This document shows positions 1 through 64,000 of a stretch of 64,000 bases of DNA, piece after piece. Each line of letters opens with the position of its first letter. Positions within the stretch are counted from its first letter, which is position 1. The notes under the pieces are model-generated. The model saw only the letters and a list, made by a program, of their open reading frames with translations, made no database searches and was not told where the DNA came from. The position numbers and the translations under genes were made by a program. The stretch is from Geovibrio thiophilus. Its GTDB lineage: Bacteria; Chrysiogenota; Deferribacteres; Deferribacterales; Geovibrionaceae. Location of the stretch: positions 2,728,001-2,792,000 of the forward strand of contig NZ_CP035108.1 in NCBI RefSeq assembly GCF_004087915.1. Direction: 5' to 3'.

Positions 1-1586
1 ATATCCTCAAGATCCTTAAGCTTGTACTGAGAGGCAATCTTCCGTACGTTGATGTCCTTATTGAATATCTCACGGTAGTCCAGAAAATACTGCTTGAATT
101 CCCTGTCCAGAAAATCGATACCCTGCGCCAGCGCACGGTCACGCTCCTCCTTCCTTATGAAGTTGCGTATCCTGACCTTCGCCCTGCTTGTTTTCACAAA
201 GCCTATCCAGTCACGGCTGGGTTTGTGGTTGGGTGAGGTAAGAACCGTTACCCTGTCGCCGTTGCGCAGGCGGTATTTCAGCGGAACCATACGTCCGTCA
301 ACCTTCGCTCCGGTGCACATGTTGCCTATGTCGGTGTGGATGGAATAGGCAAAGTCTATGGGTGTTGAACCCACAGGCAGCTCCACTACGTCACCCTTAG
401 GAGTGAAAACATAGATCTGCGTGGGGAGAATATCTTCCTTCAGAGCCTCCACAAGGTCTATGGGGCGCTTGAGATCATGCTGCTCCAAAAGCCCTCTGAG
501 CCAGCGGAAGGTTTTATCTTCCTGCGGGTCAAAAACCTTGCCCTCTTTATATTTCCAGTGGGCGGCGATACCTTCTTCCGCCACCTTGTGCATTTCGTGG
601 GTTCTTATCTGAAACTCAACAGCCATGCCCTTGGGTCCTACCACAGTCGTATGGAGAGACTGGTAAAGGTTGGACTTCTGCATGGCGATATAGTCCTTAA
701 ACCTTGACTGGATAGGCTTCCAGAGATTGTGGATTATGCCCATAACGGCGTAGCACTGGGGTACATTGCCCACCATGATGCGGAGCGCCAGAAGATCGTA
801 GATCTCCTCAAAGCTTGCGCCTTTCTTCACCATCTTATTGTAAATGCTGTAGAAGTGCTTCGGTCTGCCCTGAATCTCGGCTTTAATGCCGTTGAGCTCA
901 AGCTCCTTCATCACCTTCTGCATTACTTCAAGAAGGTACTGCTCACGCTCGCCGCGTTTGTACTTAACCTTTTCGTAGATTTCGTAATACATCTTGGGGT
1001 TCAGGATGCGGAAGCAACGGTCCTCAAGCTCCCACTTGATCCACGCTATACCCAGCCTGTGGGCAAGGGGAGCGTAAATATCCATGGTTTCCTGAGCAAT
1101 ACGCTCCTGCTTTTCCTGTCTCAGGGAATCGAGAGTGCTTATATTGTGGAGCCTGTCGGCGAGCTTAATAAGGATAACACGGACATCTTTAGACATTGAG
1201 ATCAGCATTTTGCGGAAGTTTTCCGCCTGCTTCTCTTCCTTGGACTTGAACTCTATCTGCCCTATCTTGGAGACGCCGTTGACGATAAACGCCACATCCT
1301 CCCCGAACAGCGAGGCAACCTCTTCATAGGTAGCGTCCGTATCCTCAAGAGTATCGTGGAGAAGACCGCCTATCACCGTATCCACATCCATATTCATTTC
1401 GGCGAGGATATAGGCGACATTCAGCGGGTGGGAAAGATAAGGCTCTCCGCTGTGGCGGAGCTGCCCCCTGTGCTTCTGCGCAGCGTAAACATACGCCTTG
1501 TGCACTTTTTCGAGACCGGCGGTGACGCCGTTTTTTATCATTTTGTCCTGAATATCCATCAGGCGAATAATTTTCTTGTGTGTCAT
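1..1586 (-). CDS. spoT: Bifunctional (p)ppGpp synthetase/hydrolase (RelA/SpoT family), 3' end outside window
   Basis: This long-form Rel/SpoT enzyme makes and degrades the stringent-response alarmone (p)ppGpp from GTP/GDP and ATP. About 528 N-terminal residues are visible. An HD hydrolase domain carries GLLHDTLEDT near residue 77. The synthetase domain has RFKDYIA, the RXKD form typical of bifunctional enzymes rather than RelA, followed by SLHTTVVGP and EFQIRTHEMH. A TGS domain (QIYVFTPKGDVVELP) comes next. The regulatory C-terminus (zinc finger and ACT) lies left of position 1. The ATG at 1586 overlaps the recJ stop as ATGA, so it is probably translationally coupled to recJ. The intact HD and synthetase motifs argue that both activities are present. 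Confidence 0.95.
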   Translation of the reverse strand, partial: MTHKKIIRLMDIQDKMIKNGVTAGLEKVHKAYVYAAQKHRGQLRHSGEPYLSHPLNVAYILAEMNMDVDTVIGGLLHDTLEDTDATYEEVASLFGEDVAFIVNGVSKIGQIEFKSKEEKQAENFRKMLISMSKDVRVILIKLADRLHNISTLDSLRQEKQERIAQETMDIYAPLAHRLGIAWIKWELEDRCFRILNPKMYYEIYEKVKYKRGEREQYLLEVMQKVMKELELNGIKAEIQGRPKHFYSIYNKMVKKGASFEEIYDLLALRIMVGNVPQCYAVMGIIHNLWKPIQSRFKDYIAMQKSNLYQSLHTTVVGPKGMAVEFQIRTHEMHKVAEEGIAAHWKYKEGKVFDPQEDKTFRWLRGLLEQHDLKRPIDLVEALKEDILPTQIYVFTPKGDVVELPVGSTPIDFAYSIHTDIGNMCTGAKVDGRMVPLKYRLRNGDRVTVLTSPNHKPSRDWIGFVKTSRAKVRIRNFIRKEERDRALAQGIDFLDREFKQYFLDYREIFNKDINVRKIASQYKLKDLED

Positions 1587-3361
1587 ATATTTTCATCCGC
1601 AGAGCGAATATCCTTGAGATTAAGCTGAATATATTTGCCGCCGTACCATCCGTTGAGAACAGGGGTGAAGACTATGTCAAAGGACGCCGAAGAAGTCAGC
1701 ATATCCTCAAAATCCTTCATGTTGTAGCCTATACAGTCAAATACTCTGCCGTCTTTCTCCAGATAAATCTTAAGATGCGTTTTTTCCTTGCCGACATAGG
1801 TGAAAGGCTGAGACTTCCTCAAATTTCTCATGCAGAAGACAGGCTCCTTGTTGCCTGCCCCGAAGGGCTGCATCCTGTCCAGCCAGTCAAGAAGTTCCTT
1901 GCTCACATCGTCCGGTTCCAGAAACGCATCAATAACCAGCTCAGGTATATAATCATTCTCGCAAAGCAAAGTGTCAACAGCTTCGTTGAATTTTTCTCTC
2001 AATTCGGAAATATTATCCATCTGAACTTTGAGTCCGGCGGCGTATTTATGTCCGCCGAAGGTAATGAGCAGGCTCTCAACCTTTTTGAGCCCTTCATAGA
2101 GGTGAAACGCAGGAATACTGCGGGCAGAGCCCTTGCCCACACCGTTTTCGGAGGTGATGATTATCGTGGGCTTGTGGAATTTTTCCACCACCCTTGAGGC
2201 TACAATGCCTATTACCCCCTGATGCCAGCTCTCGGAATATAGCACAAGCCCCTTGTACCTTTCGTTGAGCCCCTCATCCTCTATCATCTGATAGGACTCT
2301 ATTATGATCTCTTTTTCTATCGCCTGACGGTATTTGTTCTCCTGATCAAGCTCACGGGCGAGGTAGCGCGCCTCATCCCTGCTGTCGGTAATGAGGAGAC
2401 GAAGCCCCTTGTCGCTGCTGCCCATTCTGCCCACGGCATTTATGCGGGGCGCAAGAGCGAAGCCCACCTGAGACGTGCCCACCCTTGAGCCGTCCAGTCC
2501 GGTAATCTTCTTAAGCTCGCTCACGCCCGGTCTTGTGGATTTCTGAGAAAGAAGCTCAAGCCCGTGGCGCACGAAGATTCTGTTTTCCCCGACTATGGGC
2601 ACCACATCCGCCACAGTGCCGAGAGTTACAAGATCCAGATACTTCTTGATATTAGGCGCTCCCTTGCCGAAGCAGCCTTGCTCACGCAGGTAATAGCGAA
2701 GCCCCATGACAAGCTTGAAAGCGACGCCGACTCCGGCAAGCTCCTTAAACTCATAACTATCTCCGGGCTGGAGCGGATTGATTATACAGAGTGCCGCCTC
2801 AGGCATAACCTCAGCAGGCTGGTGATGGTCGGTGATGATAACATCCATGCCGAGAGAGGCGGCATAAGCCACTTCACCCACGGCGTTTATTCCGCAGTCT
2901 ACAGTGATGATAAGCTTAGTGCCCCGTGAGGCTATTTCGTCCATCGCCTCACGGTTGAGCCCGTAGCCCTCTTCAAGCCTGTTGGGTATATAATAGTCCG
3001 CATTGGCGCCTATCTCGCTGAGGAAAAGATACATAAGCGAAACGGAGGTAACTCCGTCCACATCGTAATCACCGTAAATACAGATCCGCTCCCCCGCTTT
3101 CAGGGCTATGCGTATCCTTTCCACAGCTGTTTTCATTCCTTTGAGATTAAACGGGCTGTAAAGCTCCCTCAGAGGTGTTTCGAGGAAGCATTCTATGATC
3201 AGTTCATCAGTAAGCTTTTTTTTGACAAAGACTTCGGATAGACACTCAGGAACGCCGATTTTACGCAGAATCTCAAGGTACGGAGCAACCTCCGCCCTGT
3301 TGTAGATCCATTTGAATTTAGAACTCATGTAGGTTTCAAAACTGTTCGGGTTCAAAAGCAT
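1583..3361 (-). CDS. recJ: Single-stranded-DNA 5'-3' exonuclease RecJ
   Basis: RecJ degrades single-stranded DNA 5' to 3' in recombination and mismatch or base-excision repair. The protein (592 aa) has the DHH-superfamily motifs: YGDYDVDGVTS near residue 96, VDCG near 155 and TDHHQP near 178. The DHHA1-type GGHKYAAG motif is near residue 435, followed by the C-terminal OB region. Length is normal for the family. The annotated ATG at 3361 abuts a GGAG. A TTG two codons later (3355) has the better spacing to that ribosome site, so the true start may be there. It ends in an ATGA overlap with the downstream spoT-like gene. Confidence 0.95.
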   Translation of the reverse strand: MLLNPNSFETYMSSKFKWIYNRAEVAPYLEILRKIGVPECLSEVFVKKKLTDELIIECFLETPLRELYSPFNLKGMKTAVERIRIALKAGERICIYGDYDVDGVTSVSLMYLFLSEIGANADYYIPNRLEEGYGLNREAMDEIASRGTKLIITVDCGINAVGEVAYAASLGMDVIITDHHQPAEVMPEAALCIINPLQPGDSYEFKELAGVGVAFKLVMGLRYYLREQGCFGKGAPNIKKYLDLVTLGTVADVVPIVGENRIFVRHGLELLSQKSTRPGVSELKKITGLDGSRVGTSQVGFALAPRINAVGRMGSSDKGLRLLITDSRDEARYLARELDQENKYRQAIEKEIIIESYQMIEDEGLNERYKGLVLYSESWHQGVIGIVASRVVEKFHKPTIIITSENGVGKGSARSIPAFHLYEGLKKVESLLITFGGHKYAAGLKVQMDNISELREKFNEAVDTLLCENDYIPELVIDAFLEPDDVSKELLDWLDRMQPFGAGNKEPVFCMRNLRKSQPFTYVGKEKTHLKIYLEKDGRVFDCIGYNMKDFEDMLTSSASFDIVFTPVLNGWYGGKYIQLNLKDIRSADENI

Positions 3362-3445
3362 CTCCGTTTCAGACGTTTTATCAACGCGCCTGCCACTCCT
3401 GCCTCAAGCGCAGGTTAAAAACACTTTCCGAACAGAAGAACGTGC

Positions 3446-3661
3446 CTAAAGGAAGCTCACCGGCTTTATCGGCTTGTATGACTTGGTGACTGGAAGACTT
3501 TCAGGTGTCTGAAGCCTGTATTTGTCAACTATTCTGGTTTCGATAACTTTTCCCTCATTGTCATACAGGGTCAGCTCATACTGACTGACCGCCGTGCTGT
3601 TCACAAGGGAAGCCACAAGCCATGCCATACTGATTATAAATGCGACGTACCAGTACTTCAT
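3446..3661 (-). CDS. Small single-pass membrane protein, function unknown
   Basis: This is a 71-residue protein I do not recognise. An N-terminal hydrophobic stretch (about residues 4-22, YWYVAFIISMAWLVASLV) looks like a signal anchor. It is followed by a soluble tail of about 45 residues with a YELTLYDNEGKVIETRIV strand pattern, probably periplasmic. The ATG at 3661 is chosen because GGAG lies five bases upstream; an in-frame ATG at 3697 (83 aa) is an alternative. It precedes recJ on the same strand by 84 bp and may share its transcript. Confidence 0.6.
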   Translation of the reverse strand: MKYWYVAFIISMAWLVASLVNSTAVSQYELTLYDNEGKVIETRIVDKYRLQTPESLPVTKSYKPIKPVSFL

Positions 3662-3725
3662 GCTGGCTCCGCCGAAAATATCCCTTAATTCAGGCATTAT
3701 TCCACCGCCGAAATTTAATACATTA

Positions 3726-3754
3726 TTTATACTTCAATGAAAGTAAAAATACAA
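3726..3754 (-). promoter_or_regulatory. Probable sigma-70 promoter for the small membrane protein and recJ unit
   Basis: Read on the minus strand there is TTGTAT, a 17-base spacer and TATAAA, lying about 70 bp upstream of the ATG at 3661. No other -35/-10 pair of this quality is seen before recJ. Confidence 0.5.
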
Positions 3755-3866
3755 GCACGGTTCAGGTGTTTAATCCCGAAGGGGGGTGAGACCCGCCTTT
3801 GTGCCTTAATTATTTCACCGCTAAACCATCATTGTGTTTATTCCGCAAATCGGGTTATATATTCCT

Positions 3867-4787
3867 ATGAGCGAAATATTCTTTCTCGTGCTGCCGGTTT
3901 TCATAGTCCTTGCGCTGGGAAACCTGCTTAAAAGAATGAAAATTGTTGATGACAGGTTCATAGCTTCGTCCAATACCCTTATCTTCAAGGTCACCCTGCC
4001 CGCACTGCTGTTTCTCAGCATCTCCCGTTCTAACCTCAAGGCAGTGTTCGACTGGCGTCTGGTGGCAATAATTTTCGCTTCAGTGTTCATTGTAGCAGTA
4101 CTGAGCTTCATCACGGCAAAATTACTCCGCCTCAGCCCCGATATAACCGGAACATTCGCCATGAATAATTTCCGGGGAAACTACGCCAATATGGGACTGC
4201 CCGTGTTCTTTTATGTCTTCGGGCAGGAAGGACTTATGTACGCCAGCGTCCTCATGGCGTTCATCGTGCCCTACGTCAGCATGCTTGCCATAATCGGGCT
4301 GAGCATCACTTCCGGCGACAGAACCAAGATTGCCCCCATGATGAAGAACGCAGTGCTGAACCCCCTCGCCATTGCCTGCATGGGCGGGCTGCTCTATTCA
4401 TACATAGGAATACCCATGCCCGCGTTCATCAGCAAATCAATTTCCATCGTCAGCGATGTAACTCTCCCGCTGGCGCTTTTCTGCGTGGGTTCAACCATAA
4501 CTCTGGAATCTATGAAAAACGATCTCTTTCTCAGTTCGGTCAGTTCCTTATTTAAGATGATAATAGGTCCCGCAATTGCCTTCTTCATGCTCAAGGCGTG
4601 GGGAATAGAAATGTCAATCGGCGCGAAAGCCCTTGTGGTTCTGCTCTCCTCTCCCTCCGGCACAGTAAACTATGTATTCGCAGCGGCAATGGGGGGCAAC
4701 ACCCGCCTCACGGCAAGTACGATAGTCACCACACACAGCTTCTCGATCCTCACATTCATCATGTGGATCATGATCGTCGGCGTATAG
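3867..4787 (+). CDS. AEC-family (auxin efflux carrier-like) permease
   Basis: This is an integral membrane transporter of about 306 aa with a ten-helix pattern typical of the AEC/BART superfamily, whose bacterial members move small organic acids such as malate. Features seen are the N-terminal LVLPVFIVLALGNLLKR helix, the FKVTLPALLFLSI segment, NFRGNYANMGLPV in the first half, and SSPSGTVNYVFAAAMGG in the second half, the usual repeated pore motifs. Substrate cannot be read from sequence. The ATG at 3867 is preferred; a GTG at 3834 would add 11 residues. The 3' end overlaps the convergent YggU-type gene by 20 bp. Confidence 0.85.
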   Translation: MSEIFFLVLPVFIVLALGNLLKRMKIVDDRFIASSNTLIFKVTLPALLFLSISRSNLKAVFDWRLVAIIFASVFIVAVLSFITAKLLRLSPDITGTFAMNNFRGNYANMGLPVFFYVFGQEGLMYASVLMAFIVPYVSMLAIIGLSITSGDRTKIAPMMKNAVLNPLAIACMGGLLYSYIGIPMPAFISKSISIVSDVTLPLALFCVGSTITLESMKNDLFLSSVSSLFKMIIGPAIAFFMLKAWGIEMSIGAKALVVLLSSPSGTVNYVFAAAMGGNTRLTASTIVTTHSFSILTFIMWIMIVGV

Positions 4788-5049
4788 CCTCCAGAATCTC
4801 GCTTTCGCTGAGTTCCGCATCTATCTCAAGGGTCTTATGCCGTGAAAGCCCGCCTGCGCATATCCTCACCGCCGACTTCGGCAGTTTCAGCGTTTTTGCG
4901 AAAAACCGAACCACAGCATCATTAGCAGCACCCTCCACAGGCGGCGCCGCTACCTTTATCTTCGCCTTTCCGTCAAACTCTCCGGCATAACCGCTTTTTT
5001 TCGCGCCGGGCTGGATATAAACATGAAATTTCATAAACATATAATACAT
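4768..5049 (-). CDS. YggU/DUF167 family protein
   Basis: This small soluble protein of about 93 aa belongs to the DUF167 (YggU) family. The signature is visible: HVYIQPGAKKSGYAG near the start, KAKIKVAAPPVEGAANDAVVRFFAK in the middle, and VRICAGGLSRHKTLEI towards the end. Its biochemical role is not established. Three consecutive ATGs lie at 5055-5047, and the third has AAGGG six bases upstream. A fourth start at 5034 (MKFHVY) is also possible. The gene overlaps the end of the convergent permease gene and is divergent from argC. Confidence 0.85.
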   Translation of the reverse strand: MYYMFMKFHVYIQPGAKKSGYAGEFDGKAKIKVAAPPVEGAANDAVVRFFAKTLKLPKSAVRICAGGLSRHKTLEIDAELSESEILEAIRRRS

Positions 5050-5078
5050 CATCATCCCTTGCGGATAAAACAGCTATC

Positions 5079-5107
5079 TTTACATTTAATATAACGGGTG
5101 CTAATAT
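5079..5107 (+). promoter_or_regulatory. Sigma-70 promoter of argC
   Basis: TTTACA (5079-5084), a 17-base spacer and TAATAT (5102-5107) lie 30 bp upstream of the argC start codon. No clear ARG-box palindrome is seen. Confidence 0.6.
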
Positions 5108-5137
5108 CCTGCACTGACAAGCCTTCGGAGGTATATC

Positions 5138-6142
5138 TTGAGAATCGGAATTATCGGAGCCACCGGGTTTACCGGATTTGAACTGGTGAAAATTCTTGTA
5201 AAACATCCTGAATTTAAAATAGCGGCACTTACCAGTACCTCGCTTGCGGGTACGCCCTATTCCGCCGTTTATCCCCAGCTCCGCGGCATTGTCGATAACC
5301 TGATAGAAAGCGACGACTATGACAAATGCGCCGAAAAGGTGGACGCAGTATTCCTCTGCCTTCCTCACACCGCAAGTCAGGAGGCGGCTGCCTTCTTCCT
5401 TTCCAAAGGGAAAAAAGTCGCTGACCTCAGCGCTGATTTCCGGCTGGGAAGCAAAGAACTCTACGAATTCGTATACAAAGTTCCACACAAAAAAGAGGAA
5501 CTCTTCGCAGAAGCAGTCTACGGCATGCCCGAAATCTTCGGTGAACAGCTTAAAACCGCCAGACTGGCAGCCATTCCCGGCTGCTATCCGACATCCGTGA
5601 TTATGCCCCTGTTTCCCCTTTTAAAGGAAGGGCTTATAGACGGCGATTTCATAGTTGCGGACAGCAAATCCGGCATCACAGGCGCAGGCAAGACCCCGTC
5701 AGAGAAAACACATTTCTGCAATGTGCAGGAAAACTTTCAGGCATACGGCGTCCTCAGCCACAGACATAACCCCGAAATAAACTATATTCTCGGCAAAGCG
5801 GGGAAACACGTGGACGTGATATTCACCCCCCACCTCGCACCCATAAATAAAGGAATCGAAAGCACAATTTACGCACGGTCACATACTGATATATTCCAGC
5901 TGGCTGAGTGCCTCAAGACATTCTACAAAGGCAGGAGATTCGTCCGAATACTCGACTTCGGGAATGCCGCCGCCACCGCAAATGTGCGTGATACCAACTT
6001 CATAGACATCGCACTGTTTAAAAAAGCAGATAAACTCGTCATAACCTCCGCCATAGATAATCTCGTAAAAGGCGCAAGCGGAGCCGCAGTCCAAACCATG
6101 AACATCATGTGCGGACTGGATGAAACAACAGGACTGATATAG
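5138..6142 (+). CDS. argC: N-acetyl-gamma-glutamyl-phosphate reductase
   Basis: ArgC reduces N-acetylglutamyl-5-phosphate with NADPH to the semialdehyde, the third step of arginine synthesis. The 334-residue protein shows the Rossmann start GIIGATGFTGFEL, FLCLPHTAS near residue 73, the catalytic cysteine in AIPGCYPTS (Cys149), SGITGAGKTP, and the histidine-rich YGVLSHRHNPEI. Length is typical. It begins with TTG, supported by a GGAGG seven bases upstream; no in-frame ATG fits. argJ follows on the same strand after a 362-bp gap that holds a hairpin and a repeat insertion. Confidence 0.95.
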   Translation: MRIGIIGATGFTGFELVKILVKHPEFKIAALTSTSLAGTPYSAVYPQLRGIVDNLIESDDYDKCAEKVDAVFLCLPHTASQEAAAFFLSKGKKVADLSADFRLGSKELYEFVYKVPHKKEELFAEAVYGMPEIFGEQLKTARLAAIPGCYPTSVIMPLFPLLKEGLIDGDFIVADSKSGITGAGKTPSEKTHFCNVQENFQAYGVLSHRHNPEINYILGKAGKHVDVIFTPHLAPINKGIESTIYARSHTDIFQLAECLKTFYKGRRFVRILDFGNAAATANVRDTNFIDIALFKKADKLVITSAIDNLVKGASGAAVQTMNIMCGLDETTGLI

Positions 6143-6154
6143 AGTATAGATTTA

Positions 6155-6212
6155 TCTAGGAAAACTTTTTGAAAAAAGCTTTTCCTAGAACCTTTCAAAA
6201 ACTTTTACCTGC
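6155..6212 (+). repeat. AT-rich long hairpin with conserved tail after argC
   Basis: TCTAGGAAAA (6155-6164) pairs with TTTTCCTAGA (6180-6189) around an internal CTTTTTGAAAAAAG. A tail, GAACCTTTCAAAAACTTTT, follows directly. Similar architecture with a different outer stem occurs at 46765-46813 and, more loosely, at 32717-32751. It could terminate argC transcription. Confidence 0.55.
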
Positions 6213-6316
6213 TTCGCAAAGATATGGTTTCTTTGGGAAGGAGCATGAGGAAACACTTTCTTTCCCATTAAAGAAAGGGTTTCTTCATTTAAAGCTTAAT
6301 AAATACAGGAGATAAA

Positions 6317-6389
6317 TATCATGGAACATATAAAAGGCGCAGGCGTATGCGGCTCTTGCTTTACAGGCTCGGATTTCACATCCGTGTAA
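6317..6389 (+). other. Duplicated argJ start forming a 22-codon upstream ORF
   Basis: Positions 6317-6351 are an exact 35-base copy of 6501-6535, that is, the bases just before argJ and its first ten codons. The copy has its own GGAG-type ribosome site and reads MEHIKGAGVC, then GSCFTGSDFTSV, then stops with TAA at 6387-6389. It is either a relic of the repeat insertion that separates it from argJ, or a translated leader that could affect argJ expression. Confidence 0.7.
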
Positions 6390-6500
6390 TTCCTCGCCAC
6401 ACGCTCGCGGGCGGGTAAACCGCCCTTCGCTTCGCACGGCGTGTTTCCATCCATGGAAACTTAAAAGGTGCGCATTAGAAATTACAGATTAAGGAGAATT
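6352..6500 (+). repeat. Covarying triple-hairpin repeat, copy A (between duplicated argJ starts)
   Basis: This single element lies between two 35-bp copies of the argJ start, with a 184-bp period. It carries an imperfect hairpin around CACATCCGTG (6372-6390), a GGGCGG/CCGCCC hairpin (6409-6425) flanked by ACGCTCGCG and TTCGCTTCGCACGGCG, and a GTTTCC/GGAAAC hairpin with loop ATCCAT (6443-6460). Its right part (6464-6475) is a 12-base inverted copy of argJ 6531-6542. Confidence 0.75.
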
Positions 6501-6504
6501 TATC

Positions 6505-7704
6505 ATGGAACATATAAAAGGCGCAGGCGTATGCGCACCTTTGGGATTTTCGGCATCGAGTGCGGTTGCGGATGTTAAGGGGAACGGCAAGGGGAAGAGG
6601 GACATGGCTCTTCTTTATTCTGAGGTTCCGTTTAATGCGGCGGCTGTTTTCACATCCAACAAGTTTTGTGCTGCACCGGTTATTCACGGGCGGGAGCTTA
6701 TCGGTAAGAAGGGCAAGTTCAGCGCCATAGTTGTAAACAGCGGCAACGCCAATGCCTGCACAGGTGAGAAGGGGCTTGCGGCCTGCGGTGAGATAACTAA
6801 GGCTTTCGCTGCGGAGCTTGATGTGGATGAGAAAGCTGTGCTGATTTCCTCCACAGGTGTAATAGGTGTTCAGCTTCCTGTGGGGAAAATGACCGCTAAG
6901 GCGGGCGAGCTGATTGACGAGCTTGACTCCGGCAATTCACATGAATTTGCCGAAGCGATCATGACTACTGACGCTGTGAAGAAGGAATATGCCGTGCTGG
7001 TGGAGACACAAAACGGAGCCTATGTGGTTGCTGGCGCTGCGAAGGGAGCGGGTATGATCGCCCCGTCCATGGCGACGATGCTTGCTTTCATCACGACAGA
7101 CGCTGCCGTGAAGACAGACGCATTGCAGGAAGCGCTGAGTCATGCTATGACAGACAGCTTCAACAGCGTCACCGTTGACGGTGACATGAGCACTAATGAT
7201 ACTGTATTTCTTTTCGCAAACGGTATGAGCGGCATTATCCCGAACAGGGAGGAGTTTTTCGAGGCGGTGAAGACCGTGTGCGTTGAACTTGCGAAGATGA
7301 TAGTGAGAGACGGTGAAGGGGCGACAAAGTTCTGCACATTCAAGGTCGTGAACGCCGCAACGGACGAGGACGCGAAGAAATGCGCCTTTGCCGTTGCCAA
7401 TTCCCCTCTGGTGAAAACAATGCTCCATGGGGAAGACCCCAACTGGGGAAGGATTTTCGCCACAGTGGGCGCATGCGGAATACAGTGCAGGCAGGACAAT
7501 GTGGATCTGTATTTTGAAAATCTGAAATACGCCGAAAACGGCATAATCATTGATTACGCTCTTGAGCCGCAGGCTGCGGCGATAATGAAGAAAAAAGATA
7601 TAGAGATCACTGTGGATCTGAAAGAGGGCTCAGCTTCAAAGACAGTGTACACCTGCGATTTCACAAAGGAGTACATCTCTATCAACGCTGATTACAGAAG
7701 CTAG
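6505..7704 (+). CDS. argJ: Bifunctional ornithine acetyltransferase / N-acetylglutamate synthase
   Basis: ArgJ recycles the acetyl group from N-acetylornithine to glutamate and, in the bifunctional form, also makes N-acetylglutamate from acetyl-CoA. The 399-residue precursor contains KGAGMIAPSMATMLAF. Self-cleavage before Thr191 (the A-T-M-L site) is expected to yield alpha and beta chains, with that threonine as nucleophile. VNSGNANACTG near residue 78 and the C-terminal DEYSINADYRS-like end (EYISINADYRS) are also typical. The ATG at 6505 has AAGGAG eight bases upstream. An exact copy of its first ten codons lies 184 bp upstream. Whether the enzyme is mono- or bifunctional cannot be settled from sequence by eye. 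Confidence 0.95.
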   Translation: MEHIKGAGVCAPLGFSASSAVADVKGNGKGKRDMALLYSEVPFNAAAVFTSNKFCAAPVIHGRELIGKKGKFSAIVVNSGNANACTGEKGLAACGEITKAFAAELDVDEKAVLISSTGVIGVQLPVGKMTAKAGELIDELDSGNSHEFAEAIMTTDAVKKEYAVLVETQNGAYVVAGAAKGAGMIAPSMATMLAFITTDAAVKTDALQEALSHAMTDSFNSVTVDGDMSTNDTVFLFANGMSGIIPNREEFFEAVKTVCVELAKMIVRDGEGATKFCTFKVVNAATDEDAKKCAFAVANSPLVKTMLHGEDPNWGRIFATVGACGIQCRQDNVDLYFENLKYAENGIIIDYALEPQAAAIMKKKDIEITVDLKEGSASKTVYTCDFTKEYISINADYRS

Positions 7705-7764
7705 GAAGCTTCCGGGATTCTTCCCCCTCACGGGTTCAGAACAGCTGTCAATATTCATTAAAAT

Positions 7765-7797
7765 AAAAAAAGGCGGTGGTTAAACCACCGCCTTTCT
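7765..7797. terminator. Bidirectional intrinsic terminator between argJ and flagellin 1
   Basis: GGCGGTGG (7772-7779) pairs with CCACCGCC (7785-7792). An A-run lies on the left and a short T-rich stretch on the right, so the hairpin can end both argJ (plus) and the flagellin gene (minus). The minus-strand T-run is the stronger one. Confidence 0.85.
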
Positions 7798-7818
7798 GCT
7801 TTATAATTATACGTTTTC

Positions 7819-10200
7819 TTAACCGAGAAGTGAAAGAGCCATCTGCGGAAGGCTGTTCGCCTGAGCAAGCATGGAGATGTTCGACTGAGCCAGAATCTGG
7901 TTCTTAGTGAATTTTGCCATCTCGTCTGCTATGTCAAGGTCACGAATCCTTGATTCAGCGGCAGTCAGGTTCTCTCTTGTGGTGTCGAGACCTGTCATAG
8001 TGTACTCAAGTCTGTTGATCTGAGCACCTATTGTAGCTCTCACGCCTGATACAGTTTCAAGAGCCTTGTCAAGCTTGGTGATTGATTCCTGAGCGAGCTC
8101 CTGATCAACCATGAGAATGTCATCGATTCCAAGTGAGGTAGTGTCAACCTGCGGTATGTTTGCGAGGATTGTCTGACCTTCGTTGGCGCCTATCTGCATT
8201 TCCATGGCGTTGTCAACAAGGTGAAGCTTGATGTCTTCGCTTTCGCCTGTTGCGGAGAATTCCATTGTTTTCTTAGTGGAATTCCAGCTTATGCTGACTC
8301 CCACATCACTGTCTATCTTAACGTCAACACCCTGAATTACTCCTCTGAGGGTTGAATCGTTAACGGAGTCGGAACCTATAAACTTGCCTGTGTGAGCGTC
8401 AGTAACTTTTATTGTCGTCTCACTGTTCTCCCCTTCCTGAATAGTAGCAAGAGAGAGGGCGTTGATAAGGTTCTGGTCGCCGATGAAGGACAGCTTGCTG
8501 TCGTCGCCGAGGCGCGCGGTCTGGATTACGAAAGTTCCTGCGAGGGCTTCGTTTGAGCTGTCAGTAACATCACCTGTTGAAACATAGTTAACAAGGTTGC
8601 TGTTTACTGTTGCTGCCTCATCGCTGGTTCCGGCTGTAGCGCCCATACCGAGTTCGAGTATTGCGCTGGAAAGCTTGGTTTCAAATTCAGAAACCGTATC
8701 ATCTCCTTCGAGATAGATAGTTGCTGAGCTTCCGTTGCCGAAGATTGTCAGTTCCTGAGGACCGGCTGCGAAAATGTTTACGCCGTCGTCAGTTGTGAAT
8801 CTGGAAATATCTTTCAGTTTTGTTGTGCTGGTCGCAGCTTCGCCGCCGCCTGCCACAAGAAGGTCAAAAGAACCGCCGGTTGTTGAACCGTAAGCAGTGT
8901 CAGTGCCTGTGTCTTCTCTGAAGTTGAATGTCAGGTTGCCCACGTCAAGGTTGCCTGTTTCAACATTAAGAGCAGCATGGTAAACAGTTACGCTGTTGTA
9001 ATCGATAGTGGTATCGCCGTTGTCAACTTTAGTCAGTTCGTTGTTGCCATAGGAAATAATTGCACCGGTTGTTCCTGCGGGACCGCCGGAGATAGCAATT
9101 GTACCGCCGCCTGAGGTTGCTGAGGTATCAACAGCTTCAGTTGTGCTGAGCAGTATTTTATCTCCTGACTGCATGTTGGCATCTGTTCCTATAGCGATTG
9201 AAACTTCGCCTGAGAAACCTGCACCCGTCATGTCTGCAAGATCAAAAACAAGGTTGCCGGCACCGTCATCTCCGCCCTCGATTTCATAAGTTGACTTCTC
9301 GCCTGTTTTGGCGTCAACAAAGGTGGCTTTGAAAGTGTAGTTCGCTGTAGTACCTGCTGACACGGTGAAATTTTCCTGAGCTTCAATCAGAAGATAACCG
9401 GAATCGGCAACTGTACCGCCTGTTGTCCATGTGGCAACAGAACCGAAGTTAGAACCTGCCTGTCTGTAAACGCTCATGGTTGCTACGGAAGAAAGAGTAT
9501 CCGCACCGGCAGTCACGTCTACAGTGTAGTAAGCAGTGCCTGTGGAAGCGAGAGTGTTGGGGTCTGTTACGAAGCCGACGTTGGTTTCGTTTACATCTCC
9601 GCCTGCGGTGACAATTTCAGCGCCGATAGCGTCTTCGTTGAGGGTCATAACGTCTGATTTGTAGACAAAGTTTTTACCGGGGTCTACAGTAACGTTAAGA
9701 TTGTAGTTGCCTTCAGCAACAGCGCTTTTGATAACAACGTCAAGGTCGGAACTGTCGGAAGACCAAAGAGCGGTGGAATCTCCGTTAAGAAGCTTCTTAG
9801 TGTTGAACTCAGTTGAGGAAGCTATTCTGTTGATCTCTTCCTTAAGCTGATCAACCTCTTTCTGGATCTCAGCCCTGTCGTTTGTGGTATAAACACCGTT
9901 GCCCGCCTGAACAGCAAGCTCTCTCATTCTCTGAAGCATGTCCTGAATGTTCTGCAGTCCGCCTTCAGCAGTCTGAAGGAGTGAGATACCGTCCTGGGCG
10001 TTGAGTGAAGCTCTTTTAAGACCGCTTATCTGGCCTCTTAATTTCTCGGAAATTGCAAGACCGGATGCGTCGTCCGATGCCGAGTTGATTCTAAGACCGC
10101 TTGAAAGTCTCTCAAGGGACTTAGATACCGCGTTGTTTGTCTCTCCCAGATACCTCTGAGCTGTCAGAGAAGGGACGTTCGTGTTGATATACATTGCCAT
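7819..10200 (-). CDS. fliC: Flagellin 1, large-domain type
   Basis: This is the filament protein of the flagellum. At 793 aa it is much larger than the usual 280-500. The conserved D0/D1 parts are at both ends: N-terminal [54 protein letters not shown], and the C-terminal half ending [25 protein letters not shown]. Between residues of about 170 and 690 lies a Ser/Thr/Gly/Asp-rich insertion with beta-strand character, probably the surface D2/D3 domains and the place for O-glycosylation by the neighbouring Pse/Maf system. GGAGG lies seven bases before the ATG. It is a close paralogue of the flagellin at 11119-13503. Confidence 0.95.
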   Translation of the reverse strand: MAMYINTNVPSLTAQRYLGETNNAVSKSLERLSSGLRINSASDDASGLAISEKLRGQISGLKRASLNAQDGISLLQTAEGGLQNIQDMLQRMRELAVQAGNGVYTTNDRAEIQKEVDQLKEEINRIASSTEFNTKKLLNGDSTALWSSDSSDLDVVIKSAVAEGNYNLNVTVDPGKNFVYKSDVMTLNEDAIGAEIVTAGGDVNETNVGFVTDPNTLASTGTAYYTVDVTAGADTLSSVATMSVYRQAGSNFGSVATWTTGGTVADSGYLLIEAQENFTVSAGTTANYTFKATFVDAKTGEKSTYEIEGGDDGAGNLVFDLADMTGAGFSGEVSIAIGTDANMQSGDKILLSTTEAVDTSATSGGGTIAISGGPAGTTGAIISYGNNELTKVDNGDTTIDYNSVTVYHAALNVETGNLDVGNLTFNFREDTGTDTAYGSTTGGSFDLLVAGGGEAATSTTKLKDISRFTTDDGVNIFAAGPQELTIFGNGSSATIYLEGDDTVSEFETKLSSAILELGMGATAGTSDEAATVNSNLVNYVSTGDVTDSSNEALAGTFVIQTARLGDDSKLSFIGDQNLINALSLATIQEGENSETTIKVTDAHTGKFIGSDSVNDSTLRGVIQGVDVKIDSDVGVSISWNSTKKTMEFSATGESEDIKLHLVDNAMEMQIGANEGQTILANIPQVDTTSLGIDDILMVDQELAQESITKLDKALETVSGVRATIGAQINRLEYTMTGLDTTRENLTAAESRIRDLDIADEMAKFTKNQILAQSNISMLAQANSLPQMALSLLG

Positions 10201-10338
10201 TTTAATACCTCCGTGTTTTCATGGCCGGCATCCTTGCCGTGTTTACTCTTGGTTTTTGCCGAAATCTTCACCCGCCCCATAAAAGCAGGGGTTCCGTGAA
10301 AACCGATAAAAAGGATCTGAAATTTTTTCAAAAAAAAA

Positions 10339-10386
10339 GACCGATGACAGGATTAAACCTGACATCGGCCCGAGTATTTCAGTACC
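10339..10386 (-). promoter_or_regulatory. Terminator-like hairpin and conserved box in the flagellin 1 leader
   Basis: On the minus strand a box GGTACTGAAATA (10375-10386) precedes CGGGCC, then a stem GGCCGATGTCAGG/CCTGTCATCGGTC (10339-10370, one mismatch and one G-T pair), followed by nine T. It sits between the sigma-28 promoter (10475-10501) and the start codon at 10200, so it lies inside the 5' leader. The same arrangement recurs before flagellin 2. Confidence 0.7.
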
Positions 10387-10474
10387 AATTCTTATTAAGT
10401 TTTATTTCGGCGTTTATAGGAAGATGAGGCTCATATGCTATGTCGCCTTTGGTGTCTTCCTCTTGTTGAATACA

Positions 10475-10501
10475 GTATCGAAAATAGAATAGAGATCTTT
10501 A
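10475..10501 (-). promoter_or_regulatory. Sigma-28 (FliA) promoter of flagellin 1
   Basis: On the minus strand TAAAGATC, 11 bases and TTCGATAC match the FliA consensus (TAAAGTTT, 11, GCCGATAA) with exact spacing. It lies about 275 bp upstream of the start codon. No other FliA or sigma-54 match was found nearer the gene. Confidence 0.7.
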
Positions 10502-10600
10502 GAGGAAAATTTAAAAAAGATCGAAAAATGACGCTAGTTCATTGAGGGAAAAGGATTATAAAAATTATATCCCTTTTTAAAAATCTGCCCGATTAAGGAT

Positions 10601-10624
10601 GGAGGGCAGGCTTACCTGCCCTCC
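10601..10624 (-). terminator. Strong hairpin downstream of flaG
   Basis: GGAGGGCAGG (10601-10610) pairs perfectly with CCTGCCCTCC (10615-10624) around a four-base loop, 44 bp after the flaG stop. No T-run follows immediately, so it may stabilise the 3' end or terminate only partly. Confidence 0.5.
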
Positions 10625-10667
10625 GCTTTATTCTGTTCCTGCTGATGTTCTTTACAAAGAAGTTTCC

Positions 10668-11057
10668 CTAAAACTTTTCATCCAGCATAAGCCCCACCAT
10701 CTCCTTGATGTTCCGGGAGAGCCGAAGAGCCTCTTCGGAGGGGATCTGCTTGATTACACTGCCGTGGTCTTTGTCGATCAGCTTTACGATTACCGCGTTA
10801 AGCTGTTTTTCAACACTGAACTCACGCCTCACATCCATTGTTCTGAGGCTTTCGTTAAGCTTTTCGACTGCGGCCTGTACTTCCTCGGGTTTAACTTTTT
10901 TATTTTCCTTCTCAGTGTCCACCTTTTCGGCAGCGTTGCCGAAGAGTTTTTCATTAACCAGTTTTATTGACTGCGAAACACTCTGAGTTGCCTGTGCTTT
11001 TGCTCCGCTGCCCGCATCGGGTGCACCTGTTTGAACGTTCTTTACAGATTCAATCAT
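10668..11057 (-). CDS. flaG: FlaG family flagellar protein
   Basis: FlaG-family proteins influence flagellar filament length in several bacteria. The 129-residue protein has a Gln/Ala/Ser/Lys-rich N-terminal half and the conserved FlaG core at the C-terminus: EFSVEKQLNAVIVKLIDKD, then GSVIKQIPSEEALRLSRNIKEMVGLMLDEKF. It follows flagellin 2 by 61 bp on the same strand, so the two probably form one operon. An AAGG-type ribosome site lies before the ATG. Flagellin-flaG order is common in polar-flagellate bacteria. Confidence 0.9.
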   Translation of the reverse strand: MIESVKNVQTGAPDAGSGAKAQATQSVSQSIKLVNEKLFGNAAEKVDTEKENKKVKPEEVQAAVEKLNESLRTMDVRREFSVEKQLNAVIVKLIDKDHGSVIKQIPSEEALRLSRNIKEMVGLMLDEKF

Positions 11058-11077
11058 GATTACACCTTATCCATTAT

Positions 11078-11107
11078 CAGGGGAGGCGGTTTTCACCGTC
11101 TCCCCTG
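11078..11107 (-). promoter_or_regulatory. Intercistronic hairpin between flagellin 2 and flaG
   Basis: CAGGGGAG (11078-11085) pairs with CTCCCCTG (11100-11107), with an inner CGGT/ACCG stem. There is no T-run. It probably sets the transcript ratio or protects the 3' end of the abundant flagellin message, with flaG downstream. Confidence 0.5.
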
Positions 11108-11118
11108 AAGTAGCTTTA

Positions 11119-13503
11119 TTACCCTATAAGCGAAAGAGCCATCTGCGGAAGAGCATTAGCCTGCGAAAGCATGGCGATGTTCGACTGAGCCAGAATCTGG
11201 TTCTTAGTGAATTTTGCCATCTCGTCTGCTATGTCAAGGTCACGAATCCTTGATTCAGCGGCAGTCAGGTTCTCTCTTGTGGTGTCGAGACCTGTCATAG
11301 TGTACTCAAGCCTGTTGATCTGAGCACCTATTGTAGCTCTCACGCCGGACACAGTTTCCAGCGCTTTGTCGAGCTTAGTAATAGAACTCTGGGCAAGATC
11401 CTGATCAACCATGAGAATGTCATCAATACCGAGCGAAGTGGTATTTATCTGCGGTATGTTCGCAAGGATAGTCTGACCTTCGTTAGCGCCGATCTGCATT
11501 TTCATGGCGTTGTCAACAAGGTGAAGCTTGATGTCTTCACTTTCGCCGTTAGCCGTGAAGTTAAGCTCTTTAGTGGAAGAATCCCAGCTTATATCCACAC
11601 CGACATCACTGTCTATTTTGACATCAACACCCTGAATAACTCCTCTGAGGGTTCCGTCATTAACCTTGTCGGAACCGATGAATTTGCCTGAGTGAGCATC
11701 AGTGACCTTAATTGTCATTTCGCTGTTTTCACCTTCCTGAATAGTGGCAAGGGAAAGAGCGTTGATGAAGTTCTGGTCGCCGATGAAGGAAAGCCTGCTC
11801 TCTTCTCCGAGACGTGCGGACTGGATCACGAAAGTGCCTGCAAGAGCTTCATTGGTATTGTCAGTATCATCACCTGTTGAAACATAGTTTACGAGGTTGT
11901 TGTTCACGGTGGTGGCTTCGTCGCTGGTGTTTGATGTTGCGCCCATGCCGAGACCGCTTACCATTGCCTCAGAAAGTTTTGTCTCAAAATCGGAGATCGT
12001 GTCGTCACCTTCGATATAGATGGTAGCGGATTTTCCGTTACCGTAGATCGTAAGCTCCTGAGGACCTGCGGCAAAAATATTAACACCGTCATCGGTTGTG
12101 AATCTGGCTATATCTTTGAGTTTTGTTGTGCTCGCCGCTGCCTCTCCGCCGCCTAGAATCTGAAGATCGAAAGTGCCGGCATCAGTTGAGCCGTAAGCAG
12201 TGTCGGTGCCGGTGTTCTCTCTGAAATTGAATGTCAGGTTGCCTATGTCAAGGTTGCCTGTCTCATCATTAAGAACCGCATGGTAAACAGTTACGCTGTT
12301 GTAGTCTATTGTGGTGTCGCCGTTGTCGACCTTGGTCAGCTCATTATTGCCGTAAGACAGAGTCGGTCCTGTTGTGCCGGAAACTCCGCCGGAGAGCTGG
12401 ATTGTACCCCCGCCGGAAGTAGTTGATGTATCAACAGCTTCTGTTGCGCTGAGGAGTATTTTGTCTCCGGACTGCACATTGGCGTCTGTTCCGATGGCAA
12501 ATGAAACTTCACCGCTGATACCTGCGCCTGTAATATCTGCAAGATCAAACACAAGATTGCCGGCACCGTCATCTCCGCCTTCAATTTCAACCGAAGTTTC
12601 CACACCGGTTTTAGCATTTATGAAGGTGGCTTTGAAGGTGTAGTTCGCTGTTGTACCTGCTGACACGGCAAAGTCTTCCTGAGCCTCAAGCAGAATATAA
12701 CCGGAATCGCCAATGGTACCGCCTGTTGTCCACGTGGTTGCTGTGCTGAAGTTAGAGCCTGCCTGCCTGTAGGCGCTCAGTGTAACAAGAGCGGAATCGG
12801 TATCCGCACCTGCGCCCACTGTTACTGTGTAGTAAGACGTGCCTGTGGAAGCAAGAGTGTTGGGATCTGTTACGAAGCCGACGTTGGTTTCGTTTACATC
12901 TCCGCCTGCGGTGACAATTTCAGCGCCGATAGCGCCTTCGTTGAGGGTCATAACGTCTGATTTGTAGACATAGTTTTTACCGGGGTCTACTGTAACGTTA
13001 AGGTTGTAGTTGCCTTCAGCGACTGCGCTTTTGATTATGGCATCCAGAGAGGAATTATCTGAAGACCAGAGAGCTGTGGAATCTCCGTTAAGAAGCTTCT
13101 TGGTGTTGAACTCTGTGGAAGAGGATATTCTGTTGATCTCTTCCTTAAGCTGGTCAACCTCTTTCTGGATCTCAGCCCTGTCGTTTGTGGTGTAAGTTCC
13201 GTTGCCCGCCTGAACAGCGAGCTCTCTCATTCTCTGAAGCATGTCCTGAATGTTCTGCAGCCCGCCTTCTGCGGTCTGAAGAAGTGAAATACCGTCCTGG
13301 GCGTTCAGCGAGGCTCTTTTGAGTCCGCTTATCTGTCCCCTTAATTTCTCAGAAATGGCAAGACCGGATGCGTCGTCCGATGCCGAGTTGATTCTAAGAC
13401 CGCTTGAGAGTCTTTCAAGAGATTTTGAGATGTCGTTGTTTGTCTGTCCCAGATACCTCTGCGCGGTGAGAGACGGAACATTAGTATTGATATACATTGC
13501 CAT
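11119..13503 (-). CDS. fliC: Flagellin 2, large-domain type
   Basis: This 794-residue flagellin is nearly collinear with flagellin 1. N-terminal D0/D1 ([36 protein letters not shown]) and C-terminal D1/D0 (RIRDLDIADEMAKFTKNQIL, ending QANALPQMALSLIG) are almost identical to it. The central domain of about 520 residues is clearly homologous but has scattered substitutions. It is the first gene of a probable flagellin-flaG unit. AAGGAGGAC lies just upstream of the ATG at 13503. A long leader holds a terminator-like hairpin and three 11-base repeats. The pair probably arose by duplication and may exchange sequence by gene conversion. Confidence 0.95.
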   Translation of the reverse strand: MAMYINTNVPSLTAQRYLGQTNNDISKSLERLSSGLRINSASDDASGLAISEKLRGQISGLKRASLNAQDGISLLQTAEGGLQNIQDMLQRMRELAVQAGNGTYTTNDRAEIQKEVDQLKEEINRISSSTEFNTKKLLNGDSTALWSSDNSSLDAIIKSAVAEGNYNLNVTVDPGKNYVYKSDVMTLNEGAIGAEIVTAGGDVNETNVGFVTDPNTLASTGTSYYTVTVGAGADTDSALVTLSAYRQAGSNFSTATTWTTGGTIGDSGYILLEAQEDFAVSAGTTANYTFKATFINAKTGVETSVEIEGGDDGAGNLVFDLADITGAGISGEVSFAIGTDANVQSGDKILLSATEAVDTSTTSGGGTIQLSGGVSGTTGPTLSYGNNELTKVDNGDTTIDYNSVTVYHAVLNDETGNLDIGNLTFNFRENTGTDTAYGSTDAGTFDLQILGGGEAAASTTKLKDIARFTTDDGVNIFAAGPQELTIYGNGKSATIYIEGDDTISDFETKLSEAMVSGLGMGATSNTSDEATTVNNNLVNYVSTGDDTDNTNEALAGTFVIQSARLGEESRLSFIGDQNFINALSLATIQEGENSEMTIKVTDAHSGKFIGSDKVNDGTLRGVIQGVDVKIDSDVGVDISWDSSTKELNFTANGESEDIKLHLVDNAMKMQIGANEGQTILANIPQINTTSLGIDDILMVDQDLAQSSITKLDKALETVSGVRATIGAQINRLEYTMTGLDTTRENLTAAESRIRDLDIADEMAKFTKNQILAQSNIAMLSQANALPQMALSLIG

Positions 13504-13569
13504 ACTGTCCTCCTTGTTGGCATCCCTCAGGCTTCCCTGCCCGGGGCTTGGTACTGAAAGCCTTTTTCC

Positions 13570-13634
13570 TGCGTCGAAAGGGGCTTTCTTGTCTGCGTCG
13601 AAAGTGTTTTGTTATCTTCCTTTTGCGTCGAAAG
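13570..13634 (-). repeat. Three 11-bp direct repeats in the flagellin 2 leader
   Basis: CTTTCGACGCA (minus strand) occurs at 13570-13580, 13594-13604 and 13624-13634, spaced 24 and 30 bases apart, between the leader hairpin and the ribosome site. It is absent from the flagellin 1 leader. It could bind a protein or small RNA; nothing shows which. Confidence 0.7.
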
Positions 13635-13685
13635 ATTTTAAAAATTACTCAAAACAGTCTCTCAGCCACCTCCTTAAAATAAAAA

Positions 13686-13733
13686 GACCGACGGTATCAT
13701 GACTGATTCCGTCGGCCCGATTATTTCAGTACC
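13686..13733 (-). promoter_or_regulatory. Terminator-like hairpin and conserved box in the flagellin 2 leader
   Basis: On the minus strand the box GGTACTGAAATA (starting at 13733) is followed by CGGGCC and by stem GGCCGACGG/CCGTCGGTC (13686-13717) with a 14-base loop, then TCTTTTTATTTT. It lies between the sigma-28 promoter (13797-13823) and the gene. The box is exactly complementary to 13550-13559 close to the ribosome site, which would allow an alternative fold. Confidence 0.7.
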
Positions 13734-13796
13734 GATTTATTTATTCGTATCCTAACTTTCTGTCTTCCGGATTCAAATTATAATCCGCTGATTTCT

Positions 13797-13823
13797 TTAT
13801 CGGAAAAAAATTGCCGCACTTTA
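13797..13823 (-). promoter_or_regulatory. Sigma-28 (FliA) promoter of flagellin 2
   Basis: On the minus strand TAAAGTGC, 11 bases and TCCGATAA are an almost perfect FliA promoter. The predicted transcript starts near 13790, giving a leader of about 285 bases before the ATG at 13503. Confidence 0.85.
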
Positions 13824-14104
13824 ATTTTTTTTCTGATCTTTTTTCAGAAAATTGCCCGCCGCGCTTCTCTGAATAATTTTAGGCTTATTTACAAATAAGT
13901 TATGCGGCGAGATAAAACAAAATAAATAAACAGAACACCCGTGTCATATTTCCTGTTCTTTGTGATCGGCATCAGTAATTTATGGAAACTTATCGTTTAT
14001 GAGCTGTTTTTTTCATCGTTCAGACGGCTCAGGAGCGCCCATGCTTCGTTGACTCAAAGGTTCTTTTTAGGTAGAATCATTTAACACACACAGGGGTGAA
14101 CTTA
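13824..14104 (+). other. AT-rich intergenic region upstream of the maf gene
   Basis: This region separates the divergent flagellin 2 promoter from the glycosyltransferase gene. A small hairpin, TTTTCTGA/TCAGAAAA, lies near 13828-13851. I see no gene here and no convincing plus-strand sigma-28 or sigma-70 promoter, although one must exist for the plus-strand gene. Confidence 0.5.
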
Positions 14105-16021
14105 ATGATAAAACAAAAAAATATGCAGGCGCTCAAAGAACGCCGCCCCGAGCTCCACAGCATGGTGATGAACACTGCACGGTCGACAAAATACAGACTC
14201 ATGCACTCAGAACATCCGAAGAGATACCCTAATCTGGTGAACAACTCAAACGGTATGCTTTTTTACGATAACAGAGACCCCTTGGCAGCCTCAAGAAAAC
14301 TCATAACAGATAAGAAGATAAACGTGCCTACCCTTTCCGTGTTTCTGGGCATGGGGCTTCTTTATAACCTGATGAATTACATGGATATGTTCAGGCTGAC
14401 GGACGCCAGCTTCATTGTAATAGAGAACGATCCGGAGCTTTTTGCTCTTGTTGTCGAATATATAGATATTGAAAAATACATAAGAGACGAACGGGTTTAT
14501 TTTGTGATAGGCAAAAAACCGGAGGAACTCTACCCCATAATGAATTCGCTGATGAACCTCCGGAGCAATAAGTTTTTCGCGAAAGCGATAAACTATATAG
14601 AGGAGCCGGCAGCGTTTGTATCCGCCAAGGACTACTATCTCGGCGCTGTGCGCACAATGAACGACGCAGTGAAGGAAGTTATGCTGTTTTACGGCAACGA
14701 CCCCTTGGATTCGCTCATCGGCATAGACCACACCTTCGTTAATATCAAAGAAATAATAGAGTACCCGGGCATATCAGACCTGAAAGACAAATTCAGCGGC
14801 AGACCGGGTATAGTTGTCGCCACGGGACCTTCATTGAACAAGAATATTCATCTGCTGGAAGGGCTTTACGACAAGGCTGTTATCTGCGCGGTAGATGCCT
14901 CTGTCAGGGTTATGAAAAGGCACGGCTTCAAGCCGCACCTCACCACATCCCTTGAAAGGGTTGAGGCGACAAGCAAGCTCTTTGAAGGCTTAGACGAAGA
15001 GGATGTAAAGGACATTTTCCTAGCCGCCTGCCCTGTCGTACACCCGCTCACCTATGAAAACTTCAAGGGTGAAAGGATAGTTGTTTACAGAAACTTCTCG
15101 ACTTTTGAATGGCTGGATATACCCAAAGGCACGCTGAACATAGGTCCCTCCTCCGCGAACATGGCTTTTAAGGTTCTGGAGTACATAGGGTGCAGCCCCA
15201 TAATCCTCATAGGACAGGATCTCGCCTTCGGTACAGACGACATAACCCACGCAACAGGCAGCACATACGGCGAAAAGGAGCAGCAGTATCTTACGCATCG
15301 CAAAAACCTCATGGTTGAGGGAAACTATGTTCCTCAGATAAAAACAACGAATGTGTGGAACACCTTCCGCAAGTTTTACATGAAGGACGTAGCGGAGTTT
15401 AAGGGCAAGGTGATAAACGCCACGGAAGGGGGCGCAAAGATCCACGGCGCCGAACTGATGACCTTTGCAGAGGCGATTGAGAAACATATACGGAATATTG
15501 CCCCTGCGGACATACCTCAGCAGATTAAAAGCTTTCTCCACAAACCGGATAAAACCGAGGTTCTCGATTATTATGAAAAAACCCTCTCAAAGGTTCAGGA
15601 GAGCATAAGCTACTGCGAAAGCACAATGAAAAAGTTTTACGACGGCTATCTGAAGTGTATGGAATATAAGGAAAAGGTCGCAGATCCTTACAAGGAAAAC
15701 GGGGTTTACAACCACGAAACAGGTGCTTCCCTGATTAAGCAGACGGAATCACTCATGCCGATCTTCTCGGAAAAAACATTTTTCTACATCCTCATGCACT
15801 ATGTTCAGGCTTACTACATCAGAGCTATGGTGGAGATTCAGGGAATACGGGCGGGGCACGACAAAACGGAGGACAAGAACAACGCCATAATGGTTACCAT
15901 GAAGGACATGCTTGCCGTTATGGTGGAATTGATCAAGAAGATGCTTAAACTGCTTCACATACTCAGAACTGTTCTTGAAATCAACCTGAAAAAAATGAAA
16001 AAAGAGAACGGGGAGGATTAG
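14105..16021 (+). CDS. maf: Motility accessory factor, DUF115 flagellin glycosyltransferase (Maf)
   Basis: Maf-type proteins attach nonulosonic acids such as pseudaminic acid to Ser/Thr of flagellin in the cytoplasm before export. The protein (638 aa from the ATG at 14105) has an N-terminal Rossmann-like part with SVFLGMGLLYNLMNYMD and the DUF115 (MptE-like) core: RPGIVVATGPSLNKNIHLLE near residue 235, VICAVDASVRVMKRHGFKPH, and IILIGQDLAFG near 370. A helical C-terminal tail follows. A GGGG eight bases upstream supports ATG 14105 over the GTG at 14096. Its place between the flagellins and the Pse operon strongly supports the role. The enzymatic activity itself is inferred. Confidence 0.88.
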   Translation: MIKQKNMQALKERRPELHSMVMNTARSTKYRLMHSEHPKRYPNLVNNSNGMLFYDNRDPLAASRKLITDKKINVPTLSVFLGMGLLYNLMNYMDMFRLTDASFIVIENDPELFALVVEYIDIEKYIRDERVYFVIGKKPEELYPIMNSLMNLRSNKFFAKAINYIEEPAAFVSAKDYYLGAVRTMNDAVKEVMLFYGNDPLDSLIGIDHTFVNIKEIIEYPGISDLKDKFSGRPGIVVATGPSLNKNIHLLEGLYDKAVICAVDASVRVMKRHGFKPHLTTSLERVEATSKLFEGLDEEDVKDIFLAACPVVHPLTYENFKGERIVVYRNFSTFEWLDIPKGTLNIGPSSANMAFKVLEYIGCSPIILIGQDLAFGTDDITHATGSTYGEKEQQYLTHRKNLMVEGNYVPQIKTTNVWNTFRKFYMKDVAEFKGKVINATEGGAKIHGAELMTFAEAIEKHIRNIAPADIPQQIKSFLHKPDKTEVLDYYEKTLSKVQESISYCESTMKKFYDGYLKCMEYKEKVADPYKENGVYNHETGASLIKQTESLMPIFSEKTFFYILMHYVQAYYIRAMVEIQGIRAGHDKTEDKNNAIMVTMKDMLAVMVELIKKMLKLLHILRTVLEINLKKMKKENGED

Positions 16022-16030
16022 CCTCCCTTT
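16011..16030 (+). terminator. Short terminator overlapping the end of maf
   Basis: GGGAGG (16011-16016) pairs with CCTCCC (16022-16027), followed by TTTAT. It overlaps the maf stop codon, in the 10-bp gap before the convergent pseB. Confidence 0.45.
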
Positions 16031-16031
16031 A

Positions 16032-17033
16032 TCAGTCCACTGCTCCGATCTTAGCAGTCCATTCCCTTAGCTCCTCCACGGAGAGAAAGTGCGTATTGGT
16101 GTCCGATTTATAGAAAAATTCCGGAGATACCTTTGTTCCGCCCTCCGTGAAGTGTTTTCCCAAAGACCACCATGAATAGTTCGGATATATGATGAAATAA
16201 TTTCCGTATTCGTAAGTCATGGGCGCGTCCTCAACGGTTATCATCTCCTCGTGCATCTTCTCGCCTTCACGGATACCTATCTCTTTAAGCTGAGCATCCT
16301 GAAGCATAGCCTTGGCAAGATCGGTAACATTAAAGGAAGGAATCTTGGCAACGTAAACCTCACCGCCCTTTGCCTCGCCAATGCCGCGCATAACCATCTG
16401 CACACCCTCTTCAAGGGTTATCCAGAAGCGGGTCATGCGGAAGTCGGTGATGGGGAGGGTCTTTTCTCCGTTTTCAATAAGCCTTCTGAAAAACGGTATA
16501 ACCGAGCCGCGGCTGCCGGCGACGTTTCCGTAACGGACAACGCTGAACTTTGTCTTTTTTGAGCCCGCGTAAGCGTTCGCGGAAGTAAAAAGCTTGTCGG
16601 AAACGAGCTTTGTCGCTCCATAAAGGTTAACAGGATGCACCGCCTTGTCTGTGGAGAGGGCAATAACCTTTTCCACTCCCCTGTCTATGGCGGCGTCAAT
16701 GACATTTTCCGCTCCGGTAATATTGGTCTTTATTGCTTCCATCGGGTTGTACTCAGCAGCGGGAACCTGTTTGAGGGCTGCGGCGTGGACGACAATATCC
16801 ACACCGTCAAAGGCACGGTACATCCTTTCCCTGTCACGGACATCGCCTATGAAAAAGCGCATTTTGGACAGGTGGGCAGCGAAATCACCCTGCATCACAT
16901 ACTGCTTATATTCGTCTCTGGAGTAGACTATGACCTTCTTGGGATTAAAGTTTTCAAGAATATACCTTATAAATTTCTTGCCGAAGGAGCCTGTTCCTCC
17001 GGTTACAAGAACCGTTTTGCCGTCTATGTTCAT
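16032..17033 (-). CDS. pseB: UDP-N-acetylglucosamine 4,6-dehydratase (5-inverting), PseB
   Basis: PseB converts UDP-GlcNAc to UDP-2-acetamido-2,6-dideoxy-beta-L-arabino-hexos-4-ulose, the first step of pseudaminic acid synthesis. The 333-residue SDR enzyme has the cofactor loop VTGGTGSFGKKF near residue 10, YSRDEYKQ, HAAALKQVPAAEYNP, and the active-site region ALSTDKAVHPVNLYGATKL. The GGAG six bases upstream favours the ATG at 17033. It is the last gene of the Pse operon, 58 bp after pseI, and converges with maf. Close relatives act in other polysaccharide pathways, but the operon settles the assignment. Confidence 0.92.
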   Translation of the reverse strand: MNIDGKTVLVTGGTGSFGKKFIRYILENFNPKKVIVYSRDEYKQYVMQGDFAAHLSKMRFFIGDVRDRERMYRAFDGVDIVVHAAALKQVPAAEYNPMEAIKTNITGAENVIDAAIDRGVEKVIALSTDKAVHPVNLYGATKLVSDKLFTSANAYAGSKKTKFSVVRYGNVAGSRGSVIPFFRRLIENGEKTLPITDFRMTRFWITLEEGVQMVMRGIGEAKGGEVYVAKIPSFNVTDLAKAMLQDAQLKEIGIREGEKMHEEMITVEDAPMTYEYGNYFIIYPNYSWWSLGKHFTEGGTKVSPEFFYKSDTNTHFLSVEELREWTAKIGAVD

Positions 17034-17094
17034 CAATATCTCCGATAAGAAAAATTTACCTTTCGCTTATAATTTAGCAAATAATATTCCACGC

Positions 17095-18150
17095 TCAGTC
17101 GGCAAAAAGCTCTAACGAAGCGGGGGTGCCTTTCCTGAGATCCTTTGCCGCTTTTTTTCCCAGAAGATCCTTGTAATGCTTGGTGTGCAGACCGTTTGAG
17201 GGTCTCACGGAGCGCAGGTTGCGGGGAGTTATTACCTCACCCTTTTTCACATCCTCAGCTATGAAGAGCGAGCGGGAGAATATGCGGTTTTTTTCCGCCT
17301 TCTCAGTGAGAAGGTAATCCGCTTTGCCAAGGGAAGCCTCAGCGGAGCGGACATCCTGCACCATCCTCTTAAACTCAGCGGGCTCCATTGAGAAGGCTGC
17401 GTCCGGTCCCCCGAGTTTTCTGTCGAGTATGAAGTGCTTTTCTATCACCTTTGCCCCGAGGCTCACAGATACCACCGGCACAAGGGAACCTTCCGTATGG
17501 TCGCTGACTCCGGTGAGCACACCGAAGCGGGAAGCCATGTCCGGCATGGTGAGCAGGTTTGCCTCTTCGGGTCTGGCGGGATATGCGCTGGTGCATTTAA
17601 GCATTATTATCTGTTCGTTGCCGGCTTTACGTATGGTTTCGACAGCAAGCTCTATGTCGTCAAGATGCGCAATACCTGTGGAGATTATAACGGGCTTGCC
17701 TTTTGAGGCGACATATTCCAGAAGGGGAATATCATTTATCTCAAAGGACGCTATTTTATACGCCGGAACATCCATCTTCTCAAGAAAATCCACCGCTGTG
17801 AAATCAAACGGGCTTGAAAAGCACACCATCCCCAGATCGTCAGCAAGCTTTTTCAGCTTGGGCTGCCATTCCCAAGGGGTGTACGCTTCGCCGTAGAGCT
17901 CGTAAAAGGTCTTTGAATCCCATAGTGTTCCGTGAGATATTCGGAAAATATCATCCGAGCACTTAAGCGTGATGGTATCCGGCGTGTAGGTCTGAAGCTT
18001 AACGGCGTCCGCTCCGGATTCTTTCATGGCGATGATAGTTTTTTCCGCAAGCGCGTAGTTCTGGAGATGGTTGCAGGAAAGCTCCGCCATTATGAACGCC
18101 GGGCTTTTCTCCGATATTATATGTCCGCCTATGTTTATGATTTTGCTCAT
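17095..18150 (-). CDS. pseI: Pseudaminic acid synthase, PseI
   Basis: PseI condenses the 2,4-diamido-2,4,6-trideoxy-L-altrose released by PseG with phosphoenolpyruvate to give the nine-carbon pseudaminic acid. The 351-residue protein has the NeuB-type TIM barrel (FIMAELSCNHLQNYALAEKTI, DAVKLQTYTPDT, PVIISTGIAHLDDIE, GVSDHTEGSLVPV). It ends with a SAF/antifreeze-like domain (SLFIAEDVKKGEVITPRNL). NeuB and LegI share this fold; the presence of PseB, PseC and PseG favours PseI. It overlaps the formyltransferase gene by four bases (ATGA). Confidence 0.92.
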   Translation of the reverse strand: MSKIINIGGHIISEKSPAFIMAELSCNHLQNYALAEKTIIAMKESGADAVKLQTYTPDTITLKCSDDIFRISHGTLWDSKTFYELYGEAYTPWEWQPKLKKLADDLGMVCFSSPFDFTAVDFLEKMDVPAYKIASFEINDIPLLEYVASKGKPVIISTGIAHLDDIELAVETIRKAGNEQIIMLKCTSAYPARPEEANLLTMPDMASRFGVLTGVSDHTEGSLVPVVSVSLGAKVIEKHFILDRKLGGPDAAFSMEPAEFKRMVQDVRSAEASLGKADYLLTEKAEKNRIFSRSLFIAEDVKKGEVITPRNLRSVRPSNGLHTKHYKDLLGKKAAKDLRKGTPASLELFAD

Positions 18151-18737
18151 TTTATCTCCGCGCAGAGTCTTTTAAACTCCTTCACAGGAATGCCGTACCC
18201 TTTCTCAGATATAATATGCCTGTACTTATCAAGATCGGCGGACTTATGCGCAGAGCCTCCCTTTTTTTGTCTGGCGGGGATTATTCTCTTTTCACGCAGG
18301 TATTTCCAGTTCGCCTTAAACATATCAAGCATAGCTTCGTGGAGTTTGGCGTATGAGCTTGCCAGAGTCTCCTCCGCTTCATTGAAAACGAGCTCTTCCT
18401 GAACCAGAATTTCACCTGTATCAAGCCCTTCGTCAATTTTGTGGATTGTAATCCCTTTCGGGGTATTCTCCAGAAAGCTCCATATATTCGGGTCGGCGCC
18501 TTTGTTCCACGGCAGATACGATATGTGCAGATTTATTATGCCGTCATTCATGGCTTTTATAATATCTTCCTTAATTATGTATTTGTAGCAGTAACTTACC
18601 AGCAGATCCGGCTTTATTCTCTCAAGCGAGAGAAGGTCGATCTTCTCGCTTACAGTTTCAACATTTTCACCGGATTCCTTCAGCCAGTCGATCAGGGGTT
18701 TTGAAATCTCATTATTTGTAAGAACGGCAACCTTCAC
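18147..18737 (-). CDS. Formyltransferase-fold enzyme in the Pse operon (predicted sugar N-formyltransferase)
   Basis: This is a 196-residue member of the N10-formyl-tetrahydrofolate-dependent transferase fold shared by Fmt, PurN and ArnA. The usual catalytic Asn-His-Asp triad is present: the N and H in IINLHISYLPWNKGADPN and the Asp in LDTGEILVQEEL. It is too short to be methionyl-tRNA formyltransferase, since the C-terminal tRNA-binding domain is missing. It lies between pseG and pseI with ATGA overlaps on both sides, in the operon slot where the acetyltransferase PseH would be expected, and no PseH is seen. I infer that it formylates the 4-amino group of the PseC product, giving a 7-N-formyl pseudaminic acid. 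The substrate is unproven. Confidence 0.8.
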   Translation of the reverse strand: MKVAVLTNNEISKPLIDWLKESGENVETVSEKIDLLSLERIKPDLLVSYCYKYIIKEDIIKAMNDGIINLHISYLPWNKGADPNIWSFLENTPKGITIHKIDEGLDTGEILVQEELVFNEAEETLASSYAKLHEAMLDMFKANWKYLREKRIIPARQKKGGSAHKSADLDKYRHIISEKGYGIPVKEFKRLCAEIK

Positions 18738-19675
18738 TCCGCCACCTCCGTAATCATACTGACCGCCCTGCGCACTCCCTGCCCATCCACATAAAGAGGA
18801 CCTAAAGCCGACATGGAACGGTTTTTATCTTTGTCTTGTATATCGGTGAGTGCCTGTTTCATAATATTATCAAAATTTTCAGCTCCGTAAAAGCCCGCTG
18901 ACAGGGAAAAGCCTGTTTTTTTCCAGTTTTCCAGATTTACTCTCTGGTTTTCGGCAAAACCGAAAAGCACAGAAGGAACCGCAGTTCTCGCAAGCTCGTA
19001 GGAGGTCTGCCCTGCGGCGGACACAGCGAAAAACCTCTTCGACATCAGATCCGCCATATCAGAAGCGCTGAGTCCGAAAAACGCATGGACACGGGCTGAG
19101 TCTACCGGCTTATGCCCGCTTATAATAAATATGTCCCCGTCCGTATTATCAAGAAGCATTCTGCATATATGCGCAGAAATTTCCTCCGCACCGGATCCGC
19201 CGGCACTGAGGAATATTCCGTCCCTCTCCTCCGCGTAGTCGTCAAAATCCCAGAATGGTCTGCGGAGCATTGCATATTTGCTGCCCGCCAGAAGCATCTG
19301 CGACGGTTTGCCTCTGTAGGGAAGCTTTTCGGCATAAACCGAACCGTTCAGGACTATCCCCTCGGGGTAGTCAAGCCTCATGTAATCATCCACAAATACG
19401 CAGAGCGAACCGAAGGCAGCGATCTTCAAAAGCTGTTCCTCAGCAGTGAGATACGAATCCAATACGCATACATCATAACCTCTGCACAGGTTTATGTCGC
19501 TTATCCAGTCGGTTATTACGGAATCCACACCAACAATTCTCCGCTCGCACTCTCCCTGAATAAACAGAGCGGCATCAATGCCCTGTTCAAGAAAGCCTTC
19601 CTTAAGGGCACGGCATCTGCCGTAGTGTCCGTAACCTATGCCTTTTCCGGCGGAAGTAAAAATTCCGACCTTCAT
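18734..19675 (-). CDS. pseG: UDP-sugar hydrolase PseG
   Basis: PseG removes UDP from the diamido-trideoxy-altrose nucleotide before condensation with PEP. The 313-residue protein resembles a GT-B fold (MurG-like). It has the N-terminal TSAGKGIGYGHYGRC, the nucleotide-side FVDDYMRLDYPEG, FLSAGGSGAEEISAHI in the C-terminal domain, and AVSAAGQTSYELARTAVPSVL, the conserved glycine-rich loop. It overlaps the end of pseF by one base (TAATG) and the formyltransferase gene by four bases. Confidence 0.88.
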   Translation of the reverse strand: MKVGIFTSAGKGIGYGHYGRCRALKEGFLEQGIDAALFIQGECERRIVGVDSVITDWISDINLCRGYDVCVLDSYLTAEEQLLKIAAFGSLCVFVDDYMRLDYPEGIVLNGSVYAEKLPYRGKPSQMLLAGSKYAMLRRPFWDFDDYAEERDGIFLSAGGSGAEEISAHICRMLLDNTDGDIFIISGHKPVDSARVHAFFGLSASDMADLMSKRFFAVSAAGQTSYELARTAVPSVLFGFAENQRVNLENWKKTGFSLSAGFYGAENFDNIMKQALTDIQDKDKNRSMSALGPLYVDGQGVRRAVSMITEVAE

Positions 19676-20490
19676 TAAATCTCTCTTTTAAGCACAGCAG
19701 CCGCCCTGTGCATATCCTGCTTTTCAAGGAGCCTCACAGCGGCTTCGATCTCTTCCGCCATGTCTGCGAAGACAGCCTTCTGCACGATCGGTTTCGTTAT
19801 ATACGAGAGCCATTTTTTCTGTTCAAAAAGCTCTTCAAGCTCCTTCAGCCCGAAATCATCGCCGAGAAACTCAAAAACAGCCGTGAGCAGGGCGTAGTCC
19901 TCCGGCGTATCCAGAGTGACTCTTATGCCGGATGTATTTTCCTCCTGAATAAGCTGAACAGTTTTAAACAGACCGGTTCTATAAAGATAAGGAGTGACAT
20001 GCTCCCTGAACTGTTTGTTGTCGGTTTCTTTGTATGCCCTTTCCAGAGCGGCGAAGGTGAACACTTCAGCATCCAGACCATGCGGGTATGTGCGGGTGAC
20101 TGTGTTGGATACATAATCCGCCCTGCTTCCCGTGAATTTTCTCACCATATCACCCAAAACCTCGGGGTCATGGCAGGGGCAGTCGGAGGTTATGCGCATC
20201 ACCGCATCAAGCTCTGCTTCCTTAGCCGCCAGATAGTAGCGCTCAAGAACATCGTCCTCACTGCCTCTGAATGAACGGACGCCGAGTCTCGCCGCCTCGT
20301 TCACCACAATGAGATCTGCTTCCTCTGTTGTTGTGGCGACTATTACCTCAGCCGCCTCCTTAACCATAAGACAGCGGCGCACCACATGCTCAAGAGCTGT
20401 TCTGCCCCCGTTTTCGGGGAGCTTTCTGAGAATCTTTCCGGGCAGCCTGCTGGAGCCCATGCGTGCCTGAATTATTATCCCGAGACGCAT
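19675..20490 (-). CDS. pseF: Cytidylyltransferase PseF (SpsF-like)
   Basis: PseF activates pseudaminic acid as CMP-Pse, the donor used by the flagellin glycosyltransferase. The protein (271 aa) has the cytidylyltransferase P-loop IIIQARMGSSRLPGK at its start, EVIVATTTEEADL, and the metal/base region AVMRITSDCPCHDPEV. The C-terminal half carries TLDTPEDYALL. It is closest in look to SpsF-type nucleotidyltransferases, which serve as PseF in many Pse operons. The ATG at 20490 is preferred because GGAGG lies seven bases upstream; it overlaps the pseC end by 16 bases. Confidence 0.82.
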   Translation of the reverse strand: MRLGIIIQARMGSSRLPGKILRKLPENGGRTALEHVVRRCLMVKEAAEVIVATTTEEADLIVVNEAARLGVRSFRGSEDDVLERYYLAAKEAELDAVMRITSDCPCHDPEVLGDMVRKFTGSRADYVSNTVTRTYPHGLDAEVFTFAALERAYKETDNKQFREHVTPYLYRTGLFKTVQLIQEENTSGIRVTLDTPEDYALLTAVFEFLGDDFGLKELEELFEQKKWLSYITKPIVQKAVFADMAEEIEAAVRLLEKQDMHRAAAVLKREI

Positions 20491-21623
20491 TGCATCGCCT
20501 CCGTCACACATTTTATGACATATTCCTGCTCTTCATCCGTAAGTGATGGAAACATTGGAATGCTGAGTTCCGATTTATAGTATTTCTCCGCCTCCGGCAG
20601 AGTGAAGCTCTCAAATCCGTTTGCCCTGTAATAAGGGTGCATGTAAACAGGGAGGTAGTGAACCTGAGCATACACTCCCTTTTCTCTGAGCAGATCATAA
20701 ACCTCTCTGCGCCCGTTTTCGATGCGCAGCGGATAAAGATGGTAGGCATTCAGTCTTTCTTCCCTGTGCGGAGGGGTTTTCAAGCCTTTTATTTCGTTGA
20801 AGGCGGCATCGTATCTTGCGGCAATCTGCCTGCGCCTGTTAATTGAGTTTTCCGCTCTCGAAAGCTGGCTTATGCCCAGCGCGCACTGAATATCAGTTAT
20901 GCGGTAGTTGTAGCCCAGCTCCTGCATCTCGTGATACCAGCCGCCGTGAGGCTCGTTCACTAAACTTTCCCTCGTTATGCCGTGGCTGCGGAAGCGCATG
21001 AGTATGCCACGCAGATTTTCATCATTGGTGAGCACAGCGCCCCCCTCTCCTGTGGCGACATGCTTTACCGGATGGAAACTGAAAACAGTCATGTCGGAAT
21101 ATGCGCAGTTCCCTATTCTCTCACCTTTATATACGGCTCCCAGAGCGTGGCACGCATCCTCCACCACCATAAGCCCGTTTTCATCGGCTATGGCGCGCAC
21201 CCTCTCCATGTCCGCAGGCATGCCGGAATAGTGGACGGGGGCTATGAGTCTCACTGATTTATCTATGAGTGCGGGGATTCCGTCAGTGTCTATGTTGCCA
21301 GTGTCCGGCTCTACATCGCAGAAACGGGGTGACGCTCCGAGATAGAGTCCGGCGTTTGATGTGGCGGCGAACGTCATGGGAGTTGTTATGAAGCTGTCAC
21401 CTTTTTCAAGTCCGGCGGCGTAGTATGCGCCGTGGAGGGCGGCTGTTCCGTTTGCGAAAGCCACTGCGTATTCTGCTCCGCAGTATGAGGCGAGCTTAGC
21501 CTCAAATTCAGCGACTTTCGGTCCCTGAGTGAGGTAATCGGAGCGGAGAGCTTCCGCAACGGCTTTGATGTCTTCTTCTGTGATTTCCTGTCTTCCGTAC
21601 GGAATGATTCTTTTACCGGACAC
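20475..21623 (-). CDS. pseC: UDP-4-amino-4,6-dideoxy-N-acetyl-beta-L-altrosamine transaminase, PseC
   Basis: PseC is the PLP-dependent aminotransferase that adds an amino group at C4 of the PseB product, using glutamate. The protein (about 382 aa) is of the DegT/DnrJ/EryC1/StrS family, with YCGAEYAVAFANGTAALHGAY, APVHYSGMPADM, VVEDACHALGA and the PLP lysine in FSFHPVKHVATGEGG. C-terminal VHYLPVYMHPYYR is typical of PseC. The GTG at 21623 has AGGTG six bases upstream; a GTG at 21632 is the alternative. It is the first gene of the six-gene Pse operon. I see no convincing promoter in the 140 bp before it. Confidence 0.92.
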   Translation of the reverse strand: MSGKRIIPYGRQEITEEDIKAVAEALRSDYLTQGPKVAEFEAKLASYCGAEYAVAFANGTAALHGAYYAAGLEKGDSFITTPMTFAATSNAGLYLGASPRFCDVEPDTGNIDTDGIPALIDKSVRLIAPVHYSGMPADMERVRAIADENGLMVVEDACHALGAVYKGERIGNCAYSDMTVFSFHPVKHVATGEGGAVLTNDENLRGILMRFRSHGITRESLVNEPHGGWYHEMQELGYNYRITDIQCALGISQLSRAENSINRRRQIAARYDAAFNEIKGLKTPPHREERLNAYHLYPLRIENGRREVYDLLREKGVYAQVHYLPVYMHPYYRANGFESFTLPEAEKYYKSELSIPMFPSLTDEEQEYVIKCVTEAMQCVSG

Positions 21624-21769
21624 TGCTTTCACCTGAAGTTACTTATATGATCTGTATAACTTTAAGCTGAATAAAAGTCCAGATGTTGTGAAAAAATTTC
21701 CGGACAGTATCTGCCGGCAACGGTAATGAAAACTCGCTGAAGATCTTAACCTGCTGAGAAGCTTAAAAT

Positions 21770-21800
21770 AAAAAAAGGGGAGCGCATCCTGCGTCTCCCC
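21770..21800 (-). terminator. Intrinsic terminator after the flagellin 3 / DUF2292 unit
   Basis: On the minus strand GGGGAG-A-CGC pairs with GCG-CTCCCC (21777-21800) around AGGAT, followed by seven T and ATTTT. It separates the flagellin 3 unit from the Pse operon. Confidence 0.85.
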
Positions 21801-21812
21801 GCTGTTAATTTA

Positions 21813-21980
21813 CTATATTTTTAATGACTGAGTCTTTTTAACTATAGTGACTTTTCCGCCTTCAAACTTAACTTCCACCGATCCGTAAAAGTTGCTCTGG
21901 AACATCTCCCTCAAGAGTTCCTGAAGCTGATTAAGCTGAGAATTTTCACCTTTTGTTTTCTGAACACTCACTGCAGCCAT
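21813..21980 (-). CDS. DUF2292-like mini-protein downstream of flagellin 3
   Basis: This is a 55-codon gene with a near-perfect ribosome site (GGAGGTGTGCT before ATG). The product has a basic/Gln N-terminal helix region (VQKTKGENSQLNQLQELLREMF) and the C-terminal pattern YGSVEVKFEGGKVTIVKKTQSLKI. That pattern matches the short beta-hairpin of the DUF2292/YezD type (YGSV..., then GKV followed by an EKT-like end). Its function is unknown. It lies 45 bp after flagellin 3 and just before a strong terminator, so it is very probably co-transcribed with the flagellin. Confidence 0.75.
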   Translation of the reverse strand: MAAVSVQKTKGENSQLNQLQELLREMFQSNFYGSVEVKFEGGKVTIVKKTQSLKI

Positions 21981-22025
21981 AGCACACCTCCATGTTTTAG
22001 GAAACTACATCCATGTTTTCAATGA

Positions 22026-24431
22026 CTAACCCTGAAGAAGCGAAAGAGCCATCTGGGGTATCTGATTAGCCTGCGCCAGCATTGCTACGCCTGATTGGCT
22101 GAGTATCTGATACCTTGTGAACGTCGCCATTTCATCCGCAACATCAAGGTCGCGTATGCGTGATTCGGCGGCGGTCATATTCTCTCTTGCCGTATCAAGG
22201 TTTGTGATGGTGTATTCGAGCCTGTTGATCTGCGCACCGATAGTCGCCCTCACGGTTACAACCTTGTTCAGAGCGGCATCAATATCGGGGATGGCCCTTT
22301 GAGCAAGTGTCTGTGAAACAAGGGTAACATTCTCAATTCCGAGCCCCTCAACATCAAGCTGAGGAATGGACACTGAGAGAGACTGCCCCTGATTCGCTCC
22401 GATCTGGAGATCTGTGGAGTTATCAACAACATGGAGGAAATGTTCTTTCGCGGCGGAGCTGGTGTCTGTCGCAAATTCTATTGACTGAGTAACAGAGTTC
22501 CATGTTTCGGTAACGCCGGCGCGGGAGTCTATAACTATTTCCACACCGTCGATTATACCGTAAACCCTGTCATCACTTGTTTCGTCCACACCGACAAGCT
22601 GACCAGTGTGAGCGTCTTTTACAGTTACCTTAGTGGTGTTGTTCACTGATTCCTGAATCTCAGCGAGAGAAAAAGCGTCTATAAGAGCCTGATCGCCGCT
22701 GAAAGAAATCTCTCCCTGCTCTCCTGTAAGAGCTGTCTGGATTATGAAAGTACCCTTAACGCTTCTTTCACCGCTGTTGGAGGGCATTGAAACGTAATCC
22801 ACGAGATGGCTGTTTACGCTGGCGGAATCAGAACCCATGCCGAGTTCGGCAATAGCTTCCTCAAGCTTCTGTTCAAGGTCTGCTATGGTGTCGTCGCCCT
22901 GAAGGTATATGGTAATGTTAGAGCCGTTACCCCATATTGTGAGTTCCTGTTTGTTGCTGAAAATATTATTCCCGTCAGCATCAGTAAACACCGATATATC
23001 CTTCAGTTTGGTCGTTGTAGTTGCCGCTTCGCCCGCTCCGGTGATTTCAAGATCAAAGGCATCTGTCATAGTGCGCCCGTTCGGGGTGGGCTGATCGTTT
23101 GACAGCTCCTTGAAATTCAGCGTCAGGTTACCGAGGTCAAGGTTTCCTGTCTGGGTATTGAGCTGAGCATAGTAAACCTGAACCTGATTGTAGTCGGTTA
23201 TAGTGTCTCCGTTGTCGGGAGGAGTGAGTGAATTCTGGGCTGTGAAGTAGATCGTGGGACCGTTCTGTCCTACGGGACCGCCTGTAAGCTGGATAGAACC
23301 GCCGCCTGATCCCGCGTAGTTGCCGTTTGCCGCGACACCGCCTGAGAGCGAGAAGAGAACCTTGTCACCGCTCTGCACAGAGCCGCTGGCTGAAAGCGTA
23401 AAGCTGAAGTCTATGTCTATGGTGTTGCCGGCGGAGTTCTGAAGACCCGCTGCGGCTGTGTCCACAGTATATGTTGAAGATGAAAGCGCAGTGTAGGCTG
23501 CCGTAACCTTAACCCACTGGCTTACCGTGCCCGTAAGGGCGTCTATGAATCTTACATTAAGGGTTACATTCGCAGTGTCGCCGGCGTTGGCATCGTCAGC
23601 GAATTCGACTTCGATATAACCGCTTCTGCCGCCTGTCGCGGCTGCTGTTGCATTGCTCACAAGGAAGGAAGAGCCGGGTTGTCCGTAGTATGCCAGAGTC
23701 TGGACTGTGCTTGATGAGCTTGCTATGACTCCGTTGCCGCTTATTACAACACTGAAGTACGCAGTGCCTGTAGACGGCATTGTTTCGGGATCGCTGACAA
23801 AAGATACGTTTGTCAGGTTTCCGCTGGATGAGCCTGAGGTTACTATCTCAGCGCCGATTATACCATCCTTAAGGGTCATGATGTCGGTTTTAAAAACCTG
23901 ATTCTGACCGGCCTGAGTATTGAGCTCAATTTTGTAGTTCCCTTCGGCCACGTCGTCTCTGATTATTGCGCTGATCGCGTCACTGCTTGCAGACCAGAGA
24001 GCTGTTCCGTCACCGTTGAGAAGCTTTTTGGTGTTGAATTCGGTAGAGGTGGAGATCCTGTCGATCTCGTCTTTGAGCTGGTCGACTTCCTTCTGGATTT
24101 CGATCCTGTCGTTTGAGGTATAGGTACCGTTCGCCGCCTGAACTGCGAGTTCTCTCATACGCTGAAGCATGGAGCTTACTTCGCCGAGGGCGCCTTCTGC
24201 GGTCTGGAGCATGGATATACCGTCCTGAGCGTTCATTGACGCTCTTTTAAGACCGGTTATCTGCCCTCTGAGTTTTTCGGATATCGCCAGGCCGGAAGCA
24301 TCGTCTGCTGCGTGGTTGATACGCAGACCTGATGAGAGTCTCTCAAGAGACTTACTGAGTTGGTTCTGAGTTTGTCCGAGGTATCTCTGCGTATTCAGAG
24401 ACATCACGTTCTGATAAATTGTGAGTGCCAT
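22026..24431 (-). CDS. fliC: Flagellin 3, large-domain type
   Basis: This third giant flagellin is 801 aa from the ATG at 24431, which has AAGGAGG just upstream; an in-frame start at 24488 is less likely. The ends are conserved ([41 protein letters not shown]; ending [29 protein letters not shown]). The middle part of about 510 residues is homologous to, but clearly diverged from, flagellins 1 and 2, with different insertions. It is rich in Ser, Thr, Gly and Asn. Its leader is short and lacks the terminator-like hairpin of the other two, so its expression is probably controlled differently. Confidence 0.95.
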
Positions 24432-24487
24432 GTCATCCTCCTTGATTCTTTCAATAGAGGCATCTCGCGCTTCCTTGCGCATATTCA

Positions 24488-24515
24488 CAATCGTACAGAC
24501 TCGATCAAATCTTTA
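24488..24515 (-). promoter_or_regulatory. Possible sigma-28 promoter of flagellin 3
   Basis: On the minus strand TAAAGATT, 12 bases and TACGATTG resemble a FliA promoter, with one extra base in the spacer and a weaker -10. It lies about 60 bp upstream of the start. Confidence 0.4.
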
Positions 24516-24581
24516 GAAAAAAAATTTAAGAAAAACGATCTTTTTTATAAGTAACTGATTTATAAGATGATTTAAGAAAAC

Positions 24582-24607
24582 AAAAAAGGCGGGGAAGAAA
24601 CCCCGCC
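24582..24607 (-). terminator. Intrinsic terminator after rseP
   Basis: On the minus strand GGCGGGG pairs with CCCCGCC (24588-24607), followed by six T. It ends the pyrH-frr-uppS-cdsA-dxr-rseP block before the flagellin 3 unit. Confidence 0.9.
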
Positions 24608-24635
24608 TCAATATTTCATGCTGAGCTTAGCTCTT

Positions 24636-25706
24636 TCAGCTTTTGATTATCCTGATTATATCATTGTAAAAAGCGAAGAACATAAGACCGAAGATGAACA
24701 TCATCCCCGCCATGTTCGCATATTCCCTTATTTTTATGCTGACCGGTCTTCTGGTGACGGCTTCAACCGCGTAAAAAAGAAGATGTCCGCCGTCCAGCAC
24801 GGGAATGGGCAGAAGATTCAGTATGGCAAGGTTCACGCTGATAGCCGCCATAAGCCCCAGAAGCATCAGCACTCCCTCATCCGCCGAGCTTTTCGCCATC
24901 TGGAGGATCATTATCGGTCCGCCTATGGAGTCAGCGGGAACCGACTTCTGGAAGATTTTAACAACTCCGGTGATGATCAGCCCTGTCACTTCCGCTGTTT
25001 TCTCCACACCCATCTTAACAGAGGGGAAGAAGCCGTAATTTACTCTTACATACTGATCCGAAACCTTAACACCAACCAGACCGACCTTCACATCCTCGCC
25101 GAAAACGTTTTTCTGAACGCTTTCTCTGGGCGTTACCACTATTTCCATGCGGCTGTCGTCTCGCTGAATCTCAAAGACTATCTCTCTGCCCGGGCGTTCT
25201 ATGATATATGAGCTCATTTCATCCCAGAAGGTTACCTGCTTTCCGTCCACGGAAATCACCTTATCCCCTTCAAGAAGCCCTGCCTCAACTGCGGGCATGT
25301 CGGGCATGAGTTCGCCTATAACAGCCGTCGCGCGGGGCACACCCGCCATGAAGATAACTGCGTAAACTATGGCAGCCAGAAGGAAGTTGGCAAATGGACC
25401 GGCAAAAACTATCAGCGAGCGGGCATACAGCGGCTTGTTATTGAAAGCCCTCTCTTTCATCTCCGGCGGAGTTTCCGTGTCGCCTTCGGGGTTGTAATCA
25501 GCCCCGTCACCGTACATTTTCACATAGCCGCCCAGAGGAATCGCCGAAAGCATGTATTCCGTCTCGCCTCTTTTCCATGAAAAAAGCTTCGGTCCGAAAC
25601 CTATGGAAAACTTCTCCACATACACCTTAAAGTATTTCGCAACCAGAAAGTGACCCAGCTCATGAAAGAAGATGAGCAGTCCTAAGAGTATTATCGCCTG
25701 AATCAT
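24636..25706 (-). CDS. rseP: RIP metalloprotease RseP (site-2 protease)
   Basis: This inner-membrane zinc protease cleaves transmembrane segments, classically anti-sigma factors and leftover signal peptides. The 356-residue protein has HELGH at residues 15-19 in the first helix, GFGPKLFSWKRGETEYMLSAIPLGGYVKM, one PDZ domain (about 115-190, with GLLEGDKVISVDGK), and the second active-site motif NLLPIPVLDGGHLLFY near the C-terminus. A single PDZ rather than two makes it resemble the Gram-positive and deep-branching form. It lies eight bases after dxr at the end of a long envelope operon. Confidence 0.93.
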   Translation of the reverse strand: MIQAIILLGLLIFFHELGHFLVAKYFKVYVEKFSIGFGPKLFSWKRGETEYMLSAIPLGGYVKMYGDGADYNPEGDTETPPEMKERAFNNKPLYARSLIVFAGPFANFLLAAIVYAVIFMAGVPRATAVIGELMPDMPAVEAGLLEGDKVISVDGKQVTFWDEMSSYIIERPGREIVFEIQRDDSRMEIVVTPRESVQKNVFGEDVKVGLVGVKVSDQYVRVNYGFFPSVKMGVEKTAEVTGLIITGVVKIFQKSVPADSIGGPIMILQMAKSSADEGVLMLLGLMAAISVNLAILNLLPIPVLDGGHLLFYAVEAVTRRPVSIKIREYANMAGMMFIFGLMFFAFYNDIIRIIKS

Positions 25707-25713
25707 TTTATAA

Positions 25714-26817
25714 TTATCTCCGAGCCTGTATTAAATCACTGCACCAGCGTCTGGCGGCTCCGTCCAGCTCAAGTATTTCATCTATCCCCTCGGCGGTACA
25801 ATCGCCGAAGGCATCCAGCACATTTTCTATCACCGGAGCGATGTCTATGAAACTGATTGATTTGCGCATAAAATGTTCAACGGCAATTTCATTCGCCGCA
25901 TTCATTATAATCATAGGACCGTTCATATCCTTTTTCAATACCTGAAAAGCGATCCTCAGACACCCGTATTTGTTAAGATCCGGCTTAAAGAAATCAAGCC
26001 TCGAAATTTCGCAGAGATCAAGTTGTCTCACGCCGCTCTCTATCCTCTCCGGCAGACCGAGCGCAAAGGAGATAGGCACACGCATATCCGGATAACCCAT
26101 CTGGGCAAGCATACTGCCGTCCGTATAGCTGACGGCGGAATGGACTATGCTCTGCGGATGTATGACAACATCCAGCCTGTCCGGCTCTATGTCAAAAAGA
26201 TAACGGGCTTCGATAAGCTCAAGCCCCTTATTCATCATGGTTGCGGAATCCACTGTTATCTTGCTGCCCATGTTCCAGTTAGGGTGCTTAAGCGCCTCTT
26301 TCACACCCATAAACTCCAGCGCGTCATTGGGGGTTTTGCGGAAGGCGCCGCCGGAGGCTGTGAGAATTATCTTCGCCACATGCTCCTTCTTATGACCCAT
26401 AAGACACTGATAAACAGCAGAATGCTCACTGTCAACGGGTATAACCCTTGCTCCGCTCTTCTTAGCGGCGTCCAGAATAAGCCTGCCTGCGGCGACTATG
26501 GATTCCTTGTTGGCGAGGGCAATATCAGTCCCCTTCTTCACAGTTTCGTAGGCAGGAAGTATCCCTGCCGCCCCCACTGCGGCTATGAGAACAAGATCCG
26601 CCTCTGTTTCGTCAAGCAGAGAAATAAGGCATTCGCTGCTGCCGTGAGTGAGGCATGATTTTTTCGTGCCGAACTCGGCGCACTGTTCCTCAAGAAGCTC
26701 TCTGTTGGAGTTCGCCGAGAGGAGAACCACATCAAAAAGCTCCCTGTTGAGCCGGATAACATCCAGAGCCTGTCTGCCGACAGACCCTGTGGAACCTATT
26801 ATGGCAATTTTTTTCAC
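25714..26817 (-). CDS. dxr: 1-deoxy-D-xylulose 5-phosphate reductoisomerase
   Basis: Dxr makes 2-C-methyl-D-erythritol 4-phosphate from DXP with NADPH, the committed step of the MEP isoprenoid pathway. The 367-residue protein has the NADPH loop IIGSTGSVGRQALDVI, ALANKESIVAAG, VDSEHSAVYQCL with the metal ligands, and HPNWNMGSKITVDSATMMNKGLELIEARYLF. The start is GTG, overlapping the end of cdsA closely. ispE of the same pathway is at 61176-62021 and uppS, which uses the product, is in this operon. Confidence 0.95.
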   Translation of the reverse strand: MKKIAIIGSTGSVGRQALDVIRLNRELFDVVLLSANSNRELLEEQCAEFGTKKSCLTHGSSECLISLLDETEADLVLIAAVGAAGILPAYETVKKGTDIALANKESIVAAGRLILDAAKKSGARVIPVDSEHSAVYQCLMGHKKEHVAKIILTASGGAFRKTPNDALEFMGVKEALKHPNWNMGSKITVDSATMMNKGLELIEARYLFDIEPDRLDVVIHPQSIVHSAVSYTDGSMLAQMGYPDMRVPISFALGLPERIESGVRQLDLCEISRLDFFKPDLNKYGCLRIAFQVLKKDMNGPMIIMNAANEIAVEHFMRKSISFIDIAPVIENVLDAFGDCTAEGIDEILELDGAARRWCSDLIQARR

Positions 26818-26818
26818 A

Positions 26819-27613
26819 CTACACCGCCAGCATCACATAGAAATACAGCACAGGAGCGGCAAACGCAATGGAATCTGTCCTGTCCAGTATTCCGCCGTGC
26901 CCGGGGAAAACCGTGCCGCTGTCCTTTATCCCGCTCTTGCGCTTGAACATGGATTCCACAAGGTCACCCACAACACCCGCTCCTGTAAGAAGCACGGAAG
27001 AGATAAGCACATGGACAAGGGAGATCTCCATAAAAAAATGAGCATAAAGAAAAGCGCCGGTTATGCCGCCGATGAAGCCGCCCGCAAGCCCTTCCATGCT
27101 CTTTTTCGGGCTGATAAGCTCATACATTTTTCTTTTGCCGAACATGACTCCGATGAAATAGGCGAATGAATCGCTGAACCAGATGATTGCACAGAGATAA
27201 AAAAGCCAGTGAAAATCTATCTCCCTGAGAGGGATGAAAAAAGACATGAAAAACGGATAATACATTATAGCTATCATAGAGACTGAAAGGTGCTCATAGG
27301 TGTCGTCCAAGGGGGCTTTGCCGAACAGCTTGATGACAAACACCATCGCCGAGGCTATATAAAGCCCGAAAAGAGCCCCGGATGTTCCGCCGAGAAAAAA
27401 GCCCGCGGGTATGAGCACTGCTCCGGTCATGACAGGAAAGGCGAGAAGCGGCTTTCCGTCCGCCGTGAGAAACCTGTAAAATTCCCATGTTCCGCCCAGT
27501 ATAAGGAGAAGCAGGACGAGAAAAAACATTATATCGTTAAGCCATATTATGCCCGCTATCACCGGGGGCATAGCGGCTATTGCCGTTAAAATACGTGTCA
27601 GTCTGTTGCTCAC
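26819..27613 (-). CDS. cdsA: Phosphatidate cytidylyltransferase
   Basis: CdsA makes CDP-diacylglycerol from phosphatidic acid and CTP in the inner membrane, the branch point for phospholipids. The 264-residue protein has about seven hydrophobic segments and the family signature at the C-terminus: KRKSGIKDSGTVFPGHGGILDRTDS, with metal-binding aspartates. SDSFAYFIGVMFGKRKM in the middle is also conserved. The start is GTG with AGG upstream. It lies between uppS and dxr. Confidence 0.93.
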   Translation of the reverse strand: MSNRLTRILTAIAAMPPVIAGIIWLNDIMFFLVLLLLILGGTWEFYRFLTADGKPLLAFPVMTGAVLIPAGFFLGGTSGALFGLYIASAMVFVIKLFGKAPLDDTYEHLSVSMIAIMYYPFFMSFFIPLREIDFHWLFYLCAIIWFSDSFAYFIGVMFGKRKMYELISPKKSMEGLAGGFIGGITGAFLYAHFFMEISLVHVLISSVLLTGAGVVGDLVESMFKRKSGIKDSGTVFPGHGGILDRTDSIAFAAPVLYFYVMLAV

Positions 27614-27684
27614 TAAAACCTGCCTTGTTTTAAAATAAAGGATTGTTGTTTATTGATAGCGTTAAGCCGAACATCATGAAGATG

Positions 27685-28407
27685 TTATGTATCAATCTGC
27701 TCGTCGGTTTTACCGAATCGGCGGGTACGGCCGGCGAAGTCTTCAAGGGCTTCGTCTATATCATCTTCGGTTATATCCGGCCAGAGCTTGTCCGTGAAGT
27801 AGAGCTCGCTGTAGGCTATGCGCCAGAGCATGAAATTGCTTATGCGCAGTTCGCCGCTGGTGCGGATAAGCAAATCCACATCGGGAATCTCAGGATGATA
27901 CATAAACTCAAGGAAGTTATCCTCTGTTATGTCTTCCGGCTTAAGCCTGCCCGCCGCTGCGAGTTCGGCTATCCTTCTGCCTGCGTCTGCTATTTCTGCC
28001 CTGCCGCCGTAGCTGAGGGCAAGGTTAAGAACCATGCCTGTATTAGCGGCAGATCTGTCCGCGGCATCCAGAAGTTTTTTCCGTGTGCCTTCGGGGATGA
28101 GCTCCGTCTGACCTGTCACGGTGAAGCGGATATTCTCCTTCAGGATAGTAGTAAGCTCTTTTTCGATATATTCATCAAGAAGGCGCATGAGAAAACCAAC
28201 CTCGTCGCCGGGACGTTTCCAGTTTTCCATACTGAAGGCAAACAGGGAGAGGTATTTTATACCGAGCCTTGAGGAGTGGCGCACAACCTTATTGACAACA
28301 TCCACCCCTTTCTTATGCCCCATTATGCGGGGCATTTTCCGCTGTTTAGCCCATCTGCCGTTTCCGTCCATGATTATCGCCAGATGAACGGGCAGTATAT
28401 CGGGCAT
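27685..28407 (-). CDS. uppS: Undecaprenyl diphosphate synthase
   Basis: UppS extends farnesyl diphosphate with cis-isoprene units to the C55 carrier of cell-wall and glycan synthesis. The 240-residue protein has the catalytic HLAIIMDGNGRWAKQR near residue 8, LFAFSMENWKRP, and the C-terminal DLLIRTSGELRISNFMLWRIAYSELYF. Size and motifs are standard. Its start codon overlaps the frr stop as TGATG. Confidence 0.95.
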   Translation of the reverse strand: MPDILPVHLAIIMDGNGRWAKQRKMPRIMGHKKGVDVVNKVVRHSSRLGIKYLSLFAFSMENWKRPGDEVGFLMRLLDEYIEKELTTILKENIRFTVTGQTELIPEGTRKKLLDAADRSAANTGMVLNLALSYGGRAEIADAGRRIAELAAAGRLKPEDITEDNFLEFMYHPEIPDVDLLIRTSGELRISNFMLWRIAYSELYFTDKLWPDITEDDIDEALEDFAGRTRRFGKTDEQIDT

Positions 28408-28964
28408 CAGATCTCCATTATTTCCTTTTCTTTATGCTCAATGGCGGAATCAATCTTTTTCACGAAATCGTTTGTGACTTCCTGAACTTTGTCCTGTCCT
28501 TTCTTGCAGTCGTCTTCGGAAATAGTTTTATCTTTTTCGAGTTTTTTCAGTTCGTCGTTGGCGTCACGGCGGATATTGCGCACGGCAACCTTTGTTTCCT
28601 CGCCCATTTTCTTAACCAGCTTCACGAACTCTTTTCTGCGCTCTTCGGTAAGCTGAGGAATTGGGATGCGGACAACCTTGCCGTCGTTCTGCGGATTGTA
28701 GCCTAAGTTGCTGGACATTATCGCTTTTTCTATGGCGGGGATGAGGCTTGTGTCCCACGGCTGAATGACGATGAGTCTGGGTTCCGGCGCGCTTAAGGTA
28801 GCCACACCGCTGAGTGGCGTGGGTGTTCCGTAATAGTCAACCCTTACATTGTCAAAAACGGAAATGGAGGCTCTGCCTGTTCTTACCGCCTTAAATTCAT
28901 CCTTAAGGTGGTTAAGAGCCTTCTCCATTTTAGATGATGCTTCATTGAGCACTGTATTAAGCAT
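28407..28964 (-). CDS. frr: Ribosome recycling factor
   Basis: Frr, with EF-G, splits post-termination ribosomes. The 185-residue protein shows the family pattern: [65 protein letters not shown], and the long helical C-terminus. GGAGG six bases upstream supports the ATG at 28964, which lies inside the end of pyrH, an eight-base overlap. Confidence 0.95.
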
Positions 28965-29682
28965 TATCAACCTCCACTATTGTTCCTATCTTTTCGCCTG
29001 TTATTATTTTTTTCATGTTTCCTTTGCCGTATATGTTAAAAACTATTATGGGCATGGCGTTGTCCATGCACATGGAAATAGCAGTGGAATCCATAACCTT
29101 GAGTCCTTCGTTGAGCACCTGAAGATAGTTTATACTTTCGTATTTTACCGCACAGGGGTTTTTCTTGGGGTCACTGTCGTATATGCCGTCAACCTTGGTC
29201 GCCTTCAGCACAACTTCGGCATTCATCTCGGATGAGCGGAGTGTCGCCGCTGTGTCCGTGGTGAAATAAGGGTTGCCTGTTCCGGCGGCGAAGATCACCA
29301 CCCTGTCTTTCTCAAGATGCCTCATCGCCCGACGGCGGATGAAGGGTTCGGCTATCTGCCTCATTTCGATGGAGGTCTGCACACGGGTTGCGCAGCCGTG
29401 ATTCTCAAGAGCGTCCTGCAACGCAAGAGCGTTTATAACCGTGGCAAGCATGCCCATATAGTCCGCCGTTACTCTGTCCATTGATTTGGAGGCTTCGGAA
29501 ACGCCTCTGAAAATGTTTCCGCCGCCCACAACTATGCCGACTTTAACGCCTAGTTCCTGAACCTCTTTTATTTCCCGGGCAATAAAATTTACCGTGTCCA
29601 CGTCTATGCCGTACCCGCTCTCGCCCATGAGCGCTTCGCCGCTCAGCTTGAGCAGCACCCGTTTGTATTTAAGCTCCATCAT
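28957..29682 (-). CDS. pyrH: Uridylate kinase
   Basis: PyrH phosphorylates UMP to UDP with ATP and is feedback-controlled by UTP. The 241-residue amino-acid-kinase-fold protein has [14 protein letters not shown] at the start, [42 protein letters not shown] and [14 protein letters not shown]. Two adjacent ATGs (29682 and 29679) are possible; the second has better spacing to GAGG. It overlaps the upstream small membrane protein gene. The pyrH-frr order is widely conserved. Confidence 0.95.
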
Positions 29683-30002
29683 TCAGCCTCGATATTTTTA
29701 TAACCTTCAATAGTATAGGTAAATTTAAGCGTTTTAAAGGGAAGCTCGGCCTCAGCGTCGTACGTGACAGAAAACTTTCGCTTGTCCACGTATTCCTCTA
29801 TGATCACATCCTCTTCGGTAACCGGTATGCCTACATCCTCTGCGGCCTTAGCGATATTCACCGGAATATTCTCCAGATTGGAGGAATCCACGGCGTTTTC
29901 AAAAGCGTTTTCAAACATTTTGTATTTGATCCAAGGCAAAGCCGCCATCGCCCCAAGATAAAGCACGATGATAAAAATAATAACCCTTACGAAAGTTCCC
30001 AT
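29679..30002 (-). CDS. Small membrane-anchored protein between lepB and pyrH
   Basis: This is a 107-residue protein with one N-terminal membrane segment (about residues 5-23, [19 protein letters not shown]) and an outside domain of about 80 residues. That domain is rich in Glu and beta-strand pattern ([34 protein letters not shown]). It resembles small DUF4845-like proteins found next to lepB in some bacteria, but I cannot confirm the family. It overlaps pyrH by four bases and so is made with it. Confidence 0.6.
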
Positions 30003-30036
30003 ATCTTCACCGCCTCACGCACGATTCAGGCGCAAA

Positions 30037-30059
30037 GCCCCCTTGTGCGGGAGCTTTCC
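30037..30059 (-). promoter_or_regulatory. Leader hairpin before the small membrane protein/pyrH unit
   Basis: AAAGC-CCCC pairs imperfectly with GGGAGCTTT across positions 30037-30059, between a candidate promoter and the ATG at 30002. There is no T-run. It could be an attenuating or stabilising leader fold. Confidence 0.3.
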
Positions 30060-30068
30060 ATCCTAATG

Positions 30069-30097
30069 ATTATTGCATGAAACATACTCAAATTCAA
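30069..30097 (-). promoter_or_regulatory. Possible sigma-70 promoter of the pyrH operon
   Basis: On the minus strand TTGAAT, a 17-base spacer and AATAAT overlap the lepB stop codon, 70 bp upstream of the small membrane protein start. Confidence 0.45.
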
Positions 30098-30768
30098 TGA
30101 ATGAGTTTAAAGACCCTGTCGAAGCGATCGTACTTGGGATTGAGAAATCTCAGCGCGCGCAGAGGCATTTTCGACCACGGGGAGTCATACTCCGGCGTCT
30201 CCAGCGACCAGTAGATCAGAAGCGCCCTGCCCTTGATCATATCCTTTGAGATGAAGCCCCAGAAGCGCCCGTCATAGCTGGCGTCCCTGTTGTCGCCCAT
30301 CATGAAGTACTTTCCCTCGGGCACTGTAAATTCCTCTATGTTATCCCTGCTGGTGAGCTCTGCGGGGAAGTAGGCATCGTCCTTAATCTGCTTGTAGTCC
30401 TCTTTATACGGTTCACCGTTTATGAAAAGCTGCTTGTTCCTTATACTTATCTTATCGCCCGGCGTGCCTATCACTCTTTTGATGAAGCTCTTTGCGGGCT
30501 CAAGGGGGTACTCGAACACCATGACATCCCCTCTTTCCGGATCGCCGAACTTATAGGCAAGTCTGTTCACGATGATATAGTCGCCTATGAGCAGAGTGTC
30601 CAACATGGAGCCGGATGGAATCGTATATGTCTGTATCAGAAAAGTTTTTATGAACAGAGCTATGACCACAGCCACAACGAGGGAGTCAAAGAACCCGTCC
30701 TTCTTTTTTTTCGGTTTCTCTGCTTCGGTATTTTCCGGTGTGATCTTCATGTTCTCTTTTTCAGCCAT
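30094..30768 (-). CDS. lepB: Signal peptidase I
   Basis: LepB removes signal peptides from exported proteins at the outer face of the inner membrane. The 224-residue protein has one membrane anchor (about residues 28-46), the catalytic serine in IPSGSMLDTLLIGDYIIV (Ser54), the lysine in SFIKRVIGTPGD, and box E as GKYFMMGDNRDASYDGRFWGF. A charged N-terminal tail, rich in Lys and Glu, is cytoplasmic. It starts one base after the lepA stop and is likely co-transcribed with it. Confidence 0.95.
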   Translation of the reverse strand: MAEKENMKITPENTEAEKPKKKKDGFFDSLVVAVVIALFIKTFLIQTYTIPSGSMLDTLLIGDYIIVNRLAYKFGDPERGDVMVFEYPLEPAKSFIKRVIGTPGDKISIRNKQLFINGEPYKEDYKQIKDDAYFPAELTSRDNIEEFTVPEGKYFMMGDNRDASYDGRFWGFISKDMIKGRALLIYWSLETPEYDSPWSKMPLRALRFLNPKYDRFDRVFKLIH

Positions 30769-30769
30769 C

Positions 30770-32572
30770 TTAATCCTGTCCTATCCTAAGCACTGCAAGG
30801 AAGGCTTCCTGCGGAATCTCCACATTGCCCACCTGCTTCATGCGTTTCTTACCCGCTTTCTGCTTTTCAAGAAGCTTGCGCTTACGACTTATGTCCCCGC
30901 CGTAGCATTTTGCGATAACGTTTTTCCTGAACGCCTTAACTGTCGAACGGGAAAGAATTTTATTACCGATTGCCGCCTGAATCGCTATGTCGAACATCTG
31001 TCTGTGGATAACTTCCTTCAGCTTCTCCACAAGATCCCGCCCCTTATAAAAAGAGTGGTCTCTGTGAACTATTATGCTGAGGGCGTCCACGGCTTCGCCG
31101 TTTATAAGTATATCAAGCTTAACAAGATTCGCCTGCCTGTAGCCCGCGAATTCATAATCGAAGGAGGCATAGCCCCTTGATATGGACTTAAGCTTGTCGT
31201 AAAAATCCATGACAACTTCGCCGAGAGGGAGTTCATACTCCAGAATAACCCTGCCCTGCGTGAGGTAGCGCATGTTCTTCTGTGTGCCGCGTTTTGCAAC
31301 CATAAGCTGGATTATTCCGCCCACATAGGTCTCAGGCAGGATCACGGTCGCGGCTATTATAGGTTCCTCGATGAAGTCTATCTCCGAAGGCTCGGGAAGA
31401 TCAGCGGGGTTATCCACCTCTATCATCTCTCCGTTTGTCTTCATCACCTTGAACACAACCGTGGGGGCTGTGGTAACCAGATCAAGGTCAAACTCACGCT
31501 CAAGCCTCTCCTGAATTATCTCCATATGGAGCAGACCAAGGAAGCCGCAGCGGAACCCAAACCCCAGAGCAACGGAGCTTTCCGCTTCGTATGTTATGGA
31601 GCTGTCGTTAAGCCTAAGCTTGTCCAGAGCGTCACGCACATCCTCGAAATCGGCGGAATCCACAGGGTAGAGACCGCAGAATACCACGGGCTTAACTGTC
31701 TTGAACCCGGGAAACGCTTCCTTTGCCGGATTGGACGCGAGCGTCACTGTATCGCCTATATTAACATCGGTTATATCTTTAATAGCAGCGGTGAAGAAAC
31801 CCACCTCGCCCACGGAAAGATCATTCACCGTCAGCGGCTTAGGAGTAAAAACCCCTACCTTGTCCAACAGATACTGCTGGTTGGTGGACATGAACTTGAT
31901 CTTGTCTCCCGCTTTAACAGTTCCGTCAATTACCCTGATCAGAACTACAACGCCCTGATAGCTGTCGTACCATGAGTCGAATATCATAGCCTTAAGCGGA
32001 GCGTTCTCGTCACCCTTCGGTACAGGGATGCGCCTGACCACAGACTCAAGAATCTCCTTGATCCCCACACCGTCCTTTGCGCTGGCGAGTACTGCGTCGC
32101 TGGCGTCAATCCCCACTATATCCTCAATCTCTTTCCTGACCCTGTCCGGATCGGCGCTGGGGAGGTCAATCTTATTGAGAACAGGAATAAGCTCCAGATC
32201 CTGATCTATCGCCATATAGGCGTTGGCGATTGTCTGTGCCTCCACGCCCTGAGCGGCGTCCACCACAAGCAGACCGCCGTCGCACGCGGCAAGGCTTCTG
32301 GAAACTTCATAGGTGAAATCCACATGCCCGGGAGTATCGATAAGGTTGAGCTGGTAGGTATTGCCGTCATCGGCTTTATAGAAAAGGCGCACAGTCTGCG
32401 CTTTGATTGTAATTCCGCGCTCACGCTCAATATCCATGCTGTCCAGAACCTGTTCCTTCATGTTCCTTTTGTCCAGACCGCCGGTAAACTCAATGAGACG
32501 GTCGGCAATGGTGGACTTGCCGTGGTCAATATGCGCTACAATGCTGAAATTGCGAATAAGCTCTTGTTTCAT
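30770..32572 (-). CDS. lepA: Elongation factor 4 (LepA)
   Basis: LepA/EF4 is a ribosome-associated GTPase. The 600-residue protein has the G1 loop [14 protein letters not shown], the G2/G3 region [12 protein letters not shown] and DTPGHVDF, G4 as [13 protein letters not shown]-like domains and the LepA-specific C-terminal end ([22 protein letters not shown]). Length is typical. lepA-lepB order is widely conserved. Confidence 0.97.
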
Positions 32573-32823
32573 TTAAACCTTTCAAGTCGGTATTTTTAAT
32601 TTTTTCTTATATATAAGAAACCTTTTCTGAAAAAATCGGCATGCCTGCTGACTATTTTCTCAAAACTTGGTCTCCAAAGTTTTTCAATGTTAAGTTCTTT
32701 ATAATTTTAAACCTTTCCGTGGAGCTTTTTGCTGAAAAAATTCCTCCGCGGAAAACAGAAATTCAGGCACACCTTCACTCAAACGAATATGTTCATACTA
32801 CAAAACCGTGCAAATGTAAAAAT
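32573..32823 (-). other. Intergenic region between gspF and lepA with a hairpin
   Basis: No gene is seen in these 251 bp. At 32717-32751 CCGTGGAG pairs with CTCCGCGG (one G-T pair) around CTTTTTGCTGAAAAAATT, resembling the AT-rich hairpins at 6155 and 46765. A small TTCTTATATATAAGAA palindrome lies near 32604-32619. These probably end the gspCDEF transcript and contain the lepA promoter, which I could not place. Confidence 0.5.
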
Positions 32824-34020
32824 TTATCTGACGAGAGTATTGAGCGAGAACAGCGGATCCATGATGGAAATCACTATGAAGCCGATGATTATTCCGATGA
32901 ACATTATAAACAGCGGCTCAATAATAGAAACAAACCTTGTGGTCAGCTCCTCGGACTTTTTGCCGAAGAATGAGCTCACCCTTTCAAGAAGCTCGGCAAC
33001 ATTGCCCGACTGTTCCCCTGTTGCCGCCGCGGCTTCAAAAAGCTCGGTGAATCCGCCCACTCTTTTAACAGCGTCCGAGAACCTGTCTCCGGAGCGAACT
33101 TTATCGGCGACTGCGTCAACCTTTGAGGTGAACGCTCTGTTCCATGAAACCTTTGCGGCATTATCCAGAGCCTCGGTAAGAGGCAGACCCTCGCTTACCT
33201 GAAACGCCACAACGTGGGCGAAACGTGCGATGAGAACATGGTTTATAAACTGTATTTCCAGAAGTCTGGAATCTATTTTCATTCTGAATTTAACATTGTT
33301 GCGGTAGTACCAGCGAACGCCGACCGCGGCGGCGAGTACGAGTATAAATATAAAAATACCATAGGACTGAAGCACGGACGAGATTGCGATAAGCGTCTTT
33401 GTGCTCGTCGGAATATCTGAACCGGCGGCTGAGAAGATCCCCTCAAGCTTAGGCACGACATAACTGAGCAGGAAGCCCACGACGCCCATACCCATGATCA
33501 GAACTGCCATAGGGTACATAAGCGCACTGGTGAGCTTGCCTTTGACCTTCTTTTTCTCCTCCTCAAAACGGGCTATATCCATGAGTACTTCGGGCAGTCT
33601 GCCTACCTCTTCCGCCGTTTTGATCAGGTTTACGTACATCTCCTCGAAGGTGTACGGGTATTTGCCCAGCGCCTCGGAGAATCTTTTACCCTCTGAGATT
33701 GTTCCCGCGACATCCATCATGATGTTGCGCATCCGTCCCCTTGCGGAAGAACCGGACATTACCTTAAGGGCATGGACAAGAGCTATGCCGCTTTTAAGCA
33801 GCAGAGAAAGCTGAAAAAATATATCCGGCACGGCGTTTTTTCCGCTGAAAAGCTGAAATGAAGTCAGAAAACTCTTTTTATCCCGCATGGAGCGTATGTC
33901 GGACACGAGTATCCCGTCCGCCATGAGTCTTGACACGGCGGAGTTCTTAGTGTCCCCGTCCAGAACGCCTTTGACTTTTTTTCCGCTTTTATTTACGCCG
34001 GTGTATGTGAAGGTTGGCAT
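32824..34020 (-). CDS. gspF: Type II secretion inner-membrane platform protein GspF
   Basis: GspF is the polytopic core of the assembly platform, contacting the ATPase GspE and GspL. The 398-residue protein has two T2SF repeats (about 65-190 and 270-390) and three membrane helices. The start is MPTFTYTGVNKSGKKVKGVLDG. Other typical stretches are LSLLLKSGIALVHALKVMSG, GVVGFLLSYVVPKLEGIFSAAG and EQSGNVAELLERVSSFF. It begins where gspE ends and is last in gspCDEF. Confidence 0.92.
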   Translation of the reverse strand: MPTFTYTGVNKSGKKVKGVLDGDTKNSAVSRLMADGILVSDIRSMRDKKSFLTSFQLFSGKNAVPDIFFQLSLLLKSGIALVHALKVMSGSSARGRMRNIMMDVAGTISEGKRFSEALGKYPYTFEEMYVNLIKTAEEVGRLPEVLMDIARFEEEKKKVKGKLTSALMYPMAVLIMGMGVVGFLLSYVVPKLEGIFSAAGSDIPTSTKTLIAISSVLQSYGIFIFILVLAAAVGVRWYYRNNVKFRMKIDSRLLEIQFINHVLIARFAHVVAFQVSEGLPLTEALDNAAKVSWNRAFTSKVDAVADKVRSGDRFSDAVKRVGGFTELFEAAAATGEQSGNVAELLERVSSFFGKKSEELTTRFVSIIEPLFIMFIGIIIGFIVISIMDPLFSLNTLVR

Positions 34021-35477
34021 TAATCAATCCTTGTGACCGCAATAAGCTCCCACGGGGTGGTAGTTCCTTCCTTAACAAGATCGTAACCATAGTCAAACAT
34101 GCGCTGGTAGCCGTGTTTTTTTGCTTCCTTCATCAGTTCTGTGGAGGAGGCGCGGTCGTTTATCATTTTGCGGAGCGGATCATTTATCGTCATAATCTCG
34201 AATATGCCTGTACGCCCTTTATAGCCTGTGTTGAAGCACTGGTCGCAGCCCTTGCCCATATAATGCTTCGGCAGCGTGAAGCCTTCGGCGGCGAAATAGT
34301 TCTTCACATAATCATCAGACTGCACTTCTGTTTTGCAGTGAGGACATATCTTACGCACAAGCCTCTGCCCCATAGTGCAGAGGAGCGATGATGAAATGAG
34401 GAAGGGCTCAACATTCATATCAACAAGCCTCGCAACCGCAGTGGGCGCATCGTTTGTATGGAGTGTGGAGAGCACAAGGTGACCTGTGAGCGACGCCTGA
34501 ACTGCCGCCTGAGCGGTTTCCTCATCTCTGATCTCGCCCACGAGTATTATGTCCGGATCCTGACGGAGGAAGGAGCGGATGGCATTGGCAAAGGTGATAT
34601 TCACCGCGGGGTTTACCTGAACCTGTGTTATCTTCTCCATCTGGTATTCCACAGGATCTTCTATGGTGACTATATTTGTATCGTCTGAAATGAGTTCAAG
34701 GAGCGATGCGTAAAGGGTTGTGGTCTTACCGGAGCCTGTGGGACCGGTTACGAGAATAATTCCGTTGGGACGCTTGAGCGCAGCCCTGTAAATATCAAGA
34801 TTATGCCCGTTCATGCCTACTTTTTCGAGTGTAGCCATGTTTTTTGAGCGTTCAAGAATACGGAGAACTGCCTTCTCGCCTGTGACGGAAGGGACTGTGG
34901 AAACGCGCACGTCAATGGTGCGGTTGCCTATCTTCATATTTATCCTGCCGTCCTGCGGTTTTCTTGTTTCCGCCACATCAAGTGATGATATAACCTTGAT
35001 ACGCGCTATGACGGAATCCTGCATCTTCTTGGGAAACTGGCGGATGGTGCTGAGTTTGCCGTCCACCCTGAAACGCACCGCAAAGGCGTTGTCCTTGCCT
35101 TCAAAGTGAATATCGCTGGCTCCGTTTTTAACAGCCTGAATCATCAGCTGGTTCACCAGCTTGATGATCGGAGCGTCATCGTAGGAAGCTGAGAGAATAT
35201 TCCCTTCGCCGTCCTCAAAGACCTCTTCACTGCTGCCGTATTCATCCCCGCTGACGTCTCCGCCGAGGGTTTCAAGGATTTCAAAGATCTTCTCCTTTTC
35301 GGAGGACACAAGGTGAGCATTCACACCTATGTGAAATGCAAGGAAGCGGGCTTTGGCAAGCCCAATGCTTCCGCTGTATAAAACAGACACTTCATCTTCG
35401 CCGCCCGCAACGGGCACGAAGTCGCTTCTGTCCGGAAATTTAAGGTAATGCTCAAGCACCTTCTCGTAGGCTGTCAT
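34020..35477 (-). CDS. gspE: Type II secretion ATPase GspE
   Basis: GspE powers pseudopilus assembly in the cytoplasm. The 485-residue protein has a short N-terminal GspL-binding part, the N2E domain (KNGASDIHFEGKDN), Walker A LVTGPTGSGKTTTLYASL, the Asp box and Walker B region (DPDIILVGEIRDEETAQ), the His box (GHLVLSTLHTNDAP), and the zinc-binding tetracysteine (CPHCKTEV ... CDQCFNTGY). Its N-terminal region is shorter than in E. coli-type GspE. It overlaps gspD by four bases and gspF by one. Confidence 0.95.
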   Translation of the reverse strand: MTAYEKVLEHYLKFPDRSDFVPVAGGEDEVSVLYSGSIGLAKARFLAFHIGVNAHLVSSEKEKIFEILETLGGDVSGDEYGSSEEVFEDGEGNILSASYDDAPIIKLVNQLMIQAVKNGASDIHFEGKDNAFAVRFRVDGKLSTIRQFPKKMQDSVIARIKVISSLDVAETRKPQDGRINMKIGNRTIDVRVSTVPSVTGEKAVLRILERSKNMATLEKVGMNGHNLDIYRAALKRPNGIILVTGPTGSGKTTTLYASLLELISDDTNIVTIEDPVEYQMEKITQVQVNPAVNITFANAIRSFLRQDPDIILVGEIRDEETAQAAVQASLTGHLVLSTLHTNDAPTAVARLVDMNVEPFLISSSLLCTMGQRLVRKICPHCKTEVQSDDYVKNYFAAEGFTLPKHYMGKGCDQCFNTGYKGRTGIFEIMTINDPLRKMINDRASSTELMKEAKKHGYQRMFDYGYDLVKEGTTTPWELIAVTRID

Positions 35478-37309
35478 TTAAAGCTCTTTTCAATTGTTTT
35501 ATTCGTTTCGTTCTTAAAGTCTACCGATTCCTGCCTTTTCTTTTCCGAAAGCTCTTCCGCCTCATCCTGATTGCTTATGATCTGCACGTTAATAAACACC
35601 ATCAGGTTTGTTTTTTCATAGGATTTGCTTGTGTTTTTAAACAGCCACCCGATAAGCGGAATCTTTGAGAGACCGGGTACAGCGGAACGATCCTCGGAGG
35701 AATCGTCCTTCATAAGTCCGCTGATAACAACCATTGAACCGTTTTTCAGCTTAACCTTGGTTTTGGTGTTGCGTGTAAGCGTGATCGGCTGAGAGGAATC
35801 GAATGTACTTGAACTGACCTTTTTGACTTCCTGTTCGATCGAAAGGGTCACATAATCGTTTGCGGATATATGGGGCTGAATTTTCAGCTTAACACCCACG
35901 TCACGGTAGTCATATGACTGAACGGGGTTGTTGTTTGAATCATATTTTGTGCTTGTGAGGAACGGTCTGTTCTCTCCGGCGAATACCTCAGCCTCTTCGT
36001 TGTCAAGAGTCAGTATCTGCGGATTCGAGAGTATGTTTACTCCGGAAGCGGATTTTATTGCGTTAACAAGAAGACTCAGTGATGGAAACTTAACACCGTC
36101 ATACTCTATTATATCGCCGAGGATACCAAGGCTGAACCCGCTTGCCATTGACGGAATAGTACCGTCACTTAATACGGCACTCTGGAAGCTGCTCAGTCCG
36201 CCATTATCGTTTGTGAAGCCAATAGTGCCGACACCGCTGCTCCCGCCTGCCGCTGTCTGCCATTCAACACCAAACTGGTTGCCGCTGTCCAGAGTGGTTT
36301 CGATGATCAGCGCTTCCACGTAAACCTGTCTTCTGGGTATGTCGAGTTTTTCTATAAGTCCTTCAACATTTTGATAAAGCTCCTGATCACCCACGACGAT
36401 GATTGAGTTTGTGGCTTTGTCCGCAGCAACCTGAGACTTGACCACAGCCTGAGTCTTGGGGTCTGTGACGGCTGAGAGGAGCTTGTTCATCACCTTCTCC
36501 ACATCTTCAGCGTTGGAGTTGTTGAGATAAAAAACTCTCGGCTGGCTTTGGGCGGAGGAGGCTGAACTGTCCACTTGATCTATTATGTAGTTTATCCTTT
36601 CAAAGTCGCCTTCTTTGGCGGCTATTACAAGCACGTTTGAGTAATCATCGGCGACTATCACCGGATCAGCCGCTGTCATGAAGTTTTTCTGGAGTTCGGC
36701 ATAAAGCTTGGATACTATTTTCTCCACGTTGGAGGCGAGTCCGTTTTTGATGATTATGCTTTTGACTGTATATCCCGCCGCCTCTTTCTCAAGGGTGTCG
36801 AGAATGCTCATTATCTTCTGCACACGGTCTGCCGAATCACGGATGACAATTGCGTTCATGCCAACCAGTATATCCGAGTTGCCGCTTCTGGAACTGAGGT
36901 TTTTAAGCACTGAAACAAGCATGCGCACGTTGAAGTTTTTCGGGGAAACAACGGTGGTGAGAAAACCGTTCTCTTTTCCTGTCATGCTGTCCACATAGTT
37001 ATCGCCGTAGAACTTCACATCGCCGCTTTTTACGATCTGGATGTAGCGCTGTTTATCAACAGCGGTAAGTCCGTTCAGCTCAAGGGTGGCGTAAAAAATG
37101 TCCATAACGTCCTTGGAGTTCATCTTCATTCCGGTCTGAACCGTTACCTGACCCCTGAGGTCATTTTCGTCGTAAACGAAGTTTTTCCCGGTAAACTCTG
37201 CGGTGAATTTAACAAAATCCTTCATGGACATGTTGTTGAAGTTCACATCGTACTGAGCGTACGAATTAACGGAGATTAATAATAAAACTATAACTATAAA
37301 ACGCTTCAT
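35474..37309 (-). CDS. gspD: Type II secretion outer-membrane secretin GspD
   Basis: GspD forms the outer-membrane channel. The 611-residue protein has an N-terminal signal peptide (FIVIVLLLISVNSYA), an N0 domain (VNFNNMSMKDFVKFTAEFTGKNFVYDEN), repeated N1-N3 KH-like domains (LASNVEKIVSKLY and NAEDVEKVMNKLL are markers), and the secretin domain: VYVEALIIETTLDSGNQFGVEW, VNILSNPQILTLDNEEAEVFAG, and GVKLKIQPHISANDYVTL. A C-terminal charged tail could bind a pilotin, but no GspS is in the window. Confidence 0.95.
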   Translation of the reverse strand: MKRFIVIVLLLISVNSYAQYDVNFNNMSMKDFVKFTAEFTGKNFVYDENDLRGQVTVQTGMKMNSKDVMDIFYATLELNGLTAVDKQRYIQIVKSGDVKFYGDNYVDSMTGKENGFLTTVVSPKNFNVRMLVSVLKNLSSRSGNSDILVGMNAIVIRDSADRVQKIMSILDTLEKEAAGYTVKSIIIKNGLASNVEKIVSKLYAELQKNFMTAADPVIVADDYSNVLVIAAKEGDFERINYIIDQVDSSASSAQSQPRVFYLNNSNAEDVEKVMNKLLSAVTDPKTQAVVKSQVAADKATNSIIVVGDQELYQNVEGLIEKLDIPRRQVYVEALIIETTLDSGNQFGVEWQTAAGGSSGVGTIGFTNDNGGLSSFQSAVLSDGTIPSMASGFSLGILGDIIEYDGVKFPSLSLLVNAIKSASGVNILSNPQILTLDNEEAEVFAGENRPFLTSTKYDSNNNPVQSYDYRDVGVKLKIQPHISANDYVTLSIEQEVKKVSSSTFDSSQPITLTRNTKTKVKLKNGSMVVISGLMKDDSSEDRSAVPGLSKIPLIGWLFKNTSKSYEKTNLMVFINVQIISNQDEAEELSEKKRQESVDFKNETNKTIEKSFK

Positions 37310-37316
37310 CTCACAC

Positions 37317-38186
37317 CTAATTTATTTCCACGAATATTGTTTTCTTCTGTCCGGCTCTTTCCAGATCCAGAGTGACGGCTGAAACATTTTCAACCGAACT
37401 CAGCATACTGAAAAGAACTTCGGGGCTTTTCAGCTCCTCCCCGTTTATACGCATAATAGCATCGCCGTTTTTCAGACCGAGATTGCGCAGAACGGAGTCT
37501 TTAGTCATACGGGAGAGACGGAAGCCGACTATCTGACCGTCTTTCTCGTAAGGGCGCATAAGCACCGATTTTATTATGTTGTTAATATCACCGAGGTTGC
37601 TGACGAAATCAGCGCGGGTCATGCTTACTTTCTCTGTGGGAGTCATATCGCCCGGCTCGGGCTCATCACCTGAGGATTCATCCCCCGAAGGAGCGGGAGC
37701 GGACTGGGCGGACTGAAGAACGGAGCCTGCGCTGTAGAGCTCAAGCTTGGTTCTTCCTGTCGCGGTGAGCACCGTGCCGCTCACCTTATCAAGGTGCTCA
37801 AGCTTCACACCGGAAAAGGTTTCACCCACTGCGAGCAGAACCTTCTCGCCGTCCAGATCAAAAAAAGCGTAGGACTTATGTCCGTGACCCAAAAGTATAC
37901 CGATAAGTTTTATATTTCTTGGCGGGGGAGCGGTGACTGTCTCGCCGTTTTCCGTGACGAAAGTCTCGGAGGAGCCGGCAGAGGCGGTTTTAAGGGAGAA
38001 GATGTTCTTCTCCGTGATTACGGAGATGTCCGCAGTCTTAACTGCCGCGGATTTTTTGCCGCCGAGCTTGATTCCCTCCATTACGGTCGGAGTGTGACTG
38101 TATGAGATATACCCCGTAACGAGCCATGCAAAGGAAAAAGCCGCAAGAACCGGATAAATAAACCATGGAATCTTTATAGTATTCAT
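37317..38186 (-). CDS. gspC: Type II secretion protein GspC
   Basis: GspC links the inner-membrane platform to the secretin. The 289-residue protein has one N-terminal membrane helix (PVLAAFSFAWLVTGYI), the HR domain (ITEKNIFSLKT ... IKLIGILLGHGHKSYAFFDLDGEKVLLAVGETF), a Pro/Ser/Glu-rich linker near 165-185, and a C-terminal PDZ domain with VLRNLGLKNGDAIMRINGEELKSPEVLF. It is the first gene of gspCDEF. A candidate TTGATT/TATTTC promoter lies before it, but support is weak. Confidence 0.9.
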   Translation of the reverse strand: MNTIKIPWFIYPVLAAFSFAWLVTGYISYSHTPTVMEGIKLGGKKSAAVKTADISVITEKNIFSLKTASAGSSETFVTENGETVTAPPPRNIKLIGILLGHGHKSYAFFDLDGEKVLLAVGETFSGVKLEHLDKVSGTVLTATGRTKLELYSAGSVLQSAQSAPAPSGDESSGDEPEPGDMTPTEKVSMTRADFVSNLGDINNIIKSVLMRPYEKDGQIVGFRLSRMTKDSVLRNLGLKNGDAIMRINGEELKSPEVLFSMLSSVENVSAVTLDLERAGQKKTIFVEIN

Positions 38187-38250
38187 GAGAATAGAAATAG
38201 CATGAATAAACGAAAAATCAAATTAAAATAAGGGACAAACCCTTTAATAT

Positions 38251-38649
38251 TTACACAATCATCACATTGAGATTGTAAAAGGCGTGGCACAGCACGCAGG
38301 GCAGGACTGAGCGGTATTCCGAGTACAGACACCCGAATACGACGGACGGAAAAAACACCAGAAAAGCGTGCAGAGACTCACCGCCCCAAAGATGAAAAAC
38401 GGCGAAAACGACGGAAACGGCAATATTTGCGGAGGAAACGGCATAAAGTGACGGCAGTTTAAGCCTCTCCAGCCACTCCTGCATCACGCCCCTGAAAAAC
38501 AGCTCCTCCGCCACGGGAGCCAGCAGCAGGTACCGCAGAACCTTTGAGGAATCAAAAACAAAGCTGCCGCCGAGAAAGAGAATTCTCGCCCCGAAATAGG
38601 CGGCTCCGAGAGAAAAAGCGGTGAGCAGTATAATATTTTTCCTTTCCAT
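38251..38649 (-). CDS. CPBP-family (CAAX-like) intramembrane protease
   Basis: This small integral membrane protein (about 132 aa) has the three CPBP/Abi motifs: EELFFRGVMQEWL (paired glutamates and arginine, near residue 48), FAVFHLWGG, and HAFYN near the C-terminus. CPBP members are glutamate/histidine intramembrane proteases that mature or degrade membrane peptides; the substrate here is unknown. It is short for the family, with about four helices. It sits between the two divergent halves of the type II secretion locus, on the gspC strand, 64 bp upstream of gspC. The ATG at 38649 is preferred over a TTG at 38658. Confidence 0.82.
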   Translation of the reverse strand: MERKNIILLTAFSLGAAYFGARILFLGGSFVFDSSKVLRYLLLAPVAEELFFRGVMQEWLERLKLPSLYAVSSANIAVSVVFAVFHLWGGESLHAFLVFFPSVVFGCLYSEYRSVLPCVLCHAFYNLNVMIV

Positions 38650-38756
38650 TTTGATCAAATACCACGGAGGGAAGAAAAAAACAAACCTTTACCCTTCTGA
38701 AATGTCCTTTGTCTGTGGGACATAAATGCTGATTTCAGAATTGCGTACATTAACTG

Positions 38757-38786
38757 TTGTGTCATGAGGGCATGTTGTCCTATAAT
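38757..38786 (+). promoter_or_regulatory. Probable sigma-70 promoter of gspG-N
   Basis: TTGTGT (38757-38762), an 18-base spacer and TATAAT (38781-38786) lie 30 bp before the gspG ATG. Just upstream, ATGTCC/GGACAT forms a small inverted repeat (38700-38722) that could be an operator or part of a terminator. Confidence 0.55.
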
Positions 38787-38816
38787 TCCCCAAAATTTAT
38801 TTACGGAGCAGATAAG

Positions 38817-39248
38817 ATGAACAGCAAAGGTTTCACTATTATCGAAGTGCTGGTGGTTATAGTTATCCTCGGACTTCTTGCGACTTTCATGGTGCCGAAG
38901 ATTATGGGCAAGCCTGACGAAGCGAGAGTTGCCAAGGCGAAGAACGATATACTCGCCATTGAATCCGCTCTTAAGATGTACAAACTCGACAGCGGCTACT
39001 ACCCCACCACAGAGCAGGGGCTTGAATCCCTGATCAAGGCGCCCGAAATTGAGCCTATCCCCAAAAACTACCGCAAGGGCGGCTATCTGGACACCTCCAA
39101 AAAGCCTCTTGATCCTTGGGATCATGACTTCATTTACAGAAGCCCCGGTGAGGACGACAGAGACTACGAAATAATCTCCCTCGGCGCGGACGGCGTGGAA
39201 GGCGGAGAAGAATTCAACACAGATATAAAGAGCTATGAAATAAGATAA
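38817..39248 (+). CDS. gspG: Type II secretion major pseudopilin GspG
   Basis: GspG forms the body of the periplasmic pseudopilus. The 143-residue prepilin has a short leader ending in Gly before [19 protein letters not shown], with the expected Glu at position 5 of the mature protein. The rest is the GspG-type fold with [13 protein letters not shown] and the calcium-loop region [24 protein letters not shown] nine bases upstream supports the ATG at 38817. It is the first of eight overlapping genes. No prepilin peptidase (GspO) is in the window. Confidence 0.95.
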
Positions 39249-39664
39249 TGTCTGCCAGAGGGTTTACTCTTGTAGAGATCATTATTGTTCTTCTGATCAT
39301 CGGCATAGGCTTTATGACCGTGGTTCCGGTCATGGTGGAGAAAACCACCGGAGAGCCGGAAGAGACAGCCTTTTTGAACGATCTGCTCAGGAAAACCGCA
39401 GATGAAGCGGCTGAACTGAGCAGAGCGCTCCCCATCAGAGGCGTCAAGGGCTCCGATACTCTGTTTCTGCATGACGGTGAAACGGTAAAAATTCCCGGAA
39501 TCTCCGGAGTGTTATCCGCTGAGATCAATGATGAGGAACAGTCGGGACTTGATTACGTAATCATGGTTTATCCCAAAGGCATCTGCGATTATTTCCTTTT
39601 AAAAGTATCAGACACGGAAACCATCGAATCAATCCCCCTTCTGCTTCAGACGAGGCTGAAATGA
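39248..39664 (+). CDS. gspH: Type II secretion minor pseudopilin GspH-like
   Basis: This 138-residue type IV pilin-like protein has the prepilin cleavage site SARG followed by FTLVEIIIVLLIIGIGFMTV with Glu5. The soluble part is small. Position between GspG and GspI supports GspH; the sequence beyond the helix is too divergent for me to confirm by motif. It directly abuts gspG and overlaps gspI by four bases. Confidence 0.82.
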   Translation: MSARGFTLVEIIIVLLIIGIGFMTVVPVMVEKTTGEPEETAFLNDLLRKTADEAAELSRALPIRGVKGSDTLFLHDGETVKIPGISGVLSAEINDEEQSGLDYVIMVYPKGICDYFLLKVSDTETIESIPLLLQTRLK

Positions 39665-39987
39665 GAAAAGGCTTTACGCTCCTTGAACTCCTTATCGCTA
39701 TGGTGGTTCTCTCCATAGGCATGATGGGGATTTTCACCCTTGTGAGACAGTCTCTTGACATGAACGATTACGCCAAGCGGAAGCTTGATCTCCTCGGCAG
39801 AGGATACGAAAGAGTCATTCTCACTCTTGCGGAAGGCACAACACTGGAAGATATAATCACCGACAACGGTACAACATATACCTACAAGCTGGAAAAGCAG
39901 GATACGGGGCTTCAGGGCATTAAAGAATGCGAGCTGCGGATAACTGACGGCACAGCGGAGATGGCTTTATTTTATTATGAAAGATAA
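39661..39987 (+). CDS. gspI: Type II secretion minor pseudopilin GspI
   Basis: This 108-residue minor pseudopilin starts MRKG-FTLLELLIAMVVLSIGMMGIFTLVRQSL, with the leader cleaved after Gly and Glu5 present. The small soluble domain and the gene order match GspI, which initiates the pseudopilus tip with GspJ and GspK. It overlaps gspJ by 11 bases. Confidence 0.85.
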   Translation: MRKGFTLLELLIAMVVLSIGMMGIFTLVRQSLDMNDYAKRKLDLLGRGYERVILTLAEGTTLEDIITDNGTTYTYKLEKQDTGLQGIKECELRITDGTAEMALFYYER

Positions 39988-40528
39988 CAAAGGCTTCACA
40001 CTTGCGGAATTACTGATAGCCGTGGCACTGGCGGGAATCGTTCTTACCGGGGCATACTCGGTTTTCAACACTATAATCACCGCCCGGGATGTTTCAGTTA
40101 AGGCCGGAGACGCTGTAACGGTGAACGCAAAGCTGGCATCGCTTCTTTCCGCCGATTTCAGGCAGGCGGTAAGGAACACCGCAGAGATTGAATCACTGAG
40201 CGATCGTGTGGCGCTGAAGCTTGTCACTCATAACTCTCTTTACTTTCAGGGGGCAATGCCCGTTGAAGTGCTTTATTATATAGAAGATAAGTATCTGATA
40301 AGGGAGGAAAGCCTGCCCCTTATGGATTTTGAGCAGAAAATGCCGATCCTGCCGGATGCGGACAACCTCACTGTGCTTTTTTACGAAGCTGGCGAATACC
40401 ACGACAGAACAATTCTCGGAACCAACATGATAAAGCTCAGGCTTGACACCTCCGGCATCAAGGTTGAGGCTGTAGCGGGAAGCTACCACCAGAACGGAAT
40501 GTTCAACTCATTGGGGATAGGCGAATGA
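39977..40528 (+). CDS. gspJ: Type II secretion minor pseudopilin GspJ
   Basis: This 183-residue minor pseudopilin has the processing site NKG-FTLAELLIAVALAGIVLTGAY with Glu5. The globular part contains YYIEDKYLIREE and a C-terminal beta-rich region, in keeping with GspJ. It overlaps gspI upstream and gspK downstream (four bases, ATGA). Confidence 0.87.
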   Translation: MKDNKGFTLAELLIAVALAGIVLTGAYSVFNTIITARDVSVKAGDAVTVNAKLASLLSADFRQAVRNTAEIESLSDRVALKLVTHNSLYFQGAMPVEVLYYIEDKYLIREESLPLMDFEQKMPILPDADNLTVLFYEAGEYHDRTILGTNMIKLRLDTSGIKVEAVAGSYHQNGMFNSLGIGE

Positions 40529-41433
40529 ACAATAGGGGGAGCGTTCTTGTTTTTGTGCTTATCTTCGTTGCCTTCACCCTCGGCATAGTCACGTTCATGC
40601 ACCGGCGCTCCGGCAATTCCCTAGCGGACAGCGCTGAGCTTCAGTTTGAGTACCAGTCTTCAATATACGCAATGTCCGCCATTGAAGCGATCAGGGAAGT
40701 CCTTGAGGATGACGACAACAACTACGACTATGACGGCGAATCATGGGCGCTGATTCCTCCTTTTCCCGTCCCTATGGGGTTCATCTCCATAACAGTAACC
40801 CCCACAAACGGACGCATACCGCTGAACATGATGGAGGGTGACAACAAATCCGAAGCCTATGTCACCGGATGCAGAAATACGCTGAAGGAGCTTGAGCTTG
40901 AGGAGTCGATCTGCTCCATTATGAAAGACTGGATAGACACTGACAGCGAAATTTCAGACCTTGGTGAGGAAAACATAGACTACTTCACCGACGGCAAAAC
41001 CTACTCCACAAAAAACGGCAAGATGGAAACCCTCAAGGAGCTGAGCTTCATAAATGAAGCCAAAGATCATTTTGATGTCCTTGCCTCTCACTTCACCAAT
41101 CAGGGTGACGGCAAGCTGAACCTCAACTTCATAACCAAGGAAGCTCTCATCGGGCTTGTGCCGGGCATTGCGCCCTACGCCGACAGCATTATAGAATACA
41201 GGGCGAACAACACTTATAAAGATGTGTCCAATATGATGAACGCCGCGAGCATTCCGCAGGATATTTACAACTCTTCACTGGACTATCTCTCGGTAAAAAG
41301 TTCTTTATTTTATGTAAAGACTGAAGTAAGTTTGAATGACAAGTCCCGTTTCTACCATGTTCTTCTGGAGAGAAACGGTTCACGCACCTCAGTAGTGAAA
41401 TATATTGAAGGGAATGATGGCATCTTCTTCTGA
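40525..41433 (+). CDS. gspK: Type II secretion minor pseudopilin GspK
   Basis: This 302-residue protein is the large tip pseudopilin. Its leader NNRG is followed by SVLVFVLIFVAFTLGIV, lacking Glu5 as is usual for GspK. The large soluble part has RIPLNMMEG, CSIMKDWIDTDSEISD and FTNQGDGKLNLNFITKEALIGLVPGI, which fit the GspK helical and pilin domains, including the helix-hairpin-like segment. It overlaps the start of gspL. Confidence 0.9.
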   Translation: MNNRGSVLVFVLIFVAFTLGIVTFMHRRSGNSLADSAELQFEYQSSIYAMSAIEAIREVLEDDDNNYDYDGESWALIPPFPVPMGFISITVTPTNGRIPLNMMEGDNKSEAYVTGCRNTLKELELEESICSIMKDWIDTDSEISDLGEENIDYFTDGKTYSTKNGKMETLKELSFINEAKDHFDVLASHFTNQGDGKLNLNFITKEALIGLVPGIAPYADSIIEYRANNTYKDVSNMMNAASIPQDIYNSSLDYLSVKSSLFYVKTEVSLNDKSRFYHVLLERNGSRTSVVKYIEGNDGIFF

Positions 41434-42418
41434 CAGAAATTTATTGATTAAAAACAGCAGGCTTTACAACATCGAAAACGGGCGGGCGGATTTTCCGGCA
41501 AGCACCGAACAGACAGGATCATTCAACCTGTTTCTGGATGATTCGATGTTTTTTTATCTGTCCATGGATCTCCCGTCCTCCAACAGAAAAAAAGCCAGAG
41601 GCTTCATAAGCAACTACCTGAGCACCCTGTTTCCCGAATACATGACGGAAAACTTCGGTTTCGTTCTCCACGGCGGTTCGGCGCTTATCTATCTGCCCGC
41701 GCAGGAGTTCGCTTCGTTTGTGAAAGAGAATCTGTCTCTCCTGAAAAAAGCTTCAAAGATAACCACACCGTTCATAGAAATGTTCGTGAGAGAAGCCTCG
41801 TTCGATTACACCGACGGCAGCAAATGCTACTCAGTCTCCGGCGGTGAGATACATCAGCTTTTTGACGAACCGGACGACGCCTGCACTGCGGAAAGGATTC
41901 TGAACAAGGTTATCCCCCCTAAAATGTCCATAAACATCAAAGGAGTTGAGAAGGAATCCTTTATACCTTCCTCATTTAAGCTTCCGGCAATAGTCCTTGC
42001 CGCCTGTTACCTTGTTTTTATCGGCGGGGAGTACCTCCGGCTGAAAGGATACGCTTCAGCCCTCAAGCTCAGGGAAAACAAGCTTCAGGAGCTTTACACC
42101 CTCGCAGGCGTAAACGGCACGGGCGACCCCTACGGAACCCTTCTTTTTAAGGCCAGAGGCGGCAAAGAAACAACACAGGGCGTAAGCATACTCACCGTTT
42201 TTGAAACCATGAGCAAAGCAGCAGACAAAAATAAAATAAAACTCGAAGACCTTACAGTCAGAGACACCACAATAAACTGTACAGGAACCGCCGCGGACTT
42301 TCAGGCTGTGGAGGAGTTCAAACAGAAGCTTCAGGAAGCCGGAGCCCAGAGGGCTAACATAGAGGACACAGACAAACAGGGCGAAATAATCAAATTCTCC
42401 GTGAGGTTCAGCTTATGA
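41414..42418 (+). CDS. gspL: Type II secretion protein GspL
   Basis: GspL anchors the ATPase GspE to the inner membrane and pairs with GspM. The protein (about 334 aa) has an N-terminal cytoplasmic part of about 190 residues with actin-like character, one membrane helix (KLPAIVLAACYLVFIGG, about 193-210), and a C-terminal periplasmic ferredoxin-like domain. The start is uncertain: TTG 41405, ATG 41414 or ATG 41417 all follow an AAGGGA. It overlaps gspK and gspM, so translation is coupled. Confidence 0.85.
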   Translation: MMASSSDRNLLIKNSRLYNIENGRADFPASTEQTGSFNLFLDDSMFFYLSMDLPSSNRKKARGFISNYLSTLFPEYMTENFGFVLHGGSALIYLPAQEFASFVKENLSLLKKASKITTPFIEMFVREASFDYTDGSKCYSVSGGEIHQLFDEPDDACTAERILNKVIPPKMSINIKGVEKESFIPSSFKLPAIVLAACYLVFIGGEYLRLKGYASALKLRENKLQELYTLAGVNGTGDPYGTLLFKARGGKETTQGVSILTVFETMSKAADKNKIKLEDLTVRDTTINCTGTAADFQAVEEFKQKLQEAGAQRANIEDTDKQGEIIKFSVRFSL

Positions 42419-42897
42419 ACATAAAACTGGATCAGGCGCAGAAAGAGAAGGCTCTTATTTGGTTCGTGGCGCTCTTTGCAGTATTTTTCCTTTTCTACTG
42501 GACACATATGTTTTTTGCTTCCAGAGAAAACTCATACCTCCAGAGGCAGAAGTCGTACACAGAGCAGATCGGCAAGACAGCCGAACTCATATCCGAAATA
42601 TCCAGCGGAGCCAACTCCACCAAAAGAGTGGAATCGGGGCTTCTCTCCTTTATACAGAACACAGCCGCCAGAGCAGGCATAGCAGGTCGTATTCTGGATC
42701 TTAAGCCTGTTTCAAACGCATCCGGCGCGGAAGTAGTGTCACTGCGTATTCAGGCGCTTAACCTGAACGAGCTGAACTCATTCCTCGGTCTTGTAGAGGG
42801 CTACCAGAACCTGACAATTAAAAACTTCTCCCTAAAGAAAAGGTTTGACGATCCCACTCTGGCAGACATTAATCTGGAGCTTGTGAAAAACAGATGA
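42415..42897 (+). CDS. gspM: Type II secretion protein GspM
   Basis: This 160-residue protein has a short cytoplasmic N-terminus, one membrane helix (ALIWFVALFAVFFLFYW), a helical coiled stretch, and a ferredoxin-like periplasmic domain ending VEGYQNLTIKNFSLKKRFDDP. The layout is that of GspM, the GspL partner. It overlaps gspL and gspN by four bases each. Confidence 0.83.
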   Translation: MNIKLDQAQKEKALIWFVALFAVFFLFYWTHMFFASRENSYLQRQKSYTEQIGKTAELISEISSGANSTKRVESGLLSFIQNTAARAGIAGRILDLKPVSNASGAEVVSLRIQALNLNELNSFLGLVEGYQNLTIKNFSLKKRFDDPTLADINLELVKNR

Positions 42898-43598
42898 TCA
42901 GAAACATTTTAATAAACGCGGCAATTTTTATCGGGTGCACAGTTATTTTCCTTCTAATGTTCTTCCCTTACGGGAAGGTGCTTGAGTTCTACGCAGAAAA
43001 AGCCGCAGCAAAAGCTAACGTCACACTCTCCATCGGCACAACGGACGCCGGTCCATTCGGAGCGGAGCTTACATCCATAAAAATAAGCGAGTTCACCGCA
43101 GATAAGCTTGAACTCGGCTATACTCCGCTTTCCGCTGTAACACACGCAGTATCGGCTAAAATCAGCTCCGAGATAGTCACAGGCGAAGCCAGCCACAAGG
43201 GAGGGGAACTGAAGCTAAAGGCTCTCATAGAATTGGATAAGATCCCGCAAATCACTGAAATCGGGCTCGGCGGCGAGGTCGCCTTGGATGTTGAAGTGAC
43301 AGATGGAAAGGGAAAAGGAAAAATATCCGCACCCAAACTCACGATCCCTTCCGAACTTGGACCGATAACATTCAATGACATCACCGGAGATCTTCTCATA
43401 GAAAAACAGATGATAGGCGTCAGCAACCTGACCTCTCAGGGAGCCGCAAAAATTAACCTAAACGGCAACATAAGAATAAATCAGGTTAACGCGGGTAAAA
43501 GTGTTATCGCGCTCACAGGAACTGCCGGAGTGGCAGGGATGAACAAAAGAATCACCATTACAGGAACTGTTCTCGAACCCAGAATATCCGTCAACTAA
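42894..43598 (+). CDS. gspN: Type II secretion protein GspN-like
   Basis: This 234-residue protein has one N-terminal membrane helix (LINAAIFIGCTVIFLLMFFPYGKVL) and a periplasmic beta-repeat domain of the GspN/AsmA kind (ITFNDITGDLLIEKQMIGVSNLTSQGAAKINLNGNI). GspN occurs only in some type II systems and its role is unclear. It is last in the plus-strand operon and overlaps the convergent gene by four bases. Confidence 0.8.
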   Translation: MIRNILINAAIFIGCTVIFLLMFFPYGKVLEFYAEKAAAKANVTLSIGTTDAGPFGAELTSIKISEFTADKLELGYTPLSAVTHAVSAKISSEIVTGEASHKGGELKLKALIELDKIPQITEIGLGGEVALDVEVTDGKGKGKISAPKLTIPSELGPITFNDITGDLLIEKQMIGVSNLTSQGAAKINLNGNIRINQVNAGKSVIALTGTAGVAGMNKRITITGTVLEPRISVN

Positions 43599-45018
43599 TC
43601 AGAGTTTCCCGCCGGAACAGTCTGCGGCTCCGGCTCAGCGGTCTCATCCTCCGTTTTTGGCATAAAGAAATAATACACGCCGCCTTTGCGCTCTCTTTTC
43701 AGCATCACATGCGTATCCGACGAATTAACCTCCTCAGCGAAATCAAAGAGTACGCTGCCGTCATTGTCAAAGATTTTGCCGTGCCTGAGCTCTTTTGCGG
43801 CACAGCCGTCAGGAAAGTCGGTCATTTCAAGAGTGACACTGTTTTCCATGCAGTATTTTCTGCCGTCAAAATCCATATAGCACACTCTTTTGCCAAGGGA
43901 GCAGAACTGCGGTTCTGCACGGTTGATGAAAATCTCCTTGTTGAAGGAATCCTCAGAGGAGAGGGCTGTAAGGGCGCTGTCCGCAAGGTGCAGCGTGAAG
44001 CCGTCGGCGATTGCCGCTTTTTCGGAATGGAAACCGGAATATAAGCCCGCTCTCACAAATTTACCGCCGCAGTACGCGTCCGCCCTGCCGGACACCCTGA
44101 CGCAGTCTGACATATTGTCCGCCGGAAAATCCAGTATCTCGGGCGCACCGCCCTTGTTAACTTCCTGATAGTTTATGCTGTAGAATCTGTCACGCCCGTA
44201 GCCGTTCAGCCTGCCGCCTTCAATATAAGGAGAGGTAAAATCCACCGGCAGAGGGCTCAAGCCCGTAAAGCGCCTCTGCGCGAAATCAAGGGTCACCAGC
44301 TTTTCATCAAGGATAAAAACAGCATAGCCGTCATCCAGAAAAACCTCCTGAATATCCTCCTTAAGCTGACCGGAGATTACCTCCTCTGTGGAATCTATAC
44401 GATACACTCTGAAGGATTTTCCCTCCGCAAAGGCAAAATACGGCGGATAGAAGGCAGGCTTGCCCGGTTTATTGTTCGTGCCGGTCACCTCGGCGCATGA
44501 GGAGAGGCTGAATATACTTATGCCTTTGTCATTCTCAGCGAGCAGAAAGCCGCCCTTGAGCCTTATGGATGTGAAGTTATCCGACAGAAACGACGGACAT
44601 TCGGAGGAGGATATATTGATTGAGTCATCGGTAAGAACGGCGAGAATTCCGTCCTCGTAGACAAAGTCTCTTACAGACTGGGAGATTACCCTAGATGTTT
44701 TTTTTTATCAAAGCCCACAAGCGCACCGAGAAGCAGTCCGCTTTCGGGCATTGCAGCCTCAAACTCCGAAGTGCTGTCGGATGCGTGAAGCTCAGCCTTA
44801 AGCTCCTGAAGGTAGCTGCTGCCTGTGAAAAGATTTTTCTGTGTAACAACCGCCTGCTGAACAGGTGCGGCGGTGGTGCAGGAGATAATAAAGACGAGAG
44901 AGGGGATAACAAGTTTTAGGAATCTGATTATCCAGCCCGAGCAGCTTAACTTTGAAAATACTTCTGTTTCCAGTGCCTTACGTTCATCAAAAGTGAGTTC
45001 GCAGTCTCTTCTTTCCAC
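43595..45018 (-). CDS. Membrane-anchored/lipoprotein-like gene split by a frameshift at nine A
   Basis: Two reading frames appear to form one gene. The first part (45018 to 44686, 110 aa, GTG start) has a hydrophobic stretch IRFLKLVIPSLVFIISC resembling a lipobox, then stops soon after GFDKKKHLG. In the next frame an open stretch continues without stop from the run of nine A (coding strand, near 44699-44707) through to 43595, with an in-frame GTG only at 44488. A -1 shift at A-AAA-AAA, or one extra A, would join them into a protein of about 465 residues. It would have repeated Phe/Tyr-Asp-Asp-Gly strand patterns suggestive of a beta-propeller. Its function is unknown. It could be a real frameshift, slippage-controlled expression or a sequencing error. 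Confidence 0.6.
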
Positions 45019-45048
45019 TTAAATTCCCCCGGACGCCCTTTAAAGCCG

Positions 45049-45909
45049 TCAGAAGCCGAGGTATTTCACCTCTTCCTCAAGCTGCACGCCCGTTTCTTTT
45101 AAAACAATTAACTTAACTTCTTCAATCAGGTTCTTAATATCAGAACCGGTAGCGCCGCCTGCATTAACAATAAAATTGGCGTGCTTTACGGAAACCATAG
45201 CCCCGCCGATGCGTTTTCCCTTTAAACCGCACCGTTCTATGAGCTCTCCGGCATAGTGACCTTCAGGTCGTTTGAAAACCGAACCGCAGGAGGGATATTC
45301 CAAAGGCTGCTTAAGCGCCCTTTTACGGAGAATCTCCTTTCTGATACGTTCGCTTTCAGCCCTGTCCCCTTCCTCAAAGAGGAATGTTCCACCGAGAACG
45401 ATGTTTCCTTCCACCGCCAAAGTTTTGCGGTAGGAGAAACCGGCGTCAGCACCCTTCACCGTGAAAACCGAACCGTCCGCACTGAGGAGCTCAATCTCGT
45501 CAGTTAACATTCCGATCTCGGTTCCGAATGCACCTGCGTTCATTGCGAGCGCACCGCCCAAAGTGCCGGGGATGCCGCTCATGTTCTCGGCTCCGGTCAT
45601 GTAAGATCTTATCGTATAAACGATCATTGAGTCAAGAAGAACTCCGGCACCTGCATAAATTTTCTTATGTTTTCTCAAAATGTGCCGATTAAGATTACTG
45701 AGAACTATTACCGTATGATCCAGAATTTGATCTGAGATCAACAGGTTACAGCCGCCGCCCATTATAAAATGTTCAATGGAGTTTTTTTCCGCCCAAGCAA
45801 GACATTCAACTAATTCTTCAGTTGTGGACGGTTCGGCGAAAAATCTTGCCGTTCCTCCGGTGCGGTAGCTTGTGTAATTTTTAAGTGATACGTTTTCACG
45901 GATTCTCAT
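45049..45909 (-). CDS. murB: UDP-N-acetylenolpyruvoylglucosamine reductase
   Basis: MurB reduces UDP-GlcNAc-enolpyruvate to UDP-MurNAc with NADPH and FAD in peptidoglycan synthesis. The 286-residue protein has the FAD-binding YRTGGTARFFAEPST and MGGGCNLLISDQ, SGIPGTLGGALAMNAGAFG, and the active-site YPSCGSVFKRPEGHYAGELIE. Lacking the extra loop of E. coli MurB, it looks like the type II enzyme. It overlaps mtnP by four bases. Confidence 0.95.
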   Translation of the reverse strand: MRIRENVSLKNYTSYRTGGTARFFAEPSTTEELVECLAWAEKNSIEHFIMGGGCNLLISDQILDHTVIVLSNLNRHILRKHKKIYAGAGVLLDSMIVYTIRSYMTGAENMSGIPGTLGGALAMNAGAFGTEIGMLTDEIELLSADGSVFTVKGADAGFSYRKTLAVEGNIVLGGTFLFEEGDRAESERIRKEILRKRALKQPLEYPSCGSVFKRPEGHYAGELIERCGLKGKRIGGAMVSVKHANFIVNAGGATGSDIKNLIEEVKLIVLKETGVQLEEEVKYLGF

Positions 45910-46691
45910 TTACTGATCTTCGTTCCTTCAAGAGCATCCTTGCAGAGACATTTTCTGTTCACTGTGTATGAATCGGGCAGAGCGCTGACGATCGCCTTGA
46001 TCCGCTCTGTCGCAGCCTTCATGGTTTCCACCACTTCCACCGTGGTTAACTTGGTATCGCCTGTTCCCGCAGCATGGTTGGTTATCACGCTCACATTGGC
46101 GTAACAGATCTCTTTTTCCCTCGCAAGCGGAGCCTCGGGAAACAGTGTCATCCCTACGGTGTCCGCGCCTATGGAAGCGAAGTATCTGATCTCCGCCGAT
46201 GTTTCAAGTCTAGGTCCGTTGGTGCAGATGTACACCCCGCTGTCCTTCACCTCAACCCCCGCTCTCTCGGCGCTCTCTAGGAGAAGCGCCCGAAGCTCAG
46301 GGCAGAAAGGTTCTGTGAAATCTATATGATGAATAAGCCCACCGTCATAAAAAGTGTGCGCACGTCCTGAGGTGTGGTCTATGGCGTTTGATGAAATAAC
46401 TATATCCCCGGGCTTCACACCCCTTATGCCGCCGACTGCGGTAAAAGATATAATACGCTCAACGCCCAGCTTCTCAAAGCCTGCTATATTTGCCCTGTAG
46501 TTCACACTGTGCGGCGGAATGCCGTGGCTGCGCCCGTGTCTGTTGAGAAAATAGAAATCAACGCCTTTGCAGCTGAAATGCCTGTACGCATCGGAAGGAG
46601 CGCCCCATTCAGTGACCACGGACTCCTCGCCCATGAACTCAAATCCGTCTATGTCGTAAAGTCCGCTGCCGCCTATTATACCGAGTTTCAT
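45906..46691 (-). CDS. mtnP: S-methyl-5'-thioadenosine phosphorylase
   Basis: MtnP splits methylthioadenosine (from polyamine synthesis) into adenine and methylthioribose 1-phosphate. The 261-residue protein has LGIIGGSGLYDIDGFE, FLNRHGRSHGIPPHSVNYRANI, TFYDGGLIHHIDFTEPFCPEL, TNGPRLETSAEIRYF, GMTLFPEAPLAREKEICYA and NHAAGTGDTKLT. Some members act on inosine or S-methylthioinosine instead; the subtype is not certain. A TATAAT-like -10 and AAGG ribosome site lie upstream. Confidence 0.9.
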   Translation of the reverse strand: MKLGIIGGSGLYDIDGFEFMGEESVVTEWGAPSDAYRHFSCKGVDFYFLNRHGRSHGIPPHSVNYRANIAGFEKLGVERIISFTAVGGIRGVKPGDIVISSNAIDHTSGRAHTFYDGGLIHHIDFTEPFCPELRALLLESAERAGVEVKDSGVYICTNGPRLETSAEIRYFASIGADTVGMTLFPEAPLAREKEICYANVSVITNHAAGTGDTKLTTVEVVETMKAATERIKAIVSALPDSYTVNRKCLCKDALEGTKISK

Positions 46692-46764
46692 AATATACCT
46701 TTTTCATTATAGTTCCTGTCTGAGACAGGCTTCCTGAGCAGAGTTTTTTATGATTAAATTCTTC

Positions 46765-46813
46765 TCGGGGTACTTTTTTAACTGAAAAAAAGCTCCCCGA
46801 ACCCTTCAAAAAA
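46765..46813 (-). repeat. AT-rich long hairpin with conserved tail between mtnP and lolD
   Basis: TCGGGG (46765-46770) pairs with CCCCGA (46795-46800) around TACTTTTTTAACTGAAAAAAAGCT. A GAACCCTTCAAAAAA tail follows. This is the same plan as 6155-6212 with a different outer stem. Confidence 0.55.
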
Positions 46814-47026
46814 CCGAGTCGGTATACCCTGTCGGATTCGGATACACGCTCGCGCCTTGCAGAGCAAGGCTTCGCTTCGCACGGCGCATCCCCGTCCTTG
46901 GGGGATGGTCAGCTCTTTCTGTTCTGATAATCCGAATCCGCACATCCTGTCGGATTCGGATACACGCTCGCGCCTTGCAGAGCAAGGCTTCGCTTCGCAC
47001 GGCGCATCCCCGTCCTTGGGGGATGG
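46813..47026 (+). repeat. Covarying triple-hairpin repeat, copies B1 and B2, with a duplicated lolD end
   Basis: Two tandem copies lie 118 bp apart. B2 has stem ATCCGAATCCG/CGGATTCGGAT around the conserved CACATCCTGT tip, ACACGCTCGCG, stem GCCTTGC/GCAAGGC, CTTCGCTTCGCACGGCG and stem CATCCCC/GGGGATG. B1 is the same except for a degenerate left arm. Between them, 46909-46931 repeats the last bases of lolD (47027-47050) with two differences. Confidence 0.8.
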
Positions 47027-47683
47027 TCAGCTCTTTTCTATTCTGATAATCCTGTCGCAGGAGTTTGCGATGGCGTCTTCGTGGGTGACGATGAGGATTG
47101 TCACACCTTCATCCCGCATGAGGCGGATCATATCCAGAACCTCATCGCTGTTTTTCTTATCAAGGCTGCCTGTGGGTTCATCAGCGAGAAGGATCTTCGG
47201 GCTGTTCATCATAGCCCTTGCGATTGCCGTTCTCTGCTGTTCGCCACCGGAGAGTTCAGCGGGAAAGTGTGTTGTTCTGCTTTCCAGCCCAACCTTGGTG
47301 AGCAGTTCCTTAGCCCTCTTCGCAGCAGCGTCTATGTTCACTCCGCCTATGAGAGCGGGCATCATAACGTTTTCCAAAGCGGTAAAATCTTCCAGCAGGT
47401 AATGAAACTGGAACACAAAACCCACATCCTTATTCCTGAACTGGTCAACGGCTTTCCCCTTGAGCTTAAGAATGTCCTCACCCTGAAACATTACAGAACC
47501 TGAGTCCGGCTTATCCAGACCGCCGATAATGTGCAGCAGGGTTGATTTGCCCGCACCGGAAGGACCGACTATGGCGAGCATTTCGCCTTTTTCCACATTC
47601 ATGCTGAAGCCGCTGAGGACGTTCAGCCTGTAGTCGCCCTTGAGAAAGCTTTTGTTGAGATCTATTATTTCAAGCAGACTCAT
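47027..47683 (-). CDS. lolD: Lipoprotein-releasing ABC transporter ATPase LolD
   Basis: LolD powers release of outer-membrane lipoproteins from the inner membrane. The 218-residue ABC protein has Walker A VGPSGAGKSTLLHIIGGLD, a Q-loop in VGFVFQFHYLLEDFTALENV, signature ELSGGEQQRTAIARAM and Walker B KILLADEPTGSLDKKNS. The FQFHYLL stretch is typical of LolD. It abuts lolC/E with no gap. Its last bases are duplicated in the downstream repeat locus. Confidence 0.93.
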   Translation of the reverse strand: MSLLEIIDLNKSFLKGDYRLNVLSGFSMNVEKGEMLAIVGPSGAGKSTLLHIIGGLDKPDSGSVMFQGEDILKLKGKAVDQFRNKDVGFVFQFHYLLEDFTALENVMMPALIGGVNIDAAAKRAKELLTKVGLESRTTHFPAELSGGEQQRTAIARAMMNSPKILLADEPTGSLDKKNSDEVLDMIRLMRDEGVTILIVTHEDAIANSCDRIIRIEKS

Positions 47684-48909
47684 CAGTCACGCCTCAATGC
47701 TTCTATGGGGTCGAGCTTCGCCGACTGTCTGGCGGGGAACAGCCCCGCAGCATATGTGATAACCAGTGCGCAGACTGTCACGACTATGAACACTGACGGC
47801 TCTATCTTCACGGGGATTCTGTCCATGAAATACACATCCTCCGGCAGGCTTATAAGCTTGTAGTTTTTCAGCACGAAGCAGGCGGTGTATCCTATAACAT
47901 TGCCAAGTGCGGTTCCCACGAAGCCCACCACGAGCCCCTGACGAATGAAGATCCGGTATATGCTTTTTTCCGGTGCGCCCATTGCCCTGAGTATGGCTAT
48001 ATCACGTTTTTTATCCTTGACCGACACGGTGATCATGCTCACCACATTGAACGAAGCGACTATGATTATCAGCGTCAGGATTATAAACATCGCAATTTTT
48101 TCCAGCTTGAGGGCGGAGAAGAGATTGGAGTTCATGCTTATCCAGTCCCGTGACCAGTAAGGAAAGCCCAGCTCATCCTCTATCTTTTTGGCAAGGGGGA
48201 TAGCGTTTGCGAAGCTGTCCGCCTTCACGCTGAAACCGGAGACGACATCATCCATCCCGAAGAATTCCTGTGCGGCTTCAAGGGATATGTAGCCGAGGGA
48301 CGAGTTGTATTCATACATTCCCATGTCGAACCAGCCGGCGACCTCAAAGTGCTTCATCTTCGGAACCATGCCGAAGGGACCCTTCCGCCCGAAGGGGGAG
48401 ACCATAACCACGTCATCCCCTGCGCTGACCGCCAGCGAGTGAGCAAGCTCCTTGCCGAGAACGATCTTAGGTTTCTCGCCCTTGTCCGCTATGTCCATGA
48501 ACTCGCCGTCTTTCATGAACTTCTCAATCGAAGTGACGCCGAGTTCTTTTTCAGGGATAACTCCTCTGATAATAACACCGCTGACGTTGTTCTGGCTTGT
48601 AACCAGAACCTGACTGAGGACAAACGGCGAGACTCCCGCCACCTTGTCCATAATGCGGATTTTAGCGTCCGCAAGCTGCCAGTCGCTTATGGGCGCAGCA
48701 TCCAGACGGTTTACTATTATGTGGGCGTTTGCCCCGAGGATCTTGTTCTGCAAATTGTCGGAGAAGCCGATCATTACGTTGAGAACGATAATGAGTGTCG
48801 CCACCCCCACCATTATACCTATTACAGAAATGGTGGAGATAAACGAAAATATGCGGTTTTTCCTGCGGGAGCGCAGATAGCGTGTCGCTATCAGATTCTC
48901 CGTTTTCAT
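47683..48909 (-). CDS. lolC: Lipoprotein-releasing system permease (LolC/LolE type)
   Basis: This four-helix inner-membrane permease (408 aa) works with LolD in lipoprotein sorting. The N-terminus (IATRYLRSRRKNRIFSFISTISVIGIMVGVATLIIVLNVMIGF) and the C-terminal three helices (FNVVSMITVSVKDKKRDIAILRAMG ... ITYAAGLFPARQSAKLDPIEALR) frame a periplasmic MacB-like domain of about 220 residues. Only one such gene is seen, so the transporter may be a homodimer (LolF-like) instead of a LolC-LolE pair. It starts just after guaA. Confidence 0.9.
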   Translation of the reverse strand: MKTENLIATRYLRSRRKNRIFSFISTISVIGIMVGVATLIIVLNVMIGFSDNLQNKILGANAHIIVNRLDAAPISDWQLADAKIRIMDKVAGVSPFVLSQVLVTSQNNVSGVIIRGVIPEKELGVTSIEKFMKDGEFMDIADKGEKPKIVLGKELAHSLAVSAGDDVVMVSPFGRKGPFGMVPKMKHFEVAGWFDMGMYEYNSSLGYISLEAAQEFFGMDDVVSGFSVKADSFANAIPLAKKIEDELGFPYWSRDWISMNSNLFSALKLEKIAMFIILTLIIIVASFNVVSMITVSVKDKKRDIAILRAMGAPEKSIYRIFIRQGLVVGFVGTALGNVIGYTACFVLKNYKLISLPEDVYFMDRIPVKIEPSVFIVVTVCALVITYAAGLFPARQSAKLDPIEALRRD

Positions 48910-48910
48910 A

Positions 48911-50461
48911 TTATTCCCATTCTATTGTCGCAGGCGGCTTGGAGCTTATGTCATAGACAACACGGTTTATGCCCCTTACCTCGTTTATTATGCGGTTTGA
49001 GATTTTGCCGAGCACATCATAGGGTATGTGCGCCCAGTCTGCCGTCATGCCGTCGGAGCTGTAAACGGCTCTGATGGCGCAGGCGTTTTCATATGTCCTG
49101 CCGTCGCCCATTACGCCCACCGTATTTACGGGGAGCAGAACGGCGAACGCCTGCCAGATTGTATTGTAAAGGTTGGCGTTGTGAAGCTCCTCTATGAAGA
49201 TAGCGTCCGCCTGACGGAGAACATCGCATCTCTTCTTGGTGATCTCGCCCAGAACCCTTACACCCAGCCCGGGACCGGGGAAAGGGTGACGCCCGACCAT
49301 TACCTCGGGCAGACCGAGCTTACGTCCCACATCCCTGACCTCATCCTTGAAGAGCTCACGGAGAGGCTCAACAAGCTGAAACTTCATGTCCTCCGGCAGA
49401 CCGCCCACATTGTGGTGTGATTTGATGGTGGCGGAGGGTCCTTTGAAGGAGACGGATTCTATAACATCCGGATAAAGCGTACCCTGAGCGAGAAAGTCGA
49501 AGTCGCCTATTTTTCTCGCCTCTTCCTCAAAAATACGGATGAAGAGGTTGCCGATTGTCTTTCTTTTCTTCTCAGGATCGGTAACGCCCGCAAGAGCGGT
49601 GAGAAAGCGTTCCTCAGCGTCAGCCACAACGAGATTTATTTTATAGTGTTCCCTGAATGTTTTTTCCACATACTCGCGTTCGTTCAGCCTGAGGAGCCCG
49701 TTGTCGACGAACACGCAGACGAGATTGTCGCCTATGGCTTCATGGAGAAGCACTGCGACGACTGAGGAATCCACACCGCCGGAAAGCCCGCAGAGAACCT
49801 TTCTGCCGCCGACCTTCTCACGGACACGCTCAATCTCTGCCTGTATGAAGTTTTCCGTAGTCCAGATCTGTCTGCACCCGCAGATTCCCACAACGAAGTT
49901 TTCAAGAATAGCCTTGCCCTGCTCAGTGTGGGTGACTTCGGGGTGAAACTGGATTGCGTATATCTCACGGCTGTGATGCTTCATCGCGGCGGCGGGAGCA
50001 TTGTCCGTTTTTGCCACTATGTCAAAGTGTTCGGGCATTTTCTCAAGCCTGTCGCCGTGGCTCATCCATACGGTGAGCGTCCCGTTTCCTTCAAGCCCTT
50101 TGAAAAGTCCGCACGAGGATTCATAGCTGAGAACCGCCCTGCCGTATTCCCTGTGGTTTGAGGGAGCGACAACTCCGCCGAAATGCTGTCCGGCAAGCTG
50201 CATTCCGTAGCAGATGCCCAGAACGGGAAGCCCCATCTCAAAAACACGCTCGTCAACTCTGGGCGCGTCCTCTTCATAAACGCTGGAAGGGCCGCCGGAA
50301 AGGATTATGCCTTTCGCCTCGAAGGCCTTTATCTTCTCAAAATCAGCGTTGCAGGGGAAAATTTCGCAGTAAACATGAGCCTCACGCACCCTGCGTGCGA
50401 TAAGCTGCGTATATTGTGAGCCGAAGTCTAGTATCAGTACCTTTTCCGAGTGAATGTCCAT
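48911..50461 (-). CDS. guaA: GMP synthase (glutamine-hydrolysing)
   Basis: GuaA converts XMP to GMP with glutamine and ATP. The 516-residue protein has the class I amidotransferase domain first ([17 protein letters not shown] with the Cys; [11 protein letters not shown] with His and Glu), then the PP-loop ATPase [17 protein letters not shown] and the C-terminal dimer domain ending [15 protein letters not shown]. Length is typical. It is separated from guaB by 733 bp that hold the repeat array at 50604-51194. Confidence 0.97.
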
Positions 50462-50516
50462 CGGTTACAAAACTCCTTTTATAATATTCAGTGAGTTTAA
50501 GTGCTTAGCTGCACAA

Positions 50517-50590
50517 CGGAGCGTCATCCTGAACACAGTTAAGAATCTCCGCTGCTCCGGGATTCTTCGGCTTTGCCTCAGAATGACGTA
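50517..50590. repeat. MITE-like palindromic repeat (GTCATCCTGA ... TCAGAATGAC)
   Basis: The outer arms GCGTCATCCTGA and CTCAGAATGACG and the inner arms AAGAATCTC and GGATTCTT form an imperfect palindrome of about 70 bp between guaA and the guaB-end repeats. This sequence type (ATTCTGAG...GAAGAATC) is familiar as a dispersed repeat in many bacterial genomes. Confidence 0.6.
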
Positions 50591-50603
50591 TCGCAGCTTA
50601 TAT

Positions 50604-51194
50604 CACGGATTCACCCAGTAGTTGGGCGCTTCCTTAGTTAGCTGACTGTCAATCACAAACCGGACATCCTGTCGGTTTGTGATACACGCTCGCGGGCGGA
50701 TAAACCGCCCTTCGCTGCGCACAGCGAGCTCCTGTCATGGGAGCCTTACCTTACGGATTCACCCAGTAGTTGGGCGCTTCCTTAGTTAGCTGACTGTCAA
50801 TCACAAACCGGACATCCTGTCGGTTTGTGATACACGCTCGCGGGCGGATAAACCGCCCTTCGCTGCGCACGGCGAGCTCCCGTCATGGGAGCCTTACCTT
50901 ACGGATTCACCCAGTAGTTGGGCGCTTCCTTAGTTAGCTGACTGTCAATCACAAACCGGACATCCTGTCGGTTTGTGATACACGCTCGCGGGCGGATAAA
51001 CCGCCCTTCGCTGCGCACGGCGAGCTCCCGTCATGGGAGCCTTACCTTACGGATTCACCCAGTAGTTGGGCGCTTCCTTAGTTAGCTGACTGTCAATCAC
51101 AAACCGGACATCCTGTCGGTTTGTGATACACGCTCGCGGGCGGATAAACCGCCCTTCGCTGCGCACGGCGGGCTCCCGTCATGGGAGCCTTACC
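50604..51194 (+). repeat. Four tandem copies (148-bp unit) of the triple-hairpin repeat plus guaB 3' end
   Basis: The marker CGGATTCACCC recurs at 50606, 50754, 50902, 51050 and 51198, exactly 148 bp apart; the last is the real guaB end. Each unit holds about 37 bp of guaB 3' end and about 110 bp of element. The element has stem ATCACAAACCG/CGGTTTGTGAT with tip GACATCCTGT, then ACACGCTCGCG, stem GGGCGG/CCGCCC, TTCGCTGCGCACGGCG, and stem GCTCCC/GGGAGC. Units differ by only a few bases. Confidence 0.9.
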
Positions 51195-52667
<1,473 letters not shown>

Positions 52668-52768
52668 CTATTCACCGCCTGCTTTTATGTTTTGTTTGTC
52701 AATTACTGTACTCTTCCTGAAAACCAAATCGGCTCCGCTCCGCAGGATGCTGGTGCGTCAACACTGAG

Positions 52769-53581
52769 TCAGTAGCCCCAGTCACGGCTGTAGCGGAAGT
52801 CCCGCCCGATTGTTCTCTGGCTGACCTTCGCTATAACGGGAATTTTGCGCTTAAATTGGTATCTCATTATTCTTTCAGATATTTTCTGCACAAAATCCTC
52901 ATCGAAGCCCATTTTAAGGAGCTCGGGTTTTCTGCGTCTGTTGTCTACCATTTCGTAAAGCAGTCTGTCCACATCTTTGTATGTGAAGCCCAGTTCCCCT
53001 TCGTCGGTCTGATCCGGCCAGAGGTCTGCGGTGGGCTGCTTTTTTATAACCTTATCGGGAATGCCGAGATATTCCGACAGCTCCCATACCTGAGTCTTGT
53101 AAAGATCCCCTATGGGGTTTATGGCGCTGGCAAGATCGCCGTACCACGTGCCGTAGCCGAGGAGAAGCTCCGTTTTATTGCTTGTGCCGAGAACTATTCC
53201 GCCGTGCTTTGCCGAGCGGTCAAAAATTGTGACCATGCGCATGCGGGCGAGAACATTTCCTATGCGGAGCTTGCTCATGTCCTTTTCACTTTCGATAAAC
53301 GGCTCCGCAAACGGGGTTATGTCGGCTATTTCGAGATTGATCCCAAGAGCGTCAGCCACGAGTTCGGCATCCGCCATGCTTTCCCGGCTGGAAAGTTTGT
53401 AGGGCAGACCAACCCCGAACACCCTGCCCCTGCCCAGAGCCTCAACGGCTATAGCCGCTGAAAGCGCCGAATCTATACCGCCGGAGAGACCGAGAACAAC
53501 GCTTTTCAGTCCTATTTTCTCTGTCTCCTCTTTTACGAATGTGGTTAATATCTGCTTTGTGAGTTTAAGATCAAGCTTCAT
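52769..53581 (-). CDS. nadE: NAD synthetase (short, ammonia-type NadE)
   Basis: NadE amidates nicotinic acid adenine dinucleotide to NAD with ATP. The 270-residue protein is only the synthetase domain: PP-loop VLGLSGGIDSALSAAIAVEAL, GTSNKTELLLGYGTWYGDLASAINPIGDLYKTQVWEL and ADLWPDQTDEGELGFTYKDVD. No glutaminase domain is fused. The adjoining nitrilase-fold gene, ending two bases upstream, may supply it in trans. Confidence 0.95.
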   Translation of the reverse strand: MKLDLKLTKQILTTFVKEETEKIGLKSVVLGLSGGIDSALSAAIAVEALGRGRVFGVGLPYKLSSRESMADAELVADALGINLEIADITPFAEPFIESEKDMSKLRIGNVLARMRMVTIFDRSAKHGGIVLGTSNKTELLLGYGTWYGDLASAINPIGDLYKTQVWELSEYLGIPDKVIKKQPTADLWPDQTDEGELGFTYKDVDRLLYEMVDNRRRKPELLKMGFDEDFVQKISERIMRYQFKRKIPVIAKVSQRTIGRDFRYSRDWGY

Positions 53582-53583
53582 TT

Positions 53584-54408
53584 TCAGTCTCCTTTGAGAT
53601 AGTCAAGGAGTATGTGGGATTTTTCATCACGATAAAAGGGTGAGTGTATTCTGGCGAGGCGTATATCCTCCTGTTCCAGTTCAACTATTCCCATGGTTTC
53701 CTCAAACTGGGGGAGTCTCGCCTTTCTGGAGCCGAGTGCGGAGTAAGCCTCAGAGCCGCCCCAAAAGGCAACTCCGTCCTCAACTCCCACACGGTTCACA
53801 TAAACGAGGTTCACGGTGAGCAGGCTGGCTGTATATTTGTTTGATGTCTGCCATATGGAGGCTGCCTCCAGTCCGTCACCCACAACACCTCTAGCGGGAC
53901 TGTTGGATGGGATGAAGACTGTCTGCACGCCCATGCGGCTGAGTATATATATTGAGCTTGTGTGGAGAGCATCCTCACAGATAAGTATTCCGCACCTGCC
54001 TATGGCTGTTTCAAACACGGAGAACTCTTTGCCTGCTGCGAAGTATCTTGCCTCCTCAAACATGGTGTAATCGGGAAGATATACTTTTTTGTGGAGGTGA
54101 ACCAGTCTGCCCTTTTCGGCATATGCGCTCACATTATAGAAGAGGTTGTCCTCACCTTCAAAAACGAAGCCGAAAACAATTGATATATCCTTGGAGAGAG
54201 CGACGATTTTTTTAATCATCCTGTCGTCTGTTTTCATTGCTACATCGCTGACATAGTCCAGAAGATAATACCCCGTGAGCGAAAGCTCAGGAAACACAAT
54301 AACATCGCATTTTTCCGCAACGGCTTTTTCTATGTACTCCTCGTGGAGCTTAAGGTTTTTCGCCGTATCACCCAGAAAGGGCTTTATCTGCGCCAGACAG
54401 ACCCGCAT
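53584..54408 (-). CDS. Carbon-nitrogen hydrolase (nitrilase fold), possible NadE glutaminase partner
   Basis: This 274-residue nitrilase-superfamily protein carries the Glu-Lys-Cys triad: VIVFPELSLTGYYL (Glu), HLHKKVYLPDY (Lys) and CGILICEDALHTS (Cys). The N-terminus MRVCLAQIKPFLGDTAKNL resembles the glutaminase half of long, glutamine-dependent NAD synthetases. It lies directly between moaC and nadE, with two bases to the latter. I infer it may feed ammonia to NadE as a separate subunit; a general amidase role is also possible. Confidence 0.82.
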   Translation of the reverse strand: MRVCLAQIKPFLGDTAKNLKLHEEYIEKAVAEKCDVIVFPELSLTGYYLLDYVSDVAMKTDDRMIKKIVALSKDISIVFGFVFEGEDNLFYNVSAYAEKGRLVHLHKKVYLPDYTMFEEARYFAAGKEFSVFETAIGRCGILICEDALHTSSIYILSRMGVQTVFIPSNSPARGVVGDGLEAASIWQTSNKYTASLLTVNLVYVNRVGVEDGVAFWGGSEAYSALGSRKARLPQFEETMGIVELEQEDIRLARIHSPFYRDEKSHILLDYLKGD

Positions 54409-54888
54409 CTATTCACCGTCCCTCACGTATGTTCCGCTTTTCCCGCCTGATTTTCTCACAAGCCTGATGTCGCTGACCACCATGCCCTTGTCCACAGCCT
54501 TGCACATATCATAGATCGTAAGCGCCGCAACCGAAACCCCGGTGAGGGCTTCCATCTCGATGCCTGTCTTTCCGGTGAGCTTGGCGGTAACTTCTATTTG
54601 GATTTCACTTTTTTCGGTATCGGGGTAGAAATAAACATCGGCAGCCGTCACATTCAGCGGGTGGCACATAGGAATAAGATCTCCTGTTTTCTTGACCGCC
54701 ATTATTCCCGCCACACGGGCAACCTCAAAAACATTGCCCTTTTCCATTCTGCTTTCCAGAATGAGCTTCAGGGTTTCGGGCTTCATGGTGATGCGCCCTT
54801 TCGCCGTGGCTTCCCTTACAGTGTCCGTCTTGGCGGTTACGTCCACCATACGGCTTCTTCCTTCCTCGTCAAAGTGGGTAAAAGACAT
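54409..54888 (-). CDS. moaC: Cyclic pyranopterin monophosphate synthase MoaC
   Basis: MoaC completes the first step of molybdenum cofactor synthesis, making cyclic pyranopterin monophosphate from the MoaA product. The 159-residue protein has MVDVTAKTDTVREATAKGRI, KKTGDLIPMCHPLNVT, and KTGIEMEALTGVSVAALTIYDMCKA with the active-site lysine. Size is standard. Its stop touches the ATG of the amidase gene. No other moa gene is in the window. Confidence 0.95.
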   Translation of the reverse strand: MSFTHFDEEGRSRMVDVTAKTDTVREATAKGRITMKPETLKLILESRMEKGNVFEVARVAGIMAVKKTGDLIPMCHPLNVTAADVYFYPDTEKSEIQIEVTAKLTGKTGIEMEALTGVSVAALTIYDMCKAVDKGMVVSDIRLVRKSGGKSGTYVRDGE

Positions 54889-54899
54889 TTTCTATACCT

Positions 54900-55691
54900 C
54901 TAATGGGGATATTTCTTAAAAAATTCGTCAACGGGTCTGCTTGAAACTATGTAATCCCATATTCTGCCGTTTCCGCTGCGGATGTCGTGGAGATCAGTCT
55001 CGGTTCTCTCGACTGTATACTCCGCACTGTCTTCATAGTCCACAACTTTGCCGTTTTCAAACACGGGAATGCGGAAAACAATCTTATATGAATCAGCGTC
55101 ATACAGCAGCATCTTCATCATAACTATCTCGATGAATTTAACCATGGTTTCGCTTAAAGGGTTTTCCCTCATTGACGGAACCGGCTTGCCGCTGCCGTCC
55201 ACCGCGCAGTAAAGAACATTCACAATCGCAGTGCCGTCCTTCTTCCGTCCCTCAAGAATCTTAAGGTTAGGAACTATGCTCTGCCTTCTGGAAAAAATGG
55301 ATTCCTTGATCATCTGGTTGAACTGGGCTGCCATGTTCATGATGTCCACCATGAACTTCTTCTCTATATCGCTCTTTGTGATGTGTTCATCCTTGAGCTC
55401 ATAGCGGAACTCCACCAGCTCCGCACGCACATATGCTTCCCTGCGGTTGTAGAGACGCACCTTGTACCAGTTTCCCTTTTTGGAAAGCACGATTATCTTG
55501 CTTCCTTTGGGAAGTTTGGTAATGGCAGGACTGTTGGTGTCGGGTCTCTCCCGTGCCATGACTCCTTCTCCGGCGATGTGTCCCAGCGCCTCAAGAATAC
55601 CGTCGCGCTCGCTTATATGCACGGGCTCAGCCGCATAGGCATGGGCTGAGCAGAGCGCCAGAAAAAGAGCAAGGGCAAGAGCCCTAAACAT
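54900..55691 (-). CDS. Exported SH3-domain protein, function unknown
   Basis: This 263-residue protein has an N-terminal signal peptide (FRALALALFLALCSAHAYAAE) and a bacterial SH3 domain at about 25-90 (GEGVMARERPDTNSPAITKLPKGSKIIVLSKKGNWYKVRL). A C-terminal domain of about 170 residues, which I do not recognise, is rich in Lys, Glu and Met. SH3b domains often bind peptidoglycan. The ATG at 55691 lies inside the last codons of ychF; a start at 55727 is less likely as it adds residues before the signal. It is followed by moaC after 11 bases. Confidence 0.75.
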   Translation of the reverse strand: MFRALALALFLALCSAHAYAAEPVHISERDGILEALGHIAGEGVMARERPDTNSPAITKLPKGSKIIVLSKKGNWYKVRLYNRREAYVRAELVEFRYELKDEHITKSDIEKKFMVDIMNMAAQFNQMIKESIFSRRQSIVPNLKILEGRKKDGTAIVNVLYCAVDGSGKPVPSMRENPLSETMVKFIEIVMMKMLLYDADSYKIVFRIPVFENGKVVDYEDSAEYTVERTETDLHDIRSGNGRIWDYIVSSRPVDEFFKKYPH

Positions 55692-56778
55692 TAAACCTGA
55701 AGTAGATAATATCGCCGTCCTGAACAATATACTCCTTTCCTTCCAGCCTCATTTTGCCGAGTTCCTTGGCTTTTGCCATGGAGCCTGCGGTTTCAAAATC
55801 GCTGTATGAGGTAACTTCCGCGCGAATAAACCCACGCTCTATATCAGAATGGATTTTCCCTGCTGCCTTCTGCGCAGTGGTTCCTCCGGTTACTGTCCAC
55901 GCACGGACTTCCTTCTCGCCCGCGGTAAAAAAGGTCAAAAGGTCAAGGAGCTTGTAGCCCTGCGCTATCATGGACTGCAAGCCGGAACGGTCAAGCCCCA
56001 TGCTGGCAAGAAACTCCTTCGCCTCTTCCTCGTCAAGCTCCGCTATCTCGGATTCTATGGAACCGCAAATTTTAACGACAACAGCGTTTTCCTTCGCCGC
56101 TATCTCGCGCACCTTTTTGACATGATCATTATCCTCCGCCAATACAGCTTCGTCAACATTAGCGACATACATTACTGGCTTGGAGGTAATGAGAGGGTAT
56201 TCTTTCAGTGATTCGGTAAGCTCTTCAAATCCTTCCACACTTCTGATCATTCTGCCTTTCTGGACTTCGGCAAGGAGCGCTTCAAGGGCTTCCGCTTTCC
56301 TCTTTGTTTCCTTGTCCCCGCCCTTTGCCGCTTTTTTGTTTCTGTCAACGGCACGCTCTATGAGCTCCATATCGCTCAACAGCAGCTCGGTGTTGATAAT
56401 TTCAATATCCCGCACCGGATCAACGCCGCCTTCGACATGAACAACGTTCGGATCGTCAAAACAGCGCACAACATGCGCCACTGCGTCCACCTGACGGATA
56501 TGAGTAAGGAACTTGTTGCCGAGACCCTCGCCCTGACTTGCGCCTTTGACGAGACCTGCTATATCTATAAACTCGATGGTGGTTGCCACTGTGGACTGCG
56601 GCTTTATCTTTTCCACCAGAAAATCCATTCTCTCATCAGGAACGGGAACTATCCCTCTGTTGGGGTCAATGGTGCAGAAAGGATAGTTTGCGCTTTCCGC
56701 TCCTGCTTTAGTGAGTGCGTTGAATATAGTGGACTTGCCGACGTTGGGGAGCCCGACTATTCCGCAGTTGAAACCCAT
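55684..56778 (-). CDS. ychF: Redox-regulated ATPase YchF (OLA1 type)
   Basis: YchF is an Obg-family P-loop ATPase that binds ribosomes. The 364-residue protein has G1 GIVGLPNVGKSTIFNALT, the G3 region FIDIAGLVKGASQGEGLGNKFLTHIRQVDAV, the unusual base-recognition stretch YVANVDE in place of NKxD (a hallmark of ATP preference), a coiled-coil middle, and a C-terminal TGS domain (TFFTAGEKEVRAWTV...). A TATAAT (minus strand) at 56813-56818 may be its -10. It starts after the hppA terminator and appears to lead a separate unit with the SH3 gene and moaC. Confidence 0.96.
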   Translation of the reverse strand: MGFNCGIVGLPNVGKSTIFNALTKAGAESANYPFCTIDPNRGIVPVPDERMDFLVEKIKPQSTVATTIEFIDIAGLVKGASQGEGLGNKFLTHIRQVDAVAHVVRCFDDPNVVHVEGGVDPVRDIEIINTELLLSDMELIERAVDRNKKAAKGGDKETKRKAEALEALLAEVQKGRMIRSVEGFEELTESLKEYPLITSKPVMYVANVDEAVLAEDNDHVKKVREIAAKENAVVVKICGSIESEIAELDEEEAKEFLASMGLDRSGLQSMIAQGYKLLDLLTFFTAGEKEVRAWTVTGGTTAQKAAGKIHSDIERGFIRAEVTSYSDFETAGSMAKAKELGKMRLEGKEYIVQDGDIIYFRFNV

Positions 56779-56875
56779 AATAACCTCATATAATCTGCTT
56801 GCTTAAAGAACAATTATATTGCTACAAGTTTGAAAAAAAAGCAAAGAAGAGTTTAGGAACAGGTACGTTCCTTAT

Positions 56876-56908
56876 AAAAAAAGGGCAGACTCATGCGAGT
56901 CTGCCCTT
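56876..56908 (-). terminator. Intrinsic terminator of hppA
   Basis: GGGCAGACTC (56883-56892) pairs perfectly with GAGTCTGCCC (56897-56906) around a four-base loop. On the minus strand it is followed by a run of seven T. Confidence 0.92.
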
Positions 56909-56932
56909 CCTGATTCTGTTTCAGTCCGCTTA

Positions 56933-58969
56933 TCAGCCCAGAAGAAGGGGTGCGATGATAAGAGAAACGATACTCATAAGTTTTACAAGGATGTTCATAG
57001 CGGGACCGCTTGTATCTTTGAAAGGGTCGCCCACTGTATCACCCACGACTGCGGCTTTGTGCTGGTCGGAACCTTTACCCGCACTGCCCCACTCGCCTTT
57101 TTCGATAGCTTTTTTAGCGTTGTCCCACGCGCCGCCAGCGTTAGACATAAGCAGAGCAAGAAGAACGCCTGTAACCGTAGCGCCCGCAAGCATACCGCCG
57201 AGAGCCTCTTTACCGAGAAGAAAACCCACAACAACGGGAGCGAGAACCGCAACCACGCCGGGGAGAATCATTTCTTTAAGAGCCGCAGCAGTTGATATGT
57301 CAACGCATGTTTTGGGGTCGGGTTTCACGCCTTCCCTGCCTTCAAGAAGACCGGGTATTTCTCTGAACTGACGGCGGATTTCATCAACCATCTGTCCGGC
57401 TGCCTTGCCCACGGAGGTCATTGTCATAGCCGCAACAAGGAAAGGCAGGAAGCCGCCGATGAAGAGACCGATAACAACTATGGGCTTGGTAATGTCTATG
57501 CTTGAGATCCCTGCACTGCTTGCATATGCGGCGAAAAGCGCGAGAGCAGTAAGAGCGGCGGAGCCGATGGCGAAGCCTTTGCCCACTGCCGCGGTGGTGT
57601 TGCCGATGGCGTCAAGACTGTCTGTGATTTTTCTCACTTCGGGTCCGAGCTCAGCCATTTCGGAAATACCGCCGGCATTATCGGCGATAGGTCCGTAAGC
57701 GTCAACTGTCATAGTAACACCCACTGTAGCAAGCATGCCCACAGCGGCGATACCTATTCCGTAAAGACCCGCTGTTGCGTTTGCGACGAAAATCGCAACG
57801 CAGATGAGGATTACGGGGATAACAACAGATTCAAGACCAATGGCAAAACCGTTGATGATGTTTGTTGCCGCGCCTGTTTCAGAAGCCTTGACTATCCTTT
57901 TAACAGGAGCTGCGGCTGTATAGTATTCAGTAACAAGACCAATCACGATGCCCGCAAGGGTACCTGCGAGAAGCGCCCAGAACACGCCTGCCTTGATTCC
58001 GTACATAGCGATTACAAAGTAAGCTGCTATGAGGAAGAGACCGGCGCCCACGAAGGTTGAATATCTCAGTGCTGACGCGGGAGGAGTGTTTTTGAGGAGC
58101 TTCATTGAGAAGACGCCCACAAGGGAAGCGAGAAGACCGATTATAGCAAGACCTATGGGAAGCGCCATCATGTTCATTTTAAACATGTCAAATGCCATTC
58201 CGGGCTGGCTTACCTGAAGTATGAGCTCGGGAGAAGCAGTTGCGGCGATGGCGATAGTCGCAATTATGGAACCAACATAAGACTCAAAAATATCCGCGCC
58301 CATACCAGCGATGTCGCCCACGTTGTCGCCCACGTTATCTGCGATAACGCCGGGGTTTCTGTGGTCGTCTTCGGGAATGTTGGCTTCAACTTTGCCCACA
58401 AGGTCGGCTCCCACGTCTGCCGCTTTTGTATAAATACCGCCGCCCACACGTGCGAAAAGAGCTATTGAGGAAGCGCCCATTGCGAAGCCGTTGATATATT
58501 TTGCTGTTTCGGGGTCACCGAAGAAAATGAACAGAACGCCCACGCCTATGAGACCAAGGCTCGCAACAGAGAGTCCCATGACCGCTCCGCCGTTATAGGA
58601 AACAGAGAGGGCTGCTGCCATTCCGCCGCTTCTTGCGGCTTCACTTGTTCTTACATTGGCACGTGTTGCTGATTTCATTCCGAAAAAGCCTGCGGCAACG
58701 GAGCAAACAGCGCCTCCCAAGAATGCAACAGCGGTGTAGATTCCAAGACTGGATGAGAACAGCATAAGTATAAAAACTATTGCGACAAAGAAAGAAAGAA
58801 CTTTGTATTCTCTGCCAAGAAACGCCATGGCTCCGTCATGGATCATGTCTGAAATTTCTTTCATTTTCTCATTGCCGGCGGATTTGCTCTTAACAGAGTT
58901 GTAAATCACGTACGCGACAATAAGACCCACCACACCCAGAACAGGAGCGAGGTACATCATCATTGACAT
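56933..58969 (-). CDS. hppA: Membrane-bound ion-pumping pyrophosphatase (K+-stimulated type)
   Basis: HppA couples pyrophosphate hydrolysis to pumping of H+ or Na+ across the inner membrane. The 678-residue protein has about 16 membrane helices and the substrate-binding motif [35 protein letters not shown], plus further conserved Asp/Lys loops ([13 protein letters not shown] and [14 protein letters not shown]). The [10 protein letters not shown] stretch has Ala where potassium-independent enzymes have Lys, so it belongs to the potassium-stimulated subclass. Pumped ion is not decided here. AAGGAGGACCAA precedes the ATG. Part of its leader is duplicated in the repeats upstream. Confidence 0.95.
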
Positions 58970-59054
58970 TTGGTCCTCCTTATTAATTAAATATGTTTAA
59001 CGGGGGAACAAGTTAATATATTCTCCCTGTTCAAAACCTGCGTTGTCTTAATTA

Positions 59055-59405
59055 GTATATAAATCCGCACATCCTGTCGGATTTATACACACGCTCGCGG
59101 GCGGGTAACCCGCCCTTCGCTTCGCACGGCGCATTCCCATCCATGGAAATGTGTTGCATAACACACTGCCGTGTCAATTAAATATGTTTTCGGCGTGAGC
59201 CGATTAACGGCTGTCACCGCTTAAACTTCCGCTGAGTTTCAGTAGTATATAAATCCGCACATCCTGTCGGATTTATACACACGCTCGCGGGCGGGTAACC
59301 CGCCCTTCGCTTCGCACGGCGCATTCCCATCCATGGGAATGTGTTGCATAACACACTGCCGTGTCAATTAAATATGTTTTCGGCGTGAGCCGATTAACGG
59401 CTGTC
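59055..59405 (+). repeat. Covarying triple-hairpin repeat, copies D1 and D2 (190-bp period)
   Basis: Two near-identical units start at 59055 and 59245. Each has stem TATAAATCCG/CGGATTTATA around CACATCCTGT, then CACGCTCGCG, stem GGGCGGG/CCCGCCC with loop TAA, CTTCGCTTCGCACGGCG, and stem CATTCCC/GGGAATG with loop ATCCAT (D1 has GGAAATG). Each unit ends with a copy of AATTAAATATGTTT from the hppA leader (58985-58998) and an AGCCGATTAACGGCT inverted repeat. Confidence 0.88.
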
Positions 59406-59406
59406 T

Positions 59407-59586
59407 AATCATGATAGTTCGCTGAAACATACTTCCTGTAGTTGCCGCTCACTCGCAGCATGCGAAGCAAAGCTTCTTGCTGCTCTCGCTCGTTTGCGCT
59501 CCTCGCATTCGCTGTGGTGCGCACTCCGCGGGTACATCCATGTACCTTAGTCATGATAGTTCGCTGAAACCTACTTCCTGTGGTTT
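59407..59586 (+). repeat. Diverged hairpin element flanked by about 36-bp direct repeats
   Basis: TCATGATAGTTCGCTGAAAC and the following 14 or so bases occur at 59409 and 59551 (142-bp period, three or so differences). They flank a G+C-rich segment with hairpins GAAGC/GCTTC inside GCAGCA/TGCTGC, and GGTAC/GTACC with the loop ATCCAT shared with the third hairpin of copies A and D. A short frame across this region is made of the repeats and is not called as a gene. Confidence 0.65.
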
Positions 59587-59591
59587 CAACT

Positions 59592-59612
59592 CCCTCCTTT
59601 CTTAAAGGAGGG
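59592..59612. terminator. Hairpin downstream of pth
   Basis: CCCTCCTTT pairs perfectly with AAAGGAGGG around CTT, 31 bases after the pth stop, and a G-rich stretch follows. It could act as the pth terminator. Similar CCTCCTTT/AAAGGAGG motifs are common dispersed hairpins. Confidence 0.45.
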
Positions 59613-59642
59613 CGGGGGAGGATTTGAAGCAGGCTAAATCTG

Positions 59643-60233
59643 CTAAGTCTTATCCTGCCCGTTTTCTCCGTCAAAGACCGACTTGTTGTTATATGTATTC
59701 ATAGCTGATTTCAGCCCGTTTCTTATGAGTGCTTCCGCTGCGTCAGTGCCCAGTTCAATAAACTTTTCCAGATCAGCGTCGTTCTCGAACTTTCCGAGAA
59801 CATGCCCCACAGTTCCGCCGCTTCTGCTCTTGCCTATGCCCATTTTCAGCCTGACAAACTTATCTGTGCCTATCAGCTCTGTTACCGACCTTATCCCGTT
59901 ATGACCGCCGCTTGAGCCGTCCTTTCGGAATTTGATCCTTCCGAACTCCATATCAAGATCATCCTGAATAACTATAAGGTTTTCAGGCTCTATCTTATAA
60001 AAGCTCATGAACGGCGCAACGGACTGACCGCTGAGATTCATATAAGTCATGGGTTTGAGGATAAAATGCTTTTCGTCCGTGCGAAATTCGCCCCAGAGCC
60101 CCTTAAACCCGTCCTTAAAAGCAGTGCCGAAGCGTCCCGCAAGCCTGTCCGCCACCATAAAGCCCAGATTATGTCTGGTCTTTGCGTACTGCGTGCCCGG
60201 GTTGCCGAGACCGACTATGAGCAGATTATTCAT
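59643..60233 (-). CDS. pth: Peptidyl-tRNA hydrolase
   Basis: Pth frees tRNA from prematurely released peptidyl-tRNA. The 196-residue protein has IVGLGNPGTQYAKTRHNLGFMV with the catalytic His, YMNLSGQSVAPFM, and IQDDLDMEFGRIKFRKDGSSGGHNGIRS. The ATG at 60233 is within the last codons of prs, so the two are coupled; an in-frame start at 60245 is unlikely. It ends the lolB-ispE-prs-pth block. Confidence 0.95.
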   Translation of the reverse strand: MNNLLIVGLGNPGTQYAKTRHNLGFMVADRLAGRFGTAFKDGFKGLWGEFRTDEKHFILKPMTYMNLSGQSVAPFMSFYKIEPENLIVIQDDLDMEFGRIKFRKDGSSGGHNGIRSVTELIGTDKFVRLKMGIGKSRSGGTVGHVLGKFENDADLEKFIELGTDAAEALIRNGLKSAMNTYNNKSVFDGENGQDKT

Positions 60234-61176
60234 GCCCCATTTCAAACAGTGAGCTTATGCTCTCTTTATGCTGGATTCTGTTGATAGCTTTAGCAAATAT
60301 CCCCGCAACACTGAGAACGACTATTTTGGAATTCTGCTTTTCCTTAACCAGTTCAACAGTATCGGAGATGATCACTTTGTCAAGCACGCTGTTTGTAATC
60401 CTCTCCATAGCGGGACCGGAGAGGACTCCGTGAGCTGCGGAGGCTATAACAGATTTCGCTCCGTGCTTCATGACTGCGCCGGCGGCCTGAGTAAGCGTTC
60501 CCGCTGTATCTATCATATCATCAATTATTATTACATTTTTGCCTTCAACAGTGCCTATAACGTGCATAGCTTCGGCGGCGTTGGGGGCGCTTCTTCTTTT
60601 GTCGATGATCGCAAGAGACGTGCCGAGAAGCTTAGCGTATATTCTCGCTCTCGCCACGCCGCCCGCATCAGGCGAGACAACAACATAGTCCTCACCTTTC
60701 ATTCCGTTGTCTATCATGTATTTCACTATAACGGGAGATGAGTAGAGGTTGTCCACCGGTATGTCGAAAAACCCCTGAATCTGTCCGGCATGGAGATTCA
60801 TTGTCATAACTCTGTTTATGCCTGAAGTCTCAATGAGATTAGCGACGAGTTTAGCGGTAATCGGCACTCGGGGTTCTGAGGTTCTGTCCTGACGCGCGTA
60901 GCCGAAATAGGGGATAACCGCCGTTATGGTTCCGGCAGATGCCCTTTTGAGTGCATCTGTCATTATCATAAGTTCCATAAGGTGTTTATCTGTGGGTGAG
61001 CTGGTCGGCTGAATAACGAAAACGTCTCTTCCTCTGACGCTCTCATTGATTTTTACTCTTATCTCTCCGTCACTGAAAGTGCCTACCGTGGCATCCCCCA
61101 GCCTAACGCCGAGTTCCGTGGCTATGCCCTGTGCCAGTGTTCTGTTCGCATTGCCCGAAAACAGAAGAAAATTCAT
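60226..61176 (-). CDS. prs: Ribose-phosphate pyrophosphokinase
   Basis: Prs makes PRPP from ribose 5-phosphate and ATP for nucleotide, His, Trp and NAD synthesis. The 316-residue protein has LFSGNANRTLAQGIATELG, the ATP loop FGYARQDRTSEPRVPITAKL, the class signature MNLHAGQIQGFFDIPVDNLYSSP, and the PRPP loop VIIIDDMIDTAGTLTQAA. Start overlaps the ispE stop as TGATG. Length is standard. Confidence 0.96.
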   Translation of the reverse strand: MNFLLFSGNANRTLAQGIATELGVRLGDATVGTFSDGEIRVKINESVRGRDVFVIQPTSSPTDKHLMELMIMTDALKRASAGTITAVIPYFGYARQDRTSEPRVPITAKLVANLIETSGINRVMTMNLHAGQIQGFFDIPVDNLYSSPVIVKYMIDNGMKGEDYVVVSPDAGGVARARIYAKLLGTSLAIIDKRRSAPNAAEAMHVIGTVEGKNVIIIDDMIDTAGTLTQAAGAVMKHGAKSVIASAAHGVLSGPAMERITNSVLDKVIISDTVELVKEKQNSKIVVLSVAGIFAKAINRIQHKESISSLFEMGHE

Positions 61177-62021
61177 CAGCCTGCTCCTTTTATCCTTGAT
61201 TTGAATACCGTGTAACCGGCAAATTTTTCTCTGATTATATCACAGGCGGACTCAAGCTGTTCATCTGTTCTGTAGATACCGAAAACAGTGGAGCCGCTGC
61301 CGCTCATGAGGGCGCCGTCAGCGCCGGAATCAAGCAGCGCTGTTTTAAGTGTCTGCAAAACAGGGTGCTTTGCGAAAACAGCAGCCTCAAGCCCGTTTTC
61401 AAGCATGGCTGTAAGCTCCGCATAGCCCGCGACGATGGGCATTCTAGACAGATCCGCTTTTGACGTCAACTTCAAATTTCCGCACCGGAATATTTCGCCG
61501 GTCGGAACATGGATACCCGGATTAACCAGCAAAATAGGCGCTGAAGGGAGCTCCGTCTCGCTGACTATAATCTCGCCCCGCCCTTCGGCGTAGCACGGTC
61601 TGTCATGGAGGAAATATACAGTATCCGAGCCGACAGAACCCAGAATATCCGCCATATCCTTATAAGACAGCCCCATATGGGACATACTGTTCACAGTCTT
61701 CAGGAAACAGGCTGCGTTGGAGCTTCCGCCCCCCAGTCCGCCCCCTGCGGGAATCTTTTTATTCAGTATTATTCTGTATTCGTTCCTGATGCCGTACCGT
61801 TCTGTGAGAATGTTTTTTACTCTGATTATCAGGTTTGAGGAATCAGCCGGAATATCAGGCATATTGCAGATAAGCTCTGTTCTGTCAGCTTCTTCAATCT
61901 CTATGGTATCATGCAGTTCTGTCTGAGCGAAAAGGGTCTGGAGATCATGATAACCGTCAGCTCTTTTACCGTTAATATGCAAAAAAATGTTTATCTTGGC
62001 GTAACTTCGGGCAATTATCAC
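61176..62021 (-). CDS. ispE: 4-diphosphocytidyl-2-C-methyl-D-erythritol kinase
   Basis: IspE phosphorylates CDP-methylerythritol in the MEP isoprenoid pathway. The 281-residue GHMP kinase has the start SYAKINIFLHINGKRADGYHDL, the ATP loop IPAGGGLGGGSSNAACFL, and the C-terminal GADGALMSGSGSTVFGIY. Length is typical. It overlaps the LolB-like gene by four bases. dxr at 25714 serves the same pathway. Confidence 0.95.
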   Translation of the reverse strand: MIIARSYAKINIFLHINGKRADGYHDLQTLFAQTELHDTIEIEEADRTELICNMPDIPADSSNLIIRVKNILTERYGIRNEYRIILNKKIPAGGGLGGGSSNAACFLKTVNSMSHMGLSYKDMADILGSVGSDTVYFLHDRPCYAEGRGEIIVSETELPSAPILLVNPGIHVPTGEIFRCGNLKLTSKADLSRMPIVAGYAELTAMLENGLEAAVFAKHPVLQTLKTALLDSGADGALMSGSGSTVFGIYRTDEQLESACDIIREKFAGYTVFKSRIKGAG

Positions 62022-62662
62022 CGCTGGAGCCCTATCTCAAGCTTTTTTGTACCCTGTGTAAGCTTTATGGACGATACGCCTTCCGTGCTGTATCCGTACT
62101 CATAGATCACTTCGTCAAATTTTATCCGTTTTATCAGCATGTCGCTCCCTGCCTCAATCTCGGCGTAGGGTTTGCGGAAAAGGTATCCGTTTTCCGTGAG
62201 CGTCATATCATACGATTCATCAGGTAAAGCGTAGGGGAATCTGAGTCCCAGAATCAGTCCGTCCAGCCCCCTGTTTTTCATGAAGAGGCTGATCTTCTCG
62301 CTGCTGTCTATCCCTTTTTCGTAGGCTTTAACATCACCGTATCTATAGGTTATATCGTAGATAACCCTCGAAAAAGCGCCGAGAATTTTCATATCGAACT
62401 CGTCCGTGCATTTCTTATCCAGCAGCGCCCTGAAGCGGACATCCTCTTCCCTGTCCTGATAAATAACGGAAATACGCCCTTTGTACGCACATGTCTGTTT
62501 GTTTTTAAAGCTGATTTCACTGAGAACGGTATTTTTGTCTGTGAGCAGAAAAGGGCGCTTCGGAGCGCAGGACACCCCGAACGCAATTATAAGAACAACA
62601 GCGAAAAATAACCTGATTGCGGGACTTAAAAAGAGTCTTCTATTTACCTTTGAGAATATCAT
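62018..62662 (-). CDS. lolB: LolB-like outer-membrane lipoprotein
   Basis: This 214-residue putative lipoprotein has an N-terminal signal (RLFFAVVLIIAFGVSC) with a lipobox-like Cys, then TCAYKGRISVIYQDREEDVRFRALLDK, a beta-rich middle, and repeated LRFPYALP/TENGYLF strands. The fold pattern and its place directly before ispE-prs-pth match LolB, which receives lipoproteins at the outer membrane. Sequence similarity is weak by eye, so DUF4292-type is the alternative. The ATG at 62662 is inside the 3' end of the TPR gene. lolC and lolD lie at 47027-48909. Confidence 0.6.
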   Translation of the reverse strand: MIFSKVNRRLFLSPAIRLFFAVVLIIAFGVSCAPKRPFLLTDKNTVLSEISFKNKQTCAYKGRISVIYQDREEDVRFRALLDKKCTDEFDMKILGAFSRVIYDITYRYGDVKAYEKGIDSSEKISLFMKNRGLDGLILGLRFPYALPDESYDMTLTENGYLFRKPYAEIEAGSDMLIKRIKFDEVIYEYGYSTEGVSSIKLTQGTKKLEIGLQR

Positions 62663-64000
62663 CAACCGATTTGTTAATCTCCAGCCTTTCAAGAATAGCC
62701 TTCATATGGTCACGGATCTCTTTTTCATCGGGAACTTTACGGAGAGCTCTGATCTGGTAGCCGTAAGCCTCCTCATATTTTTCAAATCTGTAGAGAACCC
62801 ATGCCATGCTGTCCAGATAGGCGGGATTTTCGGGGTCTTTCGCCAGAGCGCTTTCAATAAGTGTGTAGGCTTCATCAAGCTTGATGCTCAGATCGGCGTA
62901 GGTGTAGCCGAGAAAATTCATCAGTGACGGATTCCCCGGATTAAGCTCCAGAGCGTCTTTCAGCACCTCGAAGCATTCATCGTACTTCTTCTGCTTCTCA
63001 AGCACCATTGCGAAATCGATCACGAGCTCAACGGAGGAAGGGTTTTCCTCATAGCCTTTTCTCAGAACTTCATAAGCCTTGGAGAGTGTGCCTTTTTCTT
63101 TATAGAGCGCGCCTGTGATGCGGTAGTAGTCCACATCCCTCAGGTCTGCGGGGATTTTTGTAATGACTTTTATGCCCTCATCATACTTTTTGTCTTTGAG
63201 GCTTATGAAGCCGATGCGCTTCCTCGCCTCCACATAGTCGGGACGTATTGTTATAGCCTTGCGGTAGTTTTTCTCCGCCTCGGCGAATTTGTTTTCCATT
63301 TCATGGATAACACCCATGGAGTAGAAAACCTGAACATCGTTCGGGGCAAGCTCCGCCACCTGCCGGAAGTAGGAAAGAGCGTTTTTATAATCGTCCGTGG
63401 CGTAGTATATTCCTGCTATCTGCCTGAGAACATAGATCTTTTCTCTCCCCTCAACCTTGGGCAGAATCCGCTTGAAGATCTCAAGCGCCTTTGTGCTGTT
63501 GTCGGCACGTTTATAGATTTCCGCAAGTTTAAGGTCGGAGAGCACAAAATCAGGGCGTTTCTCTGAAAGGATCGAAAGATACTTAACAGCTCTTTCGTAA
63601 TCATCTCTCTCTATAAATATCTCGGCAAGCCTTGCAGCCGCTCCGAGATCTTCGTCAAGCTCATATGCCTTCATGTAGTCATGCTCGGCTTCTGTCAGCA
63701 TGCCTTTATTTCTGAACAGGTTGCCCCTCTCAACAAGAACCCTTGCGGAAGGCTCGCTTAGTATAATTTCGTCAAGAACCGTCATCAGCTTTTCTTCGTC
63801 ACCGAGAATTTTATAAATATCCGCCATGAGATACAGGTATTTTACGTCTCTGGCTGATTTCAGGGCATCGGCGGCGAATATCTCCGCCAGACCGGAGTCC
63901 CTGTAGTGAAAAAGATAAAGCTGAGCCATGGAGAAGTTGAGCTCCGGATCTTCAGGGAAAACTCCGAGTCCCTCACTAAGTCTGTGCTTGGCTGTTTCGT
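62640..64000 (-). CDS. TPR-repeat protein, 5' end outside window
   Basis: This frame is open to the right edge (residues such as LGVFPEDPELNFSMAQLYLF precede the first internal ATG at 63929), so the true start lies beyond 64000. At least ten 34-residue tetratricopeptide repeats are visible, for example LAPNDVQVFYSMGVIHEMENKFAEAEKNYRKAITIRPDYVEA and AKDPENPAYLDSMAWVLYRFEKYEEAYGYQIRALRKVPDE. TPR arrays act as protein-binding scaffolds; no enzymatic domain is seen. It is the first visible gene of the lolB-ispE-prs-pth operon and overlaps lolB. Confidence 0.88.
   Translation of the reverse strand, partial: ETAKHRLSEGLGVFPEDPELNFSMAQLYLFHYRDSGLAEIFAADALKSARDVKYLYLMADIYKILGDEEKLMTVLDEIILSEPSARVLVERGNLFRNKGMLTEAEHDYMKAYELDEDLGAAARLAEIFIERDDYERAVKYLSILSEKRPDFVLSDLKLAEIYKRADNSTKALEIFKRILPKVEGREKIYVLRQIAGIYYATDDYKNALSYFRQVAELAPNDVQVFYSMGVIHEMENKFAEAEKNYRKAITIRPDYVEARKRIGFISLKDKKYDEGIKVITKIPADLRDVDYYRITGALYKEKGTLSKAYEVLRKGYEENPSSVELVIDFAMVLEKQKKYDECFEVLKDALELNPGNPSLMNFLGYTYADLSIKLDEAYTLIESALAKDPENPAYLDSMAWVLYRFEKYEEAYGYQIRALRKVPDEKEIRDHMKAILERLEINKSVDDILKGK

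Follow-up and report, generated by a model that had tools for sequence, protein, structure and literature searches.

The window, a stretch of 64,000 nucleotides of DNA from Geovibrio thiophilus (genome G000, complete in one contig of 3.0 Mb), carries the gene argJ downstream of a gene which we take to be argC from the original prediction and from recognition of its sequence (Table 1). Analysis of the region between the two genes reveals that the start of argJ is present twice. As the original prediction had stated, an exact 35-nt direct repeat, TATCATGGAACATATAAAAGGCGCAGGCGTATGCG, with its own ribosome site lies 184 bp upstream of the argJ start (6317-6351 and 6501-6535, 35 of 35 positions identical). 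The likeness between the two copies extends upstream with changes, to 44 nt at 93%. A repeat of this length is far above chance, and the surrounding 1.4 kb contains no second one. The true argJ start is the second copy. With an AGGAG and an ATG (6321) of its own, the upstream copy opens a 22-codon reading frame which codes, again in agreement with the prediction, for MEHIKGAGVC followed by 12 further residues, GSCFTGSDFTSV, and closes with a stop codon at 6387-6389. Ribosome site, frame and length of this upstream ORF are kept in three species (G000 and its congeners G001 and G002). Two or more other dispersed repeats together make up the spacer on the argC side of the repeat.

Table 1. Features of the argC-argJ region and further family elements in the window.
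Feature	Position	Strand	Basis
argC, upstream gene	5138-6142	+	ORF and translation
argC-argJ spacer, other dispersed repeats, outside the hairpin element	6143-6316		20 matches in own genome
T1, spare argJ edge: 4 nt before ATG, ATG, codons 1-10	6317-6351	+	35/35 identical to 6501-6535; not in G003
22-codon upstream ORF, begins in T1 and closes within HP1	6321-6389	+	Sequence; equal length in G001 and G002
Three-hairpin non-coding element, plus orientation	6352-6463	+	Family search and alignment; covariance model region 6362-6462
HP1, loop ATCC, stem varying between species with paired changes	6371-6393	+	Alignment, species comparison
HP2, variable stem, fixed linkers ACACGCTCGCG and CTTCGCTTCGCACGGCG on either side	6409-6425	+	Alignment
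HP3, GTTTCC-ATCCAT-GGAAAC; minus-strand loop AUGGAU (ANGGAX)	6443-6460	+	Alignment, loop survey
AAAGGTGCGCAT, inverted copy of insertion junction	6464-6475	+	12/12 complementary to 6531-6542; 11-12 nt kept in three species
T2, repeat copy of intact argJ	6501-6535	+	35/35 identical to T1
argJ, intact	6505-7704	+	ORF
ATGCGCACCTTT, junction sequence across insertion point 6535/6536	6531-6542	+	Sequence, inverted-copy comparison
Two tandem family elements	46811-47036		Families D4 and D7
Four-element tandem array; each unit repeats last 11 codons and stop of right-hand minus-strand gene	50597-51336		Family search, array analysis
Two tandem family elements and intergenic repeated unit	59048-59405		Family search, array analysis

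The two copies of the argJ start are separated by a non-coding element of three hairpins. A covariance model of 41 copies contains 25 base pairs, 20 of which show pair-keeping changes on both sides. In the clusters with a long element-bounded repeat (19 of 90 surveyed), the left copy ends about 40-47 nt before the element core, and this near-constant distance places the 5' end of the element at a nearly fixed position. The 3' end is not fixed, with up to ~30 nt of other sequence present between HP3 and the right repeat copy. Insertion sites mostly end in TC. No Rfam family reached its gathering score for the hairpin element, and no match to it was found in the viral contigs searched. Some loci show additional arrangements of the family. 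At L049, the gene on the left apparently takes its stop codon from the 5' end of the element (..CATC followed by TGACTTAA), and at L055, L035 and L063 a further common repeat, GTCATTGCGAACCCTGAAAGGGTGAAGCAATCTC, is often situated between elements. A second kind of array (L038, L042, L040, L043 and L056) joins CCATC from the middle of the HP3 loop to the 5' end of the next element (TGTCTTA), which looks as if elements enter each other's loops.

The element is present in high copy number within the argJ genus. We found 98 DNA matches to it in G000, mostly in short tandem arrays, and in all three congeneric species the covariance model reaches its scoring cap, which corresponds to at least 84 copies per genome. 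Elsewhere, the model detects 6 copies in G007, 26 weak copies in the sister-genus genome G003 and almost none in the rest of the class. The G003 elements (L259, L268, L280 and L282) keep outer loops of the GGA kind and have an unrelated, longer middle part. A search of 84,980 species genomes with the exact core pattern matched only the MAG Deferribacterales bacterium Deferri_01, in a collection that may lack the genome of the window and its very close relatives. Such an element is not described in the literature that we searched on Geovibrio and Deferribacteres repeats, long target duplications and gene-edge duplication by bacterial MITEs.

Comparison with relatives, which for G001 and G002 covers parts of the genomes, ties the argJ repeat to the entry of the element. 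At this locus in G003 (L071) the element is absent, and only one argJ start is present, about 9 nt beyond argC. Because the two genes lie side by side with one start in the sister genus, the repeat at argJ arose with the insertion, which is common to G001 and G002. According to the original prediction, a relative with the same copy and no element would speak against such a link; we looked for one, and the relatives with two copies (G001 and G002) carry the element. A second empty site is seen at L053 in G002, where G000 has a 23-bp duplication, ATATCTCGTAAATCTGCTCGCCC, around four elements and spanning the last codons of a gene. Under strict tests, 19 of the 90 clusters contain a long direct repeat delimited by the element, compared with 0.8% of shuffled flank pairs. 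After adding within-array repeats and extra loci, roughly 30 of 150 clusters have a repeat, and in 12 of 45 arrays a gene end is repeated in units. The original prediction had placed a gene-end duplication at each locus of the family and tied it to the insertion. The tie to insertion holds and the duplication recurs at other gene ends; however, the duplication is absent from many loci, so that this interpretation was only partly right. A subset of the element-flanking repeats is intergenic. Since many loci are tandem arrays with a unit of element plus flank, ordinary tandem duplication by slippage around the hairpins, unrelated to element entry, might be considered as the source of the repeats. 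This appears highly improbable, however, as single elements are bracketed on both sides by the repeat with sharp edges at the element, empty sites hold one copy, and slippage leaves unexplained both the gene-end boundary and the one-sidedness that are seen in the family.

These two properties are evident when the duplicated sequences are compared with the neighbouring genes. At two dozen or more loci besides argJ, either a gene start with its ribosome site or the last codons with the stop codon are copied beyond the element. In empty sites that we reconstructed, most repeats include either the stop codon of the HP3-side gene or its start together with the ribosome site; the distance between the stop codon and the outer repeat edge is 0-11 nt. 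In a peptide-level search of the argJ genus, every genuine gene-end case had its intact gene on the side of HP3, and none had it on the opposite side. Apparent cases with the gene on the left, as well as an antisense argJ ORF, were rejected as reading-frame shadows of the same repeats. A fliM-like start, MADILSQEEIDALLS, is doubled in G000 and G001, and a gene end, ..DMPASSTLLPVGSGVLLVNF followed by stop, in G000 and G002; further doubled gene ends are ..GSKATSDR and ..GEQIYEI, each followed by stop. Outside the genus, a diverged element in G011 is located between two copies of a moaC-like end, ..GGKSGTYIREE, and G007 has one start-type case, a doubled start with its ribosome site, whose polarity is opposite to that of the argJ genus.

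In 92 clusters, compared with 37, the HP3-side gene is oriented toward the element, and in 39 its stop is located 0-40 nt away. Elements of the argJ genus are thus mostly situated downstream of stops in the mRNA sense. The element lies antisense to the gene at argJ and at the fliM-like locus, and in sense at the gene-stop loci; removal of the element by RNA splicing was rejected on this ground. The same arrangement bears on a possible RNA route, in which a transcript of the element joined to an mRNA 3' end primes at a nick in the gene; back-copying across the stop codon would then produce a duplication that ends where the mRNA part ends. This would account for the variable length of the repeats, the single fixed end of the element, the boundary at stop codons and the mostly mRNA-sense position just after stops. 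However, we regard this route as very unlikely, given the antisense element at the two start-type loci and the result of our search for the reverse transcriptase which target-primed reverse transcription requires: RVT_1 (PF00078) is absent from G000 and G002, and is present in G001.

The two copies of the argJ edge agree within a species and differ between species (CAGGAGATTTAATATGGAACATATAAAAGGCGCTGGCGTA in G001, TTAAGGAGAATTTATCATGGAACATATAAAAGGCGCAGGAGTATGCG in G002). They are identical over 40-47 nt in G001 and in G002, and in G000 they differ only before position 6317. Copies at L043 are likewise alike within species and different between species, and at L059 variants appear swapped between the copies across species. 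Judged from these alignments, evolution of the copies is concerted within species. Comparison of the copies at 15 gene-stop loci (195 codons) gives 20 synonymous codon differences and 1 non-synonymous one, where the neutral expectation is 22% synonymous (P 1.4e-12); the choice of some of these loci by peptide match favours synonymous differences, but a DNA search alone also recovered most of the loci with differences. At G002 C3:135675, six apparent non-synonymous codons proved to be an artefact of a shorter repeat. All 15 copy pairs end in stop codons, which are different in five of the pairs. Because the differences are almost only synonymous and five loci have differing stops, the spare copy must presumably often act as the true end of the gene. 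Its appearance at the informative loci is that of a usable end and not of a decoy, and a dead copy would not be expected to show such patterns. A neutral stranded copy with occasional gene conversion is disfavoured by the 20:1 excess of synonymous differences.

The argJ locus itself says nothing on selection, because the coding parts of its copies do not differ. It is conceivable that the upstream argJ copy has been retained to lower the synthesis of ArgJ, as a decoy or leader ORF with a regulatory role, as its features common to the three species would suggest, together with a 12-bp stem that can enclose the real argJ start. We consider this quite unlikely, however: general duplication of gene edges explains the copy without any function, the fold of the leader is not unusual (z -0.5), and, relative to G001, codons outside the shared part have changed both silently and in the encoded amino acid. 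The upstream ORF is compatible with a decoy but needs none, and the copy is most simply a leftover gene edge from the insertion.

Y1 transposase (PF01797) is absent from G000, G001 and G002, and a RAYT-like gene is present only in G007. At three loci, namely argJ (three species), the fliM-like locus (two species) and G001 C13:341613, an inverted copy of 10-12 nt of the insertion junction is located beside HP3. None of 200 local controls at each of these loci has such a copy, and most loci of the family are without one. By analogy, it may act as a guide as in IS608, or it may be filler copied during entry. To our knowledge, IS200/IS605 elements leave no target duplication. They are otherwise similar to the Geovibrio element in being hairpin-rich with a short target motif, and the base pairing between element and target in IS608 (PMC5934647) possibly parallels the inverted junction copy; the Geovibrio element differs in being flanked by long repeats, lacking a transposase and coding no protein. 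A mechanism of this style would take the element plus T2 as the excisable unit, cut at T1/element and at T2/gene body, with the inverted junction copy guiding the cut by base pairing. Excision would then join T1 to the gene body, so T1 must stay codable, as is observed. The inverted copy spanning the insertion point, the fixed 5' end and the sites mostly ending in TC also agree with it. Nevertheless, such excision is unlikely in view of the missing Y1 transposase and the many loci without an inverted copy, and the making of T2 at a new site is left unexplained.

We therefore favour target duplication: the double argJ start probably results from the entry of a small non-coding mobile hairpin element, by which the gene edge ends up on both sides, with interchange of alleles. 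Entry would take place close to one end of a gene, behind a site that usually ends in TC, and the sequence between the entry point and the functional end (stop, or ribosome site and start) would be present on both sides of the element. The gene would not be broken, because its body keeps one full copy of the edge, and the second copy would be stranded beyond the element. Alleles with and without the element would interchange, with loss through recombination between the repeats and regain through recombination or renewed insertion; because of this interchange, the stranded copy would regularly be the real end of the gene. Such interchange would be the simplest cause of usable spare copies. Plain random insertion with random-length duplication predicts neither a repeat edge at the stop codon nor a gene on one side only. 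Against target duplication stand the opposite polarity of the G007 start-type case, the lack of either enzyme in G000 and G002, and the roughly 120 of 150 clusters with no gene-end repeat, which may be older, intergenic or different.

Known families of small mobile elements resemble the Geovibrio element in part. Like REP/REPIN sequences with their RAYT (TnpAREP) transposases (PMC3116915, PMC8266576), it is short, dispersed, palindromic non-coding DNA in many copies, often clustered and mostly intergenic. It differs from these in its three hairpins, whose loops are fixed and whose stems vary freely, in its long gene-edge duplications and in the lack of a RAYT gene in the carrier genus. MITE-like elements such as RU-1, BOX and RUP (PMC2229807, PMC3049150) are likewise non-autonomous, about 100-150 bp long and of high copy number. 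However, no consistent terminal inverted repeats were seen in the Geovibrio element, and its duplication is long and variable rather than short and fixed. A MITE of a DDE transposon would have terminal inverted repeats and a fixed short duplication, whereas here the duplication length varies widely and the 3' end is not fixed.

The loops of the outer hairpins have a recognizable form. On the minus strand, 45 of 52 HP3 hexaloops read A-N-GGA-X directly on a stem closed by C-G, with N and X variable, and the HP1 loops are mostly AGGAX or ANGGAX. ANGGAX is the structurally defined high-affinity form for CsrA/RsmE, and AGGAX, without N, is weaker (PMC4005645). Each congener has one csrA gene. The ANGGAX loops usually lie on the strand that continues the mRNA of the gene; the argJ mRNA carries the other strand. 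The outer hairpins may represent candidate CsrA/RsmE-binding RNA. They are similar to RNAs such as RsmZ (PMC4005645) in having ANGGAX or AGGAX loops directly on stems, but they are dispersed genome-wide as a mobile element. We found no literature joining REP, CsrA and transposable elements. We tentatively suggest, as a reading that is open to considerable doubt, that the mobile element brings CsrA-type RNA hairpins to gene ends, rebuilds the start or stop on entry while respecting gene boundaries, leaves both copies codable, and comes and goes without breaking the host gene. If so, a short non-coding repeat could settle inside genes harmlessly, with its entry restoring the gene edge and the edges being interchangeable. 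This would provide a concrete route for the spread of repeats through coding-dense genomes, a possible way for mRNAs to acquire regulatory sites of the CsrA type, and a case open to testing where neither obvious enzyme family is present.

Downstream of argJ, positions 7819-13503 of the window contain two adjoining, very similar flagellin-like genes of ~794 codons, and a third related stretch is located near 22025-24444.
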